Below, in pieces: positions 1-64,000 of a stretch of 64,000 nt of DNA. The notes under the pieces were generated by a model that made no database searches, was not told the origin of the DNA, and saw only the letters and a list, made by a program, of their open reading frames with translations. Source of the stretch: Rufibacter sp. XAAS-G3-1 (GTDB taxonomy: Bacteria > Bacteroidota > Bacteroidia > Cytophagales > Hymenobacteraceae); NCBI RefSeq assembly GCF_013623775.1, contig NZ_JABFAM010000009.1, forward strand, positions 62,001-126,000. The letters are read 5' to 3'. Within the stretch, counting starts at the first letter, position 1. Each line of letters starts with the position of its first letter. The position numbers were made by a program, and so were the translations under genes.

Positions 1-2562
<2,562 letters not shown>

Positions 2563-2646
2563 CAAAGTGAGGTTGAGGCCGCTTCATACCTTAAAAGCAC
2601 CTTCTTCTGCCGGCCAGGCCTCTACCCACAACGTGGTGATATGACT

Positions 2647-2746
2647 TTCTGTTTTAGCTCTATTTCCCAGAAAACAGCCTTAAAAGGAAAAGCAAGCCCC
2701 GCCCGTTTTTAGCTTCTTTTAGGGAAAACAGGCGGTAAACGGCGGC
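2647..2746. repeat. Two imperfect palindromes of the GTTTT-GGC/GCC-AAAAC family
   Basis: Two neighbouring imperfect inverted repeats (about 2647-2690 and 2699-2746) have T-rich left arms with GC words and A-rich mirror arms. They occupy the gap after the kinase and may help terminate its transcript. They belong to the palindrome family seen throughout the window. Confidence 0.55.
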
Positions 2747-2755
2747 GTTTTTTTA

Positions 2756-2915
2756 GAGCTTGTTTACATTTGAGGTTTGCTGGCTCAACTAACCAGAGAA
2801 AGGTTCTGCGGAAGCGTTTTTGGAGCAGCGTAGCAGCGCTACGGTGCGAGAAAAAGGTGAACGCAGGTTCTTTTTATGGTCGTTTGTAGCGCAAAGATGA
2901 AATTTAAACATGCTC
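2756..2915. mobile_element. 160-bp MITE-like element, copy A
   Basis: The ends are inverted repeats: GAGCTTGTTTACATTT at the left and AAATTTAAACATGCTC at the right. It is flanked by the direct repeat TTA (2753-2755 and 2916-2918). A copy of identical length lies at 45208-45367 in the opposite orientation and differs at only about five positions by eye. No transposase fits in 160 bp, so movement must be in trans. A 3-bp TNA target duplication is typical of some IS5-family subgroups (family knowledge); the parent element is not in this window. Confidence 0.85.
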
Positions 2916-2982
2916 TTAGTCAGCAGAAACAACCCTTGGTTTTCGGTTCCGTTTTTGAGAAAGTCACTAAACGCAACATTCC

Positions 2983-3366
2983 ATGAACACGAAACCAATA
3001 GGGCCCACCACCCACGGAGCCATTGATTACGGCTTTGTCACGCTGCAGGCCCTCGCCCCTACCTTGTTTCATCTGAAAGGTTCGGCCAGAACCCTGTGCT
3101 ACGCCTTCGCCGGTACCCAGGGCCTCATCAATACCTTCACTGATCATCCGCTGGGGCTGAAACCGTTTATTCCTTTGCGGGTGCACGGCCAACTGGAGAC
3201 CCCGTTTGTACCCGCCCTGGTAGTATTGCCCTGGCTTACCGGTGCATTGAAACAACGCAACGCCCGCCGCTTCTTCTTCTCCTTCTTCGCGGTAGCCCTG
3301 GCCAACTACCTGCTCACCGACTATAAAGCAAACGAGCGGAAAGAAAGCAAACCAGATGCCCTGTAG
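2983..3366 (+). CDS. Small predicted membrane protein of unknown function
   Basis: 127 residues starting at ATG with THGAIDYGFV near the N-terminus. Hydrophobic stretches around residues 17-35, 73-85 and 95-112 suggest three or four membrane passes, followed by a short charged tail (DYKANERKESKPDAL). The THG-x-IDY start with following hydrophobic segments recalls small SPW-repeat-like membrane proteins, but that is only a weak resemblance. The gene stands alone, with repeat-rich gaps on both sides. I do not recognise a function. Confidence 0.7.
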   Translation: MNTKPIGPTTHGAIDYGFVTLQALAPTLFHLKGSARTLCYAFAGTQGLINTFTDHPLGLKPFIPLRVHGQLETPFVPALVVLPWLTGALKQRNARRFFFSFFAVALANYLLTDYKANERKESKPDAL

Positions 3367-3382
3367 GTCTGTGGGGGAATCT

Positions 3383-3556
3383 GTTTCAAGCCTGTTTTCT
3401 GGAAAATAGCCCTGAAACGCTCTGTAGATAAGACCTTGAAGCGGTGTGTCTGGATCTAAACGGCACAGAACATGTAGCTGAACTTCCGCACAAAGCATGG
3501 ATTTCACCCTCTGCTGATGCGTTTTGGAGCAGTTTTACAGAAAATAGGCCTAAAAC
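3383..3556. repeat. Two copies of the GTTTT-GGC/GCC-AAAAC palindrome
   Basis: Copies lie at 3383-3418 and 3521-3556, each with arms of about 15 bp and a short loop. The whole gap 3367-3774 is repeat DNA (these two copies plus the cassette at 3561-3664) and I see no gene in it. Open frames across it translate the palindromes and are not credible genes. Confidence 0.7.
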
Positions 3557-3560
3557 CCGG

Positions 3561-3664
3561 AAACCTGTGAGGTCTCCAAGACCTCACAGGTTTAAGACCA
3601 ACTGGCGCGAGACTCCAGTCTGGTGACAAAGGATGAAGCGAGTCTGCAGACTCGCCGGGCACCA
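3561..3664. repeat. Dispersed palindromic cassette (inverted partner at 9419-9522)
   Basis: It begins with a perfect 15-bp-arm palindrome AAACCTGTGAGGTCT / AGACCTCACAGGTTT with a 3-nt loop (3561-3593). The same palindrome recurs at 9490-9522 and 41408-41440. The following 70 bp contain GCGAGACTCCAGTCT and GCAGACTCGCCGGG, and match the reverse complement of 9419-9489 with few differences. Confidence 0.85.
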
Positions 3665-3774
3665 CCAACAGGTTGGCGTAACATCAGTTAGTAAAACTTC
3701 TTATGCTTTTTTTCGTGAATGGAAAGAATATATCGGGAGGCCCGCGTGGCCTTGCCACCCAATTTTACTACCCT

Positions 3775-4965
3775 ATGCAAATGAGAATTCTACCACAATT
3801 TACTGCTTTAGATTTGCCTCAGTTTTTCAAAAACAGGCCCGAAACGCCGCAGGTGAAAGAGACTGCCAAGCCGGTAAAAACAACGCTGCCCGTTCGTTCC
3901 CTTGCCCCCATCACTTCGGGCAAACGGCCAAGGAAAGCTTGGGCGATTCATAAACTTTATAGCTTCCTGGTGGTGCTGTGTGCCTTCTGGCTGGGCGGCT
4001 GCGCTACGTCTGAGTTGGGTTCCAGCGGTCAGAAGAAAGTAGCGGGCAAAACCTTTGTGATTGTGGGCGCTTCCAGCGGATTCGGGCGCGGCGTGGCCGA
4101 ACAATTGGGCGCTTACAAAGCCAACGTGGTGTTGGCGGCCCGCCGGGGCGAACTGCTGGAGGAAATAGCTACCAAGATCAGGGCGGCGGGCGGTACGGCC
4201 TTGGTGGTGCCCATGGACATCAGCAAACCCGAGGATGTGCAGCGGTTAACCCAGGCTACCTTGCAGCAATACGGCAAAATTGACGTCTGGATAAACATGG
4301 CGGGTGTGGGCGCGATTGGGCGTTTCTGGGAGATTCCCATTGAAGACCAGGGCCGCATTGTGGACATCAACCTAAAAGGATTCATTTACGGAAGCCACGC
4401 CGCTATTCGGCAATTTAAGGCGCAGGGCTACGGCACGCTCATCAACATGGGTTCCATAGAAAGTGTGAATCCGCTGGCGTACCATGCCTCTTATGCCGCC
4501 ACCAAAGGCGGAATCCTCAACCTGGGGCAAGCCATCAACCAGGAACTCAGACTCAGCGGGCTGAAGAAAAACATACGGGTAGTTACGGTAGAGCCTTGGG
4601 CGGTTGACACGCCGTTTTGGGGCCATGCCGCCAATTACACCGGCAAAACCGCCCGCATGGCCATCATGGACCCGCCCAGCAAAGTGGTAAACGCCACCAT
4701 ACGGGCATCGCTGCGCGGAAGGCACGAAAAACCGGTGGGCTGGAAAGCGAAGGGAGCCTGGGTGTCGCACCGGTATTTCCCCCGTTTCACGGAGTGGCTT
4801 TCGGGCAATGTCATCCATAAATCGCAGATGCGGAACGCCGCTCCGGGGCCAAACACGTCTGGTGCCGCCTTTGAGCCCATGCAGACGGGCAGAGGCGTGG
4901 ACGATGGCGTGCGCCAGCGCATGCACGAGGAAAACAGAAGACGCAAGCAAAACAAGAACAAATAA
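3775..4965 (+). CDS. SDR-family oxidoreductase with an internal lipoprotein-like signal
   Basis: 396 residues from ATG 3775 (another ATG at 3781). The Rossmann domain starts near residue 80 with VGASSGFGRG (cofactor-binding TGxxxGxG variant). NMAG, the catalytic serine in MGSIES and YAATK (Tyr/Lys pair) follow in the usual order, so it should be an active NAD(P)-dependent short-chain dehydrogenase; substrate unknown. Before the domain there is a hydrophobic run ending in the lipobox-like LGGC, which would anchor the enzyme in a membrane. About 45 residues precede that signal, and they include a translated palindrome (FFKNRPET, about 3818-3850), so the true start is uncertain. The C-terminal 80 residues are basic and low in complexity. 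Confidence 0.85.
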   Translation: MQMRILPQFTALDLPQFFKNRPETPQVKETAKPVKTTLPVRSLAPITSGKRPRKAWAIHKLYSFLVVLCAFWLGGCATSELGSSGQKKVAGKTFVIVGASSGFGRGVAEQLGAYKANVVLAARRGELLEEIATKIRAAGGTALVVPMDISKPEDVQRLTQATLQQYGKIDVWINMAGVGAIGRFWEIPIEDQGRIVDINLKGFIYGSHAAIRQFKAQGYGTLINMGSIESVNPLAYHASYAATKGGILNLGQAINQELRLSGLKKNIRVVTVEPWAVDTPFWGHAANYTGKTARMAIMDPPSKVVNATIRASLRGRHEKPVGWKAKGAWVSHRYFPRFTEWLSGNVIHKSQMRNAAPGPNTSGAAFEPMQTGRGVDDGVRQRMHEENRRRKQNKNK

Positions 4966-5054
4966 GGCGTGCGCTTCAGAAGGGAAACTTTAAGCGTTGG
5001 TCATTCCCGCTATAACCTGATCTCCTGGCAATCCCTTTGTAGCTTGTAGTACCC

Positions 5055-5100
5055 GTTAAAGCAAAAGAGGCAGCCGGAACGCTGCCTCTTTTGCTTTAAC
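5055..5100. terminator. Strong hairpin terminator after the SDR gene
   Basis: Perfect 20-bp arms (5055-5074 and 5081-5100; inner part GAGGCAGC / GCTGCCTC) with a CGGAAC loop and T-rich 3' flank. It lies 90 bp after the SDR stop and immediately before the next promoter. Confidence 0.85.
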
Positions 5101-5108
5101 GCTTTGCG

Positions 5109-5116
5109 TATCTTTG
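5109..5116 (+). promoter_or_regulatory. Bacteroidota -7 box TATCTTTG
   Basis: TATCTTTG fits the Bacteroidota TAnnTTTG consensus and lies 39 bp before ATG 5155. A TTG at 5091-5093 is a possible -33 element, but its spacing is shorter than usual. Confidence 0.5.
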
Positions 5117-5154
5117 GACAACCTTACTCCCCATTCCCTCCGTTCTCTGCTTGT

Positions 5155-5895
5155 ATGAACCGTATGATCTCGCGTGCCACCGCCGAACAGCTTCTCCAGC
5201 AGATTCTGGACTTGGGGTTACCAACGCACTATGACTATGAGAAACACCGCCTCATCTTGCTGGACGAACAGGAAAACGAACAGGTGTCTTTCCGGCTTCC
5301 GCTCACAACTCCTCCCCTTCAAAACCTTTCTTTACCCCAGGCTCAATTGGTTCAGTATGTCATTCTGCTCATTCAGGCGGGCAACTGCGCCATGGGGTAT
5401 TTTGAGGATGGCGTAAACCTGAACCACAAGGTATTCCGGTCGTACATGGTGCGCAAAAAACAGGGCAAAAGCCAGATCAAGTACCTGAAAACCAAAGGCA
5501 AGTCCCGGGCGGGTTCCCGGGTGCGGCTGGGCGAAACAGCGGAGTTCTTCGAGAACATCAACGGCCGGTTACAGGAGTATTTTGAGCGGCATGAGATTCA
5601 CCGCATCGCGTTGAGCTGTTCCAAAACCCTGCTCCCCTACCTGTATGACTCTAAAACTGCCACGCCCTTTCACAAACGCGACGAGCGCCTCTTCAAAATC
5701 CCAAAACACGTGCACACCCCCATCTACGAGGTCATGATGAACACGAACCGGTTTTTGCAGCGCGGCGAATTGCTGTACGAACCCATTCACCAACCCCTCA
5801 TCACGCAACTGCTCCCCGAAAACCTGAACGAAGAACCAGAGGAAGAAGACGAATTTGAACCAGAAGAAATGGATGATATGGAAGAGCCGGAATAG
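5155..5895 (+). CDS. VLRF1-like (Vms1/ANKZF1-type) release-factor-fold protein
   Basis: 246 residues from ATG 5155. An upstream in-frame TTG at 5104 would overlap the promoter, so I reject it. The core reads QYVILLIQAGN, then HKVFRSYMVRKKQGKSQ (residues 91-107), then KSRAGSRVR, then DERLFKIPKHVHTP. This matches the order of conserved features in the VLRF1 domain of eukaryotic Vms1/ANKZF1: HKxFxxYxVRxKQGxSQ, then SAGSxxRR, then an RxxxIPfxtxxP segment. In that family the Gln of the G-x-S-Q motif is needed to cleave peptidyl-tRNA on stalled ribosomes; here it is Gln107. The C-terminal 25 residues are almost all acidic. There is no zinc finger, ankyrin or signal peptide. Role in ribosome rescue is inferred from the family. 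It is monocistronic. Confidence 0.8.
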   Translation: MNRMISRATAEQLLQQILDLGLPTHYDYEKHRLILLDEQENEQVSFRLPLTTPPLQNLSLPQAQLVQYVILLIQAGNCAMGYFEDGVNLNHKVFRSYMVRKKQGKSQIKYLKTKGKSRAGSRVRLGETAEFFENINGRLQEYFERHEIHRIALSCSKTLLPYLYDSKTATPFHKRDERLFKIPKHVHTPIYEVMMNTNRFLQRGELLYEPIHQPLITQLLPENLNEEPEEEDEFEPEEMDDMEEPE

Positions 5896-6057
5896 GTGAA
5901 TTTTGGGTAGTACAGAAAGATTGATGATAAACTAAAACAGAACACCCGCTCGCGTCCCGCGAGTGTGGGCTACCTGGGCCTCTGGCCGCTTTCTGGTGTA
6001 AGTACAGAGACAGAGTTTGAATGATTGGTGCACCTTAGAAGGAGATGGTGGAACGCT

Positions 6058-6101
6058 AAAAACCACCCCTACCCCTCTGAGGAGGGGTAGGGGTGGTTTT
6101 T
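6058..6101. repeat. Perfect 20-bp-arm palindrome rich in CCCCTACCCC
   Basis: Arms 6058-6077 and 6082-6101 with a TGAG loop, A-rich then T-rich ends. It would form a strong two-way terminator-like hairpin. It sits in the 690-bp gap 5896-6585, which also holds a short palindrome at about 5948-5966 (CTCGCG / CGCGAG), the cassette at 6151-6468, and another small palindrome near 6530-6556 (CACTCGC / GCGAGTG). I see no gene in this gap. Confidence 0.8.
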
Positions 6102-6150
6102 GCTGGAGATGGGAATACTTGTAAGAGATAAGGCATGCCTGGTCTCTACG

Positions 6151-6468
6151 GGTTCCATCATCACCGCTTCTGCTACTTTCCCCAGTTCCAGTCTTCCCCG
6201 AGCGCGCCTCGCTTTTGGCCATAGATAAGCAAAACTAAAAGAGATAAGCAGTACAGGCCGAAAGGGCAGTGCGAGAGGGGAAGGCGGGGCCTCGCGGCCG
6301 TGAGCGCATACCGCTAGAGATGAAACAACACAGCACCTGCACCCACGAGAAAAGCAGCCAAGCCAAGGGAACAGCATATTCCGTGCACCTGCTAATATTC
6401 AAGCAAGAGCAGACAATCCAAGGCAACAACATAAGGCGTGCCCCCACCAATCTCCCTAAAGAAGCCAG
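6151..6468. repeat. Long dispersed repeat, copy 1 (inverted relative to 37795-38052)
   Basis: The reverse complement of this segment matches 37795-38052 along most of its length. Shared blocks include CGCTCACGGCCGCG, CCCTCTCGCACTGCCC, GCGAGGCGCGCTCGGGG and ACTGGAACTGGGGAAAG. Copy 1 has about 60 extra bases near 6395-6455. It encodes no convincing protein, and the open frames across it are not maintained between the copies. Confidence 0.8.
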
Positions 6469-6585
6469 TTCCAGACATTGGCCAAAGTGCAGAAAGGAAC
6501 TATTTAAAGCGGCGGGACGCCGGGGTAACTCACACTCGCCAGAGGCGAGCGAGTGTAGCCTTAAACAGCTTCTGTACTGTTTCTC

Positions 6586-9057
6586 TTAGGTACGGTTCAG
6601 TTCATCCAGGCTGTTGGTTCTGCGTTTGGGGTCAAATTTCTGGCCTCGGCTAAAGTTGTAGCGCAAGGTGACACCCGCACTGCGGTTGTAGAAGTACTGG
6701 TCAAAATCATTGATGTGGCGGCCCAGGCGGGCATCAAACCTGATGCGGTAGGTTCTGAAGATATCATTCACGTTCACACTAAGGTCTAGTTTCTTGTCCA
6801 GAAAGCTCTTTCTGAGCCCGGCATGCACCCACCACATAGGATGAATCCTGTACAACCCAGAGACACCGGCGCTTCGGGCCACCCCGTTGAGCTCCAACTG
6901 AACACCATAGGGCAGCAGAATATTATGGTTTGTCTGCAGTACATACAACACGTTTTTATTCACCTCTTGTACATTGCCTACCATCATCCTGACCTCATTG
7001 TAGGACACCGTAACCGTGTTGTTGGTATCCCATTTCTTCATGATTTTAACGGGGGCAATGGCGGCCAAACTGAAGTTCTTGGCATCATCTACGTTGCCGA
7101 TGGTGTAGATAGTGGTGGCATTCTCTACGTCCAGAATAGGCAATTCAGCCATTACATCTTGTAGTTGCTGGTAGTTGAACACCAGGTTGTAGTCCTTCCT
7201 GAACGTTTGCGTAATACCGATGGCATGGGTGTATTGTGGGCGTAGGTACGGATTTCCAGTCCAGTAAGTGTAGGGGTCTCGGTATATCACGAACGGATTG
7301 AGGTTACCGTAATTGGGGCGCTGGATGCGGCGGCTATAGCTGTAACTAACCTGGTAATTCTCGTTTACCTTCTGCTGCACAAACACGCTGGGGAACAGGT
7401 TCAGGTAATCGCGGTCGGTGACCTGGCCCGTGGTCAGTTGCTCTCCTTTAGACTGGGTTTTTTCGGCCCGTAATCCTATCTGCACCGTGTAGCGCTCCCC
7501 TAGTTTATGGTTCCAGTTCACGTAGGCGGCAAAAATATTCTCGCTGTACAAAAAGTGGTTGGTGCGGTTGGGGTCTAGCACCAGGCCGGCATTGTTAAAG
7601 TAAAACTTGGAGTCGTTGTCAGACACTACCCGGCTGGCTTTCGCCCCTAATTCCAGTTTTCCCAGCTTGCGCAGCTTTCTAGTGTAATCCACTTTGCCCG
7701 AGTAGATGTCAAACCCGTTGTCTGAGTTGGCATACAGGAAATCCTGCTTGGTGGGCTGCTCGGCGTGCACCTGCCCAAAGTAGTTGTAGAAATTGGAATA
7801 CCCCAAGTTGGAGATCTTCACAAAATCAAGGTCGGCCGAAAAGCTGGAGCCCACGGTATCCAGTTTTGCCACGTAGTGCAGGTTGGAAGTGACATTGGTA
7901 AAGGTGTTGGTCACATAATTATTGGCGGTAATGTATTCTTCGGGCTGATTGGGGTTGTTTCCGATAAACGTAGCCGTATTGAAGTCTTCCCATCTGGTGT
8001 TTCGGTTGAAGTTGACCATGCCGCCAATGCTGTGTTTGTCATTAATGGCATAGTCGGTTCCCATACGAACCACCGGCGGGCCCAGGTTCCTGCTTTTTCC
8101 GTAGGCCTCCTGGTTGAAATACGTGGTTTCTTCATCGGTGTAAAACACGCGGGTAAAGGTGCCATCGCGGTTATACGCCCGGCGCTGGTATTCCAGGCTC
8201 AGAAAGGAATTCCACTTGCCTGCTTTGTAATTCATGTTGCCGCCCACGGTAGCCGCCAGTTGCTTGAAGTTGTAGGTAGAGGTGACAAACACACTTCCGT
8301 TCACTCCCCGCAAATCATTCTTCTTCAGGTTGATGTTCAGGATTCCCGAGGCTCCTTCGGCGTCATACTTAGCCGATGGATTGGTGATAATTTCAATGTT
8401 CTTGATGTTCTCGGCGGCCATGCTCTGCAAGAGATTGCGCAAGTCATTGGCCGAAAGGTACGTCAGTTTGCCATCCAGCATCACGGTTACGCCACCCCGG
8501 CCGTTGAGTTGAATGTTGCCGTCCTGATCCACGAAAACGCCCGGTGCTTTGGTGAGCACATCAAAGGCGGTTCTGCCCGCCGCCAGGGCCGTTCCCTCAA
8601 TACTGACCACCAGTTTATCGGCTTCCTGCGTGATAAGCGGCCGTAAACCGGTCACCGTCACTTCCTTCAGGTTGGTGGTAGCTTGCGCCAGTTTTACAAG
8701 CCCCACCCGCACCTCCGGCGAACCCTCAGACAGCGTGATGACCGGGCTGGTTTTGGTTTGATACCCAAGGAAACGGAAGGATAAGACATACTCCCCGTAA
8801 GGCACATTCTGGAAAGAGTAGTGGCCCTGGGCATTGGTGAGGGTGCCTCCGGCCGACGCATTGGTTCCCTTCAGCAGCAAGGCCACGGTGGCGTATTCAA
8901 AGGGTTTTCCGGTGAGCGAGTCGGTTAGGGTTCCGGAGATGATGCCGGTAGGTTTAGGTGCATTTACTGCCGGAGCCACGGTTTGTCCCCAACTCACTTT
9001 CGGGAAGGAAAGGCAAAGGCATAGCAGGCCCAGCCAAAAGAGGGCTCTTTTTTTCAT
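6586..9057 (-). CDS. Outer-membrane TonB-dependent receptor-type beta-barrel protein
   Basis: 823 residues from ATG 9057, chosen because it opens a clean signal peptide (MKKRALFWLGLLCLCLSFP...WGQ); the frame is open further upstream. After the signal comes a CarboxypepD_reg-like beta-sandwich (GIISGTLTDSLTGKPFEYATV, split as GIISGTLTDS / LTGKPFEYATV). A plug domain follows with FDVLTKAPGVFVDQDGNIQLNG, then a long barrel of the OMP_b-brl_3 type ending in LRYNFSRGQKF. Such proteins import oligosaccharides, peptides, metal chelates or other bulky substrates across the outer membrane using TonB energy. No SusD partner or regulator is adjacent, so the substrate cannot be inferred. Final residues are not the usual aromatic terminus, which is common in this subfamily. 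Confidence 0.9.
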   Translation of the reverse strand: MKKRALFWLGLLCLCLSFPKVSWGQTVAPAVNAPKPTGIISGTLTDSLTGKPFEYATVALLLKGTNASAGGTLTNAQGHYSFQNVPYGEYVLSFRFLGYQTKTSPVITLSEGSPEVRVGLVKLAQATTNLKEVTVTGLRPLITQEADKLVVSIEGTALAAGRTAFDVLTKAPGVFVDQDGNIQLNGRGGVTVMLDGKLTYLSANDLRNLLQSMAAENIKNIEIITNPSAKYDAEGASGILNINLKKNDLRGVNGSVFVTSTYNFKQLAATVGGNMNYKAGKWNSFLSLEYQRRAYNRDGTFTRVFYTDEETTYFNQEAYGKSRNLGPPVVRMGTDYAINDKHSIGGMVNFNRNTRWEDFNTATFIGNNPNQPEEYITANNYVTNTFTNVTSNLHYVAKLDTVGSSFSADLDFVKISNLGYSNFYNYFGQVHAEQPTKQDFLYANSDNGFDIYSGKVDYTRKLRKLGKLELGAKASRVVSDNDSKFYFNNAGLVLDPNRTNHFLYSENIFAAYVNWNHKLGERYTVQIGLRAEKTQSKGEQLTTGQVTDRDYLNLFPSVFVQQKVNENYQVSYSYSRRIQRPNYGNLNPFVIYRDPYTYWTGNPYLRPQYTHAIGITQTFRKDYNLVFNYQQLQDVMAELPILDVENATTIYTIGNVDDAKNFSLAAIAPVKIMKKWDTNNTVTVSYNEVRMMVGNVQEVNKNVLYVLQTNHNILLPYGVQLELNGVARSAGVSGLYRIHPMWWVHAGLRKSFLDKKLDLSVNVNDIFRTYRIRFDARLGRHINDFDQYFYNRSAGVTLRYNFSRGQKFDPKRRTNSLDELNRT

Positions 9058-9212
9058 AGTAGGGACGTGGTTAGAAGCGTGTGTTGTTAGGTTGGATTCT
9101 GGTGATACACTACACTTAAAAAGACACAAGAAAAAGGAAACCGTTGCACGATGCGCCGAAGTAAGATCAAAAACACCACTTTCTGGAAATAGGAGAAGCA
9201 CTCTTTTTAGCG

Positions 9213-9246
9213 TTTTTGACCTGTTTTCCTAAAAATGAGGCAAAAA
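9213..9246. repeat. Palindrome family copy upstream of the TonB receptor
   Basis: TTTTTGACCTG then TTTTCCTAAAAA then TGAGGCAAAAA: an imperfect member of the main palindrome family lying about 160 bp upstream of the receptor start. The gap 9058-10032 (975 bp) contains this copy, the cassettes at 9419-9522 and 9703-9935 and the palindrome at 9527-9562. I see no gene in it. Confidence 0.5.
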
Positions 9247-9418
9247 CTACTTTTATGATTTAAAGCTGATAATTAGCTGCTTCCGCGATGCCGCCTGCTC
9301 CAAAGACCTCTTAGCGTCTTTAGACCTGCGAACGTCTGGTGCGATAGCTCGCCAATCAGGAGATTGGCTGTCCGAAAGTGCGTAGAGCGCTGACGCTAAC
9401 TCTACGCACAACAAAGTA

Positions 9419-9522
9419 TGGTTCCCGGCGAGTCTGGAGACTTGCTTCATCCCATGTCACGAGACTGGAGTCTCGCGCCAGTTTACTCTAAACCTGTGAG
9501 GTCTTAGAGACCTCACAGGTTT
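9419..9522. repeat. Dispersed palindromic cassette (inverted partner of 3561-3664)
   Basis: Contains GGCGAGTCTGGAGACTTGC and GAGACTGGAGTCTCGCGCC, and ends in the 15-bp-arm palindrome AAACCTGTGAGGTCT / AGACCTCACAGGTTT (9490-9522). Its reverse complement aligns along the whole length with 3561-3664. Confidence 0.85.
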
Positions 9523-9526
9523 CCGT

Positions 9527-9562
9527 GTTTTGGGTCCGTTTTCCGCAAAACAGCCCCAAAAC
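9527..9562. repeat. Palindrome family copy
   Basis: GTTTTGGGTCCGTTTT, a short loop, then AAAACAGCCCCAAAAC. It directly follows the AAACCTGTGAGG palindrome, an arrangement mirrored at 3521-3593 and 41369-41440, so the two palindrome families tend to travel or form together. Confidence 0.75.
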
Positions 9563-9702
9563 GCATCGGCGGGGCTCCCCTGTCTGTTGGAGTGTTACTT
9601 GTTGCATTACCTGTATTCCCCTGCAAAGGCATCTTCTCCTCCTGGGCTCATCTTGCAGGGAAAAATGGGCGACAACTTATTTCTTGAGAATCACCAAGAA
9701 TC

Positions 9703-9935
9703 AGACCGCTCTTTCGGAGTTCCACTCCGGAAGCAAGCTGCCTGCCGGGAGTTCCATTCCCCCTCTTTGATTCCCCTTCTTTGGCCCGTGGTTCCCGGCG
9801 GAGTAGAACTCCGCAGCAGGCAGGTTCGGGAGTAGAACTCCCGAACAGCTTGGCAGCTTGGCAGCTTGGCTTGTCAGGGGACAAGCCAAGGAAAGGATTT
9901 CCTTTTTCCCTACAAGATTAGCTTGTGAGGGGTGG
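9703..9935. repeat. Dispersed repeat with GGAGTTCCACTCC words (partner at 34001-34180)
   Basis: Shares with 34001-34180 an ordered set of words: GGAGTTCCACTC, GGAAGCAA, GCCGGGAGTTC, GTGGTTCCCGGCGGAGT, GAACTCCCGAAC, TTTTCCCTACA and GATTAGC. Internally it is made of short nested inverted repeats (GGAGTTCCACTCC, GAACTCCCGAAC), plus a thrice-repeated CAGCTTGG at 9847-9870. Confidence 0.75.
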
Positions 9936-10032
9936 GTTCTACTCTGCGCCATCTTCAGCTATGGCGCAGAAATCATTTAATAGGGGTACCAGGTAAATTT
10001 TATATGGGGCGGTATTAATCTTATATTGCGAA

Positions 10033-10386
10033 ATGTTTGCGAATGAATTACGGCTGGGCAATATTGTTTTGGAAGCGGGGAAACCGGTGGTTCTTGACGT
10101 GCCCAAATTAATTTCTATCCTGAGTGGCGGAGGGGCGGCTTTTACACCCATGCCCCTCACGGTGGAATGGCTGGCTGGCGCTACGTATAATGAACTGGAG
10201 CATGAGTTCACGTTTCCCGAACTGAGCCAATGGGCGCTTGACCCCGAGTACAAAGAGATTGTGTTCAACGGCGGCTACATTGCCACCAGCGCCCCCGTTG
10301 AATACGTACACCAGCTTCAGAACTTCTTTTTTGTGATGACCGGCGAAGAACTACCCCTTCCGCTGGAGAAATTTCATAGCTTATAG
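10033..10386 (+). CDS. Conserved hypothetical protein of a phage/Bacteroidota accessory type
   Basis: 117 residues starting at ATG. It begins NELRLGNIVL, and the end contains EYVHQLQNFFFVMTGEELPL. This start-and-end pattern (RxGNxV... HxLQNxxFxxTGEEL) is one I associate with small proteins common in Bacteroidota genomes and prophages, with no known function. It is soluble and acidic and stands alone, 300 bp from the nearest same-strand feature. Its neighbours are repeats and a broken permease, so this is accessory territory. The function is unknown. Confidence 0.7.
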   Translation: MFANELRLGNIVLEAGKPVVLDVPKLISILSGGGAAFTPMPLTVEWLAGATYNELEHEFTFPELSQWALDPEYKEIVFNGGYIATSAPVEYVHQLQNFFFVMTGEELPLPLEKFHSL

Positions 10387-10406
10387 TCCTATCTCGTCTT
10401 AAATTC

Positions 10407-10446
10407 CCGTTTTGGGCTGTTTCTTTCAAAAACAAACCCAAAACGG
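10407..10446. repeat. Palindrome family copy between convergent genes
   Basis: CCGTTTTGGGCTGTTT, a short loop, then AAACAAACCCAAAACGG. It lies between the ends of the + gene at 10386 and the - gene at 10481, where a two-way terminator is expected. Confidence 0.75.
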
Positions 10447-10480
10447 AGAAGAAGAAGTACCCTTATCTACTTTTCAGGGA

Positions 10481-10735
10481 TTACTGTTTCGCTGCTACTA
10501 CGGCCCGCTGTAAGCCTTCCGGGGTCAAACGGCAGAACAAAGACATCTCTGGGGACTGGTCTAACTCCACCAGTTTCTTGACACTAAGGTCTCTCATTTC
10601 CTGCTCAATCTCACCCAGGGAAAGCCCCGGCGTCTTCTCAGAGATTGCCGCGGCATCAATGGGCCAATTTATTTTATTTTCCTGGTCTTGCACTACCGCA
10701 TACATTGCTTTCAAAATTCTGCTCTCTTTGGCCAT
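10481..10735 (-). CDS. Small winged-helix-like hypothetical protein
   Basis: 84 residues from ATG 10735 (MAKESRILKAMYAVV); the longer open frame upstream is not needed. The pattern of an N-terminal helix, a WPIDAAAISEKTPGLSLGE segment like a helix-turn-helix, EQEMRDLSVKKLVEL as a recognition-type helix, and a strand LFCRLTPEG resembles a winged-helix DNA-binding fold. The LTPEG word is common at the wing of such domains. There is no partner gene. The role as a regulator is inference from pattern only. Confidence 0.6.
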   Translation of the reverse strand: MAKESRILKAMYAVVQDQENKINWPIDAAAISEKTPGLSLGEIEQEMRDLSVKKLVELDQSPEMSLFCRLTPEGLQRAVVAAKQ

Positions 10736-10861
10736 ATTCTTCCGTTTTAAACAAGTGGTTTCAAAATGAATCCTGGAGGAGACCTGCCCCCTCCTCCCCT
10801 GCATGTACGGATGCCGGACAAGGAGGATTATAATTCAAGCTGGACACTCCCCTATGGTCAC

Positions 10862-10943
10862 CCTGAAAGGATCTTGTGGGCGTACTGGAAAGGCTTTTAA
10901 TAAACGCTACTACTGCTCACTCACAGGATCTTTCCAAGATGAC
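10862..10943. repeat. Palindromic repeat CCTGAAAGGATCTTGTGGGCG, copy 1
   Basis: Starts with CCTGAAAGGATCTTGTGGGCG (split CCTGAAAGGA / TCTTGTGGGCG) and ends with the mirror ACAGGATCTTTCCAAGATG. The same 21-bp start and mirrored end occur at 28373-28457, while the central 40 bp differ. Confidence 0.8.
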
Positions 10944-10965
10944 ATATAGGTAAGAGAATGCCCTC

Positions 10966-11440
10966 CTATCCATCCATCCGCAGGTTGTTTACTGGGTTGA
11001 GCGTGGCTGCTTTAAGCGCTTGGAAGCTCACCGTCAGGAAGGCGGCCAAACCGGCCAGGAGCACCGCGGCCGCAAAAAACCAGTACGGAATATCAATGCG
11101 GTAAGCAAAATCTTCCAGCCACTTCCGCATGGCGTACCAGGCAAGTGGCATCGCAATTAGGGCGGCAAAAAGAACCAGTTTGAGGAAGTCTCTGGACAGT
11201 AAGGTTACAATGGAAGAAGTCTCCGCGCCCAGGATTTTCCGGATACCGATTTCTTTTTTCCGGCGCTCGGCCGCGTAGGCCGCCAACCCAAACAGTCCCA
11301 GACTTCAGACAAAGATGGCGATGCCCGTGAGTCAGCATCGGTCTCATACTCTTTAGAGAAAGGCCGCCCGGCCAATACCTTTACATCAAGGGTGTTCAGG
11401 TAATTGAGATCCACCATCAGCATACTTACCCCCTGGGGAC
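10966..11440 (-). pseudogene. Broken MacB/FtsX-type ABC transporter permease
   Basis: On the minus strand, 11286 down to 10966 encodes the typical C-terminal FtsX domain (RRKKEIGIRKILGAE, three hydrophobic segments, NPVNNLRMDG end). Upstream in the same frame the reading is GIAIFV-stop-SLGLFGL: a TGA at 11305-11307 replaces a residue inside the conserved GLFGLAA region. A different frame further upstream (to about 11435) encodes GVSMLMVDLNYLNTLDV and LAGRPFSKEYETDA, typical of the periplasmic MacB_PCD domain. The gene has thus suffered a stop, a frame change and the loss of its N-terminal half. It is a decayed remnant; no ATPase partner is present. Confidence 0.85.
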
Positions 11441-11499
11441 GTTCTTGGGCAAATATGAGCTTTAAGAACTTTGAAGGAAAACTCATTCTCCGGATTGTT

Positions 11500-11846
11500 C
11501 TGTTACTGCTCACCTATCGTCCTTACCTTCGCAACTGCAGTCGCTCCGGAAAGGATTCAACCAGATCAACAGCACGTTCCTGACCATCAACAAGGAAAAA
11601 GAAACCCAACACCAGCAACGCATTCTGGAACTGGTAAATTCAAAAGACATATTGCCGCCTAATCAAGGAAATTCCCCCTGGAGGATTGCCCAAACGAGCG
11701 ATGAGGCAGTGAGCGAAGCTCATAAAGAGGGGTGTTTACAAAGGAGAACTTGCACTGCAGATAAGTACGGACAGGTCGCGACCTGTCCTCACGCATTCCT
11801 GGTCATAACGTTTGGAGGAGATATTCCCTTTCTTTTTTCATGGTAA
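11500..11846 (+). other. Possible coding fragment joined to a palindromic repeat
   Basis: A + strand frame reads LSSLPSQLQSLRKGF, later INKEKETQHQQRILELVNSKD, and runs to a stop at 11846. The first part is protein-like (amphipathic, charged) but has no plausible start, and its end runs through the inverted repeat at 11756-11904. I interpret it as a leftover of another decayed gene beside the permease remnant, but I cannot name it. The remaining gap to 12019 shows only an imperfect palindrome copy at about 11958-11992. Confidence 0.3.
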
Positions 11847-11904
11847 AGGATTTGGTAATGGCCAGCGCATAGGACAGGTCGCGACCTGTCTGTACTTATC
11901 TGCA
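11756..11904. repeat. 149-bp element with inverted ends and GGTCGCGACC cores
   Basis: The left end TGCAGATAAGTAC-GGACAGGTCGCGACCTGTCC is mirrored at the right end (GGACAGGTCGCGACCTGTC-TGTACTTATCTGCA). Each end also contains the self-complementary core ACAGGTCGCGACCTGT. The roughly 80 bp between them carry no gene. This looks like a small non-autonomous element or a composite palindrome. Confidence 0.75.
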
Positions 11905-12019
11905 AAAGTAAATTCCTCTTAACGCCACTTTTTACAGGCAATTAGCAATAACGATTCGTTTTCAACCTCTTTTCACAAAATCAGCCCTAAAACCACCTTC
12001 TTCCCATTCTCTCAATCCT

Positions 12020-13198
12020 TCAATCTCTCAGTAACCGCCACATAGCCAGCAACCCAAACAGCGGCCCGAGGGCCAGAAACAGAAACCAGTAGGTAGGTGC
12101 CACCTTCCCCTGCAAGCTGCGCAGGAACTGGATGCTAACAATGGTAATGGCAAAGCCGAGGGAATTGACAATGGTGAGCGCGGTTCCTTTGGCCTGGGCG
12201 GGGGCGTTCTGCGCCACCAACGTGGAGAATTGCGGCGAGTCCATGACCACGGCCAAGCCCCACACCAACAGCAAGCTTAGAAAGAGAGACAAGTTCAACT
12301 GCAGGAGCCACGGCGAAAGCAGACAGCACCCCATAGAAATGGCCAAAGCTCCGAACGCAGTTCTGCCGCTCCCGATACGGCCGGAAAGATAACCGCCCGC
12401 CACGCACGCCACGGCCCCTATCGCAATGATGGTAAAAGACAGCAAAGGATTGTTGAGCGGGGTTTCTGGATGCTCCTCGGCGTACAAGGCCAGGATAACG
12501 GGTACAAAAGCCCAGAACGTATACAGTTCCCACATGTGCCCGAAGTACCCGAACGCGGCCGCCCTGAAGTCTTTTTGCTTGAAAATATGGAAAAAGGCCG
12601 TGAAATCTGGCTGGCTGCTTCGGCTCCTGAACGGGCCATCTGGCACCAGCAGAAACAAACCCAGTCCGCCCAGCACGGCCAAGCCCGAGGTGGCCCAAAT
12701 GACATACCGCCATGGCAGCCCCTGGGTGAGGCTTTTGAGCAGGTGCGGAAACGCCGTGCCCAACACCAAGGCACCCACTAAGAACCCCAGCGCCTTGCCC
12801 AATCCTTTCTGGTGGTAATCTGCGGCTATTTTCATGCCCACCGGGTAAATACCGGCCAGGCAAAAACCCGTAAGAAACCGGGACAGCAGCAACGTGGAAA
12901 GCCCCTCGGCCCCCAGCAAACTCACGTTAAATCCCGCACCCACCACCGCGCACACCAGAAACACGGTAGACGGCGAGAACCGGTCTGCAATGGTGAACAC
13001 GGCAAACACCAACGTACCCAGAATAAAGCCCAACTGCACCGCCGAGGTCAAATGGCTGAGCGAACTGGCCTCCAACTGAAACTGCGGAATCAACTCAGGC
13101 AGCACCGCATTGCCCGCAAACCACAGCGAGGTGCAGGCAAATTGCGCCAGGACGATGGTGGGGAGAATGTGTTTGGGGATGCTTTGGCTGCTCTTCAA
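12020..13198 (-). CDS. MFS transporter
   Basis: 392 residues from ATG 13198 (MKSSQSIPKHILPTIVLAQF), rich in hydrophobic segments consistent with 12 membrane helices. The first half contains LSRFLTGFCLAGIYPVGMK, the usual signature of the MFS N-terminal bundle helices 4-5, and the second half shows GGYLSGRIGSGRTAFGAL, a helix 8-9 loop. It resembles permeases of the cyanate/nitrate-nitrite or general sugar-efflux type, but the substrate cannot be read from sequence. No regulator or enzyme lies next to it. The codon use matches the surrounding genome. Confidence 0.88.
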   Translation of the reverse strand: MKSSQSIPKHILPTIVLAQFACTSLWFAGNAVLPELIPQFQLEASSLSHLTSAVQLGFILGTLVFAVFTIADRFSPSTVFLVCAVVGAGFNVSLLGAEGLSTLLLSRFLTGFCLAGIYPVGMKIAADYHQKGLGKALGFLVGALVLGTAFPHLLKSLTQGLPWRYVIWATSGLAVLGGLGLFLLVPDGPFRSRSSQPDFTAFFHIFKQKDFRAAAFGYFGHMWELYTFWAFVPVILALYAEEHPETPLNNPLLSFTIIAIGAVACVAGGYLSGRIGSGRTAFGALAISMGCCLLSPWLLQLNLSLFLSLLLVWGLAVVMDSPQFSTLVAQNAPAQAKGTALTIVNSLGFAITIVSIQFLRSLQGKVAPTYWFLFLALGPLFGLLAMWRLLRD

Positions 13199-13277
13199 AA
13201 GATTAGATGATTGTCTCGAAAGCGAAATAATAGATATAGGCTACTCTGAGGCTGAACTGAGTAGCCGTACTTGTACT

Positions 13278-13601
13278 TCAATCTACGAAGGTTTCTTTGA
13301 TCACCGCTTTGCAAGCAGCTATCTCCGTTGCATTCAGTTTTTCCAGCACTTTTATGATCCTGACTTTATCAATGGTTCTGATTTGGTCAATGACTACCCA
13401 CCCCGTCTGTTTGTTGTGTTTCACCTGCACGCGGGTAGGATAAAGGCGGCTTTTGGTGGTCATGGGCGCCACCACGACGGTTCTCAGGTGGTGGTTCAAT
13501 TCATCGGGCGACACCACTACGCAGGGCCTTGTTTTCTGGATTTCGCTGCCCATGGTAGGGTCTAGGTTCACCAACACGATCTCATATTGGTTTATGTCCA
13601 T
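13278..13601 (-). CDS. mazF: MazF/PemK-family endoribonuclease toxin
   Basis: 107 residues. It opens INQYEIVLVNLDPTMGSEIQKTRPCVVVSP, the standard MazF/PemK start (xGDIxxVxLxPxxGxEQxxxRPxVVxS); then VVVAPMTTK and a GWVVIDQIRTIDKVRI segment, the conserved strand with D-Q-I-R-x-I-D. Family members cut mRNA at short motifs. Its start overlaps the antitoxin stop by 10 bp (13592-13601), a typical translationally coupled toxin-antitoxin order. It should be expressed from the promoter and operator upstream of the antitoxin. Confidence 0.93.
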   Translation of the reverse strand: MDINQYEIVLVNLDPTMGSEIQKTRPCVVVSPDELNHHLRTVVVAPMTTKSRLYPTRVQVKHNKQTGWVVIDQIRTIDKVRIIKVLEKLNATEIAACKAVIKETFVD

Positions 13602-13837
13602 TCCTCGAAGCTTTCTTCCCCGAACACATCATCTAGCAAGAGTTGGTCTTCTCCCTTCTCGTGCATTTTCTGGAAGGCCTGGCCCCACCCTTTCCGTGGT
13701 GCCTCCACCGGTTTCAGCACAATCTGCCCTTCTTCCAGAATAAGCTCCACTTTGTCTTTGATGTTGTACCTCTCCAAAATAGACTTCGCCAACCGGAGCC
13801 CTTTTGAATTCCCTATTTGAATGATGGATACTTCCAT
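13592..13837 (-). CDS. mazE: MazE-type AbrB-fold antitoxin
   Basis: 81 residues from ATG 13837. The N-terminal half (VSIIQIGNSKGLRLAKSIL and KDKVELILEEGQIVLKP) is the swapped-hairpin AbrB/MazE DNA-binding fold with the characteristic IGNSxGxRxxK motif. The C-terminal 35 residues are acidic and tryptophan-containing, as expected for the toxin-binding tail. It precedes and overlaps mazF. Autoregulation through the palindrome at 13848-13874 is likely. Confidence 0.92.
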   Translation of the reverse strand: MEVSIIQIGNSKGLRLAKSILERYNIKDKVELILEEGQIVLKPVEAPRKGWGQAFQKMHEKGEDQLLLDDVFGEESFEEWT

Positions 13838-13847
13838 GGTGCTTCTG

Positions 13848-13874
13848 TTATGTAGTTACAAAGTTATTACATAA
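13848..13874 (-). promoter_or_regulatory. mazEF promoter inside a palindromic operator
   Basis: TTATGTA (13848-13854) and its mirror TACATAA (13868-13874) flank, on the minus strand, TAACTTTG (13866-13859), a perfect Bacteroidota -7 box. It sits 21 bp before the mazE ATG. A MazE-MazF complex bound here would cover the promoter. The motif is seen; the regulation is inferred from the family. Confidence 0.7.
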
Positions 13875-14015
13875 ACGTTTGGCATCAAGATATAGTTTGA
13901 TGAACATCAATTGTATGTGGCTGTCGGTACTAAACAGGTAGTATTTCAAAGTTCTTCAATCTGGCAAGTGAAAGTTCTGGCATGTCTTATTTTTGTAATG
14001 ATAGTTTTAGTTAAT

Positions 14016-14220
14016 GAAGCTGTTTAGAGTTTTGCGCCTGTTTTCCTGAAAACACCCTGAAAACGGCGGTACAAGCGGATGCTTGCGGCAGTATGCCAAT
14101 AACGGCCTCTTGTTTTTGGCCTGTTTTCATAAAAGTAGCCTAAAAACGATGGCATTGGCTGACGCTTGCCCCAGAGGAATTGCTTTAAATGCCGGTTCAT
14201 GAAAAACTCTAAACAGGTTC
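14016..14220. mobile_element. 205-bp MITE-like repeat with terminal inverted repeats, copy 1
   Basis: Left end GAAGCTGTTTAGAG and right end CTCTAAACAGGTTC form 14-bp terminal inverted repeats with one mismatch. Inside lie two copies of the main palindrome and the word GCGGATGCTTGC. A second copy is at 60329-60530, and a partial, inverted copy is at 34752-34895. The rest of the gap 13838-14367 holds the mazEF operator and otherwise nothing I can identify. Confidence 0.75.
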
Positions 14221-14367
14221 AATTATCTGAGTGGGAGGCTCCAAGAATTCTTGAACAGTCTTCCACTTTTTTAGGCAAACCCCTAATGTTAATGGCTTAC
14301 CAAATTTTCAGGTTTTTTATCTTTTGCTTTTACCCTAAAAATTTGTTATGATGTAAAAAAATAATTT

Positions 14368-15261
14368 ATGAAAGAAATTGAGAACCCGTGGCAGAATTTA
14401 CCACATCTTCCACCCTATGTTTTGCCTCAAGATAAAGAAGTGGTCGAAGCTTATAACCTTAATAATATAAATACAACCTATAAATTGAGAGTGGATGTGA
14501 TGCCAGTGCCCTTTATTGGAGATGTAAAAAATAGTGAAATTGTAATTTTACTAGCGAACCCAAAATTCGTAGATGAATGGGTGGAAATAGAACGAAACCA
14601 TCCAATAGTTAGAGAAAAATATTTAAAGGTTTTTGCGCATAACAGTGATTTCCCATTCTTTTGTTTAGACCCAAGTTTAAAATTTGGAAACGAATATGGT
14701 TTAGGTGAAAAATATTGGCGTGATAGATTGAAGGATTTAAATGACTACTATAATTCGGAGGATGAAGTCTTAAAGAAGATTTCCGTTATTCAATTTAATC
14801 CTTATAGTTCAGTTAATTTTAAATCAACAAAAAAGCTTAGTTCACAAGATTATAATTTCTATTTAGTAAGAAAGGCAATCGAAAGAAATGCCAAAATCAT
14901 TTTAGCAAGAGGAAAGAAACTATGGCTGAAAAATGTCCCAGAATTGCAGTATTACCCATATTTAACACTAAAGAGCCATATAAACACATATCTTTCTAAG
15001 CAAAATTGTCCTGACTTATTCAAAAATTCAAATAACATGAAGAAAAACGATTCGGAAGGAATTCAAAACTTTACAGTATACCCTATAAGAAAAAACAAAG
15101 ACGAGGATTACGACACTCTTATCATTAGTGGCAGCGGAAGAAGTTTTTCAAACTGCAAGCTGGAAGTTAGCGAAGGAGTTGCAATTTTTAGGAGTAAGTC
15201 TAATGAAGTCGAAGGAGTATTTTCTTTAAATAAATTTTTTATCATTAATGATTATTCGTAA
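14368..15261 (+). CDS. A+T-rich orphan protein, possible horizontally acquired gene
   Basis: 297 residues from ATG 14368. The DNA is visibly A+T rich (one 60-bp line hand-counted at 30 percent G+C) against about 50-55 percent in neighbours. Near residue 46 it has MPVPFIGDVKNSEIVILLANPKF, and later VIQFNPYSSVNF and KIILARGKKLW. A Pro-Phe-x-Gly start followed by a hydrophobic strand ending in Asn-Pro recalls uracil-DNA-glycosylase-like folds of unknown specificity, a weak resemblance only. It lies between mazEF/MITE DNA and thyA, and ends in the strong two-way terminator at 15302. I do not assign a function. Confidence 0.75.
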   Translation: MKEIENPWQNLPHLPPYVLPQDKEVVEAYNLNNINTTYKLRVDVMPVPFIGDVKNSEIVILLANPKFVDEWVEIERNHPIVREKYLKVFAHNSDFPFFCLDPSLKFGNEYGLGEKYWRDRLKDLNDYYNSEDEVLKKISVIQFNPYSSVNFKSTKKLSSQDYNFYLVRKAIERNAKIILARGKKLWLKNVPELQYYPYLTLKSHINTYLSKQNCPDLFKNSNNMKKNDSEGIQNFTVYPIRKNKDEDYDTLIISGSGRSFSNCKLEVSEGVAIFRSKSNEVEGVFSLNKFFIINDYS

Positions 15262-15301
15262 AAATTAGAAAATTATAATTGATAATTCCTTTATCGCTTA
15301 A

Positions 15302-15352
15302 TAACAAAACCAGCAAAACAACATGCTGCATGTTGTTTTGCTGGTTTTGTTA
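15302..15352. terminator. Two-way terminator with 25-bp perfect arms
   Basis: Arms 15302-15326 and 15328-15352 are perfect mirror images around a single T. Inner words are CAGCAAAACAACATGC and its complement. It lies exactly between the convergent stops of the orphan gene and thyA and would form a very long hairpin in either transcript. Confidence 0.85.
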
Positions 15353-15356
15353 GCCA

Positions 15357-16151
15357 TTACACCGCCACCGGCGCCTTAATCCCCGGCCACGGCTGATACT
15401 CTTCCAGCGTGAAATCCTCAAAAGAAAACCCGAAAATATCTTTCACCTCAGGGTTCAGTTTCATCTTGGGCAGTGGGCGCGGCTCGCGGGAAAGCTGAAG
15501 CTCGGTTTGCTCCAGGTGGTTCGTGTAGAGGTGCGTGTCGCCGCCCGTCCAGATGAATTCGCCGGGTTCCAGGTCGCAGACTTGGGCCACCATCATGGTG
15601 AGCAGCGCGTAGGACGCAATGTTGAAGGGCACACCCAAAAAGACATCCGCACTACGTTGGTAGAGCTGGCAGCTTAGTTTGCCGTCGGCTACGTAGAACT
15701 GGAAGAACGCATGGCAGGGCGGCAGTTTCATGTTGTTCACCTCGGCCACATTCCAGGCACTCACAATCAGGCGGCGCGAGTCGGGGTTGCGTTTGATCTG
15801 GTCAATGACCTGGGTGATCTGGTCAATGTGGCCGCCGTCGGGCGTGGGCCAGGAACGCCACTGCGACCCGTACACCGGCCCCAGGTCGCCGTTTGCATCG
15901 GCCCACTCGTTCCAGATGCTTACGCCCCGCTCCTGCAGCCAGCGCACGTTGGTTTCGCCGCGCAAAAACCACAGCAGTTCATAGATGATCGACTTGAGGT
16001 GCACCTTCTTGGTGGTCACCAACGGGAAACCTTCCTGCAGGTTAAACCGCATCTGGTGGCCGAACACACTAAGCGTACCGGTGCCGGTACGGTCTTCTTT
16101 CTTCACGCCGTTGTCCAGAATGTGGCGCATCAAATCTAGGTAAGCCTGCAT
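15357..16151 (-). CDS. thyA: Thymidylate synthase
   Basis: 264 residues from ATG 16151, the same length as the Escherichia coli enzyme; a longer open frame upstream begins with unrelated sequence and is rejected. It makes dTMP from dUMP using methylene-tetrahydrofolate. The catalytic cysteine is Cys146 in [12 protein letters not shown], exactly the E. coli number. The folate/dUMP-binding [12 protein letters not shown] at 20-31, [19 protein letters not shown] and the C-terminal end PVAV are all present. No dihydrofolate reductase gene follows in the window. The stop is 5 bp from the terminator arm. Confidence 0.98.
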
Positions 16152-16296
16152 ATGTTTAAGTAGGAATTGAGAATTAGGAATGGGTGCTTCAAGATAGGAA
16201 AAAGTGGACATTCGGTTAGCCGAAGATAGAAACTACTTTCCCACAAAAAAGAACGGTAGACCCATGTTGGTGTAGTAGCCGCTTCTGAAATTACGT

Positions 16297-16332
16297 AGTT
16301 TTCAGCTACTTTCAGGAAAATAGCCTTAAAAA
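16297..16332. repeat. Palindrome family copy between divergent genes
   Basis: AGTTTTCAGCTACTTT, loop, then GAAAATAGCCTTAAAAA. It lies between thyA and the DUF885 gene, which diverge, so here it cannot be a simple gene-end terminator. Confidence 0.6.
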
Positions 16333-16440
16333 GAAGTACTTATACGCGCATCCATCTTTTTGCTCCTGCCGTTGGAGAAGGAGCTACGGCACCTCCCATT
16401 TCCTGTCTATATGGAGGCACCAAACCAAAGAACCTTACCT

Positions 16441-18234
16441 ATGAGAACATTTTTGCTGATAACGCTTCTGGCGGGCGCGCTCCTGTCTTGCCAGAAGAAA
16501 TCAGAGACCGCCACGGCCGCCAACGTCGCCGACAATCCCCAACTGGCCACCTTGTTTGAGAAATACTGGGATCAGAACGCCCGGTTCTTCCCCCTGGAGG
16601 CCACCGCCCAAGGCGACAACCGCTACAACCACCTGTTGCCCAATGACAACACCAAATCTTTCCGCGACAGCCTCCAGACGTTCTACCAGCAGCACCTGGA
16701 TCAGCTGCACCAGTTTGACCGCGCCAGCCTGAATGCGAACGACCAAACCAGCTATGACATCTTTCAGTACGAGATGCAAACCCGGCTGGAGGGCCTCAAG
16801 CTGAATACCTGGATGATGCCCTTTCAGCAGTTCTGGGGCTTGCCGCTCACCATGGGGCAACTGGGTTCGGGCACCGGAAACCAGCCGTTCAAGACCACCA
16901 AAGACTACGAGAACTGGCTGGGCCGCGTGCAGGGCTTCACCGTCTGGGCCGACAGCGCCATCGCCAACTTCCGCCAAGGCATGGCCGCCGGGGTGGTGTT
17001 GCCCAAAACACTGGTGACCAAAATGATTCCGCAGATGCAGAGCATGGTCGTCACCGACCCCACCAAAAGCCTGTTTTACGGCCCCATCCAGAACTTCCCT
17101 GCCGAGGTTCCCGCCGCTGACCGCCAGCGCCTGACCCAAGCGTACCAACAGGCCATTACAACCCAACTGGTACCCACGTATCAGAAACTAGCCACGTTCC
17201 TGCAACAGGAATACCTGCCCAAAGCCCGCACCAATACCGGCATCAGTGAAATTCCGGGGGGCGGAGACCTCTACAAATACTACGTCAAGTACTGGACTAC
17301 CACCGATAAATCTGCCGGTGACATCTACAAAACCGGTCAGCAGGAAGTGAAGCGCATCAATGCCGAAATGGTGAAGGTGAAAGACCAGGTGGGCTTCAAA
17401 GGAGACATGGCCGCATTCTTCACCTACCTGCGCAGCAACCCCAAGTTCACCCCGTTCAAAACGCCCGAGGAAGTCCTGAACGCCTTCCGCAGCATCCAGG
17501 CCAAGATTGAGCCTAACCTTTCTAAGATGTTCGGGCGCACGCCTAAAACACCTTTTGAGATAAGACAAACCGAAGCCTTCCGGGCCGCCTCCGCCTCTGC
17601 CGAGTACAACCAAGGCTCGCCAGACGGCACCCGCCCCGGTATCTTCTACGTGCCCATCCTAAACGCCGAGGAGTTCGCCACCACCTCGGGCATGGAGTCG
17701 CTGTTCCTGCACGAAGCCATTCCAGGCCACCACTACCAAATCTCGCTGCAGCAGGAAAACGAGCACCTGCCTAAGTTCCGCCGCTTCAGCTGGTACGGGG
17801 CCTACGGCGAAGGCTGGGCGCTCTACACCGAATCCCTGGGCAAAGAACTGGGCCTCTACACTGATCCCTACCAGTACATGGGTGCCCTGGGCGATGAAAT
17901 GCACCGTGCCGTGCGCCTGGTGGTAGACGTGGGCATGCACACCAAAGGCATGACCCGCGAAGAAGCCATCCAGTACATGCTGGACAACCAGCCCATCTCC
18001 GAAGAAGGTGCCATCGCCGAGATTGAGCGCTACATGGCCATCCCCGGACAGGCCCTCTCCTACAAAACCGGCCAGCTTAAAATCAAGGAACTCCGCGAGA
18101 AATACCAGAAAGACCTAGGCGACCAGTTCAAACTCGCCTCCTTCCATGATGAACTGCTAAAGGACGGGAACATGCCTTTGAGTATCATTGAGCAGAAAAT
18201 GGACGACTGGGCGAAGCAGCAGAAACCGCAGTAA
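16441..18234 (+). CDS. DUF885-family peptidase-like lipoprotein
   Basis: 597 residues from ATG 16441, chosen because it opens a lipoprotein signal with the lipobox ALLSC (Cys 18 region, LAGALLSCQKK); the longer frame upstream is rejected. DUF885 proteins are secreted and look like metallo-carboxypeptidase/oligopeptidase relatives. The hallmark HEAIPGHH (residues 424-431) is present, preceded by SLFL. Downstream, YGEGWALYTESLGKELG supplies the conserved Glu segment of the zinc-binding site. It probably acts in the periplasm or on the membrane surface. Peptidase activity is inferred; the substrate is unknown. It is a single gene followed by a terminator. Confidence 0.9.
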   Translation: MRTFLLITLLAGALLSCQKKSETATAANVADNPQLATLFEKYWDQNARFFPLEATAQGDNRYNHLLPNDNTKSFRDSLQTFYQQHLDQLHQFDRASLNANDQTSYDIFQYEMQTRLEGLKLNTWMMPFQQFWGLPLTMGQLGSGTGNQPFKTTKDYENWLGRVQGFTVWADSAIANFRQGMAAGVVLPKTLVTKMIPQMQSMVVTDPTKSLFYGPIQNFPAEVPAADRQRLTQAYQQAITTQLVPTYQKLATFLQQEYLPKARTNTGISEIPGGGDLYKYYVKYWTTTDKSAGDIYKTGQQEVKRINAEMVKVKDQVGFKGDMAAFFTYLRSNPKFTPFKTPEEVLNAFRSIQAKIEPNLSKMFGRTPKTPFEIRQTEAFRAASASAEYNQGSPDGTRPGIFYVPILNAEEFATTSGMESLFLHEAIPGHHYQISLQQENEHLPKFRRFSWYGAYGEGWALYTESLGKELGLYTDPYQYMGALGDEMHRAVRLVVDVGMHTKGMTREEAIQYMLDNQPISEEGAIAEIERYMAIPGQALSYKTGQLKIKELREKYQKDLGDQFKLASFHDELLKDGNMPLSIIEQKMDDWAKQQKPQ

Positions 18235-18266
18235 AGCTTCGGTTTGATTGAGAAGATTTTTGTACA

Positions 18267-18302
18267 AAGAAAGCCCGCGGCATAGTTGCTGCGGGCTTTC
18301 TT
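18267..18302 (+). terminator. Hairpin terminator after the DUF885 gene
   Basis: AAGAAAGCCCGC (18267-18278) and GCGGGCTTTCTT (18291-18302) form a 12-bp stem with a 12-nt loop, 33 bp after the stop. Confidence 0.8.
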
Positions 18303-18816
18303 GATTGTGATAGAACTAACGCTCAACTTTTAAATCACCCCCTTTTCTCCAGCAGATACTCCCCCTTTGAAGGGGGTGAAGGGGATGTTTACACCCGCCG
18401 GTCACACGCATTCCATCGCCATTGGCACAGACGCGCGTAAGACCTTCGGACACTACGAGGTCTTCTGAGCGATCGCTACAACGGTGAGAACCACAACTCC
18501 CCTCCTAATTTTGGAGGGGTGCCCGAAGGGCGGGGTGGTCAACACTGTAACCTCCAAAGGTAAAATCCTTTAAATCAGAAAAATTTGCTATGTTTATAGG
18601 CGTGCACTTTTTCCTGGAAAGTCTGTTTTAGGCCTATTTTTTGCAAAACATCCCCAAAACAGGCTAACATAAATACACCAGAAAACAAGATGCGGAAGGA
18701 TATTTGAAGGCATCTGTTGTTTTTAGCGTATTTTTGCCAACCCAAACCTGAAACACCACGCGTAAGAAGGCCTAAAAATCTCAAGAACACGTACTTACAG
18801 TAGCCTATTATATTTT
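18303..18816. repeat. Gap filled with short palindromes; no gene seen
   Basis: Contains CCCCCTTTGAAGGGGG at about 18361-18376, CCCCTCC-TAATTTT-GGAGGGG at about 18499-18520 and a palindrome-family copy CTGTTTTAGGCCTATTTT ... AAAACATCCCCAAAACAG at 18623-18662. ATTATATTTT just before the next start may hold its -7 region. I see no coding sequence. Confidence 0.6.
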
Positions 18817-19629
18817 ATGAAGATTGCATACTCTGCCCTGTTCGCTTTAAGTTCGCTGTTTACGGCTGAGTCTATTTCGGCCCAAACGTTGGCAACGCCG
18901 CCGACCAGCAGTGCTTCGGCGTCCTCTGCCAAGCAGCAAGACCCTAAACTAGGCTCTAAAGTCAATGCGATTATAAAAAGCCAGAAGCCGCAAAGTACGG
19001 CTGCCTCGGCTGCCAAAACCACCCAGACTCCGGCGGTCAAACCAAATCCGGCAACGGCCAAGGCGCAGGCAGACACTAGCCGCCAGAAGCCTTCTGCCGT
19101 AACCCAACGGCTGACCAAGGTAGATATGCTCATCACGGAGCGGGAACAGTTGGTGCTCAAGTATGACTACCTCAAAACGCAGGGCAGCAATTTCTGGGGC
19201 AAAGCCTCCAAAGAAGATCTGCTGGCCGTGGTGGAAGCCTTGAAAGAGGTTTTGCAGAAAGATGAGCAGATCATTCAGGCGGTAGAGCAGGCCAACCTGG
19301 AAACCCGCCGAAGCCTGGCGAAGCGCGCCGCTGAACTGGAGGCGGAAACCAAGAAACTAACCAGTCAGGTACAGGGCGACAAACGGGTGATCACCGACAA
19401 TATCTATGACCTTAAATCTTCGCTCTCCAATGCCCAGAACCTGCTCAGAAACAAAGACCGGAAGGTAAAAGACCTGGAAGAGCAACTGCAAGCCTCCAAA
19501 GACGCCAAATTTGAGCATGATGCCATTGCCGCGTTTTTCGCCATGCTGTGCTTTGTGCTGGTGGGGTACATTTTCAGGCTCAGAAACCAACTGACTACCA
19601 TCCGGGAAGAGAAACACGCCAAGGCATGA
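18817..19629 (+). CDS. Exported coiled-coil protein with a C-terminal membrane anchor
   Basis: 270 residues. An N-terminal signal peptide (IAYSALFALSSLFTAESISAQ) precedes a low-complexity Ser/Ala/Pro/Thr linker (about 25-95). A long heptad-patterned coiled coil (about 100-235, for example LAKRAAELEAETKKLTSQV) is followed by a single membrane helix (AIAAFFAMLCFVLVGYIF) near 240-258 and a basic tail. It would be anchored in the inner membrane with the rod in the periplasm. I do not recognise a family. Its stop overlaps the next start by 4 bp (ATGA), so the two genes are translationally coupled. Confidence 0.8.
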   Translation: MKIAYSALFALSSLFTAESISAQTLATPPTSSASASSAKQQDPKLGSKVNAIIKSQKPQSTAASAAKTTQTPAVKPNPATAKAQADTSRQKPSAVTQRLTKVDMLITEREQLVLKYDYLKTQGSNFWGKASKEDLLAVVEALKEVLQKDEQIIQAVEQANLETRRSLAKRAAELEAETKKLTSQVQGDKRVITDNIYDLKSSLSNAQNLLRNKDRKVKDLEEQLQASKDAKFEHDAIAAFFAMLCFVLVGYIFRLRNQLTTIREEKHAKA

Positions 19630-19991
19630 GTGAACGCCTGGTGCCTGCCGCCAAATACCTGACCTATACCGAGGCCATCGGTCTTTACCATGCCCTCACC
19701 CAGGTGGGCGTGGTGGCACTGGTCAAAACCTGCGGGCCGCCCAGCCTGCCCTTCGGCGATGGGTTGTATTACCAGTTGCAACTTCAGACGAAAGACCTTG
19801 AAACGGCCCAGCCCGTTTTGGAGGAGTTTTCCCAAAAACAGGCCAGAATCAGCGAAGAGCCCCAAACCTGCCCCAGGTGCGGCTCCGTATACGTCTGGCC
19901 CGAACGGAATTTAGCCTGGTGGAAGAAGGTGATCTACGCGGGCACCACCGTGTACCAATGCCAGGATTGCCGCCATTCCTTTTTTGCCTAA
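19626..19991 (+). CDS. Small zinc-ribbon protein coupled to the coiled-coil gene
   Basis: 121 residues from the ATG at 19626, which overlaps the previous stop. The N-terminal half resembles a compact alpha-beta domain (TYTEAIGLYHALTQVGVVAL ... LQLQTKDLETAQPVLEEF) of the kind used to bind signal peptides or nucleotides in small DUF2007-like proteins. The C-terminal part has two CxxC pairs (CPRCGS and CQDCRH) forming a probable zinc ribbon. Bases 19808-19845 include an arm of the palindrome family inside the coding frame (EEFSQKQAR). The function is unknown. Confidence 0.75.
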   Translation: MSERLVPAAKYLTYTEAIGLYHALTQVGVVALVKTCGPPSLPFGDGLYYQLQLQTKDLETAQPVLEEFSQKQARISEEPQTCPRCGSVYVWPERNLAWWKKVIYAGTTVYQCQDCRHSFFA

Positions 19992-20099
19992 ATCAGACAC
20001 AAGACGTAAGACACAAGATAAAGGACACAAAATACAAGACGAAGACAAAAGGATTGATACAGTACTGATTTAGTCTTGTGTTTTGTATCCCCCAAGTAC

Positions 20100-22064
20100 A
20101 TGGATAAAGTTCTGAACGAATTACTAGATGTGCGGGCCCTGCTCAAGCTGGAGCAGGAAGAAGACCGCAAGCAATATCAACTCAAAAACGCCCAAACCAG
20201 CATCACGGAGCGCAAGCGTTTGGGCATCTGCTGGTACCCGGTGAACGTTATCAAACAGGAAGTCGGGTTCGGGAACAAGGTAGTGGTGGAGCTGGAGCGC
20301 ATCTCGGGCCGTGACCAACTGCACATGTTCCAGGCGGGTTCCTCGGCGGCTTTGTTCACCAACGGCGAAGGCGGTACCCTCAACGGCGTGGTGCTGGAAG
20401 TGAAGCGCAACAAACTGCGCCTGGCCACCTCCAAAGAAGACCTCCCTGACTGGATTGAAGGTGGTTCGCGCCTGGGCGTTGAGCTGACCTTTGACGAGGT
20501 GAGCTACCGCGAGATGGAGTTCGCGCTCATGAAAGTGATGGAGGCCCAGAAAACCCGCTTGGCCCAACTCCGCGACATCATCTTGGGTGCCGAGCCCGCC
20601 ATCTTCCACCGCGAGAAGAACTTCACGCCTATTGCCTCGCTCAATGATTCGCAGAATGCGGCGGTCAAGAACATGGTGCAGGCCAAAGATGTCGCCATTA
20701 TCCACGGGCCTCCGGGCACCGGCAAAACCACCACCTTGGTACAGGCCATTCTGCACACCTTGCAGGTCGGCGAACGCAAACTGCTAGTCACCGCTCCCAG
20801 CAATACCGCCGTAGATTTACTCACCGAGAAACTGGCTGAACACGGCGTGAACGTCATCAGAATCGGGAATCCGTCTAGGGTGTCTGAGGTGCTTTTGGAG
20901 CACACCCTGGATTCCCAGATCATGCACCACCGCGACTACAAGCAACTGAAAAAGCTCCGGAAAACGGCACAGGAATACAAAGCCATGGCGGGGCAGTACA
21001 AGCGGAACTTCGGGCATGAAGAGCGGCAGCAACGCCAAATCATGAAAGAAGAAAGCAAGCGTATTCTGTCCCAGGCCGATGACATAGAAGATTATATCAC
21101 CGAGGATTTGCTGGACCATGTGGAGGTCATTACCTGTACCTTGGTGGGCTCGGCGAACCGCGCCATCCGGCATTTGCAGTATGACACCGTATTTATTGAC
21201 GAGGCCGCGCAAGCCCTGGAACCCGCCTGCTGGATTCCCATCACCCGCGCCAACCGCGTGGTACTGGCCGGTGACCACCACCAGTTACCGCCTACCGTGA
21301 AATCCATTGTGGCCGAACGCGGCGGCTTGGCCCGAACCTTGTTTGAGAAGTGCGTGGAGCGCCAACCCGAAACGGCCGTGATGCTGACCACCCAGTACCG
21401 CATGCACCAGGACATTATGGGCTTCTCCAACGGGCAGTTTTACCGCGGCGAGTTGCAGGCCCACGAAAGCGTGCGCACCGCCACCTTGCCCGACGTGCAT
21501 CCGGTTTTTGAACCCGGTCTAGTAGTGGAGTTCATTGACACGGCCGGGTGCGGGTTCAACGACCAGACCATTGGCGAAGGCAGCAGTACCGCCAACCCAG
21601 AGGAGGCCGATGTGCTCATCAAGCATTTGCTGAACCTGCTCACGCCGTATGAACCCATTCCCAAAGACGAACCGCTCCCTGAGAAGCCGCTGCGCATTGG
21701 CATCATTTCGCCGTACCGCGCGCAGATCAATTACCTCAATGACCAGGTAGAGCATCAGCCTAAGTTGGCGGCTTTACAGGCCAGACGGCTGTTATCGGTG
21801 GGTACGGTAGATTCTTTCCAGGGGCAGGAACGCGACATTATCTACATCAGCATGGTGCGCAGCAACCCTGAGGGCGAGATTGGATTCTTAGCCGACATGC
21901 GCCGCATGAACGTGGCCATGACCCGCGCCAAGAAGAAAATGGTGATTGTGGGCGACAGCGCCACTCTGGGGCAACACGCTTTCTACCAGCAGTTTTTAAC
22001 TTACGCTGAGAACATTGGTGCGTACCGCAGCGCCTGGGAACTGCTCTCACCAGAAACGGAATAA
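20100..22064 (+). CDS. UPF1/IGHMBP2-like superfamily 1 helicase
   Basis: 654 residues from ATG 20100. The N-terminal 200 residues contain a beta-barrel with IEGGSRLGVELTF-like sequence, as in the 1B domain of IGHMBP2/UPF1 relatives. Walker A is GPPGTGKT at 203-210. The Walker B/DEAA motif is DEAAQ at 367-371. Then come AGDHHQLPPT (motif III), TTQYRMH (motif IV), GTVDSFQGQERD (motif V) and NVAMTRAKKKM (motif VI), so all helicase motifs are intact. Members unwind DNA or RNA 5'-3'; the bacterial role is not established. It is a single gene. Confidence 0.92.
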   Translation: MDKVLNELLDVRALLKLEQEEDRKQYQLKNAQTSITERKRLGICWYPVNVIKQEVGFGNKVVVELERISGRDQLHMFQAGSSAALFTNGEGGTLNGVVLEVKRNKLRLATSKEDLPDWIEGGSRLGVELTFDEVSYREMEFALMKVMEAQKTRLAQLRDIILGAEPAIFHREKNFTPIASLNDSQNAAVKNMVQAKDVAIIHGPPGTGKTTTLVQAILHTLQVGERKLLVTAPSNTAVDLLTEKLAEHGVNVIRIGNPSRVSEVLLEHTLDSQIMHHRDYKQLKKLRKTAQEYKAMAGQYKRNFGHEERQQRQIMKEESKRILSQADDIEDYITEDLLDHVEVITCTLVGSANRAIRHLQYDTVFIDEAAQALEPACWIPITRANRVVLAGDHHQLPPTVKSIVAERGGLARTLFEKCVERQPETAVMLTTQYRMHQDIMGFSNGQFYRGELQAHESVRTATLPDVHPVFEPGLVVEFIDTAGCGFNDQTIGEGSSTANPEEADVLIKHLLNLLTPYEPIPKDEPLPEKPLRIGIISPYRAQINYLNDQVEHQPKLAALQARRLLSVGTVDSFQGQERDIIYISMVRSNPEGEIGFLADMRRMNVAMTRAKKKMVIVGDSATLGQHAFYQQFLTYAENIGAYRSAWELLSPETE

Positions 22065-22234
22065 ATCCTTTGGCGCGTCTGCTTCGTAGGAGGTTTTTAG
22101 AGGCGATTTTACAGAAACAGCCTCTAAACGGAAATGAAGTGTAGGCCTTCCGCGTGGTGAAAAGCGGCAAAAGGCAGCAATCTTTCCGTAGAATGTATAT
22201 TTTTACACTTGATCATTCATTAACCTATCACCAA

Positions 22235-22747
22235 ATGAAAATAGAAGAGAACAAAGTGGTGTCGCTCACCTACGAGCTACGCGTGACCGACGAAGCTGGC
22301 GAAGACACCCTGGTAGAGACCGCCGACGCAGAAAACCCGATGGTCTTTTTGTTTGGTGTGAGTGGCCTGCCCGAGAAATTTGAGCAGGAACTGGAAGGAA
22401 AAGCGGCCGGTGACTCCTTTAAATTTACCGTGGCCTCTGAAGACGGTTACGGCGATCTAGACGAATCTGCCGTGGTACCCGTGCCTAAAAACGTGTTTGA
22501 GGTAGAAGGCAAAATTGACGACGAAATGGTACAGGTAGGCAACTACATTCCCATGTCAGACAACGAAGGCAACCACATGCAAGGCCGCATTGTGAGCGTA
22601 GAGGCAGACCACGTGCTCATGGACTTCAACCACCCCCTGGCCGGCATGGACATGCACTTTGAAGGCACCGTCATTGACGTACGCGAAGCCACCCAGGAAG
22701 AAATCTCCCACGGCCACGTACACGGCGCCGGCGGACATCACCACTAG
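22235..22747 (+). CDS. SlyD-type FKBP peptidyl-prolyl isomerase
   Basis: 170 residues from ATG 22235. The FKBP half-domains (VVSLTYELRVTDEAGE... and LPEKFEQELEGKAAGDSFKFTV) flank an insert-in-flap chaperone domain (PKNVFEVEG ... MDFNHPLAGMDMHFEGTVIDV), the layout of SlyD. It ends in a histidine-rich tail (HGHVHGAGGHHH) that can bind nickel or zinc, as in SlyD of enterobacteria. It should be a cytosolic folding helper and metal store. The start was chosen because it aligns with the SlyD N-terminus; the longer open frame upstream overlaps non-coding sequence. A terminator follows 23 bp after the stop. Confidence 0.93.
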   Translation: MKIEENKVVSLTYELRVTDEAGEDTLVETADAENPMVFLFGVSGLPEKFEQELEGKAAGDSFKFTVASEDGYGDLDESAVVPVPKNVFEVEGKIDDEMVQVGNYIPMSDNEGNHMQGRIVSVEADHVLMDFNHPLAGMDMHFEGTVIDVREATQEEISHGHVHGAGGHHH

Positions 22748-22770
22748 AATTTATTAAGAATTTCAAATTC

Positions 22771-22841
22771 AGAAAGCCAGTCCTTTGTAGGATTGGCTTT
22801 TCTGTTTTAGGGCTGTTTTACAGGAATCAGGGGTAAAACAG
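22771..22841. terminator. Terminator hairpin followed by a palindrome-family copy
   Basis: AGAAAGCCAGTCCT / AGGATTGGCTTTTCT forms a stem (22771-22803) followed by T residues. It runs straight into CTGTTTTAGGGCTGTTTT ... GGGTAAAACAG (22802-22841), a member of the main palindrome family. Confidence 0.75.
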
Positions 22842-22858
22842 CATTTCAATTATGGCGG

Positions 22859-22933
22859 CTATGGCGCGGAAGTTACTTCCGTGACTTTAGAGAATGCGTT
22901 AAGAAAGTCACGGAAGTAACTTCCGCGCCATAG
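22859..22933. repeat. Palindrome with 30-bp perfect arms, CTATGGCGCGGAAGT family
   Basis: Arms 22859-22888 and 22904-22933 are perfect mirror images with a 15-nt loop. The core CTATGGCGCGGAAGT is shared with the palindrome at 60564-60604. Confidence 0.88.
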
Positions 22934-22980
22934 TGGTGTTTTAGAATCGTTTTAAGGTAATCAGGCTCTAAACAGCATTT

Positions 22981-23053
22981 GTAAGGGCAATCCCTTGTGG
23001 TTGCCCTTTACGTTACCAACCGCATTAGGGCAACCACAAGGGATTGCCCTTAC
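22981..23053. repeat. 27-bp-arm palindrome overlapping the acpH stop
   Basis: Arms 22981-23007 and 23027-23053 (words GGGCAATCCCTTGTGG and mirror) are perfect. The right arm contains the TAA stop of the acyl-carrier-protein phosphodiesterase gene, so this palindrome also forms the end of its transcript. Confidence 0.85.
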
Positions 23054-23640
23054 ATCTTAATTAACGCAATCTGTTCCGCTACATACGCCTGCAACTCGGG
23101 AAAGAACTGCTCGAACTCGTGCAGGTAAAAAGGGTAATGGCGTTCCAGCTCTTCGCCCGCGTTCTCCATTCCTGATTCAAACGGGGTGCGGCGGCTGAGA
23201 CCGGTTAAGGCGCGGGAGATGCCGGAGATCTGGGCGTAGGATACGAGCCAGTTCTGGCTCACCATGTAGGGTAGAAAATGCTGCACCCGCTCAGGCAAGA
23301 GTTCCGGCTTTTGCTGAATATGAGCGTACGCGGCAGCAGCAAATTCTGGTAAAGGAAGCGAACTGTACGAGTGAAAGGTAGACGCCAGGAAATGGTCATA
23401 GAAGACATCGGCGACCACGCCGGCGTATTTCCGGAATTGGGGCCGTAACCGCGCTTTGGACTGGGCGACAATCGGGTGCGAATCGGTGTAGGCGTCAATG
23501 AGGCGGTGCAGTCTGATGCCCTGCTGCACGCGCGGCGGGAAATTGAGAATCTGCGCGCCGCGCACGCCATCGGCAATGAAATTACCCAGGCGCAGGTCGT
23601 CATCGTCACCAGACAGAAATAAATGGGCGAGGTAATTCAA
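23050..23640 (-). CDS. acpH: Acyl carrier protein phosphodiesterase
   Basis: 196 residues, starting MNYLAHLFLS, the usual AcpH start. It has GNFIADGVRG, then RLHRLIDAYTDSHPIV and YAGVVADVFYDHFLA, whose His and Asp residues form the metal-binding HD-like helical site of this family. It removes the phosphopantetheine group from acyl carrier protein. It is a single gene. The codon use is typical for the window. Its stop lies inside a palindrome arm. Confidence 0.92.
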   Translation of the reverse strand: MNYLAHLFLSGDDDDLRLGNFIADGVRGAQILNFPPRVQQGIRLHRLIDAYTDSHPIVAQSKARLRPQFRKYAGVVADVFYDHFLASTFHSYSSLPLPEFAAAAYAHIQQKPELLPERVQHFLPYMVSQNWLVSYAQISGISRALTGLSRRTPFESGMENAGEELERHYPFYLHEFEQFFPELQAYVAEQIALIKM

Positions 23641-23760
23641 AGGTTCGGGTTTAAACCAAAGGTACGTATTCTGGTTAGGAAGGTATGAACCGGCAGCGAA
23701 AGGAACCCTACGCCACGCCTAACCGTATTCTTACCGAGTGACACATCACCTAATCTACCT

Positions 23761-24264
23761 ATGGAAAACGCACAAAACCAAAACCGAGGCGACGTCAAAG
23801 CCTTGATAGAGAAAATTGAGGAAATCAATACCGCCATGCTGAGCACCGTGGAGCCCGACGGCACCATCCGGTCGCGGCCCATGCGCCACCTGAAAGTGGA
23901 CGAAAGCGGCGCCATTTACTTCTTTACGGGCTACAACTCCGGCAAAACCGACGAAATCAAGAACGACAGCCACGTGAACCTGAGCTACGCCAAACCCGGC
24001 GACCAACTGTACGTGTCGGTGTCTGGTACGGCGCAGGTCTACCGCGACCAGCAGCAGATTGACGACCTCTGGAACCCGTTCATGAAATCCTGGTTCCCCG
24101 AAGGAAAAGAAGATCCCAACATCGGTATCCTGAAAGTAACCGTTGACCAGGCCGAGTACTGGGATTCGCCCAGCAGCGCGGTCGTGCACTTGTACGGCGT
24201 GGTGAAAGCCGCCATCACCGGAGAACCTGCCCGTCCGGGCGAAAACAAAAAGATTAACTTATAG
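23761..24264 (+). CDS. Pyridoxamine 5'-phosphate oxidase-fold (general stress protein type) flavin-binding protein
   Basis: 167 residues starting at ATG. The split-barrel flavin fold is indicated by TAMLSTVEPDGTIRSRPMRHL, SGAIYFFTGYNSGKTDEI, VNLSYAKPGDQLYVSVSGTAQV and WFPEGKEDPNIGILKVTVDQAEYWD, the standard succession of the general-stress-protein-26-like (Pyrid_ox_like) family. Members bind FMN or F420 and reduce or handle flavin; the exact substrate is unknown. It is cytosolic, a single gene followed by a short terminator. Confidence 0.88.
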   Translation: MENAQNQNRGDVKALIEKIEEINTAMLSTVEPDGTIRSRPMRHLKVDESGAIYFFTGYNSGKTDEIKNDSHVNLSYAKPGDQLYVSVSGTAQVYRDQQQIDDLWNPFMKSWFPEGKEDPNIGILKVTVDQAEYWDSPSSAVVHLYGVVKAAITGEPARPGENKKINL

Positions 24265-24276
24265 GTTAGAGATTAG

Positions 24277-24303
24277 AAAGGGAGTTTCGGCTCCCTTTTT
24301 TTA
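24277..24303 (+). terminator. Intrinsic terminator
   Basis: AAAGGGAG / CTCCCTTT stem with a TTTCGG loop followed by seven T residues, 13 bp after the PPOX-fold gene. A palindrome-family copy follows at 24331-24368. Confidence 0.8.
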
Positions 24304-24386
24304 TGCCGGGGCGGGAGTTTGCTCTACTTCCGTTTTTGGGCTACTTTTAAGAAAACTGGTCTAAAACCCTCTACCCTAACTTCGGC

Positions 24387-25112
24387 TTGGCACCTTCCGC
24401 TCCTTCTTCTCCTGCGCGCACCACCCTCACCCTGTTTGGCGTAAAACCCGGTCATTGGCGGTGGGGACTGGCCCAGATGGGAACCTCGGTGCGACCCTTG
24501 CAGCAGGTAAAGGGTCTCCGGTTTTTCAAACTGTTGGGCAGCGGCCAAGGCCGAGGGTTTAGCCTGAAACCCAACTTTTACCGTTATGGCTTAATGGCTA
24601 CTTGGGACAGCCCTTCCGCCGCCCAGGATTTTTTTGAAGGCCATCCCCTCCTAGAAGAATACCGACAACATACGTTTGAGCAGTACACGCTAACCTTGCA
24701 GCCCTTGCAGGCGCATGGCTTGTGGAGCGGCCAGAATCCATTCACCCAGGAAACGCACCCAGCTCCAGCCGGTGCCCCCATTGCGGTGCTTACCCGCGCC
24801 TCTATCCGGCTGACGAAAGCCATCGATTTCTGGATAAATGTACCCAAAGCCAGCGAAAGCTTGGACAACGCTGAGGGCTTGCTAGGCTCCATTGGCTTGG
24901 GCGAAGCTCCTTTGGTCAGACAAGCCACGTTCAGCCTCTGGCGCGACGAAGCCAGCATGAAAGCCTACGCCTACCGCCAAGCCGCGCACCGCGAAGTCAT
25001 CAAACGCACCCGTTCGCAGGGTTGGTATTCTGAGGAAATGTTCGCCCGTTTTACGCCTCTTTCCAGTGAGGGTACCTGGAACGGCGTTGATCCACTGGCG
25101 GGGTTGCTATAG
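24387..25112 (+). CDS. Spheroidene monooxygenase (CrtA)-like protein
   Basis: 241 residues starting at TTG 24387; no ATG occurs before the conserved region, so the non-ATG start is required. Sequence shows LFGVKPGHWRWGLAQMG, then FFKLLGSGQGRGFSLKP (the core FFKLxGSGxGxGFS of CrtA-like enzymes) and YGLMATWDS. CrtA is a heme-containing ketolase/hydroxylase that oxidises the end of linear carotenoids. Relatives in Bacteroidota accompany red pigment pathways. No other carotenoid gene is nearby, so the exact reaction is inferred. The upstream 20 bp overlap a palindrome copy. Confidence 0.8.
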   Translation: MAPSAPSSPARTTLTLFGVKPGHWRWGLAQMGTSVRPLQQVKGLRFFKLLGSGQGRGFSLKPNFYRYGLMATWDSPSAAQDFFEGHPLLEEYRQHTFEQYTLTLQPLQAHGLWSGQNPFTQETHPAPAGAPIAVLTRASIRLTKAIDFWINVPKASESLDNAEGLLGSIGLGEAPLVRQATFSLWRDEASMKAYAYRQAAHREVIKRTRSQGWYSEEMFARFTPLSSEGTWNGVDPLAGLL

Positions 25113-25119
25113 GCCGTAG

Positions 25120-25395
25120 GCATAGACACTCGTAGGAGCTGCGCGCACTACGAGGTCTTTGAGTAAGGCATTTTCAAGTTAATACCTGGTTTTCCCTTCT
25201 ATTCCAACTGTACTATACTGCCCTTGATAAAAATCGTCTAACTCTACCCTTCTCTCAAGGAAAAGGAACTATCCTTAGCATTTTTAACCTGTTTTCAGAA
25301 AAAGAGACAAAAAACACGTGCTAATTCTTTAGCCTCAGCGTTATCGCTGGCTCAAAAGACCTTATAGGGTGCGTAGCTCCTACGAGTGTCTATGC
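25120..25395. repeat. 276-bp segment with 21-bp perfect inverted ends
   Basis: GCATAGACACTCGTAGGAGCT (25120-25140, written in two parts GCATAGACAC TCGTAGGAGCT) is mirrored exactly at 25375-25395. The interior contains further short inverted words (ACTACGAGGTCTTTGAG, TATCGCTGGCTC) and a palindrome-family copy at about 25281-25315. No gene is visible. It looks like a non-autonomous mobile element or a recombination product. Confidence 0.75.
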
Positions 25396-25415
25396 CAACT
25401 GCTAAAGAAAATCCT

Positions 25416-25423
25416 TACTTTTG
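25416..25423 (+). promoter_or_regulatory. Candidate -7 box TACTTTTG for leuS
   Basis: TACTTTTG fits TAnnTTTG and lies 55 bp before the leuS ATG, just outside the inverted-end segment. No convincing -33 TTG is at the expected distance. Confidence 0.4.
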
Positions 25424-25477
25424 CCATAGGCCTACTTAGGACTTTTGAACTTGTACCCAATACCTGAACCTATACCC

Positions 25478-28249
25478 ATGTCAGAGTACGACTACCGATC
25501 CATTGAGCAGAAGTGGCAGCGCTTCTGGAGCGAAAACAAAACCTTCAAGACCGAAATAGACACGAGCAAACCCAAGTTCTATTCCCTGGACATGTTCCCG
25601 TATCCGTCGGGCGCGGGGCTGCACGTAGGGCACCCGCTGGGCTACATCGCCTCTGACATTGTGAGCCGGTACAAGCGCCTGAAAGGGTTTAACGTGCTGC
25701 ACCCCATGGGGTTTGACTCGTTCGGCTTACCCGCTGAGCAGTACGCCATCCAGACCGGGCAGCACCCGGCCGTGACCACCAAGCAGAACATTGCCCGCTA
25801 CATTGAGCAGCTGAACAACCTGGGTTTCTCCTTTGACTGGGACCGTGAAGTGCGTACCTCTGACCCAGATTACTACAAATGGACGCAGTGGATTTTCATG
25901 CAGCTGTTCAACAGCTGGTACAACTACGCCACTGACAAAGCTGAGCCAATAGAAACCTTAGTAGCAGAGTTCAAAATGCGAGGCAACACCCACGTAAACG
26001 CTGCCTGTGACGAAGACACGCCGCACGTAACCGCCGATGCCTGGGCCAGATTATCTGAGAAAGAGCAGCAGGATCTGTTGCTGAAATACCGCCTCACGTT
26101 TTTGTCTGAGGCCGTGGTGAACTGGTGCCCGCAATTGGGAACCGTATTGGCGAATGACGAGGTAAAAGACGGTGTATCGGAACGGGGCGGTTACCCGGTG
26201 GAGCGCAAACTCATGAAGCAGTGGATGATGCGCATCACGGCCTACGCCGAGCGTCTGCTGCAAGGTTTGGACACCATTGACTGGCCCGAGCCGGTGAAAG
26301 AGATGCAACGTAACTGGATTGGGAAATCTATTGGGGCCGAACTGCGCTTCCAACTGGACGGCCACGAGCATAAGCACATCACCGTGTTCACCACCCGCAT
26401 TGACACCATCTTCGGCGTTAGTTTCGTGGTTTTAGCACCGGAGCATGAGTACGTAGCAGAACTCACCACGCCCGAGCAGCGCACCCAGGTGGAAGAATAC
26501 GTGACCTGGGCCAAGAACCGCTCAGAGCGCGACCGCATGTCTGACGTGAAAACCGTTACCGGAACTTTCACGGGTGCCTACGCCATCAATCCTATTTCCG
26601 GGGAGAAGATCCCGGTTTGGATTGCTGATTACGTGCTGGCAGGCTACGGAACCGGTGCGGTCATGGCCGTTCCCGGCCATGATACCCGTGACTACGCCTT
26701 CGCGAAGAAATTCAACCTGCCCATTCCGGAAGTGGTAGCCGGAGGCGACCTTTCCAAGGAAGCCTTCGCCGCCAAGGAAGGGAAAATCATCAACTCCGGT
26801 TTCCTGAACGGACTGGAAGTGAAAGACGCCATTAAAGCCGGTATACAACGTGCCGAGGAACTGGGCGTAGGCAAAGCCCGCATCAACTACAGAATGCGCG
26901 ATGCCGTGTTCGGCCGTCAAAGGTATTGGGGTGAACCCGTGCCGGTGTATTACAAAGATGATATTCCGGCGTTGCTGGAAGAAAGTGACTTGCCGTTGGT
27001 GTTGCCCGAGGTAGATGCCTACTTGCCCACTGAAACGGGCGAGCCACCGCTGGGCCGGGCGCAAGACTGGAAATACCGCGGCGAATACGAATACGAGTTG
27101 AGTACCATGCCCGGTTGGGCCGGTTCCAGTTGGTACTGGTACCGCTACATGGACCCGAAGAATGAGGGCGCTTTCGCCAGCAAAGAAGCCATTGCCTATT
27201 GGCAGAACGTGGACTTATACATTGGTGGCTCAGAGCACGCTACGGGTCACCTCCTTTACTCCCGCTTCTGGAACAAGTTCCTGTTTGACCTCGGGCTGGT
27301 GAACCAGGAAGAGCCGTTCAAAAAGCTCATCAACCAGGGGATGATTCAGGGTCGGTCTAACTTTGTGTACCGCATCAAGGACACCAACACGTTCGTGTCA
27401 CACGGTCTCAAAAACGAGCACGAAGTAACAGCGCTGCACGTGGACGTGAACATCGTGGAGAATGATGTATTGGACTTAGACAAATTCAAAACCTGGCGTC
27501 CTGATTTCGCTGATGCAGAGTTCATCTTGGAAGAGGGTAAATACGTGGTGGGTGTAGAAATTGAGAAAATGTCTAAGTCGAAGCACAACGTGGTGAACCC
27601 CGATGACTTAGTTGAAAGATATGGTGCCGATACCCTGCGTATGTATGAAATGTTCCTGGGGCCATTGGAGCAGTTCAAGCCTTGGAACACCAACGGCATG
27701 GACGGCGTGTACAAGTTCCTGCGCCGCTTCTGGAAACTGTTCTTTGATGAGCAAGGCAACTTTGCTGTTATTGAGGAACAATCCACTCCGGCCGAGCTGA
27801 AGTCGCTGCACAAGACCATTAAGAAAGTGGAGGAAGACATTGAGCGTTTCTCCTTCGGAACCAGCGTGAGCCAGTTCATGATCTGCGTGAACGAGCTGAC
27901 GGCCTTGAAAACGAAGAAACGCGCCATTCTGGAGCCCTTGACCATCGTGCTTGCCCCTTACGCGCCGCACATTACGGAGGAGCTTTGGAGCCGACTGAGC
28001 CATACCGAAAGCATCACGTATGCCGCCTACCCTGCCTGGAAAGAGGAATTTCTCACCGAGAGCACCTTTGACTACCCTATTTCCATCAATGGCAAGGTGA
28101 AAACCAAACTCACCTTCGACCTGAAAACGTCCAAAGAAGACGTGGAGAAGGAAGTACTCGCTTCTGAGCAGGTGCAGAAACTATTGGAGGGCAAACCGGT
28201 GAAGAAAGTGATAGTGGTGCCCGGTAAAATCGTGAACGTGGTGATGTAA
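25478..28249 (+). CDS. leuS: Leucyl-tRNA synthetase
   Basis: 923 residues from ATG 25478 ([17 protein letters not shown], the usual start); an upstream in-frame start is rejected. It charges tRNA-Leu with leucine. The HIGH motif is HVGH (49-52) within [15 protein letters not shown]. The editing (CP1) domain contains [20 protein letters not shown] and [18 protein letters not shown], where the conserved Thr-rich site and Asp lie. The signature KMSKS is at 697-701, followed by a helical anticodon-binding domain and a C-terminal LTFDLKTS segment. A full-length, intact housekeeping gene. Confidence 0.98.
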
Positions 28250-28335
28250 CGTTTTGGGGCTGTTTTTCTGAAATAAGTCCCAAAACGGTTCTTCTTGCAA
28301 AAGCCTGTCTCTGAAAAGAGCAGGCTTTTGCTTTT
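28250..28335. terminator. Palindrome-family copy plus intrinsic terminator after leuS
   Basis: CGTTTTGGGGCTGTTTTT ... AGTCCCAAAACG (28250-28287) begins right after the stop. It is followed by GCAAAAGCCTG / CAGGCTTTTGC (28297-28331) and a T run. Two stacked hairpins end the leuS transcript. Confidence 0.8.
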
Positions 28336-28372
28336 AAGTACCGAGACAGCATTACTCTAACCTATTTGTCCT

Positions 28373-28457
28373 CCTGAAAGGATCTTGTGGGCGAACTAGA
28401 ATAGCTTTGATGGAGCGCTATTGCCGTTCGCCACCAAGATCCTTCCAAGAGGAAGAC
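28373..28457. repeat. Palindromic repeat CCTGAAAGGATCTTGTGGGCG, copy 2
   Basis: Same 21-bp start as copy 1 at 10862 and the mirrored end CCAAGATCCTTCCAAGAGG. The middle 40 bp are different. The rest of the gap up to 28657 holds a short CTCGCGGGACGCGAG palindrome near 28563 and no gene. Confidence 0.8.
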
Positions 28458-28657
28458 AAAAGAGTAGGACAACTAATTTTGTCTGCATACTTACTTTGGT
28501 AATGAAGAGTATTGAATCTCTGGTAGTTTTTGAAAAGTAGTGGCAAACTAAATCAGAATACTCGCTCGCGGGACGCGAGCGAGTGAAATCATTCTGGGTC
28601 TCACCAAATTGCGGCCAACTTAACAATTGGTTTGCTAAAATTCCCTATCTTCAACCT

Positions 28658-28954
28658 ATGGTGAAACGGTATAATATCATCCTCGGCATAGCTTTACTAG
28701 TAGCAGTGGGCGCAGGTTATTTCTTTAACAAGAACAGATATTTTCATACCACAACTGGTGAGGAAATAAGCCGGACGCTGTACGAAGACCTGGAAGCAAA
28801 GAAAGACTGGCAAGTGGAGTGGCACTACAATTATGAAGCTGGGTTCACCGCCGGGTTAAGCACCTTGGGCCTTGGACTCATCTTAACCGGATTAATGAGC
28901 CGGAAACGACTTGGTTTTGCCAAAACAGGCCAAATTCAGAAACGGGCTTCCTGA
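28658..28954 (+). CDS. Small two-helix membrane protein of unknown function
   Basis: 98 residues from ATG 28658 (MVKRYNIILGIALLVAVGAGYFF), chosen because a hydrophobic helix begins immediately; the longer frame upstream runs into repeat DNA. A second hydrophobic stretch (AGLSTLGLGLILTGLM) is near 68-84. The loop of about 40 polar residues (ISRTLYEDLEAKKDWQVEWH) lies between the helices. The C-terminus FAKTGQIQK translates an arm of the palindrome family (about 28917-28945). No family recognised. Confidence 0.6.
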   Translation: MVKRYNIILGIALLVAVGAGYFFNKNRYFHTTTGEEISRTLYEDLEAKKDWQVEWHYNYEAGFTAGLSTLGLGLILTGLMSRKRLGFAKTGQIQKRAS

Positions 28955-29153
28955 TTAACAATTTGATGGACTCACTTCCCACCCATATTATCGCTTCAAT
29001 GCGTTGACTCTTCCCTTTCGCCGTTGTTGGTGTTATCATCAACAACCTGTAATCTGTTTGAGGTTGACAGAAGTAGGGTATAAAGATTAGTTAATGAGAA
29101 CATTGGCGCGACAAGCAATCAAATGGAAGCAAAGCACTTTCTCTCATCAACAA

Positions 29154-29507
29154 TCACAAACTCAGCTCCAGCCTCAACTTCTTAGGCAACCCTTGCACCA
29201 CCAGATCATAAGAATGGTCAATTAACTCAGGCAATAAACCCATGGGGAGAAAAGCCTCTGGGTAGACGGTGTTCCAATGTTTTTTGCTCATGTGGTAGCC
29301 GGGCTGAATAGCCGGGTACTGCTCTCTCAGTTCCACCGCCCGTTCCGGGTCGCATTTTAAAGCCACTCCTCCGGCGTAATCAGATAGGCTGCACAAAGCG
29401 AACATCTTGCCAGCCACTTTAAATACCAAGGTATCTTGGTCAAAAGGCAAGGTTTCCTCTACGTGGGGTTTACTAAGGCAATATTCTCTGAATTCTTCTA
29501 TGTTCAT
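29154..29507 (-). CDS. MmcQ/YjbR-family protein (DUF419)
   Basis: 117 residues from ATG 29507 (MNIEEFREYCLSKPHVEETLPF). The fold is a small winged-helix-like double of YjbR type, shown by SKPHVEETLPFDQDTLVFKV, FALCSLSD, LKCDPERAVELREQYPAIQPGYHMSKKHWNTV and a YDLVVQGLPKK end. This matches the standard sequence of MmcQ/YjbR proteins, which have been linked to DNA binding or mitomycin resistance without an established activity. A single gene, with no terminator visible on its own 3' side. Confidence 0.9.
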   Translation of the reverse strand: MNIEEFREYCLSKPHVEETLPFDQDTLVFKVAGKMFALCSLSDYAGGVALKCDPERAVELREQYPAIQPGYHMSKKHWNTVYPEAFLPMGLLPELIDHSYDLVVQGLPKKLRLELSL

Positions 29508-29523
29508 GGCAGGGAAGATAAAC

Positions 29524-29554
29524 AAAAAACCACTTGCTCGGGGAACAAGTGGTT
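29524..29554 (-). terminator. Intrinsic terminator for the small upstream gene
   Basis: On the minus strand AACCACTTG / CAAGTGGTT forms a hairpin followed by six T residues, 25 bp after the stop of the 56-residue gene at 29579. Confidence 0.75.
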
Positions 29555-29578
29555 CTAAAAATTAGAAATTACTAGCCC

Positions 29579-29749
29579 TTAGCGGGTCATCAATTTAATG
29601 ACAAGGTAAATCAACCCGCACAGGAACATGAGCATAGACACCTTGTTGATGGTGTGCATGGTGCGCAGGTTGAAGTTGGTTTTGCGGTTGGGGTCTTTCT
29701 TACGGAAGAAGTAGGTGGCCACTTCAGAGAAATCAAATAGTCCTTTCAT
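29579..29749 (-). CDS. 56-residue conserved membrane protein (DUF6728-like)
   Basis: Short gene from ATG 29749 to TAA at 29581-29579. Sequence: FSEVATYFFRKKDPNRK, then NFNLRTMHTINKVSMLMFL and a hydrophobic C-terminal helix (LCGLIYLVIKLM). The FxRKKDPNR-x-NFNLRxMHxIN-x-S pattern is one I associate with a tiny Bacteroidota family (DUF6728), without a known role. It is followed by a clear terminator, which supports it being a real transcript. Confidence 0.75.
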   Translation of the reverse strand: MKGLFDFSEVATYFFRKKDPNRKTNFNLRTMHTINKVSMLMFLCGLIYLVIKLMTR

Positions 29750-29847
29750 ATATGGCTAAATCTTGAGATTTGTATACGTTTCTATATAACTATATAAGTA
29801 GAACAACCTTAAGAAAGGAATGATTTACCTATAATGCAATATATTTC

Positions 29848-31857
29848 TTAAACCTCTACTCCTACCGGCTCATTCCAGTTTCCGTCTTCCCGTATCAGTT
29901 CAATCAATTCATCTACCGCGCGTTCTTCCGGCACCGACTTCTTGATGACCTGCTGGCCGCGGTACAGCGCGATTTTGCCTTTGCCTACGCCTACGTACCC
30001 GTAATCGGCATCGGCCATCTCACCGGGGCCGTTTACAATGCAGCCCATGATGCCAATCTTCACGCCTTTCAGGTGATCGGTGCGTTTACGGATCATGGCG
30101 GTGGTTTCCTGGAGGTCAAACAAGGTACGGCCGCAGCTGGGGCAACTGATGTACTCGGTTTTGCTCATGCGGGTACGGGCCGCCTGCAGAATCCCGAAGG
30201 CCAGTTTGTTCAGGCCTTCCAACGTGAACAGCCAATCTTCTTTGCTGCGGTAACTTACGTCCTGGGTGCTGAGCAAGACGCCATCGCCGAAGCCGTCAAT
30301 GAGCAAGCCGCCCACATCGGTCGCGGCGTACAGTTGCACCTGCTCATCGGTGAGGTCTTCGTAAGAACGCTTGATGATGACTGGTACCGGCTGTTGCTGG
30401 TTCATGAGCCGGATAAAGGCTTTGCGCTGCTCGGGCATGGCGTGTTCGTTCTCCGTTTCCAGAATCAAAACCACGTCCGGCCGATTATGCAGCGTTTCTA
30501 TGAAATCATTGGTTAACTGGCCTAAAGACACCTGCACAAAGTTGAGCTGCGGATGCCAATTGCTGGCGGTCTCAAACTGAACAGCGGTGTACAAAGGATA
30601 ACGCTCCTCGCGCTGTTCGGCTTCCAACCAGGCGGTGTAGTCCACAATCTCCTTCAGGCCGTTGGGCAACATAAAGGAAATGGGCGTACTGCCGGTGTAC
30701 ACGTAATCGGTGCCTTGGTCAGACATGTGGAATTTGTCTAAGGCCGCAGAATAAATGTGGCCTACCGGCCGAAGGTCTTCATAGGTGATTTCCTCCAGCC
30801 TACTCAGGTCTGCTACTACGCGCGGTACGTTGTGGCCGCCCAGGTTCAGCACCTCGCGGGTTTCGCGGCGATGGTACTGGAACGGATTGTAGGGCAACGT
30901 ACAAATGGGTTTGATGGGCGTGTGCCCGGCGCGGGTGGCGTAGCGGTCAATCAGCATTTTCGCCACCGGCGCTTCAAATTCCGGGGCTTCGGTGAGCGAA
31001 ACGCGTACGGTATCACCCAAGCCATCTTCCAGCAAAGTCCCAATCCCTACTGCTGATTTCACGCGACCGTCCTCCCCTTCCCCGGCTTCGGTCACGCCTA
31101 AATGCAACGGGTACGGCTGCAAACCTTCCTGTTCCAACTTCTGCACCAGCAAGCGGTAGGCCTGCACCATTACCTGGGTGTTGCTCGCTTTCATGGAAAG
31201 CACCACGTCATAATAATGCAGGTCTTCGCAAATGCGCAGGAACTCCAGGGCACTTTCCACCATCCCCAGCGGGGTATCTCCGTAACGGCTCAGAATGCGG
31301 TCAGACAGGGAGCCGTGGTTCGTACCTATGCGCATGGCGGTGCCGTACTCTTTGCAGATGTTCACGAGCGGCGTAAAGCGTTCCCTGATTCGGTCAAGTT
31401 CGGCTTGGTAAGTAACATCTGTATATTCTATGGTCTGGAATTTCTTTTTATCGGCGTAGTTGCCGGGGTTCACGCGCACTTTCTCTACCAGGCGGGCGGC
31501 CGACTCGGCGGCGTTGGGGGTGAAGTGGATGTCGGCGATCAAGGGCACGGTATAGCCGCGGGCACGGAGTTCTTTTTTGATGAGGCCCAGGTTTTCGGCT
31601 TCTTTCACGCTGGGGGCCGTGATACGCACGTACTCGCAGCCGGCCTCCACCATCCTGATCACCTGCTTTACCGAGCCCAGGGTGTCCATGGTGTCTACCG
31701 TGGTCATGGACTGTACCCTAATGGGGTTATCTCCGCCCAGGGCGAGGTCTCCAATGCGCACTTCGCGTGATTTGCGGCGGGTATAATCGGTGAGGCTGGG
31801 GCAATAAATACCGCCTAAGGAAGGAGATTCTGTGTTCATGGGAAATGATGCGTCCAT
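29848..31857 (-). CDS. ispG: 4-hydroxy-3-methylbut-2-enyl-diphosphate synthase, long form
   Basis: 669 residues from ATG 31857 (alternative ATG at 31839). The penultimate enzyme of the MEP isoprenoid pathway converts MEcPP to HMBPP with a 4Fe-4S cluster. The TIM-barrel part has NPIRVQSMTTVDTMDT and EAGCEYVRITAP. The cluster is bound by cysteines in CPSCGR and GCIVNGPGEMADADYGYVG. Between these lies an insert of about 260 residues (A* domain) found in Bacteroidota, Chlamydiae and plants. It would feed quinone and carotenoid synthesis, including the CrtA-like branch. Confidence 0.97.
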   Translation of the reverse strand: MDASFPMNTESPSLGGIYCPSLTDYTRRKSREVRIGDLALGGDNPIRVQSMTTVDTMDTLGSVKQVIRMVEAGCEYVRITAPSVKEAENLGLIKKELRARGYTVPLIADIHFTPNAAESAARLVEKVRVNPGNYADKKKFQTIEYTDVTYQAELDRIRERFTPLVNICKEYGTAMRIGTNHGSLSDRILSRYGDTPLGMVESALEFLRICEDLHYYDVVLSMKASNTQVMVQAYRLLVQKLEQEGLQPYPLHLGVTEAGEGEDGRVKSAVGIGTLLEDGLGDTVRVSLTEAPEFEAPVAKMLIDRYATRAGHTPIKPICTLPYNPFQYHRRETREVLNLGGHNVPRVVADLSRLEEITYEDLRPVGHIYSAALDKFHMSDQGTDYVYTGSTPISFMLPNGLKEIVDYTAWLEAEQREERYPLYTAVQFETASNWHPQLNFVQVSLGQLTNDFIETLHNRPDVVLILETENEHAMPEQRKAFIRLMNQQQPVPVIIKRSYEDLTDEQVQLYAATDVGGLLIDGFGDGVLLSTQDVSYRSKEDWLFTLEGLNKLAFGILQAARTRMSKTEYISCPSCGRTLFDLQETTAMIRKRTDHLKGVKIGIMGCIVNGPGEMADADYGYVGVGKGKIALYRGQQVIKKSVPEERAVDELIELIREDGNWNEPVGVEV

Positions 31858-32025
31858 ACTTCTTTAACCAATCGCCAAACCAGATTGTTCAGCACAGCTT
31901 TTGTAAAAGTACGACGTTTTTTTGAGCTGTGCGGCTCCTGAGGCTTCTGCTTTTCTCTTGCCAACCTCAAGAACTCTTTTCAGGCATAAACCGGGGTTAT
32001 TTTGGAAAGAATTTAAAAAAAATTA

Positions 32026-32052
32026 TAAATTACCTTTTAAATAGGTAATTTA
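32026..32052. promoter_or_regulatory. A+T-rich inverted repeat TAAATTACC / GGTAATTTA
   Basis: Nine-bp perfect arms (32026-32034 and 32044-32052) in an A+T-rich stretch between the divergent ispG and 32221 genes. It looks operator-like, but no regulator is known. The rest of this 363-bp gap holds no gene. Confidence 0.35.
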
Positions 32053-32220
32053 ACATAATAAACTCTAAATCAATTGGTAAACCAAAACGCAAGACGCACA
32101 GCAGAACGGGAATAAATTTTTTGTGCACGCTTGAAGGCTGCTGGTAGTCCTAAATTCTCCCTACCGGGGAAACAAGGGCTTCTGTTAGGCGTACAATAAT
32201 AACCTAAACTTACTCCTACT

Positions 32221-32703
32221 ATGTCTCAACTGTTTTTATCCCAAAGTCAACGACAGGTAACTGCTTTGCTCCGGAAGGCAGGCATGGACAACATTCACAT
32301 CCCCAACACGATCCAGATTACCCGGGAAACTGCCGAAACCTGGCTGCACCAGGAAATGGAACAGGGCAATCTGCCCCTGGTTTTCCAGATGGTGAAAGGC
32401 GAAAGCCTTGAGAAGGACTCACAGCTTTTGTTTGACGAACTAAAAGACATGGTGGTGGCCAAATACATCATGCGTCTGCAAATGAACTACGCAGACGCGT
32501 CCAAAACCGCGACCGCCATTCTGCCCTTTGTTCTGAAAGTATTGGTAGAGTTGATGCAGAAGAACCCCATGTTCAGGATGTGGTGGGAAAACCTTGATCT
32601 TCGCAAGCACCTGCCCAGTAAAGAAGACATCAAATCAAAAATCAGGACGGTTGGTAAATCCCTTTCGGGAAACCAAGCCTCAGAAAACGGAGCCTTTGCC
32701 TAA
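32221..32703 (+). CDS. Paralogous unknown protein, member 1
   Basis: 160 residues. It opens with FLSQSQRQVTALLRKAGM, then IPNTIQITRETAETWLHQEME (a helix-turn-helix-like stretch), LFDELKDMVVAKYIMRLQM, ILPFVLKVLVELMQKNPMFRMWWE and a C-terminal LPSKEDIKSKIRTVGKSL. It is alpha-helical with no signal. Every one of these blocks is echoed in the gene at 33302, at roughly 35 percent identity by eye. No family comes to mind. It may be DNA-binding or a membrane-surface helical bundle; neither is shown. A palindrome-family copy (32715-32750) follows the stop. Confidence 0.75.
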   Translation: MSQLFLSQSQRQVTALLRKAGMDNIHIPNTIQITRETAETWLHQEMEQGNLPLVFQMVKGESLEKDSQLLFDELKDMVVAKYIMRLQMNYADASKTATAILPFVLKVLVELMQKNPMFRMWWENLDLRKHLPSKEDIKSKIRTVGKSLSGNQASENGAFA

Positions 32704-32796
32704 GGCTCCTTTCTGTTTATCGCCTGTTTTTGGGAAAATGAGCCCAAAACGCCCTTCCGTTTTTTAGGCTGAAAACGAAACGGCTCGCTTTTTACA

Positions 32797-32970
32797 TTAT
32801 TGCAGCTCTGTTTCCCCTTCCCTTAGTAAAGGATCTTCGGTAGAGGCGTTGGCCTCGCCTCTTTCCTTTAGGCGGTCTATTCGGTTGGCAATGCGGTGAT
32901 GGATGCGCTCGTCATCTAAATAGGTCTGCTGATCCAGATCAAAATCTGCCGGATTGTACTCTTGCGCCAT
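32797..32970 (-). CDS. Small acidic ORF between the paralogues
   Basis: 57 residues from ATG 32970 (AQEYNPADFDLDQQTYLDDE) to TAA at 32799-32797. Very acidic and hydrophilic, with the heptad-like HRIANRIERLKERGE. Its start overlaps the upstream minus-strand ORF by 55 bp in another frame. The composition looks like real coding sequence, but I recognise no family. It may be joined with the upstream ORF by a frameshift. Confidence 0.45.
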   Translation of the reverse strand: MAQEYNPADFDLDQQTYLDDERIHHRIANRIDRLKERGEANASTEDPLLREGETELQ

Positions 32971-33173
32971 TTCATGGAGCTGGAAAATGTATAGGTGTCA
33001 ATTCTGTTGATAGCCTCTGAGACAAACTCGCTGGCATGGTCATTCTCCTCTGAAATCCCTGCTTTCACCTCTTCGGCTTGCCGAATTTCCTGTTGAATGA
33101 CCTCAGCAGGTGCGTTGCCGGTGATTCGCTCCCTTTCTAACCGTTTTTTGAATTCAGGAATATCGAAGTCCAT
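32916..33173 (-). CDS. Small ORF upstream of and overlapping 32797-32970
   Basis: 85 residues from ATG 33173 (MDFDIPEFKKRLERERITG). The first 65 residues are charged and helical. The last 20 (KWRKSTIRQILIWISRPI) are basic and overlap the downstream ORF's start in another frame. A one-base frameshift would join the acidic N-terminal part here with the acidic downstream ORF, giving one protein of about 120 residues. I cannot tell whether the frameshift is real or the overlap is natural coupling. Confidence 0.45.
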   Translation of the reverse strand: MDFDIPEFKKRLERERITGNAPAEVIQQEIRQAEEVKAGISEENDHASEFVSEAINRIDTYTFSSSMKWRKSTIRQILIWISRPI

Positions 33174-33220
33174 GGGTGCTGCGTTCTAAAGCCTGTAAAG
33201 TCTGTTCTCCAGATACGTGC

Positions 33221-33228
33221 TATCTTTG
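33221..33228 (+). promoter_or_regulatory. -7 box TATCTTTG
   Basis: Perfect TAnnTTTG match 73 bp before the start of the second paralogue at 33302. No clear -33 TTG at the normal distance. Confidence 0.45.
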
Positions 33229-33301
33229 AAGGAGTTAAGAAAGAGACCCTAAACTATCCCTTCCGTTCGCCGTAGCACAAACAAACCCTAGCCCCTTTCC
33301 C

Positions 33302-33793
33302 ATGCCCGTCCCATTTTTACAAAAGAGCCATGTTCTGGCGACCCAGGTGTTGCGCAAAGCTGGTTTAACTTTCAGCCAGATTCCGCAGGCTATTCAGATT
33401 ACCCGCCAAACGGTGGAACAATGGCTACAGAAGGAACTAGAGAACGGCAATGCGAAACAAGTATTGTCTGTGCTGAAGGGGCACGTACAGGAGAAAGGCC
33501 CTCAATTGCTTTTTGACAAGCTGCAAGACATGCTGCTGCTCAGGCTCATGCTGCACTTAGGCATTAGAGGAGCCCTGGCCACCAACATTGCCACCCTGGT
33601 TTTGCCCTTCGTTCTGAAAAGAGTGTTTGAAATGGCCCGTAAAAACCCCCAGATGCAAGCATGGTGGCAGGAACAGGAATGGCGGCAGCAGGTGCCCACG
33701 CCGGAAGACCTCAAAGCCCGCCTCAGAAAACTAGGGCAGAATCTCACCCCTACCCGCGACAAACCGACCGGTGATTCCCCGCTCTTTATCTAA
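33302..33793 (+). CDS. Paralogous unknown protein, member 2
   Basis: 163 residues. Aligns end to end with 32221-32703: LRKAGLTFSQIPQAIQITRQTVEQWLQKELENGN against LRKAGMDNIHIPNTIQITRETAETWLHQEMEQGN (shown in parts), then LFDKLQDMLLLRLM, LPFVLKRVFEMARKNPQMQAWW and PTPEDLKARLRKLGQNL. The conserved features are an I-T-R-x-T-x-x-W-L helix and a hydrophobic LPFVLK helix. It has its own -7 box at 33221, so it is expressed separately. Unknown function. Confidence 0.75.
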   Translation: MPVPFLQKSHVLATQVLRKAGLTFSQIPQAIQITRQTVEQWLQKELENGNAKQVLSVLKGHVQEKGPQLLFDKLQDMLLLRLMLHLGIRGALATNIATLVLPFVLKRVFEMARKNPQMQAWWQEQEWRQQVPTPEDLKARLRKLGQNLTPTRDKPTGDSPLFI

Positions 33794-34000
33794 GGAGTTG
33801 ACGTGTACAGGTACGGGATTAGTTACTATTCTATGGGCATCCTGAAAGAAGGCCAAAATAGATAGCTTCATTTGCCCTGCTACTTATCTCCTGATTTATA
33901 AATTGTTGGAAAAGCTATGCACCGCAACCCACCCCTACCCCTCCAAGGGGGGGATTTTACCGGGAAGATGAGCGGCTACTTATTTTCTAACGATTCCAGT

Positions 34001-34180
34001 AATTAAAACCACTCTTCCGGAGTTCCACTCCCAATACCGCTCTTCGGGAGTTCCACTCTGGAAGCAACCTGCCGGGGAGTTCTACTCCCCCTTCTTTTGC
34101 CTGTGGTTCCCGGCGGAGTGGAACTCCCGAACCTGCCTGCAATGAACTTTTCCCTACAGATTAGCCCAGGAGGGGGAATC
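34001..34180. repeat. Dispersed repeat with GGAGTTCCACTCC words (partner of 9703-9935)
   Basis: Contains in order CGGAGTTCCACTCC, GGGAGTTCCACTC, GCCGGGGAGTTCTACTCCCCC, TGTGGTTCCCGGCGGAGTGG and TTTTCCCTACAGATTAGC, as at 9703-9935. It fills the middle of the 453-bp gap 33794-34246, which also has a C-rich CCACCCCTACCCCTCC word near 33932. No gene seen. Confidence 0.75.
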
Positions 34181-34246
34181 TCTTATAAGAAGCCAGAGGG
34201 AAGGCAGGTGCTAATGCGCAAAAAGAGACCAATTAGGATAGTAATA

Positions 34247-34627
34247 CTACTTTTCAGAGGTTTTTAGTCCGGCTGCTTTCAGGTCTTTGTAAGCGCCAAT
34301 GTTGTAGACATTGGTGAAACCTGCCTCTTTCATCTGCTTCAGGGCTTGTCCGCTGCGGTTACCAGAGGCGCAGTAGAGATAGTAGGTTTTCTTTGGATTC
34401 CACCCAGTAAATTCTTTGCTGAACTGGCCACCTCTAAAATCTGAGTTCTTCGCATTCTTCAAATGTCCGCTCTGGAATTCCTCTGGCGTGCGCACATCCA
34501 CCAGAACTCCCTTCTCTTTTTTACTTAGTTCCTGATATTGAGAAGGAGCCACTACAGCGGTAGGGTTTTCCTGCGCCCAAAGAGGCTGCGCGCAAAACAA
34601 GACGAAAGCAAAGAGTAACTTTTTCAT
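34247..34627 (-). CDS. Exported rhodanese-like protein
   Basis: 126 residues with a signal peptide (KKLLFAFVLFCAQPLWAQ). A single rhodanese domain has VLVDVRTPEEFQSGHLKNAKN and the active-site loop YLYCASGNRSGQAL (Cys near residue 89), the CxxGxRS-type loop of sulfurtransferase-like phosphate/sulfane carriers. It ends YNIGAYKDLKAAGL. It would act in the periplasm, moving sulfane sulfur or serving as a redox partner. A single gene. Confidence 0.88.
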   Translation of the reverse strand: MKKLLFAFVLFCAQPLWAQENPTAVVAPSQYQELSKKEKGVLVDVRTPEEFQSGHLKNAKNSDFRGGQFSKEFTGWNPKKTYYLYCASGNRSGQALKQMKEAGFTNVYNIGAYKDLKAAGLKTSEK

Positions 34628-34716
34628 AGATCAAAGATGGCTGGAATGTCCTTTCTAAGCAACAACTGATTTGACGTTTGAAGGGTTCAGGAGAATATCG
34701 CATCTAGAGAAGCAAG

Positions 34717-34755
34717 CCCCCCCTTTGTCATCTTGGAAAGATGACAAAGGGGGGG
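34717..34755. repeat. 17-bp-arm palindrome CCCCCCCTTTGTCATCT
   Basis: Arms 34717-34733 and 34739-34755 are perfect mirror images with a TGGAA loop. Its right arm abuts the truncated copy of the MITE-like element at 34752-34895. Confidence 0.85.
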
Positions 34756-34895
34756 CAAGTATCTGCTTATTAGGCTACTTTTATAAAAACAGGCCAAAAA
34801 CAAAGGGTTTATCTGTACACTGCCGCAAGCAGATGCTTGTACCTTCGTTTTCAGGCTGTTTTTATGAAAACAGCCTGAAAACTCTAAACAGCTTC
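34752..34895. mobile_element. MITE-like repeat, partial inverted copy 3
   Basis: Reads as the reverse complement of the left part of 60329-60530: GGCTACTTTTATAAAAACAGGCC, then TTTATCTGTACACTGCCGCAAGC, ending in AAAACTCTAAACAGCTTC, the mirror of the element's left terminal repeat. The other end is missing, and short internal deletions are visible. The remaining gap before the sigma factor holds an A+T-rich stretch with TATTTTTG (about 34928-34940), a possible -7 box. Confidence 0.7.
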
Positions 34896-35019
34896 TAGAT
34901 CATATTCCCAAAGGATTATATTTACTTGAAATATTTTTGAACCTCAGGCAACCGAATCTGGAGGCGGTGCATCTATCATTACAAACAGGCAAAAATTATC
35001 GCTTAAACAACTACCACCC

Positions 35020-35559
35020 GTGAATGAGTCAGAACTGGTACTAGCACTGCAGAAAGGCGATGCCAAAGCCCAGCGAATCTTGTACGACCGCTACGCCGGC
35101 CCCATGATGGGGGTTTGTATGCGGTACCTCAAGAATGAGATGGATGCCGAGGAAGTCTTGATCAACGGGTTCATGAAAGTGTACCAGCACGTAGACAAAT
35201 TTGAGCAGAAAGGAAGCTTTGAAGGCTGGGTTCGCCGGATCATGGTGAACGAGGCGCTGCAGCAACTGCGCAAGCAGGAGCCCATGCACCTGGCCATCGA
35301 CAAAGAGCATATCCACCTGGCCTCAGAAGACGCCACGGCCGACAGTGACATGAGTGCCGAGGAAATGCTGGAGTTGCTACAAGACCTACCGGCCGGTTAC
35401 CGGGCCGTCTTCAACCTGTACGCCATTGAAGGCTACTCGCACAAAGAGATTGCCGACATGCTCCACATCAGTGAAGGTACTTCCAAATCGCAGTTAAGTA
35501 AAGCCCGGGCCATGCTGCAACGCATGCTGGCCCAGCAAGGAGTAGTAATCGCCCTCTAA
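35020..35559 (+). CDS. ECF-family RNA polymerase sigma factor
   Basis: 179 residues with a GTG start (35020). Region 2 has DRYAGPMMGVCMRYLKNEMDAEEVLINGFMKVYQHVDKF and region 4 has YRAVFNLYAIEGYSHKEIADMLHISEGTSKSQLSKARAML, the standard helix-turn-helix ending of ECF sigmas. It redirects RNA polymerase to a target regulon. Thirteen bp downstream is an anti-sigma-like membrane protein, and then an outer-membrane barrel; the three appear to be one operon. The signal is probably envelope state, by analogy with similar ECF operons. Confidence 0.93.
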   Translation: MNESELVLALQKGDAKAQRILYDRYAGPMMGVCMRYLKNEMDAEEVLINGFMKVYQHVDKFEQKGSFEGWVRRIMVNEALQQLRKQEPMHLAIDKEHIHLASEDATADSDMSAEEMLELLQDLPAGYRAVFNLYAIEGYSHKEIADMLHISEGTSKSQLSKARAMLQRMLAQQGVVIAL

Positions 35560-35572
35560 ACAGACCAAGACG

Positions 35573-36439
35573 ATGAGCGCAGAAGATTTAGATAAATTAT
35601 TTAGAGATAAGCTGAAGGACAAACCGGTAGCCCCCAGCAATGATGTTTGGGAGCGCATGCAAGCCCGCATGCAACAGGCCGCGCAGCAGGAAACCCCCAA
35701 TCCGTTCCTGGTTCCGGCCGCGGCCGAACAGAAAGAAGAACGTGGTACCGTAAGAATGTGGTATTACTCGGCCGCTGCTGCGGTGACCATGCTGCTGGGC
35801 GTTGGTCTTTGGGTAAACCGTGACATAGACCCGCTGCAATCTTCAGGTGCCGTAGCCACTGTGCAGGAAGCTAAAAAGGCACCAGTTGTAACTGAGGCAC
35901 CTCCCCAAGCTTCCGCTCCGGCTGAAACAGAAAGTGAAACAGTGTACAACTTCCCTGCGGCAGCTTCTCAGGAGAAAGAGCAGCAACAGGCTTTGGCTTC
36001 AGCCAAAACCCAAACACAAGCTGCTCCGGCGCCAGGAAAATCAAGCGAAGTCTCTAAACGGGTTGCGGTGGTGAAACAGGAGGAGACTAACTCTTCTGCC
36101 GTAACCCAGGAGCCTAAATTGATGGCTGTAGCGCACCCGGTAAAAACGCAGGAAACTGCTAAAAACACCACGGAGGCTCCCGCTTTAGAAATAATTGTAA
36201 AATTAAACAACGCCCAGGCAACCCCTTCCCTCGCCCAGGCATCTACTAAAGAAACGGACACACCTCAGGAAGAGGAATCAACTGGATCGGGACGCGTTCT
36301 GAAAGGCCTCCTGAAACAAGTGAAAAACCTCAAAGACGGTGAGAAAGTGAATCTTTCAGAATTAGGTTACACCAAACACACGTACGCCTTGGAAACCAGA
36401 ATAGGCAACAAGAAAATCTCAAAGACCATAGAACTCTAA
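35573..36439 (+). CDS. Anti-sigma-like single-pass membrane protein
   Basis: 288 residues. The N-terminal 60 residues (LDKLFRDKLKDKPVAPSNDVWERMQARMQ) are cytosolic and typical of Bacteroidota proteins encoded after ECF sigmas. A membrane helix follows (YYSAAAAVTMLLGVGLWV, about 63-80). Then comes a long Ala/Pro/Glu/Thr-rich periplasmic linker (about 90-235) and a conserved C-terminal domain (LKGLLKQVKNLKDGEKVNLSELGY). The linker is low in complexity. It would hold the sigma factor at the membrane. Thirteen bp separate it from the sigma gene and 12 bp from the barrel gene. Confidence 0.8.
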   Translation: MSAEDLDKLFRDKLKDKPVAPSNDVWERMQARMQQAAQQETPNPFLVPAAAEQKEERGTVRMWYYSAAAAVTMLLGVGLWVNRDIDPLQSSGAVATVQEAKKAPVVTEAPPQASAPAETESETVYNFPAAASQEKEQQQALASAKTQTQAAPAPGKSSEVSKRVAVVKQEETNSSAVTQEPKLMAVAHPVKTQETAKNTTEAPALEIIVKLNNAQATPSLAQASTKETDTPQEEESTGSGRVLKGLLKQVKNLKDGEKVNLSELGYTKHTYALETRIGNKKISKTIEL

Positions 36440-36451
36440 AATCCAATTACT

Positions 36452-37594
36452 ATGAAACGTTTGTACGCCCTGCTTTCGGCCATCATGATGGCTGCCGCAA
36501 TCGCCATGCCTTCCCACGCCAGTTCCTTTAGCCCTTCCACGGCGGCCATGCAGGATACGCTCATTTTGAAGCTCAAAAATGAAGCCCGCCTGTTGATTGT
36601 GGTAAAAGATGTGAAAGACATGAAAAATCTAAAAAACCAGAGCGTGGATTCCATCCTGCTGCTGGTGGAGAAATACGCCGACCAGATTGAGGCTGCCGGT
36701 AAAAACGGCGAGGAGGTGGTGGTGACCATTGACAAATCCAAAGCCAATACTTCTGAAGACGTGAACATCACCATCACCCAGGGTGGGCAAAACGGTACCG
36801 AAGTGATCATCAAAGAGAAAAACAGAATCCGGATCACCGACAAAGTAGGCATTGACATTGACCATGACGAGGAGAACAATTCCACCAAGGTGAAAGTGAG
36901 CGTGGGCGATGATGACTCTACCAAGGTGAAGGAAAGAGACGAGAAACGCTACAAAAACCGGAACCCTAAAACCGCCTATGACTTTCAGGTTGACCTGGGC
37001 GTTGCCAACTGGCTGAACACCGAAGAAATGGCCGGTAGCATGGTGCAAGACATTAAACTAAGACCTTTGGCCTCCCGCTATGTGAGCCTGAACAGCAAGT
37101 GGCAGTACCGCTTAGGCGGCGAGAACAGCCCGGCGCGCCTGATCACCGGTTTTACCGTAGACTTCCACAACTACATGTTTGATGACAACATCACCATCCG
37201 GAACACCGGCGAAAGAGCTGAATTCCTCAGTCCTAGCTCCATCAACTTCGAGAAAAGCAAACTGGCGACCACCTCTATCAACGTGCCCCTGGAACTTGGC
37301 TTCGATTTTAAAAACAGAAAAGGCAAAACGAACTTCAAAATTGGCGGCGGCGGCTTTGTTGGCTACATGCTCAGCAGCCATTCCAAAGAGAAATACTCCC
37401 AGGACGGCGAGAACTTCAAGAACAAATCCAAAGATGATTTCTTCCTGAACGATTTCCAATACGGTCTGTCTGGCTTTGTAGGAATCAGAAGCCTGGAGTT
37501 CTTCGTGAAGTATAACTTGAACGAGCTGTTTGAAGAAAACAAAGGCCCTCAGGCCAACGCCATCGCAGCGGGTTTAAGAATCATGAAATTCTAA
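36452..37594 (+). CDS. Outer-membrane beta-barrel protein of the sigma operon
   Basis: 380 residues. A signal peptide (RLYALLSAIMMAAAIAMPSHA) leads into a charged, probably periplasmic domain rich in Lys/Asp/Asn (about 30-165, for example IVVKDVKDMKNLKNQ), and then a C-terminal barrel (AYDFQVDLGVANWL, LGFDFKNRKGKTNFKIGGGG, FVGIRSLEFFVKYNLNELFEE). It is an outer-membrane barrel of the general Bacteroidota porin-like class; the ligand is unknown. As the last gene of the sigma/anti-sigma operon it may sense envelope stress or be its output. A terminator follows. Confidence 0.8.
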   Translation: MKRLYALLSAIMMAAAIAMPSHASSFSPSTAAMQDTLILKLKNEARLLIVVKDVKDMKNLKNQSVDSILLLVEKYADQIEAAGKNGEEVVVTIDKSKANTSEDVNITITQGGQNGTEVIIKEKNRIRITDKVGIDIDHDEENNSTKVKVSVGDDDSTKVKERDEKRYKNRNPKTAYDFQVDLGVANWLNTEEMAGSMVQDIKLRPLASRYVSLNSKWQYRLGGENSPARLITGFTVDFHNYMFDDNITIRNTGERAEFLSPSSINFEKSKLATTSINVPLELGFDFKNRKGKTNFKIGGGGFVGYMLSSHSKEKYSQDGENFKNKSKDDFFLNDFQYGLSGFVGIRSLEFFVKYNLNELFEENKGPQANAIAAGLRIMKF

Positions 37595-37615
37595 GGTGTT
37601 AGATAAATTTCAATA

Positions 37616-37684
37616 AACAGAAAGAGGAGCTTTAATGGCTCCTCTTTCTGTTTTAAGGCTGTTTTGGTAAAAAGGGGCTCAAAA
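37616..37684. terminator. Terminator plus palindrome-family copy after the sigma operon
   Basis: AACAGAAAGAGGAGC / GCTCCTCTTTCTGTT (37616-37630, 37638-37652) is a perfect 15-bp stem. It runs into CTGTTTTAAGGCTGTTTT ... GGGGCTCAAAAG, a palindrome-family copy up to about 37684. Confidence 0.85.
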
Positions 37685-37794
37685 GAAGGGCACAATTTAT
37701 TTCTGCCCCCTCTGGTGCTGCATCTGCTTGAGTCTTCGTTTATGAAGCAGTTTTAATCTGATACTCTTATTGGTTCTGGGCTCTGCCTGAAATT

Positions 37795-38052
37795 GGCTTC
37801 TTTGGGAAGGTCAACAGGTGCACGGTATATGCTGTTCCCTTGGCTTGGCTACTTTTTGCGTGGGTGCAGGTGCAGCATTGTTTCATCTGTTCCGGTAAGC
37901 GCTCACGGCCGCGGGGCTCAGTCTTCCCCTCTCGCACTGCCCTTTCGGCCGGAGAAGATATTCGCTCGTAGTTTTGCTAAAATAGGGCCAAAAGCGAGGC
38001 GCGCTCGGGGAATACTGGAACTGGGGAAAGGAGCAGAAGAGGTGATGATAGT
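37795..38052. repeat. Long dispersed repeat, copy 2 (inverted relative to 6151-6468)
   Basis: Shares GTGCACGGTATATGCTGTTCCC, CGCTCACGGCCGCGGGGC and GAGGCGCGCTCGGGG with copy 1 in mirrored orientation (examples split to short words), at roughly 80-85 percent identity by eye. It fills the gap between the barrel gene and the methyltransferase and ends 24 bp from the latter. No gene seen. Confidence 0.8.
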
Positions 38053-38075
38053 ACCTATCTTTACTAACAAAACGC

Positions 38076-38822
38076 TTAGATATTCCGGAAGAAGTTGTCT
38101 AGCAGAATGGCGGTGGCCGTGCCTACGTTCAGCGATTCGGCCCCGCCCCGGCCGGGAATGTGCAGCGGCTGGGTGACCTGGTGCATGATCTCGGCGCGGA
38201 TGCCGTGTGACTCATTGCCCATTACCAAAACTCCTTGCGGGTGCAGTTGCAGCCGGTGTACGTTCTCGCCTTCCAGCGCCGCCCCATAGACCGGCACGTT
38301 TTTCGGCCGGTTTTCTAAAAACAGGGCTAAATCAACGTAGTGCGGTGTGATGCGGGTAAAGGAGCCCATGGTGGCGGCAATCACTTTCTGGTTGTAGAAA
38401 TCGGCGCTGTTGCCTGAGAGCACAAGGGCGGTGAGCCCGTACCAATCGGCAATTCTAATGATGGTGCCCAGGTTCCCGGGGTCGCGGACTTCATCCAAAG
38501 CCAACACAAAAGAGTTATCTTGCCAGTTGAAAGCAGGAACGGGGCGCATCTTGGCAATAGCCAGGGCGGCATTGTTGCTTTCCATGGAACCGGCCTTTTC
38601 CAGCTCGGCCTCTCCTACTTCTACCACGTCATAACCTTTCTTTAGCAGATGGGTATGCTTGAGTAAAAATTTTTGGGTGGCGAAAACCGTTTCCAGTTCA
38701 AAGTCTGATTGCAGCAGTTCAGTCACACTCTTTTCACCTTCCACCGTGAACGCTTGGTGAAGCAACCTATATTTCTTTATTTGCAGCGACCTAATGTACT
38801 TCAAAAGCCCCTTTGAGATCAT
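38076..38822 (-). CDS. TrmH/SpoU-family RNA 2'-O-methyltransferase
   Basis: 248 residues. The N-terminal RNA-binding part (KYIRSLQIKKYRLLHQAFTVEGEKSV) is the L30e-like substrate domain. The SPOUT catalytic part has LDEVRDPGNLGTIIRIADWYG, GALVLSGNSADFYNQKVIAATMGS and LVMGNESHGIR with SLNVGTATAILL, the motifs that form the knotted SAM-binding site. It methylates a ribose 2'-OH in rRNA or tRNA; the target base is unknown. Its start overlaps that of the divergent outer-membrane gene by 29 bp. Confidence 0.95.
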   Translation of the reverse strand: MISKGLLKYIRSLQIKKYRLLHQAFTVEGEKSVTELLQSDFELETVFATQKFLLKHTHLLKKGYDVVEVGEAELEKAGSMESNNAALAIAKMRPVPAFNWQDNSFVLALDEVRDPGNLGTIIRIADWYGLTALVLSGNSADFYNQKVIAATMGSFTRITPHYVDLALFLENRPKNVPVYGAALEGENVHRLQLHPQGVLVMGNESHGIRAEIMHQVTQPLHIPGRGGAESLNVGTATAILLDNFFRNI

Positions 38823-41286
38823 AACCTTTCTACGTTTGAAGCTACGATGTTACGTATTCGGCGCGGTATTCACAATGCTGGGCTTTTCTATGGGCTGTTC
38901 ACCCACCCGCCATCTTGCCGAAAACGAGCGCTTGCTCTGGCGCATACAACTGGAGGGAGTAGAGCAAGCCGATAAATCGGCCGTTTCAGAGCTGTACCAG
39001 CAGAAACCCAACCGTCGGGTACTAGGGGTTCCTATCTACCTGAACCTTTATTACTTAGGCAAAAGCTTCTATAACCCAGAACGCATACAGGCCAATATTG
39101 ACGAGGAAACGCAGGAGTATGCCCGCCGCATCCAGAAAGCCGGCAATGACTCTGTGCAGATAGACCAGTTGATTGAGAAAAAGGAAAATAAACTCACCAA
39201 GCTCCAGAACAAGAAAGAGAACGGCAACTGGCTCATGCGCACGGTTGGGGAGCCTCCCGCTATTTTTGATTCCCTGAAACTGGTGCAAACCCAGGAACAG
39301 GTAGGCATCTATCTCAGCTCCAAAGGGTTTTTCAGGAACAAAGTCTCTTCCAGTACCCAGGTCAAAAAAAAGAAGGTGTTTGTGACGCTTCAGGTAGCGG
39401 AAGACAAACCGTACATCATCTCGCAGCACACCTACCAGGTGCCAGACACCACCATTCTGCGCATGCTCCATGAAAACCAGGAAGCCAGCCTGGTCAACGT
39501 AAACCAGAACTTTGACGAGGCGCTGCTCACCCAGGAGCGTTCGCGCATAGAACAGCTTTTAAAGAACAACGGCTTCTTTGATTTTCGGCAGCAGTTTATC
39601 ACGGTTGAGGCAGATACCAGTTATGAAGCGTATACCGTGCGGCTGAGTACGCTCATCGCCAACCCCACAGATTCTACCCAGCATAAAATATACACCATCA
39701 ACCAGGTCAATTTCACCTCAGATGCGGGGCTTAACCGCTTTGGCCGCTCCAGAGACACGGTAGAGTTAAACAACATCAATTTTCTGGCCTACGAACACCG
39801 CATTAAACCGCGCATTCTGCTCCGGAAGGTGATTGTGCGCCCCGGTCAGACGTATTCTGCCACCAGAACCCTCAACAACCAGCGCATTATCAGTAACCTG
39901 GATGTTTTCAAGTACACCACCATCAGCTACACCAAAGTAGACTCCCTTGCCACCGCGCCCAACCGGGGCTTACTGGATGCCGAGATCAACACCGCACTGC
40001 TGCCCCGCTTTCAGGAAACCACCGAGATTGGCGGTACTTTCACCGAAAGGGTGCCAGGCCCCTACGCCAGTATGCGGTTCCGGATCAGGAATATCTTCGG
40101 CGGGGCCGAAATCTTTGACATTGGCGTGCGGGCCGGCATTGAGGGGCAGTTGCAGCGCAACGTGGCGACCGTGGGGCGCAGGACAGAAGTAGGGGCCGAC
40201 ATGGGCGTTACGTTCCCGCAGATTCTGGTTCCGTTCAGAACCAATGATTTGCTGGTCAGGTTTAATCCCCGCACCCGGTTCAGTACCGGCTACACCTACG
40301 TAGACCGAAACGAATACACCAGAACCAACCTCGACTTTTCTTTTGACTATATCTGGCAGCGCCTGAACATCCACCAATTCAGCTTTTCGCCGCTGGACAT
40401 CAACGTGATCAGTACCCCCAGGATTGCCCCTACTTTTCAGCAGTACCTGGACACGCTGCAGCAATCGGGGAACCCGCTGAACGAGAGTTTCAGAGACGCC
40501 TTTGTCTCTTCCATCAACTTCACCAGCCTTTACAACACCGCCAACTACAACCAATCCAATGACGCCAAACTGGTGCGCATTTTTGTGGAGACCGGCGGTT
40601 TGCTCTGGAATTATGTGGCCCAACAGTTTAGGGATCTGAACACCTACCGCTTTGCCAAACTGAACGTTGATTACCGCCGCTACCATGCCCTGGGAAACAA
40701 CATGACCTTTGTGTACCGGGCCAACGGCGGCGTGGCCAAACCCCTGGGCGAATCTAGGGCGCTGCCGTATGACAAATACTTTTTTGCCGGTGGTTCCTCC
40801 AGCGTGCGGGCCTGGCTGCCCCGCCGGTTAGGGCCTGGTTCCAGTGCGCTCATCAACAGAGAGACGGGTGAAACCGATTACCTGTTTGAGCAAACCGGCG
40901 AGATCTTGCTGGAGCTCAACTCAGAGTTCCGGTTCAGGATGTTCCGTTTTGGCGGGACTAATGTAAACGGAGCTTTATTCGTGGATGCCGGTAACATCTG
41001 GCTTTTCAAGGAACGCAACACCAACCCCAACCCCGAACTCTACATCAGCCAACCGGGTGCCCAGTTTGAATTTAACCGTTTCTACCGAGAACTGGCGGTA
41101 GGCACCGGTTTCGGGGTACGGCTGGACTTTACCTTCGCCATCCTCCGGTTCGATATTGCCACCAAGGTCTATGACCCTTCTGTACAACAGGGCAACCGGT
41201 TAGTCATAGGCCAATTCAGATCAGATAGAATTTTCGGGAACAATAAGCAGACTACCTTTAACCTGGGCATAGGCTATCCGTTTTAA
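38794..41286 (+). CDS. TamA/BamA-family outer-membrane assembly lipoprotein
   Basis: 830 residues from ATG 38794. The N-terminus has a basic stretch, a hydrophobic run and a lipobox (TMLGFSMGC), so it is a predicted lipoprotein with a long n-region. POTRA-like modules follow (ISQHTYQVPDTTILRMLHENQ and IRPGQTYSATRTLNNQ), then the Omp85 barrel with FAGGSSSVRAWLPRRLGPG (the conserved lid-lock region of the VRGF type) and a C-terminal FNLGIGYPF. It should insert outer-membrane proteins or transport across the outer membrane. The start overlaps trmH by 29 bp, so their promoters lie inside each other's 5' ends. Confidence 0.88.
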   Translation: MYFKSPFEIITFLRLKLRCYVFGAVFTMLGFSMGCSPTRHLAENERLLWRIQLEGVEQADKSAVSELYQQKPNRRVLGVPIYLNLYYLGKSFYNPERIQANIDEETQEYARRIQKAGNDSVQIDQLIEKKENKLTKLQNKKENGNWLMRTVGEPPAIFDSLKLVQTQEQVGIYLSSKGFFRNKVSSSTQVKKKKVFVTLQVAEDKPYIISQHTYQVPDTTILRMLHENQEASLVNVNQNFDEALLTQERSRIEQLLKNNGFFDFRQQFITVEADTSYEAYTVRLSTLIANPTDSTQHKIYTINQVNFTSDAGLNRFGRSRDTVELNNINFLAYEHRIKPRILLRKVIVRPGQTYSATRTLNNQRIISNLDVFKYTTISYTKVDSLATAPNRGLLDAEINTALLPRFQETTEIGGTFTERVPGPYASMRFRIRNIFGGAEIFDIGVRAGIEGQLQRNVATVGRRTEVGADMGVTFPQILVPFRTNDLLVRFNPRTRFSTGYTYVDRNEYTRTNLDFSFDYIWQRLNIHQFSFSPLDINVISTPRIAPTFQQYLDTLQQSGNPLNESFRDAFVSSINFTSLYNTANYNQSNDAKLVRIFVETGGLLWNYVAQQFRDLNTYRFAKLNVDYRRYHALGNNMTFVYRANGGVAKPLGESRALPYDKYFFAGGSSSVRAWLPRRLGPGSSALINRETGETDYLFEQTGEILLELNSEFRFRMFRFGGTNVNGALFVDAGNIWLFKERNTNPNPELYISQPGAQFEFNRFYRELAVGTGFGVRLDFTFAILRFDIATKVYDPSVQQGNRLVIGQFRSDRIFGNNKQTTFNLGIGYPF

Positions 41287-41440
41287 GGCTGTTTTAGAAA
41301 AAGCAGGCCGTAAACAGAAGACCTCACCCCCAGCCCCTCTCCCACGGAGAGGGGAGTCCCGATGAAGCGTTTTAAGGCTGTTTTGCCGAAAACAGGCCTA
41401 AAACAAAAAACCTGTGAGGTCTTCAAGACCTCACAGGTTT
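41280..41440. repeat. Cluster of three palindromes between convergent genes
   Basis: A palindrome-family copy at 41280-41315 begins in the tamA stop codon. A fragment of the CCTCACCCCCAGCCCC family (see 52451) is at 41319-41358, a second palindrome copy at 41369-41405, and the AAACCTGTGAGGTCT palindrome at 41408-41440. Together they would end both convergent transcripts. Confidence 0.8.
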
Positions 41441-41463
41441 AAGCTAAAATGAGAAGAACGGTC

Positions 41464-43545
41464 TTAATACGCCAGCAACTCCTGTAAAGTAGCCAGAACC
41501 TTTTCAGCATTAGGTAGCATCATTTTCTCCAGTTCCACATTCAACGGCACGGCGGGCAGGTTCTCGGCACCTAGAGTAAAAACCGGGGCATCTAAGTGTT
41601 GGAAGCAGGTTTTACTGAGGCGGCCCGCCAGTGACTCGGCAAAGGAATTCAGGAGCGGTTCTTCGGTCAAGACCAGCACTTTCCCGTGCCGTTCCACGGA
41701 GGCTTGCACGGTTTCAAAGTCCAGCGGATTCAAGGTGCGGAGGTCTACAATCTCTACGGAACCATCCATCTGTTTGCTGGCGGTTTTGGCCCAGTAAACG
41801 CCCATGCCGTAGGTGATTACCGTGAGGCTGTTTCCCTGGCGTATCTGTTCATCCCTGGCGTACTGCACCACGTTGGCTTTCCCGAGGGGCAGGATATAAT
41901 CCGCATCGGGCTCTACGGTTTTGGCGTCCTCGGTGCCGGGGACTTTAGACCAGTACAGGCCTTTGTGCTCCAGCATGACAACCGGGTTGGGATCCAGGAA
42001 GGCGGCTTTCATGAGGCCTTTCATGTCGGCGGCGTTGCTGGGGTACACCACTTTGATGCCCCGTATGTTCAGTAAGGTAGATTCAATGCTGCCGGAGTGA
42101 TAAGGCCCGCCGCCGCCGTACGCCCCAATAGGCACCCTGATCAACGCCTGTACCGGAAACTTGCCCATGCTCAGGTAACAGCTTTTGGAGAGTTCCTCTA
42201 CCAACTGGTTAATGCCGGGCCAGATATAATCCGCGAACTGGATCTCCACAATGGCCTTGGCTCCCACCGCCGACATGCCCACCGTTGAACCCACAATGTA
42301 CGCTTCCTGGATGGGCGTATTGAACACGCGGGCATCGCCGTACTTTTTTGCCAGCAAAGCCGCCTCCCGGAACACCCCACCCAACTCTCCGCCAACATCC
42401 TGGCCATAAAAGAGCGCCTCGGGGTATTGTTTCAGAATGTCATCTACGGCATGCAGGGCGGCGTCTACCATGGTGGTTTTCTCCGCGTTTTCTGGGGATC
42501 GGTTGCCTTTCTCTTCAGTTATAGGCGTGGGGGCAAATTCATGGAGATGGAACGTGTTTGGGTCTGGATTAGGAGCGGCCAATGCTTTTTCATAGTGCGC
42601 CTGAACTTCCTGCTTTACTTCCTGGGCAATGGAAATCAGTTCATCGGCCGTGAGGCCTTGCTCCAGCAGGTACGTGCCTAGTTTGGGCAGTGGGTCTAGC
42701 AGGTTATGTTCGGTAAGATTGTCGCCGCGGTACCATTCTCTCCTTACGCCAGAGGTATGGTGGCCCAGCAAGGGGCATTTGGCGTGTACCAGCACCGGCC
42801 GGCGCTCCTGGCGGGCAATCCGGAAGGCTTCGGCCATGCCGAGGTAAGATTCTATGAAATCAGCGCCGTCCAACTGGAGTCGTTCCAGACCTTTGAACCC
42901 GGCGGCGTACTCGTAGGCATTCATGGCGCGCATCTCGGTTCCTTTCGCAGAGATTCCCCAGTCATTGTCCTGCACCAGGTAAATAATGGGCAGTTTTTTC
43001 AGGACGGCCATCTGGAACGCTTCGGCCACTTCGCCTTCGGTCACCGAACCATCGCCTAACGAGCAAACCACTACCCGGCCTTTGGCCGAATCCATCAGGT
43101 CTTGTGATTCCAGGTAAGAAAGGGCGTGCGCCATGCCGGTGGCCGGAATGGCCTGCATGCCGGTGGCGGAACTTTGGTGCGGGATCACGGGAAAGCCTTC
43201 CCGCCGGAGCGAGGGGTGGCCGTAGTAGGTTCTGCCGCCGCTGAAAGGGTCGTCCCGCTTGGCCATCAACTGAAGCATAAGCTCGTAAGGAGACAGCCCA
43301 AGGCCCAGCAAGATGGACTCATCGCGGTAGTAAACAGACAGGAAATCTTTCTCCGTTAGGTGAAAAGCGGTGGCCAACTGAATGGCTTCATGGCCGCGCG
43401 AGGTGCTATGGACGTATTTGCTGCAAATGGCTTTGTTTTCTTCGTAGGTGTCGGCCATGGCTTTGGCGGTGAGCATCAGCCGGTAAGCTTTTAGAAGAAG
43501 ATCCAAGGCTACTTGGGGAACGGCTTCAACAGAAGTCTGGTTCAT
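41464..43545 (-). CDS. Fused E1 alpha/beta subunit of a 2-oxoacid dehydrogenase
   Basis: 693 residues joining both E1 subunits in one chain. The alpha part (1-340) has HSTSRGHEAIQLATAF, GRVVVCSLGDGSVTEGEVAEAFQMA and VQDNDWGIS, which hold the thiamin diphosphate GDG...N motif. The beta part (about 355-693) opens TTMVDAALHAVDDIL and has YGQDVGGELGG and PYHSGSIESTLLNIRGIKVV. The arrangement suggests a branched-chain 2-oxoacid (or pyruvate-like) dehydrogenase E1. E2 and E3 genes are not in the window. The alpha-beta fusion is a known state in Bacteroidota. Confidence 0.93.
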   Translation of the reverse strand: MNQTSVEAVPQVALDLLLKAYRLMLTAKAMADTYEENKAICSKYVHSTSRGHEAIQLATAFHLTEKDFLSVYYRDESILLGLGLSPYELMLQLMAKRDDPFSGGRTYYGHPSLRREGFPVIPHQSSATGMQAIPATGMAHALSYLESQDLMDSAKGRVVVCSLGDGSVTEGEVAEAFQMAVLKKLPIIYLVQDNDWGISAKGTEMRAMNAYEYAAGFKGLERLQLDGADFIESYLGMAEAFRIARQERRPVLVHAKCPLLGHHTSGVRREWYRGDNLTEHNLLDPLPKLGTYLLEQGLTADELISIAQEVKQEVQAHYEKALAAPNPDPNTFHLHEFAPTPITEEKGNRSPENAEKTTMVDAALHAVDDILKQYPEALFYGQDVGGELGGVFREAALLAKKYGDARVFNTPIQEAYIVGSTVGMSAVGAKAIVEIQFADYIWPGINQLVEELSKSCYLSMGKFPVQALIRVPIGAYGGGGPYHSGSIESTLLNIRGIKVVYPSNAADMKGLMKAAFLDPNPVVMLEHKGLYWSKVPGTEDAKTVEPDADYILPLGKANVVQYARDEQIRQGNSLTVITYGMGVYWAKTASKQMDGSVEIVDLRTLNPLDFETVQASVERHGKVLVLTEEPLLNSFAESLAGRLSKTCFQHLDAPVFTLGAENLPAVPLNVELEKMMLPNAEKVLATLQELLAY

Positions 43546-43623
43546 AAGCTAACATTTGTTCGTTTTCTAATGTACGGCTTATCCCGTAGAAAGCAAAATC
43601 AGGAAATGGTGGGCCTCTCCCAT

Positions 43624-43660
43624 TTATCGCCTATTTTTGCCAAAACGGCGCCAAAACAGA
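43624..43660. promoter_or_regulatory. hemF promoter region inside a palindrome-family copy
   Basis: A palindrome TTTATCGCCTATTTTTG ... CGGCGCCAAAACAGATAAA overlaps TATTTTTG (43632-43639), a TAnnTTTG -7 box 36 bp before the hemF ATG. Here the palindrome covers a promoter and not a gene end, so it could act as a regulatory site or a 5' UTR hairpin. Confidence 0.5.
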
Positions 43661-43674
43661 TAAACGCAAATACC

Positions 43675-44571
43675 ATGAGAGATACGATACAAAAATGGTT
43701 TAAGTCATTCCAGGAACGCCTCTGCCAGGATCTGGAAGCCTGTGACGGCGTGGCCCGTTTCCGGGAAGATGCCTGGGAGCGCCCCGGCGGCGGCGGCGGC
43801 GCGGCCCGCGTGATCCAGAACGGAGCCGTTTTTGAAAAAGGAGGCGTTAATTTCTCGGCGGTAGAAGGTATTCTGCCCGAGAAAGCCGCTGCCGCCCTGT
43901 TATTGCCCGACCCGCATTTCTTTGCCACCGGCGTTTCGGTCGTGATCCATCCCAGCAACCCGCACGTGCCCATCACGCACATGAACGTGCGCTATTTTGA
44001 GGCCGGGAACGGCGAGGCCTGGTTTGGCGGCGGCATTGACCTCACCCCTATTTACGTGAACAAAGCGCAGGTACGTTTCTTCCACCAGCAACTCAAAAGC
44101 ACCTGCGACCGCTTTCACCCAACCTATTACCCAGAGTTCAAGAAGTGGGCCGATGAGTATTTCTATATTCCGCACCGCGAGGAAACCCGCGGCGTGGGCG
44201 GCATCTTCTTTGACCGGCTTTCGCCCACCCAGGAGATTTCTCTGGAAGAGCGGTTCGCGTTTGTGCAGGGCGTGGCAGACACGTTTGCGCCTACGTATAC
44301 CGCCATTGTAAACCAGAACAGAAACCTGGCGTTCAGCCCCCAGGAAAAAGAATGGCAGCTCATCCGGCGCGGGCGCTACGTGGAATTCAATCTGGTAAAT
44401 GACCGGGGCACCAAATTCGGGCTGGAAACCAATGGCCGCACCGAGTCTATTCTGATGAGCCTTCCGCCCTTGGCCAGTTGGCACTACAGCCATTCACCGG
44501 AAGACGGCACCCCCGAAGCCGAGGCCCTGGCATGCTTCAGGAAAGACATTGACTGGATTAACCTCGCCTAA
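43675..44571 (+). CDS. hemF: Oxygen-dependent coproporphyrinogen III oxidase
   Basis: 298 residues from ATG 43675 (MRDTIQKWFKSFQERLC). The enzyme oxidatively decarboxylates coproporphyrinogen III to protoporphyrinogen IX in heme synthesis. Visible signatures are GGGGAARVIQNGAVFEKGGVNFS (shown in parts), HPSNPHVPITHMNVRYFE with the metal/substrate-binding His residues, WFGGGIDLTP and GRYVEFNLVNDRGTKFGL. All are intact. Followed after 2 bp by the PAP2 phosphatase gene, probably co-transcribed. Confidence 0.97.
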   Translation: MRDTIQKWFKSFQERLCQDLEACDGVARFREDAWERPGGGGGAARVIQNGAVFEKGGVNFSAVEGILPEKAAAALLLPDPHFFATGVSVVIHPSNPHVPITHMNVRYFEAGNGEAWFGGGIDLTPIYVNKAQVRFFHQQLKSTCDRFHPTYYPEFKKWADEYFYIPHREETRGVGGIFFDRLSPTQEISLEERFAFVQGVADTFAPTYTAIVNQNRNLAFSPQEKEWQLIRRGRYVEFNLVNDRGTKFGLETNGRTESILMSLPPLASWHYSHSPEDGTPEAEALACFRKDIDWINLA

Positions 44572-44573
44572 AC

Positions 44574-45146
44574 ATGGATGAAATCATAGCCTTAGACCAA
44601 GCCCTTTTCCTGGAACTGCACCGCCACCGCTCCCCCTTCTGGGACGTGGTGATGGTGCTGATCTCCAACAAATACGTGTGGTTTCCTTTCTACGGAGTAC
44701 TGGTGGGGCTGTTTATCTACTTCTACCAGCGGAAAGGCTGGCTCATGGTGCTGTCTTTGGGCGCGAGCGTGGGCTTAGCCGATTTTATCTCCTCTGGTAT
44801 TCTAAAGCCCACCGTGGCCCGTTTACGGCCTTGCCATGACCAATTGATCAACGCCTCTGTGAACGCCATTGACGGCTGCGGCGGCCAATACGGGTTTGTA
44901 TCGTCGCACGCGGCTAATGCCTTTGCCGTCGCCATTTTTGTGATTCTGTTGCTGCCCAGAAAACAGTGGCTTTTCAAAATTTTATTACTCGTTTGGGCAA
45001 TAGCCATTTCCTACAGCCGCGTCTACCTGGGCGTACATTACCCCGGAGACATTACGGGCGGCGCACTCATAGGCGTGGGCGCGGCCCTGTTAAGCATGTA
45101 TTTTTACAGAAAAGCCTCAGAACGCTTCGTCTTTTGGCGCGGGTAA
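44574..45146 (+). CDS. PAP2-family membrane phosphatase
   Basis: 190 residues, starting 2 bp after the hemF stop. Six hydrophobic segments. The active-site signature of phosphatidic-acid phosphatase/undecaprenyl-PP phosphatase enzymes is split as KPTVARLRPC (KxxxxxxRP), CGGQYGFVSSHAANAFA (PSGH-like, here SSH) and SYSRVYLGVHYPGDITGG (SRxxxxxHxxxD). It probably dephosphorylates lipid phosphate at the membrane. Its terminator palindrome is the one split by the MITE at 45208. Confidence 0.92.
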   Translation: MDEIIALDQALFLELHRHRSPFWDVVMVLISNKYVWFPFYGVLVGLFIYFYQRKGWLMVLSLGASVGLADFISSGILKPTVARLRPCHDQLINASVNAIDGCGGQYGFVSSHAANAFAVAIFVILLLPRKQWLFKILLLVWAIAISYSRVYLGVHYPGDITGGALIGVGAALLSMYFYRKASERFVFWRG

Positions 45147-45156
45147 TGAAAACTCC

Positions 45157-45391
45157 CTGCAAAAATAATCCCCTGTTTTAGGCCTGCTTTTTGGAAAACA
45201 GGCCTAAGAGCATGTTTAAATTTCATCTTTGCGCTACAAACGACCATAAAAAGAACCTGCGTTCACCTTTTTCTCGCACCGTAGCGCTGCTACGCTGCTC
45301 CAAAAACGCTTCCGCAGAACCTTTCTCTGGTCATTTTCGCCAGCAAACCTCAAATTTAAACAAGCTCTAAAACAGGGGATTATTTTTGCAG
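45157..45391. terminator. Two-way terminator palindrome interrupted by a MITE
   Basis: Left arm 45157-45186; right arm in two parts, 45199-45207 and 45371-45391. Removing 45208-45370 restores a perfect 30-bp-arm palindrome (words CAAAAATAATCCCC, TTTTAGGCCTG and mirrors) with a 12-nt loop. It sits between the convergent PAP2 and ribE genes, and its right arm contains the ribE stop codon (45380-45382). Confidence 0.9.
45208..45367. mobile_element. 160-bp MITE-like element, copy B
   Basis: Ends GAGCATGTTTAAATTT and AAATTTAAACAAGCTC are inverted repeats. Direct TAA repeats flank it (45205-45207 and 45368-45370). The same length and nearly the same sequence as copy A at 2756-2915, in the opposite orientation. 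Deleting the element with one TAA restores a perfect palindrome, which proves the insertion and its 3-bp duplication. Confidence 0.92.
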
Positions 45392-45967
45392 CAGGCGCGC
45401 CACGTACTTCCCGATGATGTCAAATTCCAGGTTCACCTGGTCTCCGGGCTTCACGGCGTGCAGGTTGGTGAACTCATAGGTGTACGGAATAATGGCCACC
45501 GAAAAGAAATCGGCCCCAGATTCTACCACCGTCAGGCTGATGCCGTTGATGCAGATAGAGCCTTTCTCTACGGTCACATTCCCGGCCGCCTGCGGTTTAT
45601 AGGCAAACCGGAACAGCCAACTGCCTTGCTGGTCTTTCACTTCTTCACAAATGCCAATCTGGTCAACGTGCCCCTGCACAATGTGCCCGTCATACCGGCT
45701 GTTGGCCAGCAGGCACCGCTCCAGGTTCACGTTATCGCCCTGCCTTAACTGGCCCAAGTTGGTTCTGGAAAGCGTCTCCGCGATGGCGGTCACCGTGTAG
45801 GTATTGCCTTCTAGGCCCACCACCGTAAGGCACACGCCATTATGCGCCACACTCTGGTCTATCTTCAGTTCATGGGTAAACGGGCACGTGAACGTAAAAT
45901 GCCGGTTTGCCTGCTCATCCCTAATGGCTACCACCGTGGCCTGCGCTTCTATAATTCCTGTGAACAT
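45380..45967 (-). CDS. ribE: Riboflavin synthase alpha chain
   Basis: 195 residues from ATG 45967 (MFTGIIEAQATVVAI), the invariant start of the family. Riboflavin synthase makes riboflavin and ribulose pathway diketone from two lumazine molecules. The two beta-barrel halves each have the substrate-binding pattern (GVCLTVVGLEGNTYTVTAIAETLSRTNLG and GSICINGISLTVVESG). It also has LLANSRYDGHIVQGHVDQIG and ends VARLLQK. Lumazine synthase is not adjacent. The stop lies inside the split palindrome. Confidence 0.96.
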   Translation of the reverse strand: MFTGIIEAQATVVAIRDEQANRHFTFTCPFTHELKIDQSVAHNGVCLTVVGLEGNTYTVTAIAETLSRTNLGQLRQGDNVNLERCLLANSRYDGHIVQGHVDQIGICEEVKDQQGSWLFRFAYKPQAAGNVTVEKGSICINGISLTVVESGADFFSVAIIPYTYEFTNLHAVKPGDQVNLEFDIIGKYVARLLQK

Positions 45968-45977
45968 GGTTTCTTTG

Positions 45978-46112
45978 ATTTGAAGATGAGGAAATTTGGA
46001 GATGTGAAAATGAGGAAATTTGGAGATTTGGAGATGTGAAGATGAGGAAATTAGATTGAGTAATTGTTGAATCTTCACATCTCCTCATTTTCACATCTCC
46101 TCATCTCCAAAT
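45978..46112. repeat. Inverted simple repeat GATTTGAAGATGAGGAAATTTGG-type array
   Basis: Short units such as GAGATGTGAAAATGAGG repeat on one side and their mirror (CACATCTCCTCATTTTC, CACATCTCCTCATCTCC) on the other, giving a large imperfect hairpin between ribE and the exopolysaccharide gene. An upstream-extended ribE frame would run through it and is rejected. Confidence 0.75.
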
Positions 46113-47518
46113 CATTTCCCCCTTCCTTGAACGATGATTTTGATGGTGTAGAGCATGACCCTGAAATCCATGAGGAGGGACATGTTTTCTATGTAGAGAA
46201 TGTCATACTTCAGGCGGCGCACCATTTCGTGCACGTTTTGGGCGTAGCCGAATTTTACTTGGCCCAGGGAGGTGATGCCGGGCCTTACGCGGTGCAGGTG
46301 CTTGTAATGGGGAGCGTGCGCGGTGATTAACTCTATAAAATGCTGCCGTTCGGGGCGGGGGCCTACTAAACTCATTTCGCCAATCAAGACATTGTAAAAC
46401 TGAGGGAGTTCATCTAGCCGCACTTTCCGCATGAACCGCCCGAGTTTGGTTACCCGGGGGTCATCATCTGAGGAAAGGGCCGGGCCCATTTTTTCGGCAT
46501 CCAGGTACATGCTCCGGAACTTGAGGATATGGAAGGGGTTTCCGTGCAAACCAATGCGTTCCTGCCGGAAAAAGACAGGCCCGGGCGAGGTGAGTTTCAC
46601 CAAAACAGCGAGCAAGGCATACACCGGCGAAAGTAGCACCAGCACCAGAATGGCCACGCCTATGTCAATCACCCTTTTCAGGAGTAGTTGCCACACGGGC
46701 ATCAAATCGCGTTTTACCTCAATCAAGGGGGTGCCAAACAAATGCGACACTTTCACGGAGCCCAGCAAGATCTGGTAGACATCTGGCAGGATACTGATCC
46801 TGACGTTCACCCCTTGCAACGAACTCAGAATCTGCTCTATGAGGCGGTGTTCAGATGGCTCAATGGCTATGATCACCTCTTCCACCGCAGATTTCTCTAT
46901 CACAGTAGGCAAGGTATGGAAGGAACCCAGCGACGGAATCTGCTCCTGAAAAGAATGCGGTTGGGACGGCTCGCTCTGCACAAAGCCCAGAATTCTAAAG
47001 CCCAGATGGCGGTTATTGCTCTCCAGTTCATCATACACCTCGCGGGCGTTGCTGCTGGAGCCCACTACCACCGTGTTAAAGTACACCTGGCCGCTGTACA
47101 CCATTTGTTTCAGGTGGCCTAAGACAAACAGCTTAAGCAACACAGAAAAGAAGAAATGCAGCAGAAAGTAAACGCCAATGGGTTTGGAGTACACCTCAAA
47201 CTGGTGGAAATCGGGGTCTTCCCATAGAATAGCCAGGTAAATGGCTACCGCGCCCCCAAAGGACAACCCCGCCAGAAAAATCACTTCCTTCAGCCTTGAT
47301 AAACGGAACACATTGCGGTAGCACCCTAACAGGCTGTACAGGATCACCCACAAAGAGGCGATGATGAAGGCCCGGCTTAAGAAGGCGGCGTCAACGGACT
47401 CCGATAAGTCAACAAATGAATAGTTATTTGATAAATTGAAGATAGACCACGCCAGAAAAGCGGCCAGGAAATCCCCGATAATAACTTTATAGATGTGTTG
47501 CGTACGGCTCAACTGCAT
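46112..47518 (-). CDS. Polyprenyl glycosylphosphotransferase (exopolysaccharide initiation)
   Basis: 468 residues. Five hydrophobic segments near the N-terminus, then a nucleotide-binding-like CoA_binding_3 domain (VGSSSNAREVYDELESNNRH). The catalytic Bac_transf part follows (KRVIDIGVAILVLVLLSPVYALLA, PVFFRQERIGLHGNPFHILKFRSMY, LPQFYNVLIGEMSLVGPRPER, segments of WcaJ/WbaP-type enzymes). It would attach the first sugar phosphate to undecaprenyl phosphate in capsule or exopolysaccharide assembly. No other polysaccharide gene is nearby. Confidence 0.93.
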   Translation of the reverse strand: MQLSRTQHIYKVIIGDFLAAFLAWSIFNLSNNYSFVDLSESVDAAFLSRAFIIASLWVILYSLLGCYRNVFRLSRLKEVIFLAGLSFGGAVAIYLAILWEDPDFHQFEVYSKPIGVYFLLHFFFSVLLKLFVLGHLKQMVYSGQVYFNTVVVGSSSNAREVYDELESNNRHLGFRILGFVQSEPSQPHSFQEQIPSLGSFHTLPTVIEKSAVEEVIIAIEPSEHRLIEQILSSLQGVNVRISILPDVYQILLGSVKVSHLFGTPLIEVKRDLMPVWQLLLKRVIDIGVAILVLVLLSPVYALLAVLVKLTSPGPVFFRQERIGLHGNPFHILKFRSMYLDAEKMGPALSSDDDPRVTKLGRFMRKVRLDELPQFYNVLIGEMSLVGPRPERQHFIELITAHAPHYKHLHRVRPGITSLGQVKFGYAQNVHEMVRRLKYDILYIENMSLLMDFRVMLYTIKIIVQGRGK

Positions 47519-47696
47519 GAATGATCAACGAAAAGGCAGCAGGAAAAGCGCCCTTCAACCACAAAGCTACGCGCAAAATCTAAATCAGGCTTAAAAATTA
47601 TATTTGACGGCATTGCTTACCTATTTGCTAATTTCGCGACGTATTTCCTTCAGATATGCCCTCTAAACGTATACAAGCTCATTACCTGATACATTT

Positions 47697-48347
47697 ATGC
47701 TCATAGACAGTTACAAACACAAAGGCATGCGCAAAAGCCTGGTGCGTATTGTACAGGAGAAAGGAATCAAGGACAGACGGGTTTTACAGGCCTTGGAACA
47801 GATTCCCAGGCATTTCTTCTTTGAAAAGGCGTTTCTGGAGCAAGCCTACCAAGACAAAGCGTTTCCTATTGGCGAAGGACAAACCATCTCGCAGCCCTAC
47901 ACCGTAGCGTACCAGACAGAACTGCTGGAAGTACAGCCCCAGGACAAAGTGCTGGAGATAGGCACCGGCTCTGGGTACCAATGCAGCATTCTGTTGCAAC
48001 TCACGCCCCACGTGTACACCATTGAATACAATGAAGTGCTGTATCACAAAGCAAACCGGCAGTTCCAGACCATGGGGCTGGCACCCAAGACGTTTCTGGG
48101 CGATGGCTCTGAGGGCTTGCCCCCACACGCGCCCTTTGACAAAATCTTAGTTACCGCGGGCGCTCCCATTATCCCCAAAACGCTGTTACGGCAACTCACC
48201 ATAGGCGGGAAGTTAGTTATTCCCGTGGGAGATACCGCGCACCAGAAAATGCTGCGCATTACCCGGCTGGGCGAAGAAGAGTACACCAAAGAAGAGTTTG
48301 GCAACTTCAAGTTTGTGCCCCTTTTAGGAAAACAAGGCTGGAAATAG
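47697..48347 (+). CDS. pcm: Protein-L-isoaspartate O-methyltransferase
   Basis: 216 residues from ATG 47697. It repairs isoaspartate in aged proteins using SAM. The N-terminus MRKSLVRIVQEKGIKDRRVLQAL and IPRHFFFEKAF match the family start. The SAM loop is VLEIGTGSGYQC (residues about 84-95). IGEGQTISQPYTVAYQTELL is the characteristic upstream block. The C-terminal LVIPVG and KFVPLLGKQGW are intact. A palindrome-family copy (48351-48392) follows the stop. Confidence 0.95.
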   Translation: MLIDSYKHKGMRKSLVRIVQEKGIKDRRVLQALEQIPRHFFFEKAFLEQAYQDKAFPIGEGQTISQPYTVAYQTELLEVQPQDKVLEIGTGSGYQCSILLQLTPHVYTIEYNEVLYHKANRQFQTMGLAPKTFLGDGSEGLPPHAPFDKILVTAGAPIIPKTLLRQLTIGGKLVIPVGDTAHQKMLRITRLGEEEYTKEEFGNFKFVPLLGKQGWK

Positions 48348-48449
48348 ACTCCTGTTTTGGGCTTCTTTTTGGAAAAACAAGCTGTAAACAGGAAGCAGGA
48401 ACCAAGCCAAGGCTCAGAAAAAAGTACCTCCCCTTTGGATAAGACAGCG

Positions 48450-48457
48450 TATATTTG
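48450..48457 (+). promoter_or_regulatory. -7 box TATATTTG of the thioesterase gene
   Basis: TATATTTG matches the TAnnTTTG -7 consensus 25 bp before the ATG at 48482. No -33 TTG at normal spacing. Confidence 0.5.
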
Positions 48458-48481
48458 CGCCCTCCATTTCATTTTTACTTT

Positions 48482-49003
48482 ATGCGAAAGCAAAAATCTG
48501 TCAAAGATTCCTATGTGCGAATGACCGAACTGGTTCTGCCCAATGACACCAATACCCTCAACAACTTGATGGGAGGCCGAATGATGCATTGGATGGACAT
48601 TGTTTCGGCCATAGCCGGCCAGAAACACTCCAACCGCATTGTGGTCACGGCGTCGGTAGACAACGTGTCGTTCAGGGAAAGCATCAAGTTAGGGAATGTG
48701 ATTACTTTGGAGGCACAGGTAACACGTGCCTTCAGTACCTCCATGGAGGTGCACATCACCGTCTGGGCCGAGGATATTCCGTCCGGTACCAAGGTGAAGT
48801 CCAATGAGGCGTATTTCACCTTTGTCGCGCTGGACGAGAACGGGAAAGCCGTAGCGGTGCCAGAGGCCGTTCCTGAATCTGAGGAGGAGCAAGAGCAATT
48901 TGCCGGCGCCCTCCGCCGACGCCAATTACGCCTTATTCTGGCGGGCCGCATGAAACCCGATGATGCCAATGAACTGAAGGCTCTTTTTGAAATTGTAGGA
49001 TAA
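48482..49003 (+). CDS. Hotdog-fold acyl-CoA thioesterase
   Basis: 173 residues from ATG 48482 (MRKQKSVKDSYVRMTELVLP). The hotdog domain is shown by NTLNNLMGGRMMHWMDIVSAIAG (the active-site helix with conserved N..GG..W-D), VVTASVDNVSFRESIKLGNVITLEAQVTRAFSTSMEVHI (core strands) and VKSNEAYFTFVALDENG. It hydrolyses medium or long acyl-CoA to free acid and CoA, in the YciA/CTE group. The C-terminal 40 residues are charged. A small unknown gene follows 30 bp downstream. Confidence 0.9.
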   Translation: MRKQKSVKDSYVRMTELVLPNDTNTLNNLMGGRMMHWMDIVSAIAGQKHSNRIVVTASVDNVSFRESIKLGNVITLEAQVTRAFSTSMEVHITVWAEDIPSGTKVKSNEAYFTFVALDENGKAVAVPEAVPESEEEQEQFAGALRRRQLRLILAGRMKPDDANELKALFEIVG

Positions 49004-49033
49004 TCATCAGCCAGAATTTTTGTACATTCCCGT

Positions 49034-49672
49034 ATGACTTCTTCCGCCTCTGATCTTTTATTTCTCCAGCAACTGTATGGGCAAGACACGCTTTACGTCA
49101 TTTCTGAAGAACAGGCAAATGGAGAGACCGTTTCATTTTCGGGTGCCGCTAAAGTTGCTCCTGCTATTCCGCAGGTAGAAAAAACAGAGACTGCGGCTCC
49201 GGCACCAGATCCGGTTAGCGCCAAGGACGAAGCGAGCCCTGCGCCAGCTCCTATTCCTGCGCCACAGCTTCCTGCCGAAGAAATACGGTGGCTGGGAGAA
49301 GCAGTACACGGCACGCATTTACTGTTTGAGGTGCCGGAGGCGGTTTTCAGCCAATTGCCGCAACACACATTCCTGCAGAAAGTCATGGCCGCGGTGGGCT
49401 TAACCACCAATCAGGTTAAATTCGGGAATATGTCACCAGGCCTGGTGCACGACGTGAAGCAGATAGCCGCCAGTAACAAAGCAAAACACATCATCCTGTT
49501 CGGGCAGGGTTTGCCGGTGGCGAATCTCTCCCGCATGGAGTTCTACCGGATGTACAGGTTTGAGGAATCCCGCTTTGTGCTGGTAGACTCCTTAGAGGAC
49601 ATTGAGAAAAGCGTTGAACTCAAGAAGAAACTCTGGGACGTACTGCAGAAGATCTTTTTGCAGCAGAATTGA
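49034..49672 (+). CDS. Hypothetical Ala/Pro-rich protein with a C-terminal globular domain
   Basis: 212 residues. The N-terminal 30 residues (LLFLQQLYGQDTLYVISEEQ) and a C-terminal domain (from about 88: EIRWLGEAVHGTHLLFEV, FLQKVMAAVGLTTNQVKFGNM, HIILFGQGLPV, VDSLEDIEKSVELKKKLWDVL) are joined by an Ala/Pro/Lys linker. The C-terminal domain has a Rossmann-like alpha-beta pattern that could be compared with the DNA polymerase III psi subunit (HolD), whose N-terminal LQQL and later hydrophobic core are similarly arranged; the resemblance is faint. The function is unknown. Confidence 0.65.
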   Translation: MTSSASDLLFLQQLYGQDTLYVISEEQANGETVSFSGAAKVAPAIPQVEKTETAAPAPDPVSAKDEASPAPAPIPAPQLPAEEIRWLGEAVHGTHLLFEVPEAVFSQLPQHTFLQKVMAAVGLTTNQVKFGNMSPGLVHDVKQIAASNKAKHIILFGQGLPVANLSRMEFYRMYRFEESRFVLVDSLEDIEKSVELKKKLWDVLQKIFLQQN

Positions 49673-49742
49673 GAAAACAGGCCATAAACAGAAAGGGCTG
49701 CCATTGTGCAATGGCAGCCCTTTCTGTTTATGGCCTGTTTTC
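49673..49742. terminator. Two-way terminator with 34-bp perfect arms
   Basis: Arms 49673-49706 and 49709-49742 are exact mirror images around TG. The outer part is the main palindrome (GAAAACAGGCCATAAACAG and mirror); the inner part is AAAGGGCTGCCATTG and mirror. It fills the space between the convergent 49034 gene and the TlpA-like gene. Confidence 0.92.
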
Positions 49743-49743
49743 C

Positions 49744-50868
49744 TTAGTTTAACAGCGAAGCCAGCTTTTCTTCCAACGCTTCGCCCCGCAGGTTTTTGGC
49801 GATGATCTTGCCTTCTTTGTCCAGAAGTATCGTTTGCGGAATGGCGGTGATGCCGTAAAGGGTGGCGGCAGAACTCTCCCAGCCTTTCAGGTCAGAAACG
49901 TGCGGCCAGGTCAGTTTATCGGCTTCAATGGCTTTCAACCATTTGGCCCTATCCTGGTCTAAACTCACCCCGAAGATCTCGAAGCCTTTGTCTTTGTACT
50001 TGTTGTACATGCGCACCACGTTCGGGTTCTCCTTGCGGCACGGCCCGCACCAACTGGCCCAGAAATCAATCAACACGTACTTTCCCCTTAAGGAAGTAAG
50101 CGCAATCTCGGGGCCGTCCGGAGAGGGGAGTTTGATGTCTGGGGCGGCGCTGCCCATGGCGGTGCTTCTCATTTTGGAAAGCCGCGCCTCTAAAGACTTG
50201 GTGTATTTGGAATTCGGCAAAGCCGATTTGAAGGCCGTGTTCATGCTGTCTACAAAAGTGTAGTGCTCATCCAGGTTCAGGACATTACCGGCCGTATACA
50301 CTGATACCACCGAAGATGGATTCGCTTTCACAAACGCCTTCAGTTGGTTTTGGTTCTCCTGCTGCAAAGCCATGAACTGCTCCTGCAATCTTTTCACCTC
50401 AGCCTCATTTCCGGCCGTTGACGCTTCCTGGAACTGCTGGTTCAAGGCAGTGGCATTTTGCTGCATAGACTGCATGATCTTGTTCAACTCCTGAATCAAT
50501 TCAGAGTCTTTAGAACCTGTCACGGTATAGGTTTGGGCCACTTGTCCAGAATCGGCGGTCACCTCAATGGATTTGTTGTCCACCACCAGCATGATGCCTT
50601 CCTGGTTCTCAAACCCGAGTTTGTAGATGGCGGGCTCGGCCACGGTGCCTTCCATCACAAACGTGCCGTCTTTGTTTATCTGCGCGGTGTCAAATGGAAC
50701 AAACGCCTGTTCGCCCAGCTCGTCCAGAAAGACTTTGCCGGTGGTCATGTTGTTTATTTTGCCCGAGATCCGATAGCTTTTATCGGAATCTTCGGTGGCT
50801 ACTCCTTTCTTTTGGCAGGCGCTCATCACTAGGATGGAAGCGGCGGCCAGAATCAATTGTTTCTTCAT
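49744..50868 (-). CDS. TlpA-like thioredoxin lipoprotein with DUF4369
   Basis: 374 residues. A lipobox (ILVMSAC) follows a signal. The N-terminal half (YRISGKINNMTTGKVFLDEL ... AVDNKSIEVTADSG-like) is a DUF4369 beta-sandwich. The C-terminal half is a thioredoxin fold with IDFWASWCGPCRKENPNV, whose CGPC is the redox site. It probably reduces disulfides of exported proteins in the periplasm or on the outer-membrane surface. A single gene. Confidence 0.92.
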   Translation of the reverse strand: MKKQLILAAASILVMSACQKKGVATEDSDKSYRISGKINNMTTGKVFLDELGEQAFVPFDTAQINKDGTFVMEGTVAEPAIYKLGFENQEGIMLVVDNKSIEVTADSGQVAQTYTVTGSKDSELIQELNKIMQSMQQNATALNQQFQEASTAGNEAEVKRLQEQFMALQQENQNQLKAFVKANPSSVVSVYTAGNVLNLDEHYTFVDSMNTAFKSALPNSKYTKSLEARLSKMRSTAMGSAAPDIKLPSPDGPEIALTSLRGKYVLIDFWASWCGPCRKENPNVVRMYNKYKDKGFEIFGVSLDQDRAKWLKAIEADKLTWPHVSDLKGWESSAATLYGITAIPQTILLDKEGKIIAKNLRGEALEEKLASLLN

Positions 50869-50886
50869 GCTTTTCTGGAAATGAGC

Positions 50887-52344
50887 TTATTTATCTAAAC
50901 TCTCTTTCAATAACTTATTGGCTAACTTGGGATCTGCCTTGCCTTTGGTTTGCTTCATGAGATCCCCCATGAACATGCCCAGCAAAGAGGCTTTTCCGGC
51001 TTTGTACTCCGCCACTTTCTGCGGATTAGCTGCCAGCACCTGGTCAATGATTCCCTGCAACGCTCCCGCATCAGATTCCTGCACCAGGTTCTGCTCAGAA
51101 GCCACTTGCTGCGCCGTTTTAGAGGGGTTTTCCAATAAATACGGGAAAATCTGCTTGGCCGCTACGCTGTGGCTCACCTTATTGCTGTCCACCAGTTCAA
51201 TCAATCCGGCAATCTGCTCGGGCTTCAACGGAAACGCCTCTATGGATAACGTCAGTTCATTCAGGTAAGACTTCACGGGGCCGCTCATCCAGTTGGCGGC
51301 GGCTTTGTAGTTCTTAGTCTGCTGGCAAAGCGCATCGAAATACAAGGCAATGGCTTTATCATCGGTCAAAACGCCCGCGTCATAGTCAGATAAGCCGTAT
51401 TCCTGCGTGAAGCGGTTGTACAAGACCTGCGGCAGCGCGGGCATGCTTTCCTTCACCGCGTTCAGCCATTCGTCAGAGATAATCACCGGCGGAAGGTCGG
51501 GCTCTGGGAAGTAGCGGTAGTCGTTCATGGTCTCCTTGGAACGCATGCCGGTGGTGGTGCCGGTATTGGCGTCAAAGTTCCGGGTCTGGGAATCAATGGT
51601 GCCGCCGTTCTCCAGAATGGCAATCTGCCGCTCAATCTCGTGCTCAATGGCACGCTGCACGTTCCGGAAGGAGTTCATGTTCTTCACCTCCACCTTGGTG
51701 CCCCACTTGTCAGCGCCTTTTTTCATGACGGAGATGTTGGCGTCGCAGCGCAGAGAACCTTCCTCCATGTTTCCGTCGCAGATTTCCAGGTACTGCACCA
51801 ATTTCTTAATCTGGGTTAAATACGCGTACGCCTCCTCCGAATCCCGAATGTCCGGCTCCGACACAATTTCAATCAACGGCGTTCCGGCGCGGTTCAAATC
51901 CACCAAGGTTTCGGTCTCCCCCGCCAAGTGCATGGATTTCCCGGCGTCCTCTTCCATGTGGATGCGGGTAATCCCGATGCGTTTCTCGCCTCCTTCTTTG
52001 GTTTTGATGTCCAAGTGACCTTTGGTGCAGATGGGCGTTTTGTCCTGCGTGATCTGGTAGCCCTTTGGAAGGTCTGGGTAGAAGTAATTTTTACGGGCGT
52101 AGAAGTTGTTGCGCGTAATCTGGCAGTCGGTAGCCAGGCCCATCTTCATGGCCATTTCCACCACTTTCTTGTTCACGCGCGGCAAGGTGCCGGGGTGCCC
52201 CAACGTGATGACGCTCAGGTTCGTGTTCGGCAGCATGCCGTACTCTGTGGAATCAGCCGAATACGCCTTGCTCTCGGTCAACAACTGCGCGTGCACCTCC
52301 AGCCCGATGATGGCCTGGTATTGGGAACGGATTTCTTCGTTCAT
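50887..52344 (-). CDS. gatB: Aspartyl/glutamyl-tRNA amidotransferase subunit B
   Basis: 485 residues from ATG 52344 (MNEEIRSQYQAIIGLEVHAQL). GatB is the kinase-activating subunit of the GatCAB complex that converts Glu-tRNA-Gln (or Asp-tRNA-Asn) to the amide. Standard motifs present: GLEVHAQLLT, LGHPGTLPRVN, RNNFYARKNYFYPDLPKGYQI (cysteine and ATP-binding region), SLRCDANIS and EVKNMNSFRNVQRAIEHE. The C-terminal YqeY-like tail ends NKLLKESLD. GatA and GatC are not in the window. Confidence 0.97.
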   Translation of the reverse strand: MNEEIRSQYQAIIGLEVHAQLLTESKAYSADSTEYGMLPNTNLSVITLGHPGTLPRVNKKVVEMAMKMGLATDCQITRNNFYARKNYFYPDLPKGYQITQDKTPICTKGHLDIKTKEGGEKRIGITRIHMEEDAGKSMHLAGETETLVDLNRAGTPLIEIVSEPDIRDSEEAYAYLTQIKKLVQYLEICDGNMEEGSLRCDANISVMKKGADKWGTKVEVKNMNSFRNVQRAIEHEIERQIAILENGGTIDSQTRNFDANTGTTTGMRSKETMNDYRYFPEPDLPPVIISDEWLNAVKESMPALPQVLYNRFTQEYGLSDYDAGVLTDDKAIALYFDALCQQTKNYKAAANWMSGPVKSYLNELTLSIEAFPLKPEQIAGLIELVDSNKVSHSVAAKQIFPYLLENPSKTAQQVASEQNLVQESDAGALQGIIDQVLAANPQKVAEYKAGKASLLGMFMGDLMKQTKGKADPKLANKLLKESLDK

Positions 52345-52450
52345 GTTTTGTTTAGTATCAAGTATCATGTAGCAAGTAGCAGGTACTTCTTCCCACGATT
52401 CTGTTTTGGGTCTATTTTCTTTAAAACAGCCGCTAAATGGCTAATGTATA

Positions 52451-52602
52451 ACCTCACCCCCGGCCCCTCTCCACGGAGAGGGGAGTTTAAGAATCTTTTA
52501 GAGGGTAACTACCGTGTTCTGTTTCTAGCTTCTTTTCTGAAAAACAGCTAAAAAACGGAACACACAACTCCCCTCTCCGTGGGAGAGGGGCCGGGGTGAG
52601 GT
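52451..52602. repeat. 152-bp nested palindrome between gatB and alaS
   Basis: ACCTCACCCCCGGCCCC... at 52451-52487 mirrors ...GGCCGGGGTGAGGT at 52566-52602. The inside carries a second palindrome (GTGTTCTGTTTCTAGC ... GCTAAAAAACGGAACAC). A palindrome-family copy is at 52403-52437. The CCTCACCCC-type arm is also at 41319. It ends 3 bp from the alaS stop. Confidence 0.85.
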
Positions 52603-52604
52603 CT

Positions 52605-55316
52605 TTATAACTGCAACAACGCCTCAGCTTTCGCCAGAGCGGCGTCTAAGCCAGCCACTTCTTTTCCGCCGGCCGTTGCGTAGAACGGTTGTCCGCCACC
52701 GCCGCCTTTGATTTCCTTGGCCAGCTCTTTCACCATTTGCACGGCGTTCAAGCCTTTGCCGGACACCACTTCATCTGACAGCATAACGGCCAACTGCGGT
52801 TTTCCGTCTACATCGGCGGCCAGCACCAGCACTAGGTTGTCTACCACGCTGCGGAGGTCGAAGGCCAGTTTCTTGAGGTAATCGGCGGAGCTTACGTCTA
52901 CGCGGGCAGCCAGGAAGTTGAGGCCGTTCACCTGGCGTACCTGCGCGGCCAGCTTTTCTTTCTGGGCGGTCACCTGCTTCAGTTCAAAGGCTTCCAGTTG
53001 CTTGCGCAAGGCGGCGTTTTCGTCCTGCAATTTCTCAATGGCTTTGCCGAATTCCTTCTGCACACCCAAAACTTGCTTCACTTCCTCAAACTGGGTGATC
53101 TGCTCATCCACGAAGTGCTCCGCCACATCGGCGGTTACCGCTTCAATCCGACGAACGCCGGCGGCGACGGAGCTTTCACTCACAATCTTAAAGAACCCGA
53201 TGTTGCCGGTGTTCTGCACGTGAATACCGCCGCATAGCTCAATGGAATAGTTACGGTCAAAGGTAATGACGCGCACAAACTCGCCGTACTTCTCCCCAAA
53301 CAGAGCGGTAGCACCCAGTTGTTTCGCCTCTTCAATGGGCACGTTGCGGCGCTCGTCTTTCTCGATGGACTCCCGGATGCGGGCATTCACAATCTGCTCT
53401 ACTTCCCGCAGCTGCTCCTCAGTTACTTTGGTGAAGTGCGAGAAGTCGAAACGCAGCAGCTTGTCGCTCACCAAAGAGCCTTTCTGGTTCACGTGGTCGC
53501 CCAGCACCTGTTTCAAAGCAGCGTGCAGCAAGTGCGTAGCCGAGTGGTTTTTTTTGATCAAAGCCCTGCGCTTGCTGTCCACTTTTGCGGTAAGCGGAGC
53601 CTCCAGGTCTTTCGGCAGTTCAGCGGTGATGTGCAGGATGAGGTCGTTTTCCTTTTTGGTGTCCAGCACTTTCACGTTGCCGGAGGCCGATTCCAACACG
53701 CCCGTATCACCCACCTGCCCGCCGCTTTCGGCGTAGAACGGTGTGCGATCCAGCACTACGTGGAATTCCTTCTTGTTTTTGGCGGTCACCTGACGGTAAC
53801 GCACTACCTTGGCTTCAACAGCATCTGCGTCATAGGCTACCCATTCGGTCTCTACGTCTGCTTGCAGCACTACCCAGTCGCCCTGTTCCGTTTGTGCGGC
53901 GTTGCGGGAGCGGTTTTTTTGCTGCTCCATTTCGGCTGTAAAGCCTTCTTCATCAACTGTAAACCCCTTTTCCTTAGCTATTAAAGAAATCAAATCTAAA
54001 GGAAATCCGAAAGTATCATAAAGTTCAAAAGCATCTTCACCTGAAATTGTTCTATATCGTGCTTGACGTTTATGCCAAAGTGCATAGGTATTATTATCAG
54101 CTACGCCATCTTCTGGCATATCGTCAAACTTATCGCTATCTGCTTGTTTAACACGACTTGCTTCTAAAGCATCCAGGCGCTTCAATCCGTTCTCCAAGGT
54201 TCGCAGAAACGCGTTTTCCTCTTCCTCAATCACGCGCTGCACGAAGGCTTGCTGTGCTTTCAGCTCAGGGAACACATTCGCCAATTGGTCAGCCAGAACC
54301 GGCACGATGGTGTTCAGGAATGGTTTTTTGAAGTTCAGGTACGTGAAGGCATATCTTACCGCGCGGCGCAGAATCCGTCTAATCACGTACCCCGCCTTGT
54401 TGTTGCTCGGCAACTGACCATCAGCAATGGTGAAGGATATAGCCCGGATGTGGTCAGCGATAACGCGTATGGCGATGTCGGTTTTCTCGTCTTGGCCGTA
54501 GGTTACGCCTGCCTCTTTCGCGATGAACTGAATGAGCGGCTGGAAAACGTCGGTGTCATAGTTGGACTGTTTGCTCTGTATGGCCATGCACAAACGCTCG
54601 AAGCCCATGCCCGTATCTACGTGTTGCGCAGGAAGTTTCACCAGAGAGCCATCGGCTAAACGGTTGAACTCCATGAACACGTTGTTCCAGATTTCCACCA
54701 CTTGCGGGTGGTCGTTGTTCACAAGGTCTTTCCCGGGTGTTTTAGCCACTTCTTCATCAGAACGCAAGTCTACGTGAATCTCTGAGCAAGGGCCGCAGGG
54801 GCCGGTATCGCCCATTTCCCAGAAGTTGTCTTTCTTGTTGCCCATCAATATTCGGTCTTCGGGAATCATGGTCTTCCAGATGTCAAACGCCTCCTGGTCC
54901 ATGGGCAGGTTCTCAGAACCGTCTCCCTGGAAAACAGAAACGTATAACCGGTCTTTGGGCAGTTGGTAAACTTCCGTCAGCAACTCCCATGACCATTTCA
55001 GGGCATCCTGCTTGAAATAATCGCCGAACGACCAGTTGCCCAGCATCTCAAACATGGTATGGTGGTAGGTGTCATAGCCTACTTCCTCCAAGTCATTGTG
55101 CTTGCCAGACACGCGCAGACACTTTTGGGTGTCCGCCACGCGGGCGTAGGGCGCGGGTTTGTTGCCCAGGAAATAATCCTTGAAAGGCGCCATCCCTGAG
55201 TTGGTGAACATGAGCGTAGGATCGTCTTTTACCACAATGGGCGAAGACGGAACAATCTGGTGGCCTTTGGAGGCGAAGAAATCCAGGAACTTCTGACGAA
55301 TCTGGGCGGAGGTCAT
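52605..55316 (-). CDS. alaS: Alanyl-tRNA synthetase
   Basis: 903 residues from ATG 55316 (MTSAQIRQKFLDFFASKGH). It charges tRNA-Ala. The catalytic domain has FTNSGMAPFKDYFLGN and DTGMGFERLCMAIQ. The editing domain has NHSATHLLHAAL (about residue 590) and ELCGGIHVQNTGNIGF (about 694) with the zinc-binding His and Cys. The C-terminal GGGGGQPFYATAGG is present. A segment with codons strikingly A+T rich (about 38 percent G+C by hand over 53941-54180 against about 57 percent beside it) encodes part of an insertion VKQADSDKFDDMPEDGVADNN. Otherwise a normal housekeeping gene. Confidence 0.97.
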   Translation of the reverse strand: MTSAQIRQKFLDFFASKGHQIVPSSPIVVKDDPTLMFTNSGMAPFKDYFLGNKPAPYARVADTQKCLRVSGKHNDLEEVGYDTYHHTMFEMLGNWSFGDYFKQDALKWSWELLTEVYQLPKDRLYVSVFQGDGSENLPMDQEAFDIWKTMIPEDRILMGNKKDNFWEMGDTGPCGPCSEIHVDLRSDEEVAKTPGKDLVNNDHPQVVEIWNNVFMEFNRLADGSLVKLPAQHVDTGMGFERLCMAIQSKQSNYDTDVFQPLIQFIAKEAGVTYGQDEKTDIAIRVIADHIRAISFTIADGQLPSNNKAGYVIRRILRRAVRYAFTYLNFKKPFLNTIVPVLADQLANVFPELKAQQAFVQRVIEEEENAFLRTLENGLKRLDALEASRVKQADSDKFDDMPEDGVADNNTYALWHKRQARYRTISGEDAFELYDTFGFPLDLISLIAKEKGFTVDEEGFTAEMEQQKNRSRNAAQTEQGDWVVLQADVETEWVAYDADAVEAKVVRYRQVTAKNKKEFHVVLDRTPFYAESGGQVGDTGVLESASGNVKVLDTKKENDLILHITAELPKDLEAPLTAKVDSKRRALIKKNHSATHLLHAALKQVLGDHVNQKGSLVSDKLLRFDFSHFTKVTEEQLREVEQIVNARIRESIEKDERRNVPIEEAKQLGATALFGEKYGEFVRVITFDRNYSIELCGGIHVQNTGNIGFFKIVSESSVAAGVRRIEAVTADVAEHFVDEQITQFEEVKQVLGVQKEFGKAIEKLQDENAALRKQLEAFELKQVTAQKEKLAAQVRQVNGLNFLAARVDVSSADYLKKLAFDLRSVVDNLVLVLAADVDGKPQLAVMLSDEVVSGKGLNAVQMVKELAKEIKGGGGGQPFYATAGGKEVAGLDAALAKAEALLQL

Positions 55317-55447
55317 GTATCTAAATAATTGCTTTCTGAAACTAAGCGCAAGGGCTTGTAAATGCGAAAGAAAAAGCGAATTTTTGCCTTTTCAGTGCGT
55401 CCTGCGGTGTCTGCAAAAGTAAGCTTTTTTAGCAAAACGCGGCGAAA

Positions 55448-55540
55448 AAGAGTTCTGAGTTCTGCGTCTTGAGTCCTGAGTCGGTTCAAGATACTTCCAG
55501 ACTCAGAACTCAAGACTCAGAACTCAAGACTCAGAACTCT
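55448..55540. repeat. Palindromic array of ACTCAGAACTCAAG units before the MerR gene
   Basis: Units of GAGTTCTGAGTCTTGAGTCCTGAGT are mirrored by ACTCAGAACTCAAG repeated three times. A similar array is at 55892-55986, and shorter ones are at 60196-60220 and 60650-60678. It lies in the gap between alaS and the MerR gene. Confidence 0.8.
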
Positions 55541-55546
55541 AAAAAA

Positions 55547-55885
55547 GTGCCTTACAAAGAACGAGATATAGAAAAGCAGTATTACAGCATTGGCGAAGTG
55601 GCGGCTATGTTTGAAGTAGCCCCCTCCCTCATTCGTTTCTGGGAAACCGAATTTGACATTCTCAAACCCAAGAAAAACAAGAAAGGAAACCGGTTGTTTT
55701 CGCCAAAAGACATTGAAAACCTGCGCTTTGTGTACCACTTGCTAAAGGAACGCGGCTACACCATTCAGGGTGCCCGTGAAATGCTCAGAACCCGCGGGGT
55801 GCAGGCCCGTGAAAAATTCGAGATGGTGCAGTCTCTGGAGAAAATAAAAGAATTCTTAATCAGCATCAAAGCGCAGCTTCCCTAG
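55547..55885 (+). CDS. MerR-family transcriptional regulator
   Basis: 112 residues with a GTG start at 55547. The frame is open further upstream through repeat DNA, but VPYKERDIEKQYYSIGEVA is the usual start of this small Bacteroidota MerR group. The helix-turn-helix is YYSIGEVAAMFEVAPSLIRFWETEF, followed by a wing and KGNRLFSPKDIENLRFVYHLLKERGYTIQGAREML. There are no C-terminal cysteines, so it is not a metal sensor of the classical kind; its signal is unknown. Confidence 0.9.
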   Translation: MPYKERDIEKQYYSIGEVAAMFEVAPSLIRFWETEFDILKPKKNKKGNRLFSPKDIENLRFVYHLLKERGYTIQGAREMLRTRGVQAREKFEMVQSLEKIKEFLISIKAQLP

Positions 55886-55891
55886 CGGGAA

Positions 55892-55986
55892 GCTAGTCCT
55901 GAGTTCTGAGTTTAAAGTCCTGAGTCAAACCAGAATCATAAATATCGTATAAAGCAACTCAGGACTCAGAACTCAAGACTCAGAAC
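55892..55986. repeat. Palindromic array of ACTCAGAACTCAAG units before dprA
   Basis: GTCCTGAGTTCTGAGT... is mirrored by ACTCAGGACTCAGAACTCAAGACTCAGAACT (written in parts). Together with 55448-55540 it flanks the MerR gene on both sides, like a cassette. Confidence 0.75.
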
Positions 55987-55995
55987 TACCACACA

Positions 55996-57117
55996 GTGTC
56001 GCAGGATTTACTTTACCAGGTGGCTTTGCCCATTATTCCCCAGGTGGGAGGCGGTACGGCGCGCACGTTGGTGAAGTATTTCGGCTCTGCCGAGGCGGTT
56101 TTCTCCGCGTCTAAAGAACGGTTGGTCAAGATTCCGCGCATTGGGGAGGTACTGGTGAAGAGCATCCTGCAAAGCAAGACGGCTGCTTTGCGGCAGGCCG
56201 AGGAAGTGATTCTGCGGGCCGAAAAGGAGGAAGTGCAGCTCCTGCCTTTCACGCATCCGGGGTATCCAGAGCGCTTGCGGAATGTACCAGATGCCCCGCT
56301 CCTCCTTTATTATAAAGGTAACGCCGATCTTAATGCGCTAAAAGTCATCAGCATTGTAGGCACCCGTAAAAGCACGGAGTATGGCCGAATGGTTACCGAA
56401 CAGATTGTGCAGGGCTTGGTGCAGCATGACGTGTTGGTGGTGAGTGGTTTGGCCTTCGGGATTGATATTCTGGCGCACAAAGCCGCCATGAAAGCGGGCT
56501 TGCCAACCGTGGGCGTAATGGCCAACAGTGTGGAAACGGTGTACCCCACCGCGCACCAGCGGGACGCCGAAAAGATGCTGCAACACGGCGGATTACTTTC
56601 TGAATTCCCCTTCGGAACCAAACCAGATGCCCCGCGTTTTCCGGCCCGAAACCGAATTATTGCCGGAATGGCCGACTGTACCATTGTGGTGGAGTCCACG
56701 AGCAAAGGCGGCTCCCTCATCTCCGCTGACATCGCCCACAGCTATGACCGGGAAGTGATGGCCGTGCCCGGGCCTATTACCGCTGAGACTTCGCAGGGCT
56801 GCAATCAACTCATCAAAAGCCTGAAGGCCGTTCCCTACACCAAACCCAAGGATCTGGAGGAGCTTCTGAACTGGGACAAAGCCCTGGCTCCTACTTTCCT
56901 TCCAAAACCAACAGCGGTGCCGGCCCTGGATTTGACTGCCTTTCCGGAAGAGGAGCAACGGGTACTAAGGATTTTGCAACAGGCCGGAGCCACCCATATT
57001 GATGTTCTAAGCAGGCACACGCACTTTTCAATGGGTCAGTTATCCTCAGTGCTGTTTACTTTGGAGATGAGCGGCCATATCAAAGCATTGCCTGGCAAAT
57101 TGTATGGTTTGCTTTAG
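55996..57117 (+). CDS. dprA: DNA-processing protein DprA/Smf
   Basis: 373 residues from GTG 55996, directly after the repeat array. The N-terminal helix-hairpin-helix part (GTARTLVKYFGSAEAVF, LVKIPRIGEVL) precedes the Rossmann DprA domain with VVSGLAFGIDILAHKAAM, VMANSVETVYPTAHQRDAEKM, LSEFPFGTKPDAPRFPARNRI (shown in parts) and the C-terminal winged helix ILQQAGATHIDVLSRHTHFSMGQL. DprA loads RecA on incoming single strands in natural transformation. Presence alone does not prove competence; other com genes are outside the window. Confidence 0.96.
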   Translation: MSQDLLYQVALPIIPQVGGGTARTLVKYFGSAEAVFSASKERLVKIPRIGEVLVKSILQSKTAALRQAEEVILRAEKEEVQLLPFTHPGYPERLRNVPDAPLLLYYKGNADLNALKVISIVGTRKSTEYGRMVTEQIVQGLVQHDVLVVSGLAFGIDILAHKAAMKAGLPTVGVMANSVETVYPTAHQRDAEKMLQHGGLLSEFPFGTKPDAPRFPARNRIIAGMADCTIVVESTSKGGSLISADIAHSYDREVMAVPGPITAETSQGCNQLIKSLKAVPYTKPKDLEELLNWDKALAPTFLPKPTAVPALDLTAFPEEEQRVLRILQQAGATHIDVLSRHTHFSMGQLSSVLFTLEMSGHIKALPGKLYGLL

Positions 57118-57136
57118 GCTTTTTACTTACCACAAG

Positions 57137-57997
57137 ATGAAACGGACATTTGCCTTCTTATTGCTTTGGGCAACTTCAATTGTCTGCAAAGCCGAATCAT
57201 GCGATCCGCCTCCGGTAGCCATTGAGTTTATGCAGGCGGACTATGTTTTCTACGGCACTACCGGTAAAATGACTCTCAACAAGGATTCCTCTTTCTATAA
57301 AATAGAAGTAAATGTCTACCATCATTTTAAACGAACCCCAACGCAACCAAAAAGCCTGACGTTCACTTTTCCTACCGAAGTTATTCCCGAATTCAAGCAT
57401 ATTCCAGCTTCAAAAAGAAGCCATCGGCCCAACGTTTCCCTTCTCATTTTTGCCCATCAAACACCCACGGGTTTACAATTCTCTGAAAGTTGTTCTAATA
57501 CGGAGTACTTCCCCGCTTTTCAAGCGATTCGTAAAGACCTTTTACACAAACTTGAAACCGGAAATGATGTAGAATTAGATAGCGTGGTATTTCACAGCAG
57601 AACTACCTGGTACTTCAGTTCACAGATGAAAAAACCAATTCCCAAAGGCAATTTGGACTCTTTATTGTCTCCTTCAAAGGAAAATGCTTATGGAGTTTAT
57701 GGCAAAGGGTATTATGAGAATTTTATCCTTCATATCAGCGAGACTGGTGCTTTAGAAAAAGTAGTATCTGTAAAAAATGTAAGACATACCGTAAAACGGT
57801 ACTATGATATTTATTGGTCTGTTTTCCCTCCTCTACCAACTATTCCTACGCCCCTTCAACATGACGTTATGAAAGCACTATACCGGTATAAGCAATGGAT
57901 TCCGGCTACTTTTATGGGAAAACCAGTGAAATACCAGGCCATTTTTCAGGTGTATTTTGATAAGGAAAATAAAATTCAGCCTTCCATCTTTGATTGA
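57137..57997 (+). CDS. Secreted protein of unknown function
   Basis: 286 residues from ATG 57137, starting 20 bp after dprA, with a signal peptide (KRTFAFLLLWATSIVCKAESC). The mature part begins with a Cys-rich CDPPP and contains VFYGTTGKMTLNKDSSFYKIEV, which recalls the opening of secreted TIMP/netrin-like domains (short CXP start followed by a strand), but this is a weak guess. G+C is lower than neighbours (about 43 percent). A 4-bp frame overlap occurs only if the next gene starts upstream; the preferred start 58033 leaves 35 bp. Confidence 0.7.
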   Translation: MKRTFAFLLLWATSIVCKAESCDPPPVAIEFMQADYVFYGTTGKMTLNKDSSFYKIEVNVYHHFKRTPTQPKSLTFTFPTEVIPEFKHIPASKRSHRPNVSLLIFAHQTPTGLQFSESCSNTEYFPAFQAIRKDLLHKLETGNDVELDSVVFHSRTTWYFSSQMKKPIPKGNLDSLLSPSKENAYGVYGKGYYENFILHISETGALEKVVSVKNVRHTVKRYYDIYWSVFPPLPTIPTPLQHDVMKALYRYKQWIPATFMGKPVKYQAIFQVYFDKENKIQPSIFD

Positions 57998-58032
57998 TTT
58001 TCCAAGCTAGGAATATAAAACTGTCACTTTTC

Positions 58033-58854
58033 ATGCCCCTTCTCCTCTACAACGGCCAAATCCTTCCAGAAGAAGACCTGCGCTTGCCTCTGTCTAACAG
58101 GGCTTTCCAGTACAATGACGGGTTCTTTGAAACGCTTGTTCTGGAGAAGGGCATGCTTCGTTTCTGGCCAGAACACCGGGAGCGGATGGAAGAAGCAGGT
58201 TCTGTGCTAAGACTAGAATTACCCCCAGAACTTCTGACCGATTGTTTTCCGCAAATAGTGAAAGAATTAGCCGAAAAAAATCATTGCGGCTCCATAACGA
58301 GGGTGAAATTTAAAGTCTGGCGGGCGGGCGAAGGTCTCTATACGCCGCAAACCAACCAAACTGATTGGCTGGTGACTGTGCAATCGGCCCAAACTCCTAT
58401 AGAAGAACCGCTACACGTAGGTATCTGCCAAACGGTGCGTACCATTCCTTCAGTTTTCTCTTCTTTTAAGGGCATCAATTCGCCGGTGTATGTTTTAGCC
58501 AGCCAAGAGAAAACCGCCCGCGGTTTGGATGACTTGATCCTGCTTGACCCCGCCGGAAACCTGGCCGAACTTACCTATTCCAACCTCTTCTGGGTGAAAG
58601 ACCAGTCGCTTTTCACCCCTGCTTTGGAAACCGGCTGTTTGCACGGGGTTATGCGCAGAAAGCTTCTGCAATGGGCCCGGCAAAAGAATTGGCAAGTTCA
58701 GGAGGGCTTTTTTACGCGAACTGATTTTACAGGCGCATCTGTAGTGTTTGCGGGAAATGTGACAGGTTTGCGGATGATAGAAACGGTGGAAGGTGAAAGA
58801 ACCGGCGCGCAATCCTCTCTCCTCCATCAGATTTGGCAGGAACTGAAGATTTAA
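58033..58854 (+). CDS. Aminotransferase class IV (aminodeoxychorismate lyase/BCAT-like)
   Basis: 273 residues from ATG 58033 (MPLLLYNGQILPEEDLRLPLSNRAF). PLP enzyme of fold type IV: FQYNDGFFETLVLEKGMLRFWPEHRERM holds the N-terminal strand and substrate loops; the PLP lysine is in the SSFKGINSPVYVLASQEKTARG-type block (K of the SxFKG motif); ELTYSNLFWVK and LETGCLHGVMRRKLL are conserved. The overall pattern fits 4-amino-4-deoxychorismate lyase (PabC-like) better than branched-chain transaminase, because it is short. Not linked to folate genes here. Confidence 0.88.
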   Translation: MPLLLYNGQILPEEDLRLPLSNRAFQYNDGFFETLVLEKGMLRFWPEHRERMEEAGSVLRLELPPELLTDCFPQIVKELAEKNHCGSITRVKFKVWRAGEGLYTPQTNQTDWLVTVQSAQTPIEEPLHVGICQTVRTIPSVFSSFKGINSPVYVLASQEKTARGLDDLILLDPAGNLAELTYSNLFWVKDQSLFTPALETGCLHGVMRRKLLQWARQKNWQVQEGFFTRTDFTGASVVFAGNVTGLRMIETVEGERTGAQSSLLHQIWQELKI

Positions 58855-58871
58855 GTTAAAAAGCTGGATTC

Positions 58872-58911
58872 CTGTTTCTGGGCTGTTTATCTGAAAACAC
58901 GCCTAAAACAG
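58872..58911. repeat. Palindrome-family copy between convergent genes
   Basis: CTGTTTCTGGGCTGTTT, loop, then GAAAACACGCCTAAAACAG. It separates the aminotransferase and dipeptidase stops and is a probable two-way terminator. Confidence 0.75.
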
Positions 58912-58925
58912 AGATACGTCACCTT

Positions 58926-60125
58926 TTACTTTTTTGCTACGACAGAGGGGATATTCGCTTCCCAAACCCTGATGAAGTTGCCCCCTAGGATCTTTTCAAT
59001 CTCTTTCTTTTTATAACCGCGCTCCAAAAGTGTTTTGGTGATTAAAGGATACGTGCTGACATCTTCCAGACCCGTAGGGGCCGAGCTGATTCCGTCGTAA
59101 TCTGAGCCGAGGCCCACGTGGTCAATGCCTGCCACCTTCACCACGTGGTCAATATGATCTACCAGCAGGGAAACCGGTGGTTCTATGGCTTTTGACTCCT
59201 CGGGATACTTTTTATATAAAGCGGCCCTTAATTCCATCCCGCTTAACCCTTTGTCTCTTAACTGCTTGATTTCGGTTTCATGTTTGGCCATGAAGGTTCT
59301 GATCCGTTTGGAGTAGGCGCTGTCCAGGAACTCAGAGAAGAAATTTAAGTGAATGACGCCGCCGTTTTTGCCTACGGCTTTGATCTGCTCATCGGTGAGG
59401 TTGCGGGGGTGCGGGCAAAGGGCGGCCGCGCAGCTATGCGATACCAGCACCGGCTTAGAGGTGGTTGCCATTACATCCCAGAACGTCTGTTCCCCCACAT
59501 GTGACAGATCAACCATCATGCCCAGCTCATTCATGCGGCGCACCACTTGCTTCCCGAACTCATTCAGTCCTTTCTTGCCGTGGAAGCCGGTTCCCTTGGT
59601 TTCATCGGCGGCCGAGGAGGCCCAGGACGTGCTGTTGTTCCAGGTGAGGGTAAGGTACCGGGTGCCCCGATTGTACAGGTGGTTGATGTTGTCCAGCTTG
59701 TCTTCAATCATGTGGCCGCCCTCCACCCCGGTCAAGGAAGCGATTTTCCCGGCTTTCACGGCTTCCCGCATCTGGGCGGGCGAATAGACCAACTGCAACT
59801 TATCTGGGTTCCGCCGGACTATGGCTTCCAGCGTGTCTATCTGCTGGTTGGCGAAGTTGAAAGCCCGGCCCGGCCCATACGTCTCATCACAGAAAACAGC
59901 GAAGACCTGCACATCCATGCCGCCTTTCTTCATCCGGCGTAAATCAGTATGGGCTATTCCGGTTAAATCCTTTTCCACAGAGTGCCCTTCCATGACCACC
60001 TGTGACAGGACATCATTGTGGGTATCCACCAAGATGGCTTTCTGATGAACTGCCTGGTAAGAACTGTTGCAGGAAAAAAGAAACCCGAGTGCCGAGACAG
60101 CTAGGACGGAAGAAGAAACTTTCAT
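58926..60125 (-). CDS. Membrane dipeptidase (peptidase M19) lipoprotein
   Basis: 399 residues from ATG 60125. A signal with lipobox (LGFLFSC) gives lipid anchoring. The M19 renal-dipeptidase fold binds two zincs through DTHNDV, EGGHMIEDKL, VDLSHVGEQTFWDVM, VSHSCA and IDHVGLGSDYDG, all intact. It cleaves dipeptides, usually with broad specificity, in the periplasm or on the cell surface. A single gene ending at the palindrome. Confidence 0.95.
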   Translation of the reverse strand: MKVSSSVLAVSALGFLFSCNSSYQAVHQKAILVDTHNDVLSQVVMEGHSVEKDLTGIAHTDLRRMKKGGMDVQVFAVFCDETYGPGRAFNFANQQIDTLEAIVRRNPDKLQLVYSPAQMREAVKAGKIASLTGVEGGHMIEDKLDNINHLYNRGTRYLTLTWNNSTSWASSAADETKGTGFHGKKGLNEFGKQVVRRMNELGMMVDLSHVGEQTFWDVMATTSKPVLVSHSCAAALCPHPRNLTDEQIKAVGKNGGVIHLNFFSEFLDSAYSKRIRTFMAKHETEIKQLRDKGLSGMELRAALYKKYPEESKAIEPPVSLLVDHIDHVVKVAGIDHVGLGSDYDGISSAPTGLEDVSTYPLITKTLLERGYKKKEIEKILGGNFIRVWEANIPSVVAKK

Positions 60126-60195
60126 GGGTGCAGCAAAAGATAAAAACTGAATTGAGCACTCAGTTTAAGCAAAAACCAGGACTTTCCCAAAGGGA

Positions 60196-60220
60196 AGAGT
60201 CCTGAGTCTTGAGCCTTGGG
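60196..60220. repeat. Short AGTCCTGAGTCTTGAG-type array
   Basis: A fragment of the ACTCAGAACTCAAG repeat in the gap after the dipeptidase; its mirror units reappear at 60650-60678 just before the thrC stop. Together they bracket the 552-bp gap 60126-60677. That gap also carries the MITE-like element at 60329 and the palindrome at 60564, and no gene. Confidence 0.6.
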
Positions 60221-60328
60221 TTCTGTTTTAAATCAAGGTTCTTCTCACTAGCGATTCTCCCCTCCTGGGAGTTATTCTGATAGTGAATAGATATAGGGGC
60301 AGACCTGATGGCAATAATGAATAACAAG

Positions 60329-60530
60329 GAAGCTATTCAGAGTTTTAGGCCTGTTTTTATAAAACTAGCCTTGAAACGGGTTACAAAAGGATGCTTGCGG
60401 AAGTGTACAGATAAACCCCTTGTTTTTGGCCTGTTTTTATAAAAATAGCCTAAAAACAACGGCATAAGCGGATGCTTGCCCCATAGGGATTGTTTTAAAT
60501 GCCGGTTAATGAAAATCTCTAAACAGGTTC
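60329..60530. mobile_element. 202-bp MITE-like repeat, copy 2
   Basis: Left end GAAGCTATTCAGAG and right end CTCTAAACAGGTTC are the terminal inverted repeats. The interior has two palindrome-family copies with TTTATAAAA loops and the word GCGGATGCTTGCCCC, in the same order as 14016-14220. Confidence 0.75.
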
Positions 60531-60563
60531 AAGAATAAAAGAGACGAGTTCCAAACTCTTATT

Positions 60564-60604
60564 GCCCTCTATGGCGCGGAAGTAACTTCCGCGCCATAGA
60601 GGGC
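60564..60604. repeat. 20-bp-arm palindrome CTATGGCGCGGAAGT family, copy 2
   Basis: Arms 60564-60583 and 60585-60604 are perfect mirrors around a single A. The core CTATGGCGCGGAAGT is also at 22859. Confidence 0.85.
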
Positions 60605-60677
60605 TGTTTCAGTAGTTTCAGATAGCTTCCGGGTTCATGCTGTTTTAAATTTCAAACTCAGGACTCAGAACTCAGGA

Positions 60678-61880
60678 CTACACCCCGTGCCTTCCTTCAA
60701 TGTTCTCCATGTACTTCTGGCCAGAACCGGTGTTCAGCAGCAGAACCTGTTCCTGTGGTTTGAGCCAGCCTTGGGTTAACAGTTTGCGGGCGGCCACCCA
60801 GACGGCGGCTCCTTCGGGGGCCACAAACAGGCCCTCTTTTTTGCTTATCTCGCGTACGCCTTCCACCATTTCCTCATCGGTGATGGAGATGGCGGTACCA
60901 CCGGATTGCTCCAGCACCTGCAACATCAATGGTTCTCCCAGTGGGCGCGGAACCGCCAAACCGTTGGCGATGGTGGGCAAGCCGTTGTAGTGCTGGGAAT
61001 TTGCCTGCAGCCCTAAATAGGTATCTACCAGCGGACGGCAGTTTTCGGCCTGCACCGCTACCATGCGGGGTAAGCGGACGTTCTTTTTCAGCCAACCCAA
61101 GGCAATCATTTCCTGGAAAGCCTTCCAGATGCCAATGAGACCGGTGCCGCCGCCTGCGGGGTACAAGATTACATCTGGCAGTTGCCAGTTGAGTTGCTCG
61201 GCAATCTCGTAGCCCATGGTTTTCTTGCCTTCCAAACGGTAAGGTTCTTTAAGCGTGGACACATCCAGTAAATGGCCATCCTGGTTCAGTCTTCTCACCT
61301 CGGCGGCGCAGTCATGGATCAGCCCATCTATCAAATGGATTTGGGCGCCGTACCAGTAGCACTCTTCTTTGAAAGCTTTGGGCGTGTGGCGGGGTATGAC
61401 CACTACGGCCGGTAAGTTGGCTTTGGCACAATAGGCGGCCATGGCAACGCCGGCGTTACCAGCGGTGGGAATAATACAGCCCTCCGCTCCTAACTCCAGG
61501 GCTTTAGAAATTGCCATGCTCAAGCCCCGGGCTTTGAACGAGCCGGTGGGGTTTTGCCCTTCGTCTTTTAGAAGCAGGTTTTCAAAGCCGTACGCAAGAG
61601 CCAGGCTTTTTAGCTCCAGTATGGGCGTGAACCCTTCGCCCAAAGAGACTTTGAATTTCTCATCCAGAACGGGCAAGACCTCCTGGTAGCGCCACATGGT
61701 GCCTTCCCGGTTTTTAAGCACTTTTTTGGAAATCGCGGCAGAACCATCGTACCGGGCCAGCAGCGGCATGGCGCAACAGGTAGAAACACGCTGCTGCATT
61801 TCAAAGTCGTGTTTTTGGCCGCACTTGGAGCAGGTAAGCGTGGCAAGGGTACTAAGACTGGTTTCTACTTGAGGGATCAT
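60678..61880 (-). CDS. thrC: Threonine synthase
   Basis: 400 residues from ATG 61880 (MIPQVETSLSTLATLTCSKCGQ). It makes threonine from O-phosphohomoserine with PLP. An N-terminal zinc-ribbon-like CSKCGQ ... CCAMPL is typical of the non-plant-like and archaeal type. The PLP lysine is in NPTGSFKARGLSMAI, with the phosphate loop PAGGGTGLIGIWKAF. The terminal NTGSGQKYME closes the active site. The gene is isolated from other threonine genes. The LysR regulator 68 bp upstream on the same strand is its neighbour. Confidence 0.94.
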   Translation of the reverse strand: MIPQVETSLSTLATLTCSKCGQKHDFEMQQRVSTCCAMPLLARYDGSAAISKKVLKNREGTMWRYQEVLPVLDEKFKVSLGEGFTPILELKSLALAYGFENLLLKDEGQNPTGSFKARGLSMAISKALELGAEGCIIPTAGNAGVAMAAYCAKANLPAVVVIPRHTPKAFKEECYWYGAQIHLIDGLIHDCAAEVRRLNQDGHLLDVSTLKEPYRLEGKKTMGYEIAEQLNWQLPDVILYPAGGGTGLIGIWKAFQEMIALGWLKKNVRLPRMVAVQAENCRPLVDTYLGLQANSQHYNGLPTIANGLAVPRPLGEPLMLQVLEQSGGTAISITDEEMVEGVREISKKEGLFVAPEGAAVWVAARKLLTQGWLKPQEQVLLLNTGSGQKYMENIEGRHGV

Positions 61881-61948
61881 AGGGAACGGATTTACCCCGG
61901 CAAGTAGGTGAACAGCTATGACCAAATCAAATAGCGTTTCGGTATAGA

Positions 61949-62854
61949 CTATTCCGTTTTGGAATACTGGCGTTTCATGAACTGGATGAAGTTCTTGTAA
62001 GGCGCATTGTTTTCGGTACCCTTGCGTTGGATGAAGTTGAAGGTTCTTTGTACCTGTAGGCCTTTGATCTTCACTTCCACCAACTCGCCGGAGGCCAATT
62101 CTTTCACTACAGCCTGCCTTGGCAGAAAGGCCAGACAGGTGTCTACCCGCACGAAGTTTTTCAAGGCCTCTGTTCCGCCCAGCCTTACCCGCACCGGCAA
62201 TTGGGCCAATTTTATGCCTTTCTGCACTAAGGCTTCTTCCAACACCGCCAAGGTGCCAGAGCCGGCCTCCCGCAAGGCCAGCGGAATCTGGTACAAATCC
62301 TTTACTTCCAGTTCGTGCTTTTTGAGGGGGTTGCGCTGGGAGCAGACGGCAATCACCTCGTCGGTTAAGAAAGGCGTGTAGGTGACCTGGCTTACTTTAT
62401 TGATGCCTTCAATAATGCCCAAGTCAATGTCATGGTCAAGCAACGCTTTGAGAATGTTCTCGCTGTTCCGGTTTCTGAGGCTCAGTGCTACCTGCGGAAA
62501 CTGCGTGAGGTAAGCAGACAGCACCGGCGGCAAGATGTACAGCGAAATGGTGGTACTGGCCCCCAGCACCAGCGTGATCTGCGGTTGAAAATCCTGACTT
62601 AACAAGGGAAGTTCCTGGTGCAGGTCGTTCTGGATCTGCTGTACGGCTTCCAGTTTCTGAAACAACAACTGGCCGGCCGGGGTGAGGCTGATGGTGTTGC
62701 CGTGCCGCTCAAACAGACCCGTTTTGTAATAGTCTTCCAAGGCCTTGATCTGCTTGCTGATAGCCGACTGGCTGATGTACAGGATCTGGCTGGCCTTGGT
62801 GAAGCTGAGCTGCCGCGCCACTTCAAAGAAGACGTTGTGTTTATGTGAAATCAC
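61949..62854 (-). CDS. LysR-family transcriptional regulator
   Basis: 301 residues with a GTG start at 62854 (MISHKHNVFFEVARQLSFTKASQ). The winged helix-turn-helix is SFTKASQILYISQSAISKQIKALEDYYKTGLFERHG. The effector-binding domain follows (PQITLVLGASTTISLYILPPVLSAYL, DIDLGIIEGI). It lies on the same strand upstream of threonine synthase and 26 bp downstream of a cupin gene, so the three could form one transcript. Its target and effector are unknown. Confidence 0.93.
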   Translation of the reverse strand: MISHKHNVFFEVARQLSFTKASQILYISQSAISKQIKALEDYYKTGLFERHGNTISLTPAGQLLFQKLEAVQQIQNDLHQELPLLSQDFQPQITLVLGASTTISLYILPPVLSAYLTQFPQVALSLRNRNSENILKALLDHDIDLGIIEGINKVSQVTYTPFLTDEVIAVCSQRNPLKKHELEVKDLYQIPLALREAGSGTLAVLEEALVQKGIKLAQLPVRVRLGGTEALKNFVRVDTCLAFLPRQAVVKELASGELVEVKIKGLQVQRTFNFIQRKGTENNAPYKNFIQFMKRQYSKTE

Positions 62855-62880
62855 AGGAATATAGGATAGTGACCCGGTGC

Positions 62881-63243
62881 TTACAACCGCTCTAAATTCA
62901 GGCGCGTGCGGTTGCTGTCTTCCCTGTTACCAGTATTGACGGTACCAGCCGGTTCAAACAACAGGACGCTTACCTCTTCTTGGGCCACCGGCCGATGCTC
63001 TACTCCCCGGGGTACAATCAGAAATTCACCTTCGCGCAGTTCCACGGTTTTGTCTCTGAACTCCATTCTGAATTGCCCTTGCACCACCATAAAAAGCTCG
63101 TCTTCGTGGTCATGGTGATGCCACACGAACTCGCCTTTGAACTTAGCCAGTTTCACGTGCTGGCCATTCAACTCGCCCACAATTCTGGGGTTCCAATGGT
63201 CTGAGAACAAGGTCAGTTTCTCTTGTAAATTCACTTTCTCCAT
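62881..63243 (-). CDS. Cupin-domain protein
   Basis: 120 residues from ATG 63243 (MEKVNLQEKLTLF). The cupin barrel is shown by FVWHHHDHEDELFMVVQGQFRMEF (metal-binding HHHxH...E) and LIVPRGVEHRPVAQEE (second His). Such small cupins bind a metal and may be isomerases or sensors; no activity is assigned. Twenty-six bp separate it from the LysR gene downstream. The gap upstream, 63244-63549, shows no gene or repeat that I can identify. Confidence 0.85.
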   Translation of the reverse strand: MEKVNLQEKLTLFSDHWNPRIVGELNGQHVKLAKFKGEFVWHHHDHEDELFMVVQGQFRMEFRDKTVELREGEFLIVPRGVEHRPVAQEEVSVLLFEPAGTVNTGNREDSNRTRLNLERL

Positions 63244-63549
63244 GTGACTGATGCTGGATCTTGAGCAGGGAAGGTACAAAAGGAAAAGATGATTCTCTAC
63301 TCTTCACAGGCTGTTGCTTACTTCTACTTCTCTCCAAACGCCATAAAATAGGCTCCATAGGGAAATTTCCATTGTGAACCGCTTACCAGAACCAAGGGGG
63401 AAATTCAAACAAGAGCTAAGGTTTTCGGCTTCCTACGGTTTCAAGATTACTCCTTCTCCGTTTCTTCTTACCGCCGAAGACCTTTAAAAACCCCGGTCTT
63501 CCGTTAACCGTTAGCCAAAAGACATTCAGTACACTTTAACCCAGATGCT

Positions 63550-64000
63550 ATGCGTATAAACAACCTGCTTTTTTTGGCCTATGCCTTCTTTTTTGTAACC
63601 ATGCAGCAGGCCTGCGCCCAAAGGAAGAGCGCTGCCCAAAAAAGTATTGGGCCTACCACCCTGTCCCAGAACATGAAATCTGCGAAATGGCGGGAACAAA
63701 ACCACATTGTTAACCGCGACTCTGCCTACCTAAACCCCTATTATGGCATCCAGAAGCTGAAAGGCGGCAACATGCGCTTTGAGATGAGCCACAGCATTCA
63801 CCCGCGCCAAGACCCGGCTTTGATCAAAAGTCTATCAGAGGGACAGGCCCCGTTTGCTACCATTGTGGGTTGCTCTGATTCCCGCGTGTCCAGTGAGATT
63901 CTCTTTGACCAGGGTTTCGGAGATCTGTTTGTGGCGCGCACCGCCGGACAAGTTATGGCCGAGGCTACGTTCGCCACCATTGAATACGCCTACCTTAACC
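63550..64000 (+). CDS. Exported beta-carbonic anhydrase, 3' end beyond the window
   Basis: Starts at ATG 63550 with a signal peptide (RINNLLFLAYAFFFVTMQQACA); the frame is open to the window edge (150 codons). The beta-carbonic-anhydrase core begins with ATIVGCSDSRVSSEILFDQGFGDLFVARTAGQV: Cys and Asp-Arg of CSDSR bind zinc and activate water. The zinc His/Cys pair further on is cut off. A signal peptide on this class of enzyme implies CO2 hydration in the periplasm. Not enough sequence to classify further. Confidence 0.88.
   Translation, partial: MRINNLLFLAYAFFFVTMQQACAQRKSAAQKSIGPTTLSQNMKSAKWREQNHIVNRDSAYLNPYYGIQKLKGGNMRFEMSHSIHPRQDPALIKSLSEGQAPFATIVGCSDSRVSSEILFDQGFGDLFVARTAGQVMAEATFATIEYAYLN

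Follow-up and report, generated by a model that had tools for sequence, protein, structure and literature searches.

A bVLRF1 protein of Rufibacter, bacterial relative of Vms1/ANKZF1 and candidate peptidyl-tRNA hydrolase

The gene and its surroundings

The 64,000-nucleotide stretch of Rufibacter sp. XAAS-G3-1 DNA analysed here (the window) contains a gene whose predicted product, on the evidence of profile matches and a structural model, is bVLRF1, a prokaryotic relative of Vms1/ANKZF1 (Table 1). It is flanked upstream by a short-chain dehydrogenase gene on the same strand and downstream by a gene for an outer-membrane beta-barrel protein on the opposite strand. A single 80-aa ORF in another plus frame (5174-5416) overlaps it, and the ORF list of the window includes no overlapping minus-strand ORF that reaches 80 aa. 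The inverted repeat upstream of the gene is missing from the output of the terminator scan, and we infer only that it is a putative terminator. The Bacteroidetes -7 promoter consensus is TAnnTTTG; -7-like matches at a distance of up to 150 bp were found in 20 of 132 relatives versus 9 of 132 shuffled stretches, and the idea of a conserved promoter was dropped as weak. Elsewhere in the window, positions 37-2562 encode a PAS/histidine-kinase/receiver protein in which near-identical short repeats follow one another close to the N-terminus, and a MazF-like toxin gene (PF02452) lies on the minus strand at 13278-13837, preceded by a small ORF that resembles a MazE antitoxin by eye.

Table 1. Features of the bVLRF1 locus (positions in the window; aa, residues of the protein)
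Feature	Position	Strand	Remarks
Perfect inverted repeat, 19 bp, 6-base loop	5056..5099	.	Between the short-chain dehydrogenase gene and bVLRF1; read from the sequence
Alternative earlier start (TTG)	5104	+	Same frame as the bVLRF1 gene
Match to the -7 promoter consensus, TATCTTTG	5109..5116	+	Weak
bVLRF1 gene, 246 aa	5155..5895	+	ATG start; stop codon 5893-5895; frame open throughout
N-terminal part, aa 1-62	5155..5340	+	Strand, helix 7-20, strands 24-47; within the Vms1-aligned range, outside the eRF1/aRF1-aligned range
VLRF1 catalytic domain (RNase H fold), aa 68-203	5356..5763	+	PF18826 match
Catalytic loop with the basic stretch that follows, aa 91-125	5425..5529	+	Holds all 14 positions invariant among 146 relatives
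Gln107 codon	5473..5475	+	Corresponds to Q295 of yeast Vms1
Acidic C-terminal tail, aa 223-246	5821..5892	+	15/24 D/E; no terminal Trp

The surroundings of the gene were compared at 120 loci. Among the 30 commonest clusters of neighbouring ORFs, none represents a partner gene in a fixed place across families, and an operon or partner gene was rejected on this basis. The largest clusters were found at 21 of the 120 loci, and two, a HEAT-repeat protein and an HrpB helicase, recur in Cyclobacteriaceae-like loci.

Family, fold and active site

An earlier note, made from the sequence alone, had proposed a VLRF1-domain protein, and this identification was borne out. In Pfam, the protein matches PF18826 ('Bacteroidetes VLRF1 release factor', bVLRF1) at 101.1 bits (E 7e-29, cut-off 27) over profile positions 1-139 of 145, and yeast Vms1 is the sole match of the family profile in the PDB (E 7e-11); the comparison with VLRF1/eRF1 families proposed in the note thus gave a clear match above background. 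The second Pfam match, baeRF family 10 (PF18854), scored 13.2 bits, under its cut-off of 27.1. No other family was reported for the 246 aa at E values up to 10, including the zinc finger and ankyrin parts, which had been described as absent, the aeRF1 N-terminal codon-reading domain, and the C-terminal Pelota domain. Nothing was matched in NCBIfam (E up to 10) or in PHROGs and PADLOC (both E up to 1).

The note had also held that eRF1-like Bacteroidota families are known in the literature. Burroughs and Aravind described the bVLRF-1 family in 2019 (PMC6514570), and Pfam has an entry for it under this name. The family is therefore already named and in print, and the window protein adds a member; no published test of the function of the bacterial family was found among open-licence papers. 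The present analysis adds the comparison with RqcH across carriers and non-carriers, the acidic Trp-closed tails, and the lack of a gene partner in a fixed place.

The AlphaFold model has the eRF1/Vms1 fold that the note had anticipated. Ribosome-bound Vms1 is the top match in both Foldseek and VIA-align (a list in which absence of a fold does not exclude that fold), with aRF1 (4af1) at most 1 Z unit away, and Balon and Pelota/Dom34 chains are also among the structural matches. The alignment with Vms1 (6r84_R) spans model residues 1-209, and those with eRF1/aRF1 cover, at their widest, residues 62-204.

The motifs quoted in the note were located where it had placed them, namely HKVFRSYMVRKKQGKSQ at residues 91-107, SRAGSRVR from residue 117, and DERLFKIPKHVHTP from residue 176. 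Relatives were aligned twice, with 155 locus hits reduced to 133 distinct proteins and, later, 149 reduced to 146. H91, Y97, R100, G104, and Q107 are invariant in both sets; retention of Gln107, another point of the note, thus extends to 133 of 133 distinct relatives and, together with the Gly of the GKSQ loop (residues 104-107), to 146 of 146. Within this loop, position 105 is Lys in 120 of 133 relatives and position 106 is Ser in 120, Ala in 11, and Phe in 2. R122 and R124, in the helix that follows the loop (model helix 119-145, with low confidence at its start), are likewise invariant (146/146).

By sequence order, the Gln107 loop lies after the third strand of the domain and before the long helix, which is the place of the GGQ loop. 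The loop that carries Gln107 is modelled with low confidence (mean pLDDT of about 50 across residues 101-120), so that the spatial position of Gln107 is left unfixed. By profile alignment, R100, G104, S106, and Q107 correspond to R288, G292, S294, and Q295 of yeast Vms1. In the yeast protein, function and release are impaired by substitutions at R288, G292, or Q295 and also when S294 is deleted from GGSQ (PMC5989216). Such a pattern of invariant residues points to an active hydrolase rather than a plug.

The strongly acidic end described in the note was likewise seen (Table 1). A strict Trp tail (Trp in the last three residues and at least four acidic residues in the last 12) was found in 64 of 133 members versus 2 of 807 neighbouring ORFs, and Trp in the last three residues alone in 71 of 133 versus 44 of 807; the control ORFs were called mechanically and may contain spurious ones, and the members are related to one another, making a p-value only a guide. 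The strict form is missing in 69 of 133 members, and the tail is thus not universal; two near relatives of the window protein (L040 and L044) both close in GEW. On a quick tree, indicative only because of its many long branches, 66 of 146 rows are tailed under a looser rule and 11 changes are needed. When ten genomes were searched for three acidic codons followed by Trp and a stop, 30 of the 32 matches were read; ten of these form the end of an ORF 50 aa or longer, nine being bVLRF1 and one a 56-aa ORF. This result argues against the acidic Trp ending being a common tag in those ten genomes.

Distribution and ribosome-rescue genes

bVLRF1 was detected in 121 of 390 genomes of the window's order, each with one over-threshold copy; the 122 places listed for these genomes include one below the cut-off and none with an internal stop. 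In the phylum sample, the 6 carriers among 395 genomes all belong to this order, suggesting strict confinement, but this was overturned by the class sample, in which 7 of the 13 carriers (395 genomes) lie outside it, 6 of them in one family. The seven outside members (L215-L221; genomes G770, G799, G842, G946, G1029, G1047, and G1094) all have a GKAQ loop, and none carries the strict acidic Trp tail, though L219 closes in GW. Genus g2, of the window's own family, is represented by at least 20 genomes without the gene and none listed with it. Among the matches listed (80 of 233), named relatives include Rufibacter, Pontibacter, Adhaeribacter, Roseivirga, Fulvivirga, Echinicola, and Belliella, and the nearest named relative is 80% identical. 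Searches of plasmids and phages with the window protein gave no match, which, together with the lack of a PHROGs match, argues against a mobile or phage origin.

RqcH is the bacterial Rqc2. Genomes missing from the order-wide carrier list were taken as non-carriers. Pfam NFACT_N, used as the probe for 80 genomes of the order, matched RqcH in all 42 carriers and in 31 of the 38 non-carriers (30 of the latter over the cut-off; p 0.004), and a profile of eight RqcH proteins matched 70 of the remaining 79 carriers. The combined count for carriers, 112 of 121, does not differ significantly from the 31 of 38 among non-carriers (p 0.064), with two different probes pooled and relatedness uncorrected. 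RqcH matches with in-frame stops, either broken copies or sequence errors, were seen in two carrier genomes (G557:C1 near 3409248-3410429 and G767:C12:112892-114454). Of the 395 genomes in the phylum sample, 289 have an RqcH match, which exceeds the cut-off in 284, and five matches among those listed lie in the class but outside the order and are weak (E 3e-5 to 7e-4).

Of the nine carriers without an RqcH match, three are fragmented drafts, and the other six, all from genus g9, are 99% complete (G320, G561, G636, G642, G687, and G746); two other g9 genomes do have RqcH. The six genomes argue that RqcH is not strictly required for bVLRF1. Position 105 of the GxxQ loop is R, V, or T in three of the five RqcH-less g9 members read. 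All seven g9 members read (two with and five without RqcH) lack the Trp tail, refuting the idea that loss of the tail followed loss of RqcH.

The window genome holds RqcH, MutS2, Pth, and tmRNA beside bVLRF1. Both an NFACT_N and an NFACT-R domain were identified in its RqcH (contig C9, L160:3617-5176). The eight-sequence profile can be aligned with most of B. subtilis RqcH (E 1e-49). Residues 93-94 (L160 numbering), a pair that we take to matter for tailing, are Glu-Arg in seven of the eight proteins of the order and Asp-Arg in one; B. subtilis RqcH has Asp-Arg. A putative metallo-beta-lactamase-fold gene precedes RqcH at six of the eight loci read (L160, L156, and L161-L164, with a small ORF in between at L164) but not at L165 or L166; the copy at L160:2853-3614 (contig C9), the only one so checked, was assigned to PF12706 by Pfam. 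All 55 genomes searched for MutS2 gave a match (52 over the cut-off), among them all 30 carriers, and the match in the window genome scored 815 bits. Pth and tmRNA were each found in 32 of 32 genomes, 25 of the Pth genomes being carriers (25/25). Bacterial VLRF-1 proteins have been described, in the available part of PMC6514570, as standalone and independent of other RQC components; this remark fits the gene order and the g9 genomes, yet most carrier genomes of the order contain RqcH.

Proposed function and comparison with known systems

With a probability of roughly 0.6, we consider bVLRF1 to be a peptidyl-tRNA hydrolase that clears the 50S subunits left by ribosome splitting. A stalled 70S ribosome would be split, possibly by the MutS2 encoded in the window genome, leaving a 50S subunit whose P site is still blocked by peptidyl-tRNA. 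bVLRF1 would enter the vacant A site of this subunit, its basic stretch (KGKSRAGSRVRL) would grip 23S rRNA, and its flexible GKSQ loop would extend to the peptidyl-transferase centre, where Gln107 would let water cleave the peptidyl-tRNA ester. The nascent chain would thus be freed, whether or not it carries an alanine tail made by RqcH. Both the large subunit as substrate and hydrolysis as the chemistry are carried over from Vms1 by inference, and a role for the acidic tail in docking on, or tuning by, some partner is a guess. Pth, present in the same genomes, is a possible substitute.

Vms1 engages Cdc48 through a C-terminal motif of its own, and a Cdc48-binding VIM is a feature of the eukaryotic Vms1/ANKZF1 proteins. 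A narrower version of the proposal, which we put forward tentatively and hold to be rather doubtful, assigns bVLRF1 to RqcH-type quality control in Cytophagales-like bacteria as the factor dedicated to chain release. The acidic and in many members Trp-ended tail would then dock in a similar manner on a partner (RqcH, a ribosomal protein, or a protease), and bVLRF1 would have outlived RqcH in g9 by serving untailed chains.

The same catalytic logic would suit a codon-independent, ArfB-like rescue hydrolase acting on whole 70S ribosomes and untied to split 50S subunits, and such a role is consistent with the single Pfam domain, the lack of a fixed partner gene, and the retention of bVLRF1 in the six g9 genomes. 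We regard it as unlikely. ArfB has a basic C-terminal tail for the empty mRNA channel, whereas the tail of bVLRF1 is acidic. The closest homologue, Vms1, works on the 60S subunit (PMC5989216). The chemistry could also differ: Vms1 and ANKZF1, with which bVLRF1 shares its active-site loop, are described in PMC11317155 as endonucleases, and cleavage in the tRNA 3'-CCA on stalled subunits would follow instead of ester hydrolysis. Burroughs and Aravind argue against this from the conservation of GxuQ (PMC6514570), and G and Q are kept here in 133 of 133 relatives; conservation by itself is not decisive, but this alternative appears improbable.

Because conflict-driven rescue has been proposed for other release-factor paralogues (PMC6514570), a factor for the recovery of ribosomes jammed by toxins or antibiotics was considered as well. 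The patchy occurrence of bVLRF1 within the order (121 of 390 genomes) would fit such a factor, as would the MazF-like gene 7 kb away, whose link to bVLRF1 is putative, but the lack of a PADLOC match, the absence of the protein from the plasmids and phages searched, and the non-defence nature of the commonest neighbours identified make it slightly less probable still. The structural matches to Balon and Pelota/Dom34 would allow a non-catalytic A-site plug or hibernation factor; as the loop Gln is missing from Dom34 and most baeRF families (PMC6514570), whereas Gln, R, and G are invariant here (146/146), this is the least credible of the readings and very improbable.

The end of bacterial ribosome quality control is thinly known, and no dedicated chain-release factor had been identified according to the available text of PMC11317155. 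The presence of a Vms1-like protein in genomes that mostly bear RqcH, and in one genus without detectable RqcH, makes the question of chain release testable. As a hydrolase for split subunits, bVLRF1 would be a candidate dedicated release factor of this pathway, open to test in environmental bacteria and in vitro. Pth (PF01195), a release enzyme able to end B. subtilis RQC, has a fold unrelated to VLRF1 and the same proposed chemical job, and it accompanies bVLRF1 in all 25 carriers tested.

The yeast enzyme Vms1 cleaves incomplete proteins from stalled ribosomal subunits. The window protein shares with it and with human ANKZF1 (eVLRF-1) the catalytic domain, the R-x-x-x-G-x-x-Q loop, and the fold over model residues 1-209. 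The eukaryotic proteins are multi-domain, whereas the window protein consists of 246 aa without a matched zinc finger or ankyrin part and differs in its acidic C-terminal tail and its bacterial ribosome. Compared with the bVLRF-1 family described in the available part of PMC6514570 (PF18826), it has the same profile, domain extent, and GxuQ motif, and nothing essential differs; the acidic Trp-ending tail and the genome-by-genome comparison with RqcH do not appear in that part, according to which baeRF family 10 (PF18854) likewise keeps the Gln. bVLRF1 bears on the origin of eukaryotic Vms1.
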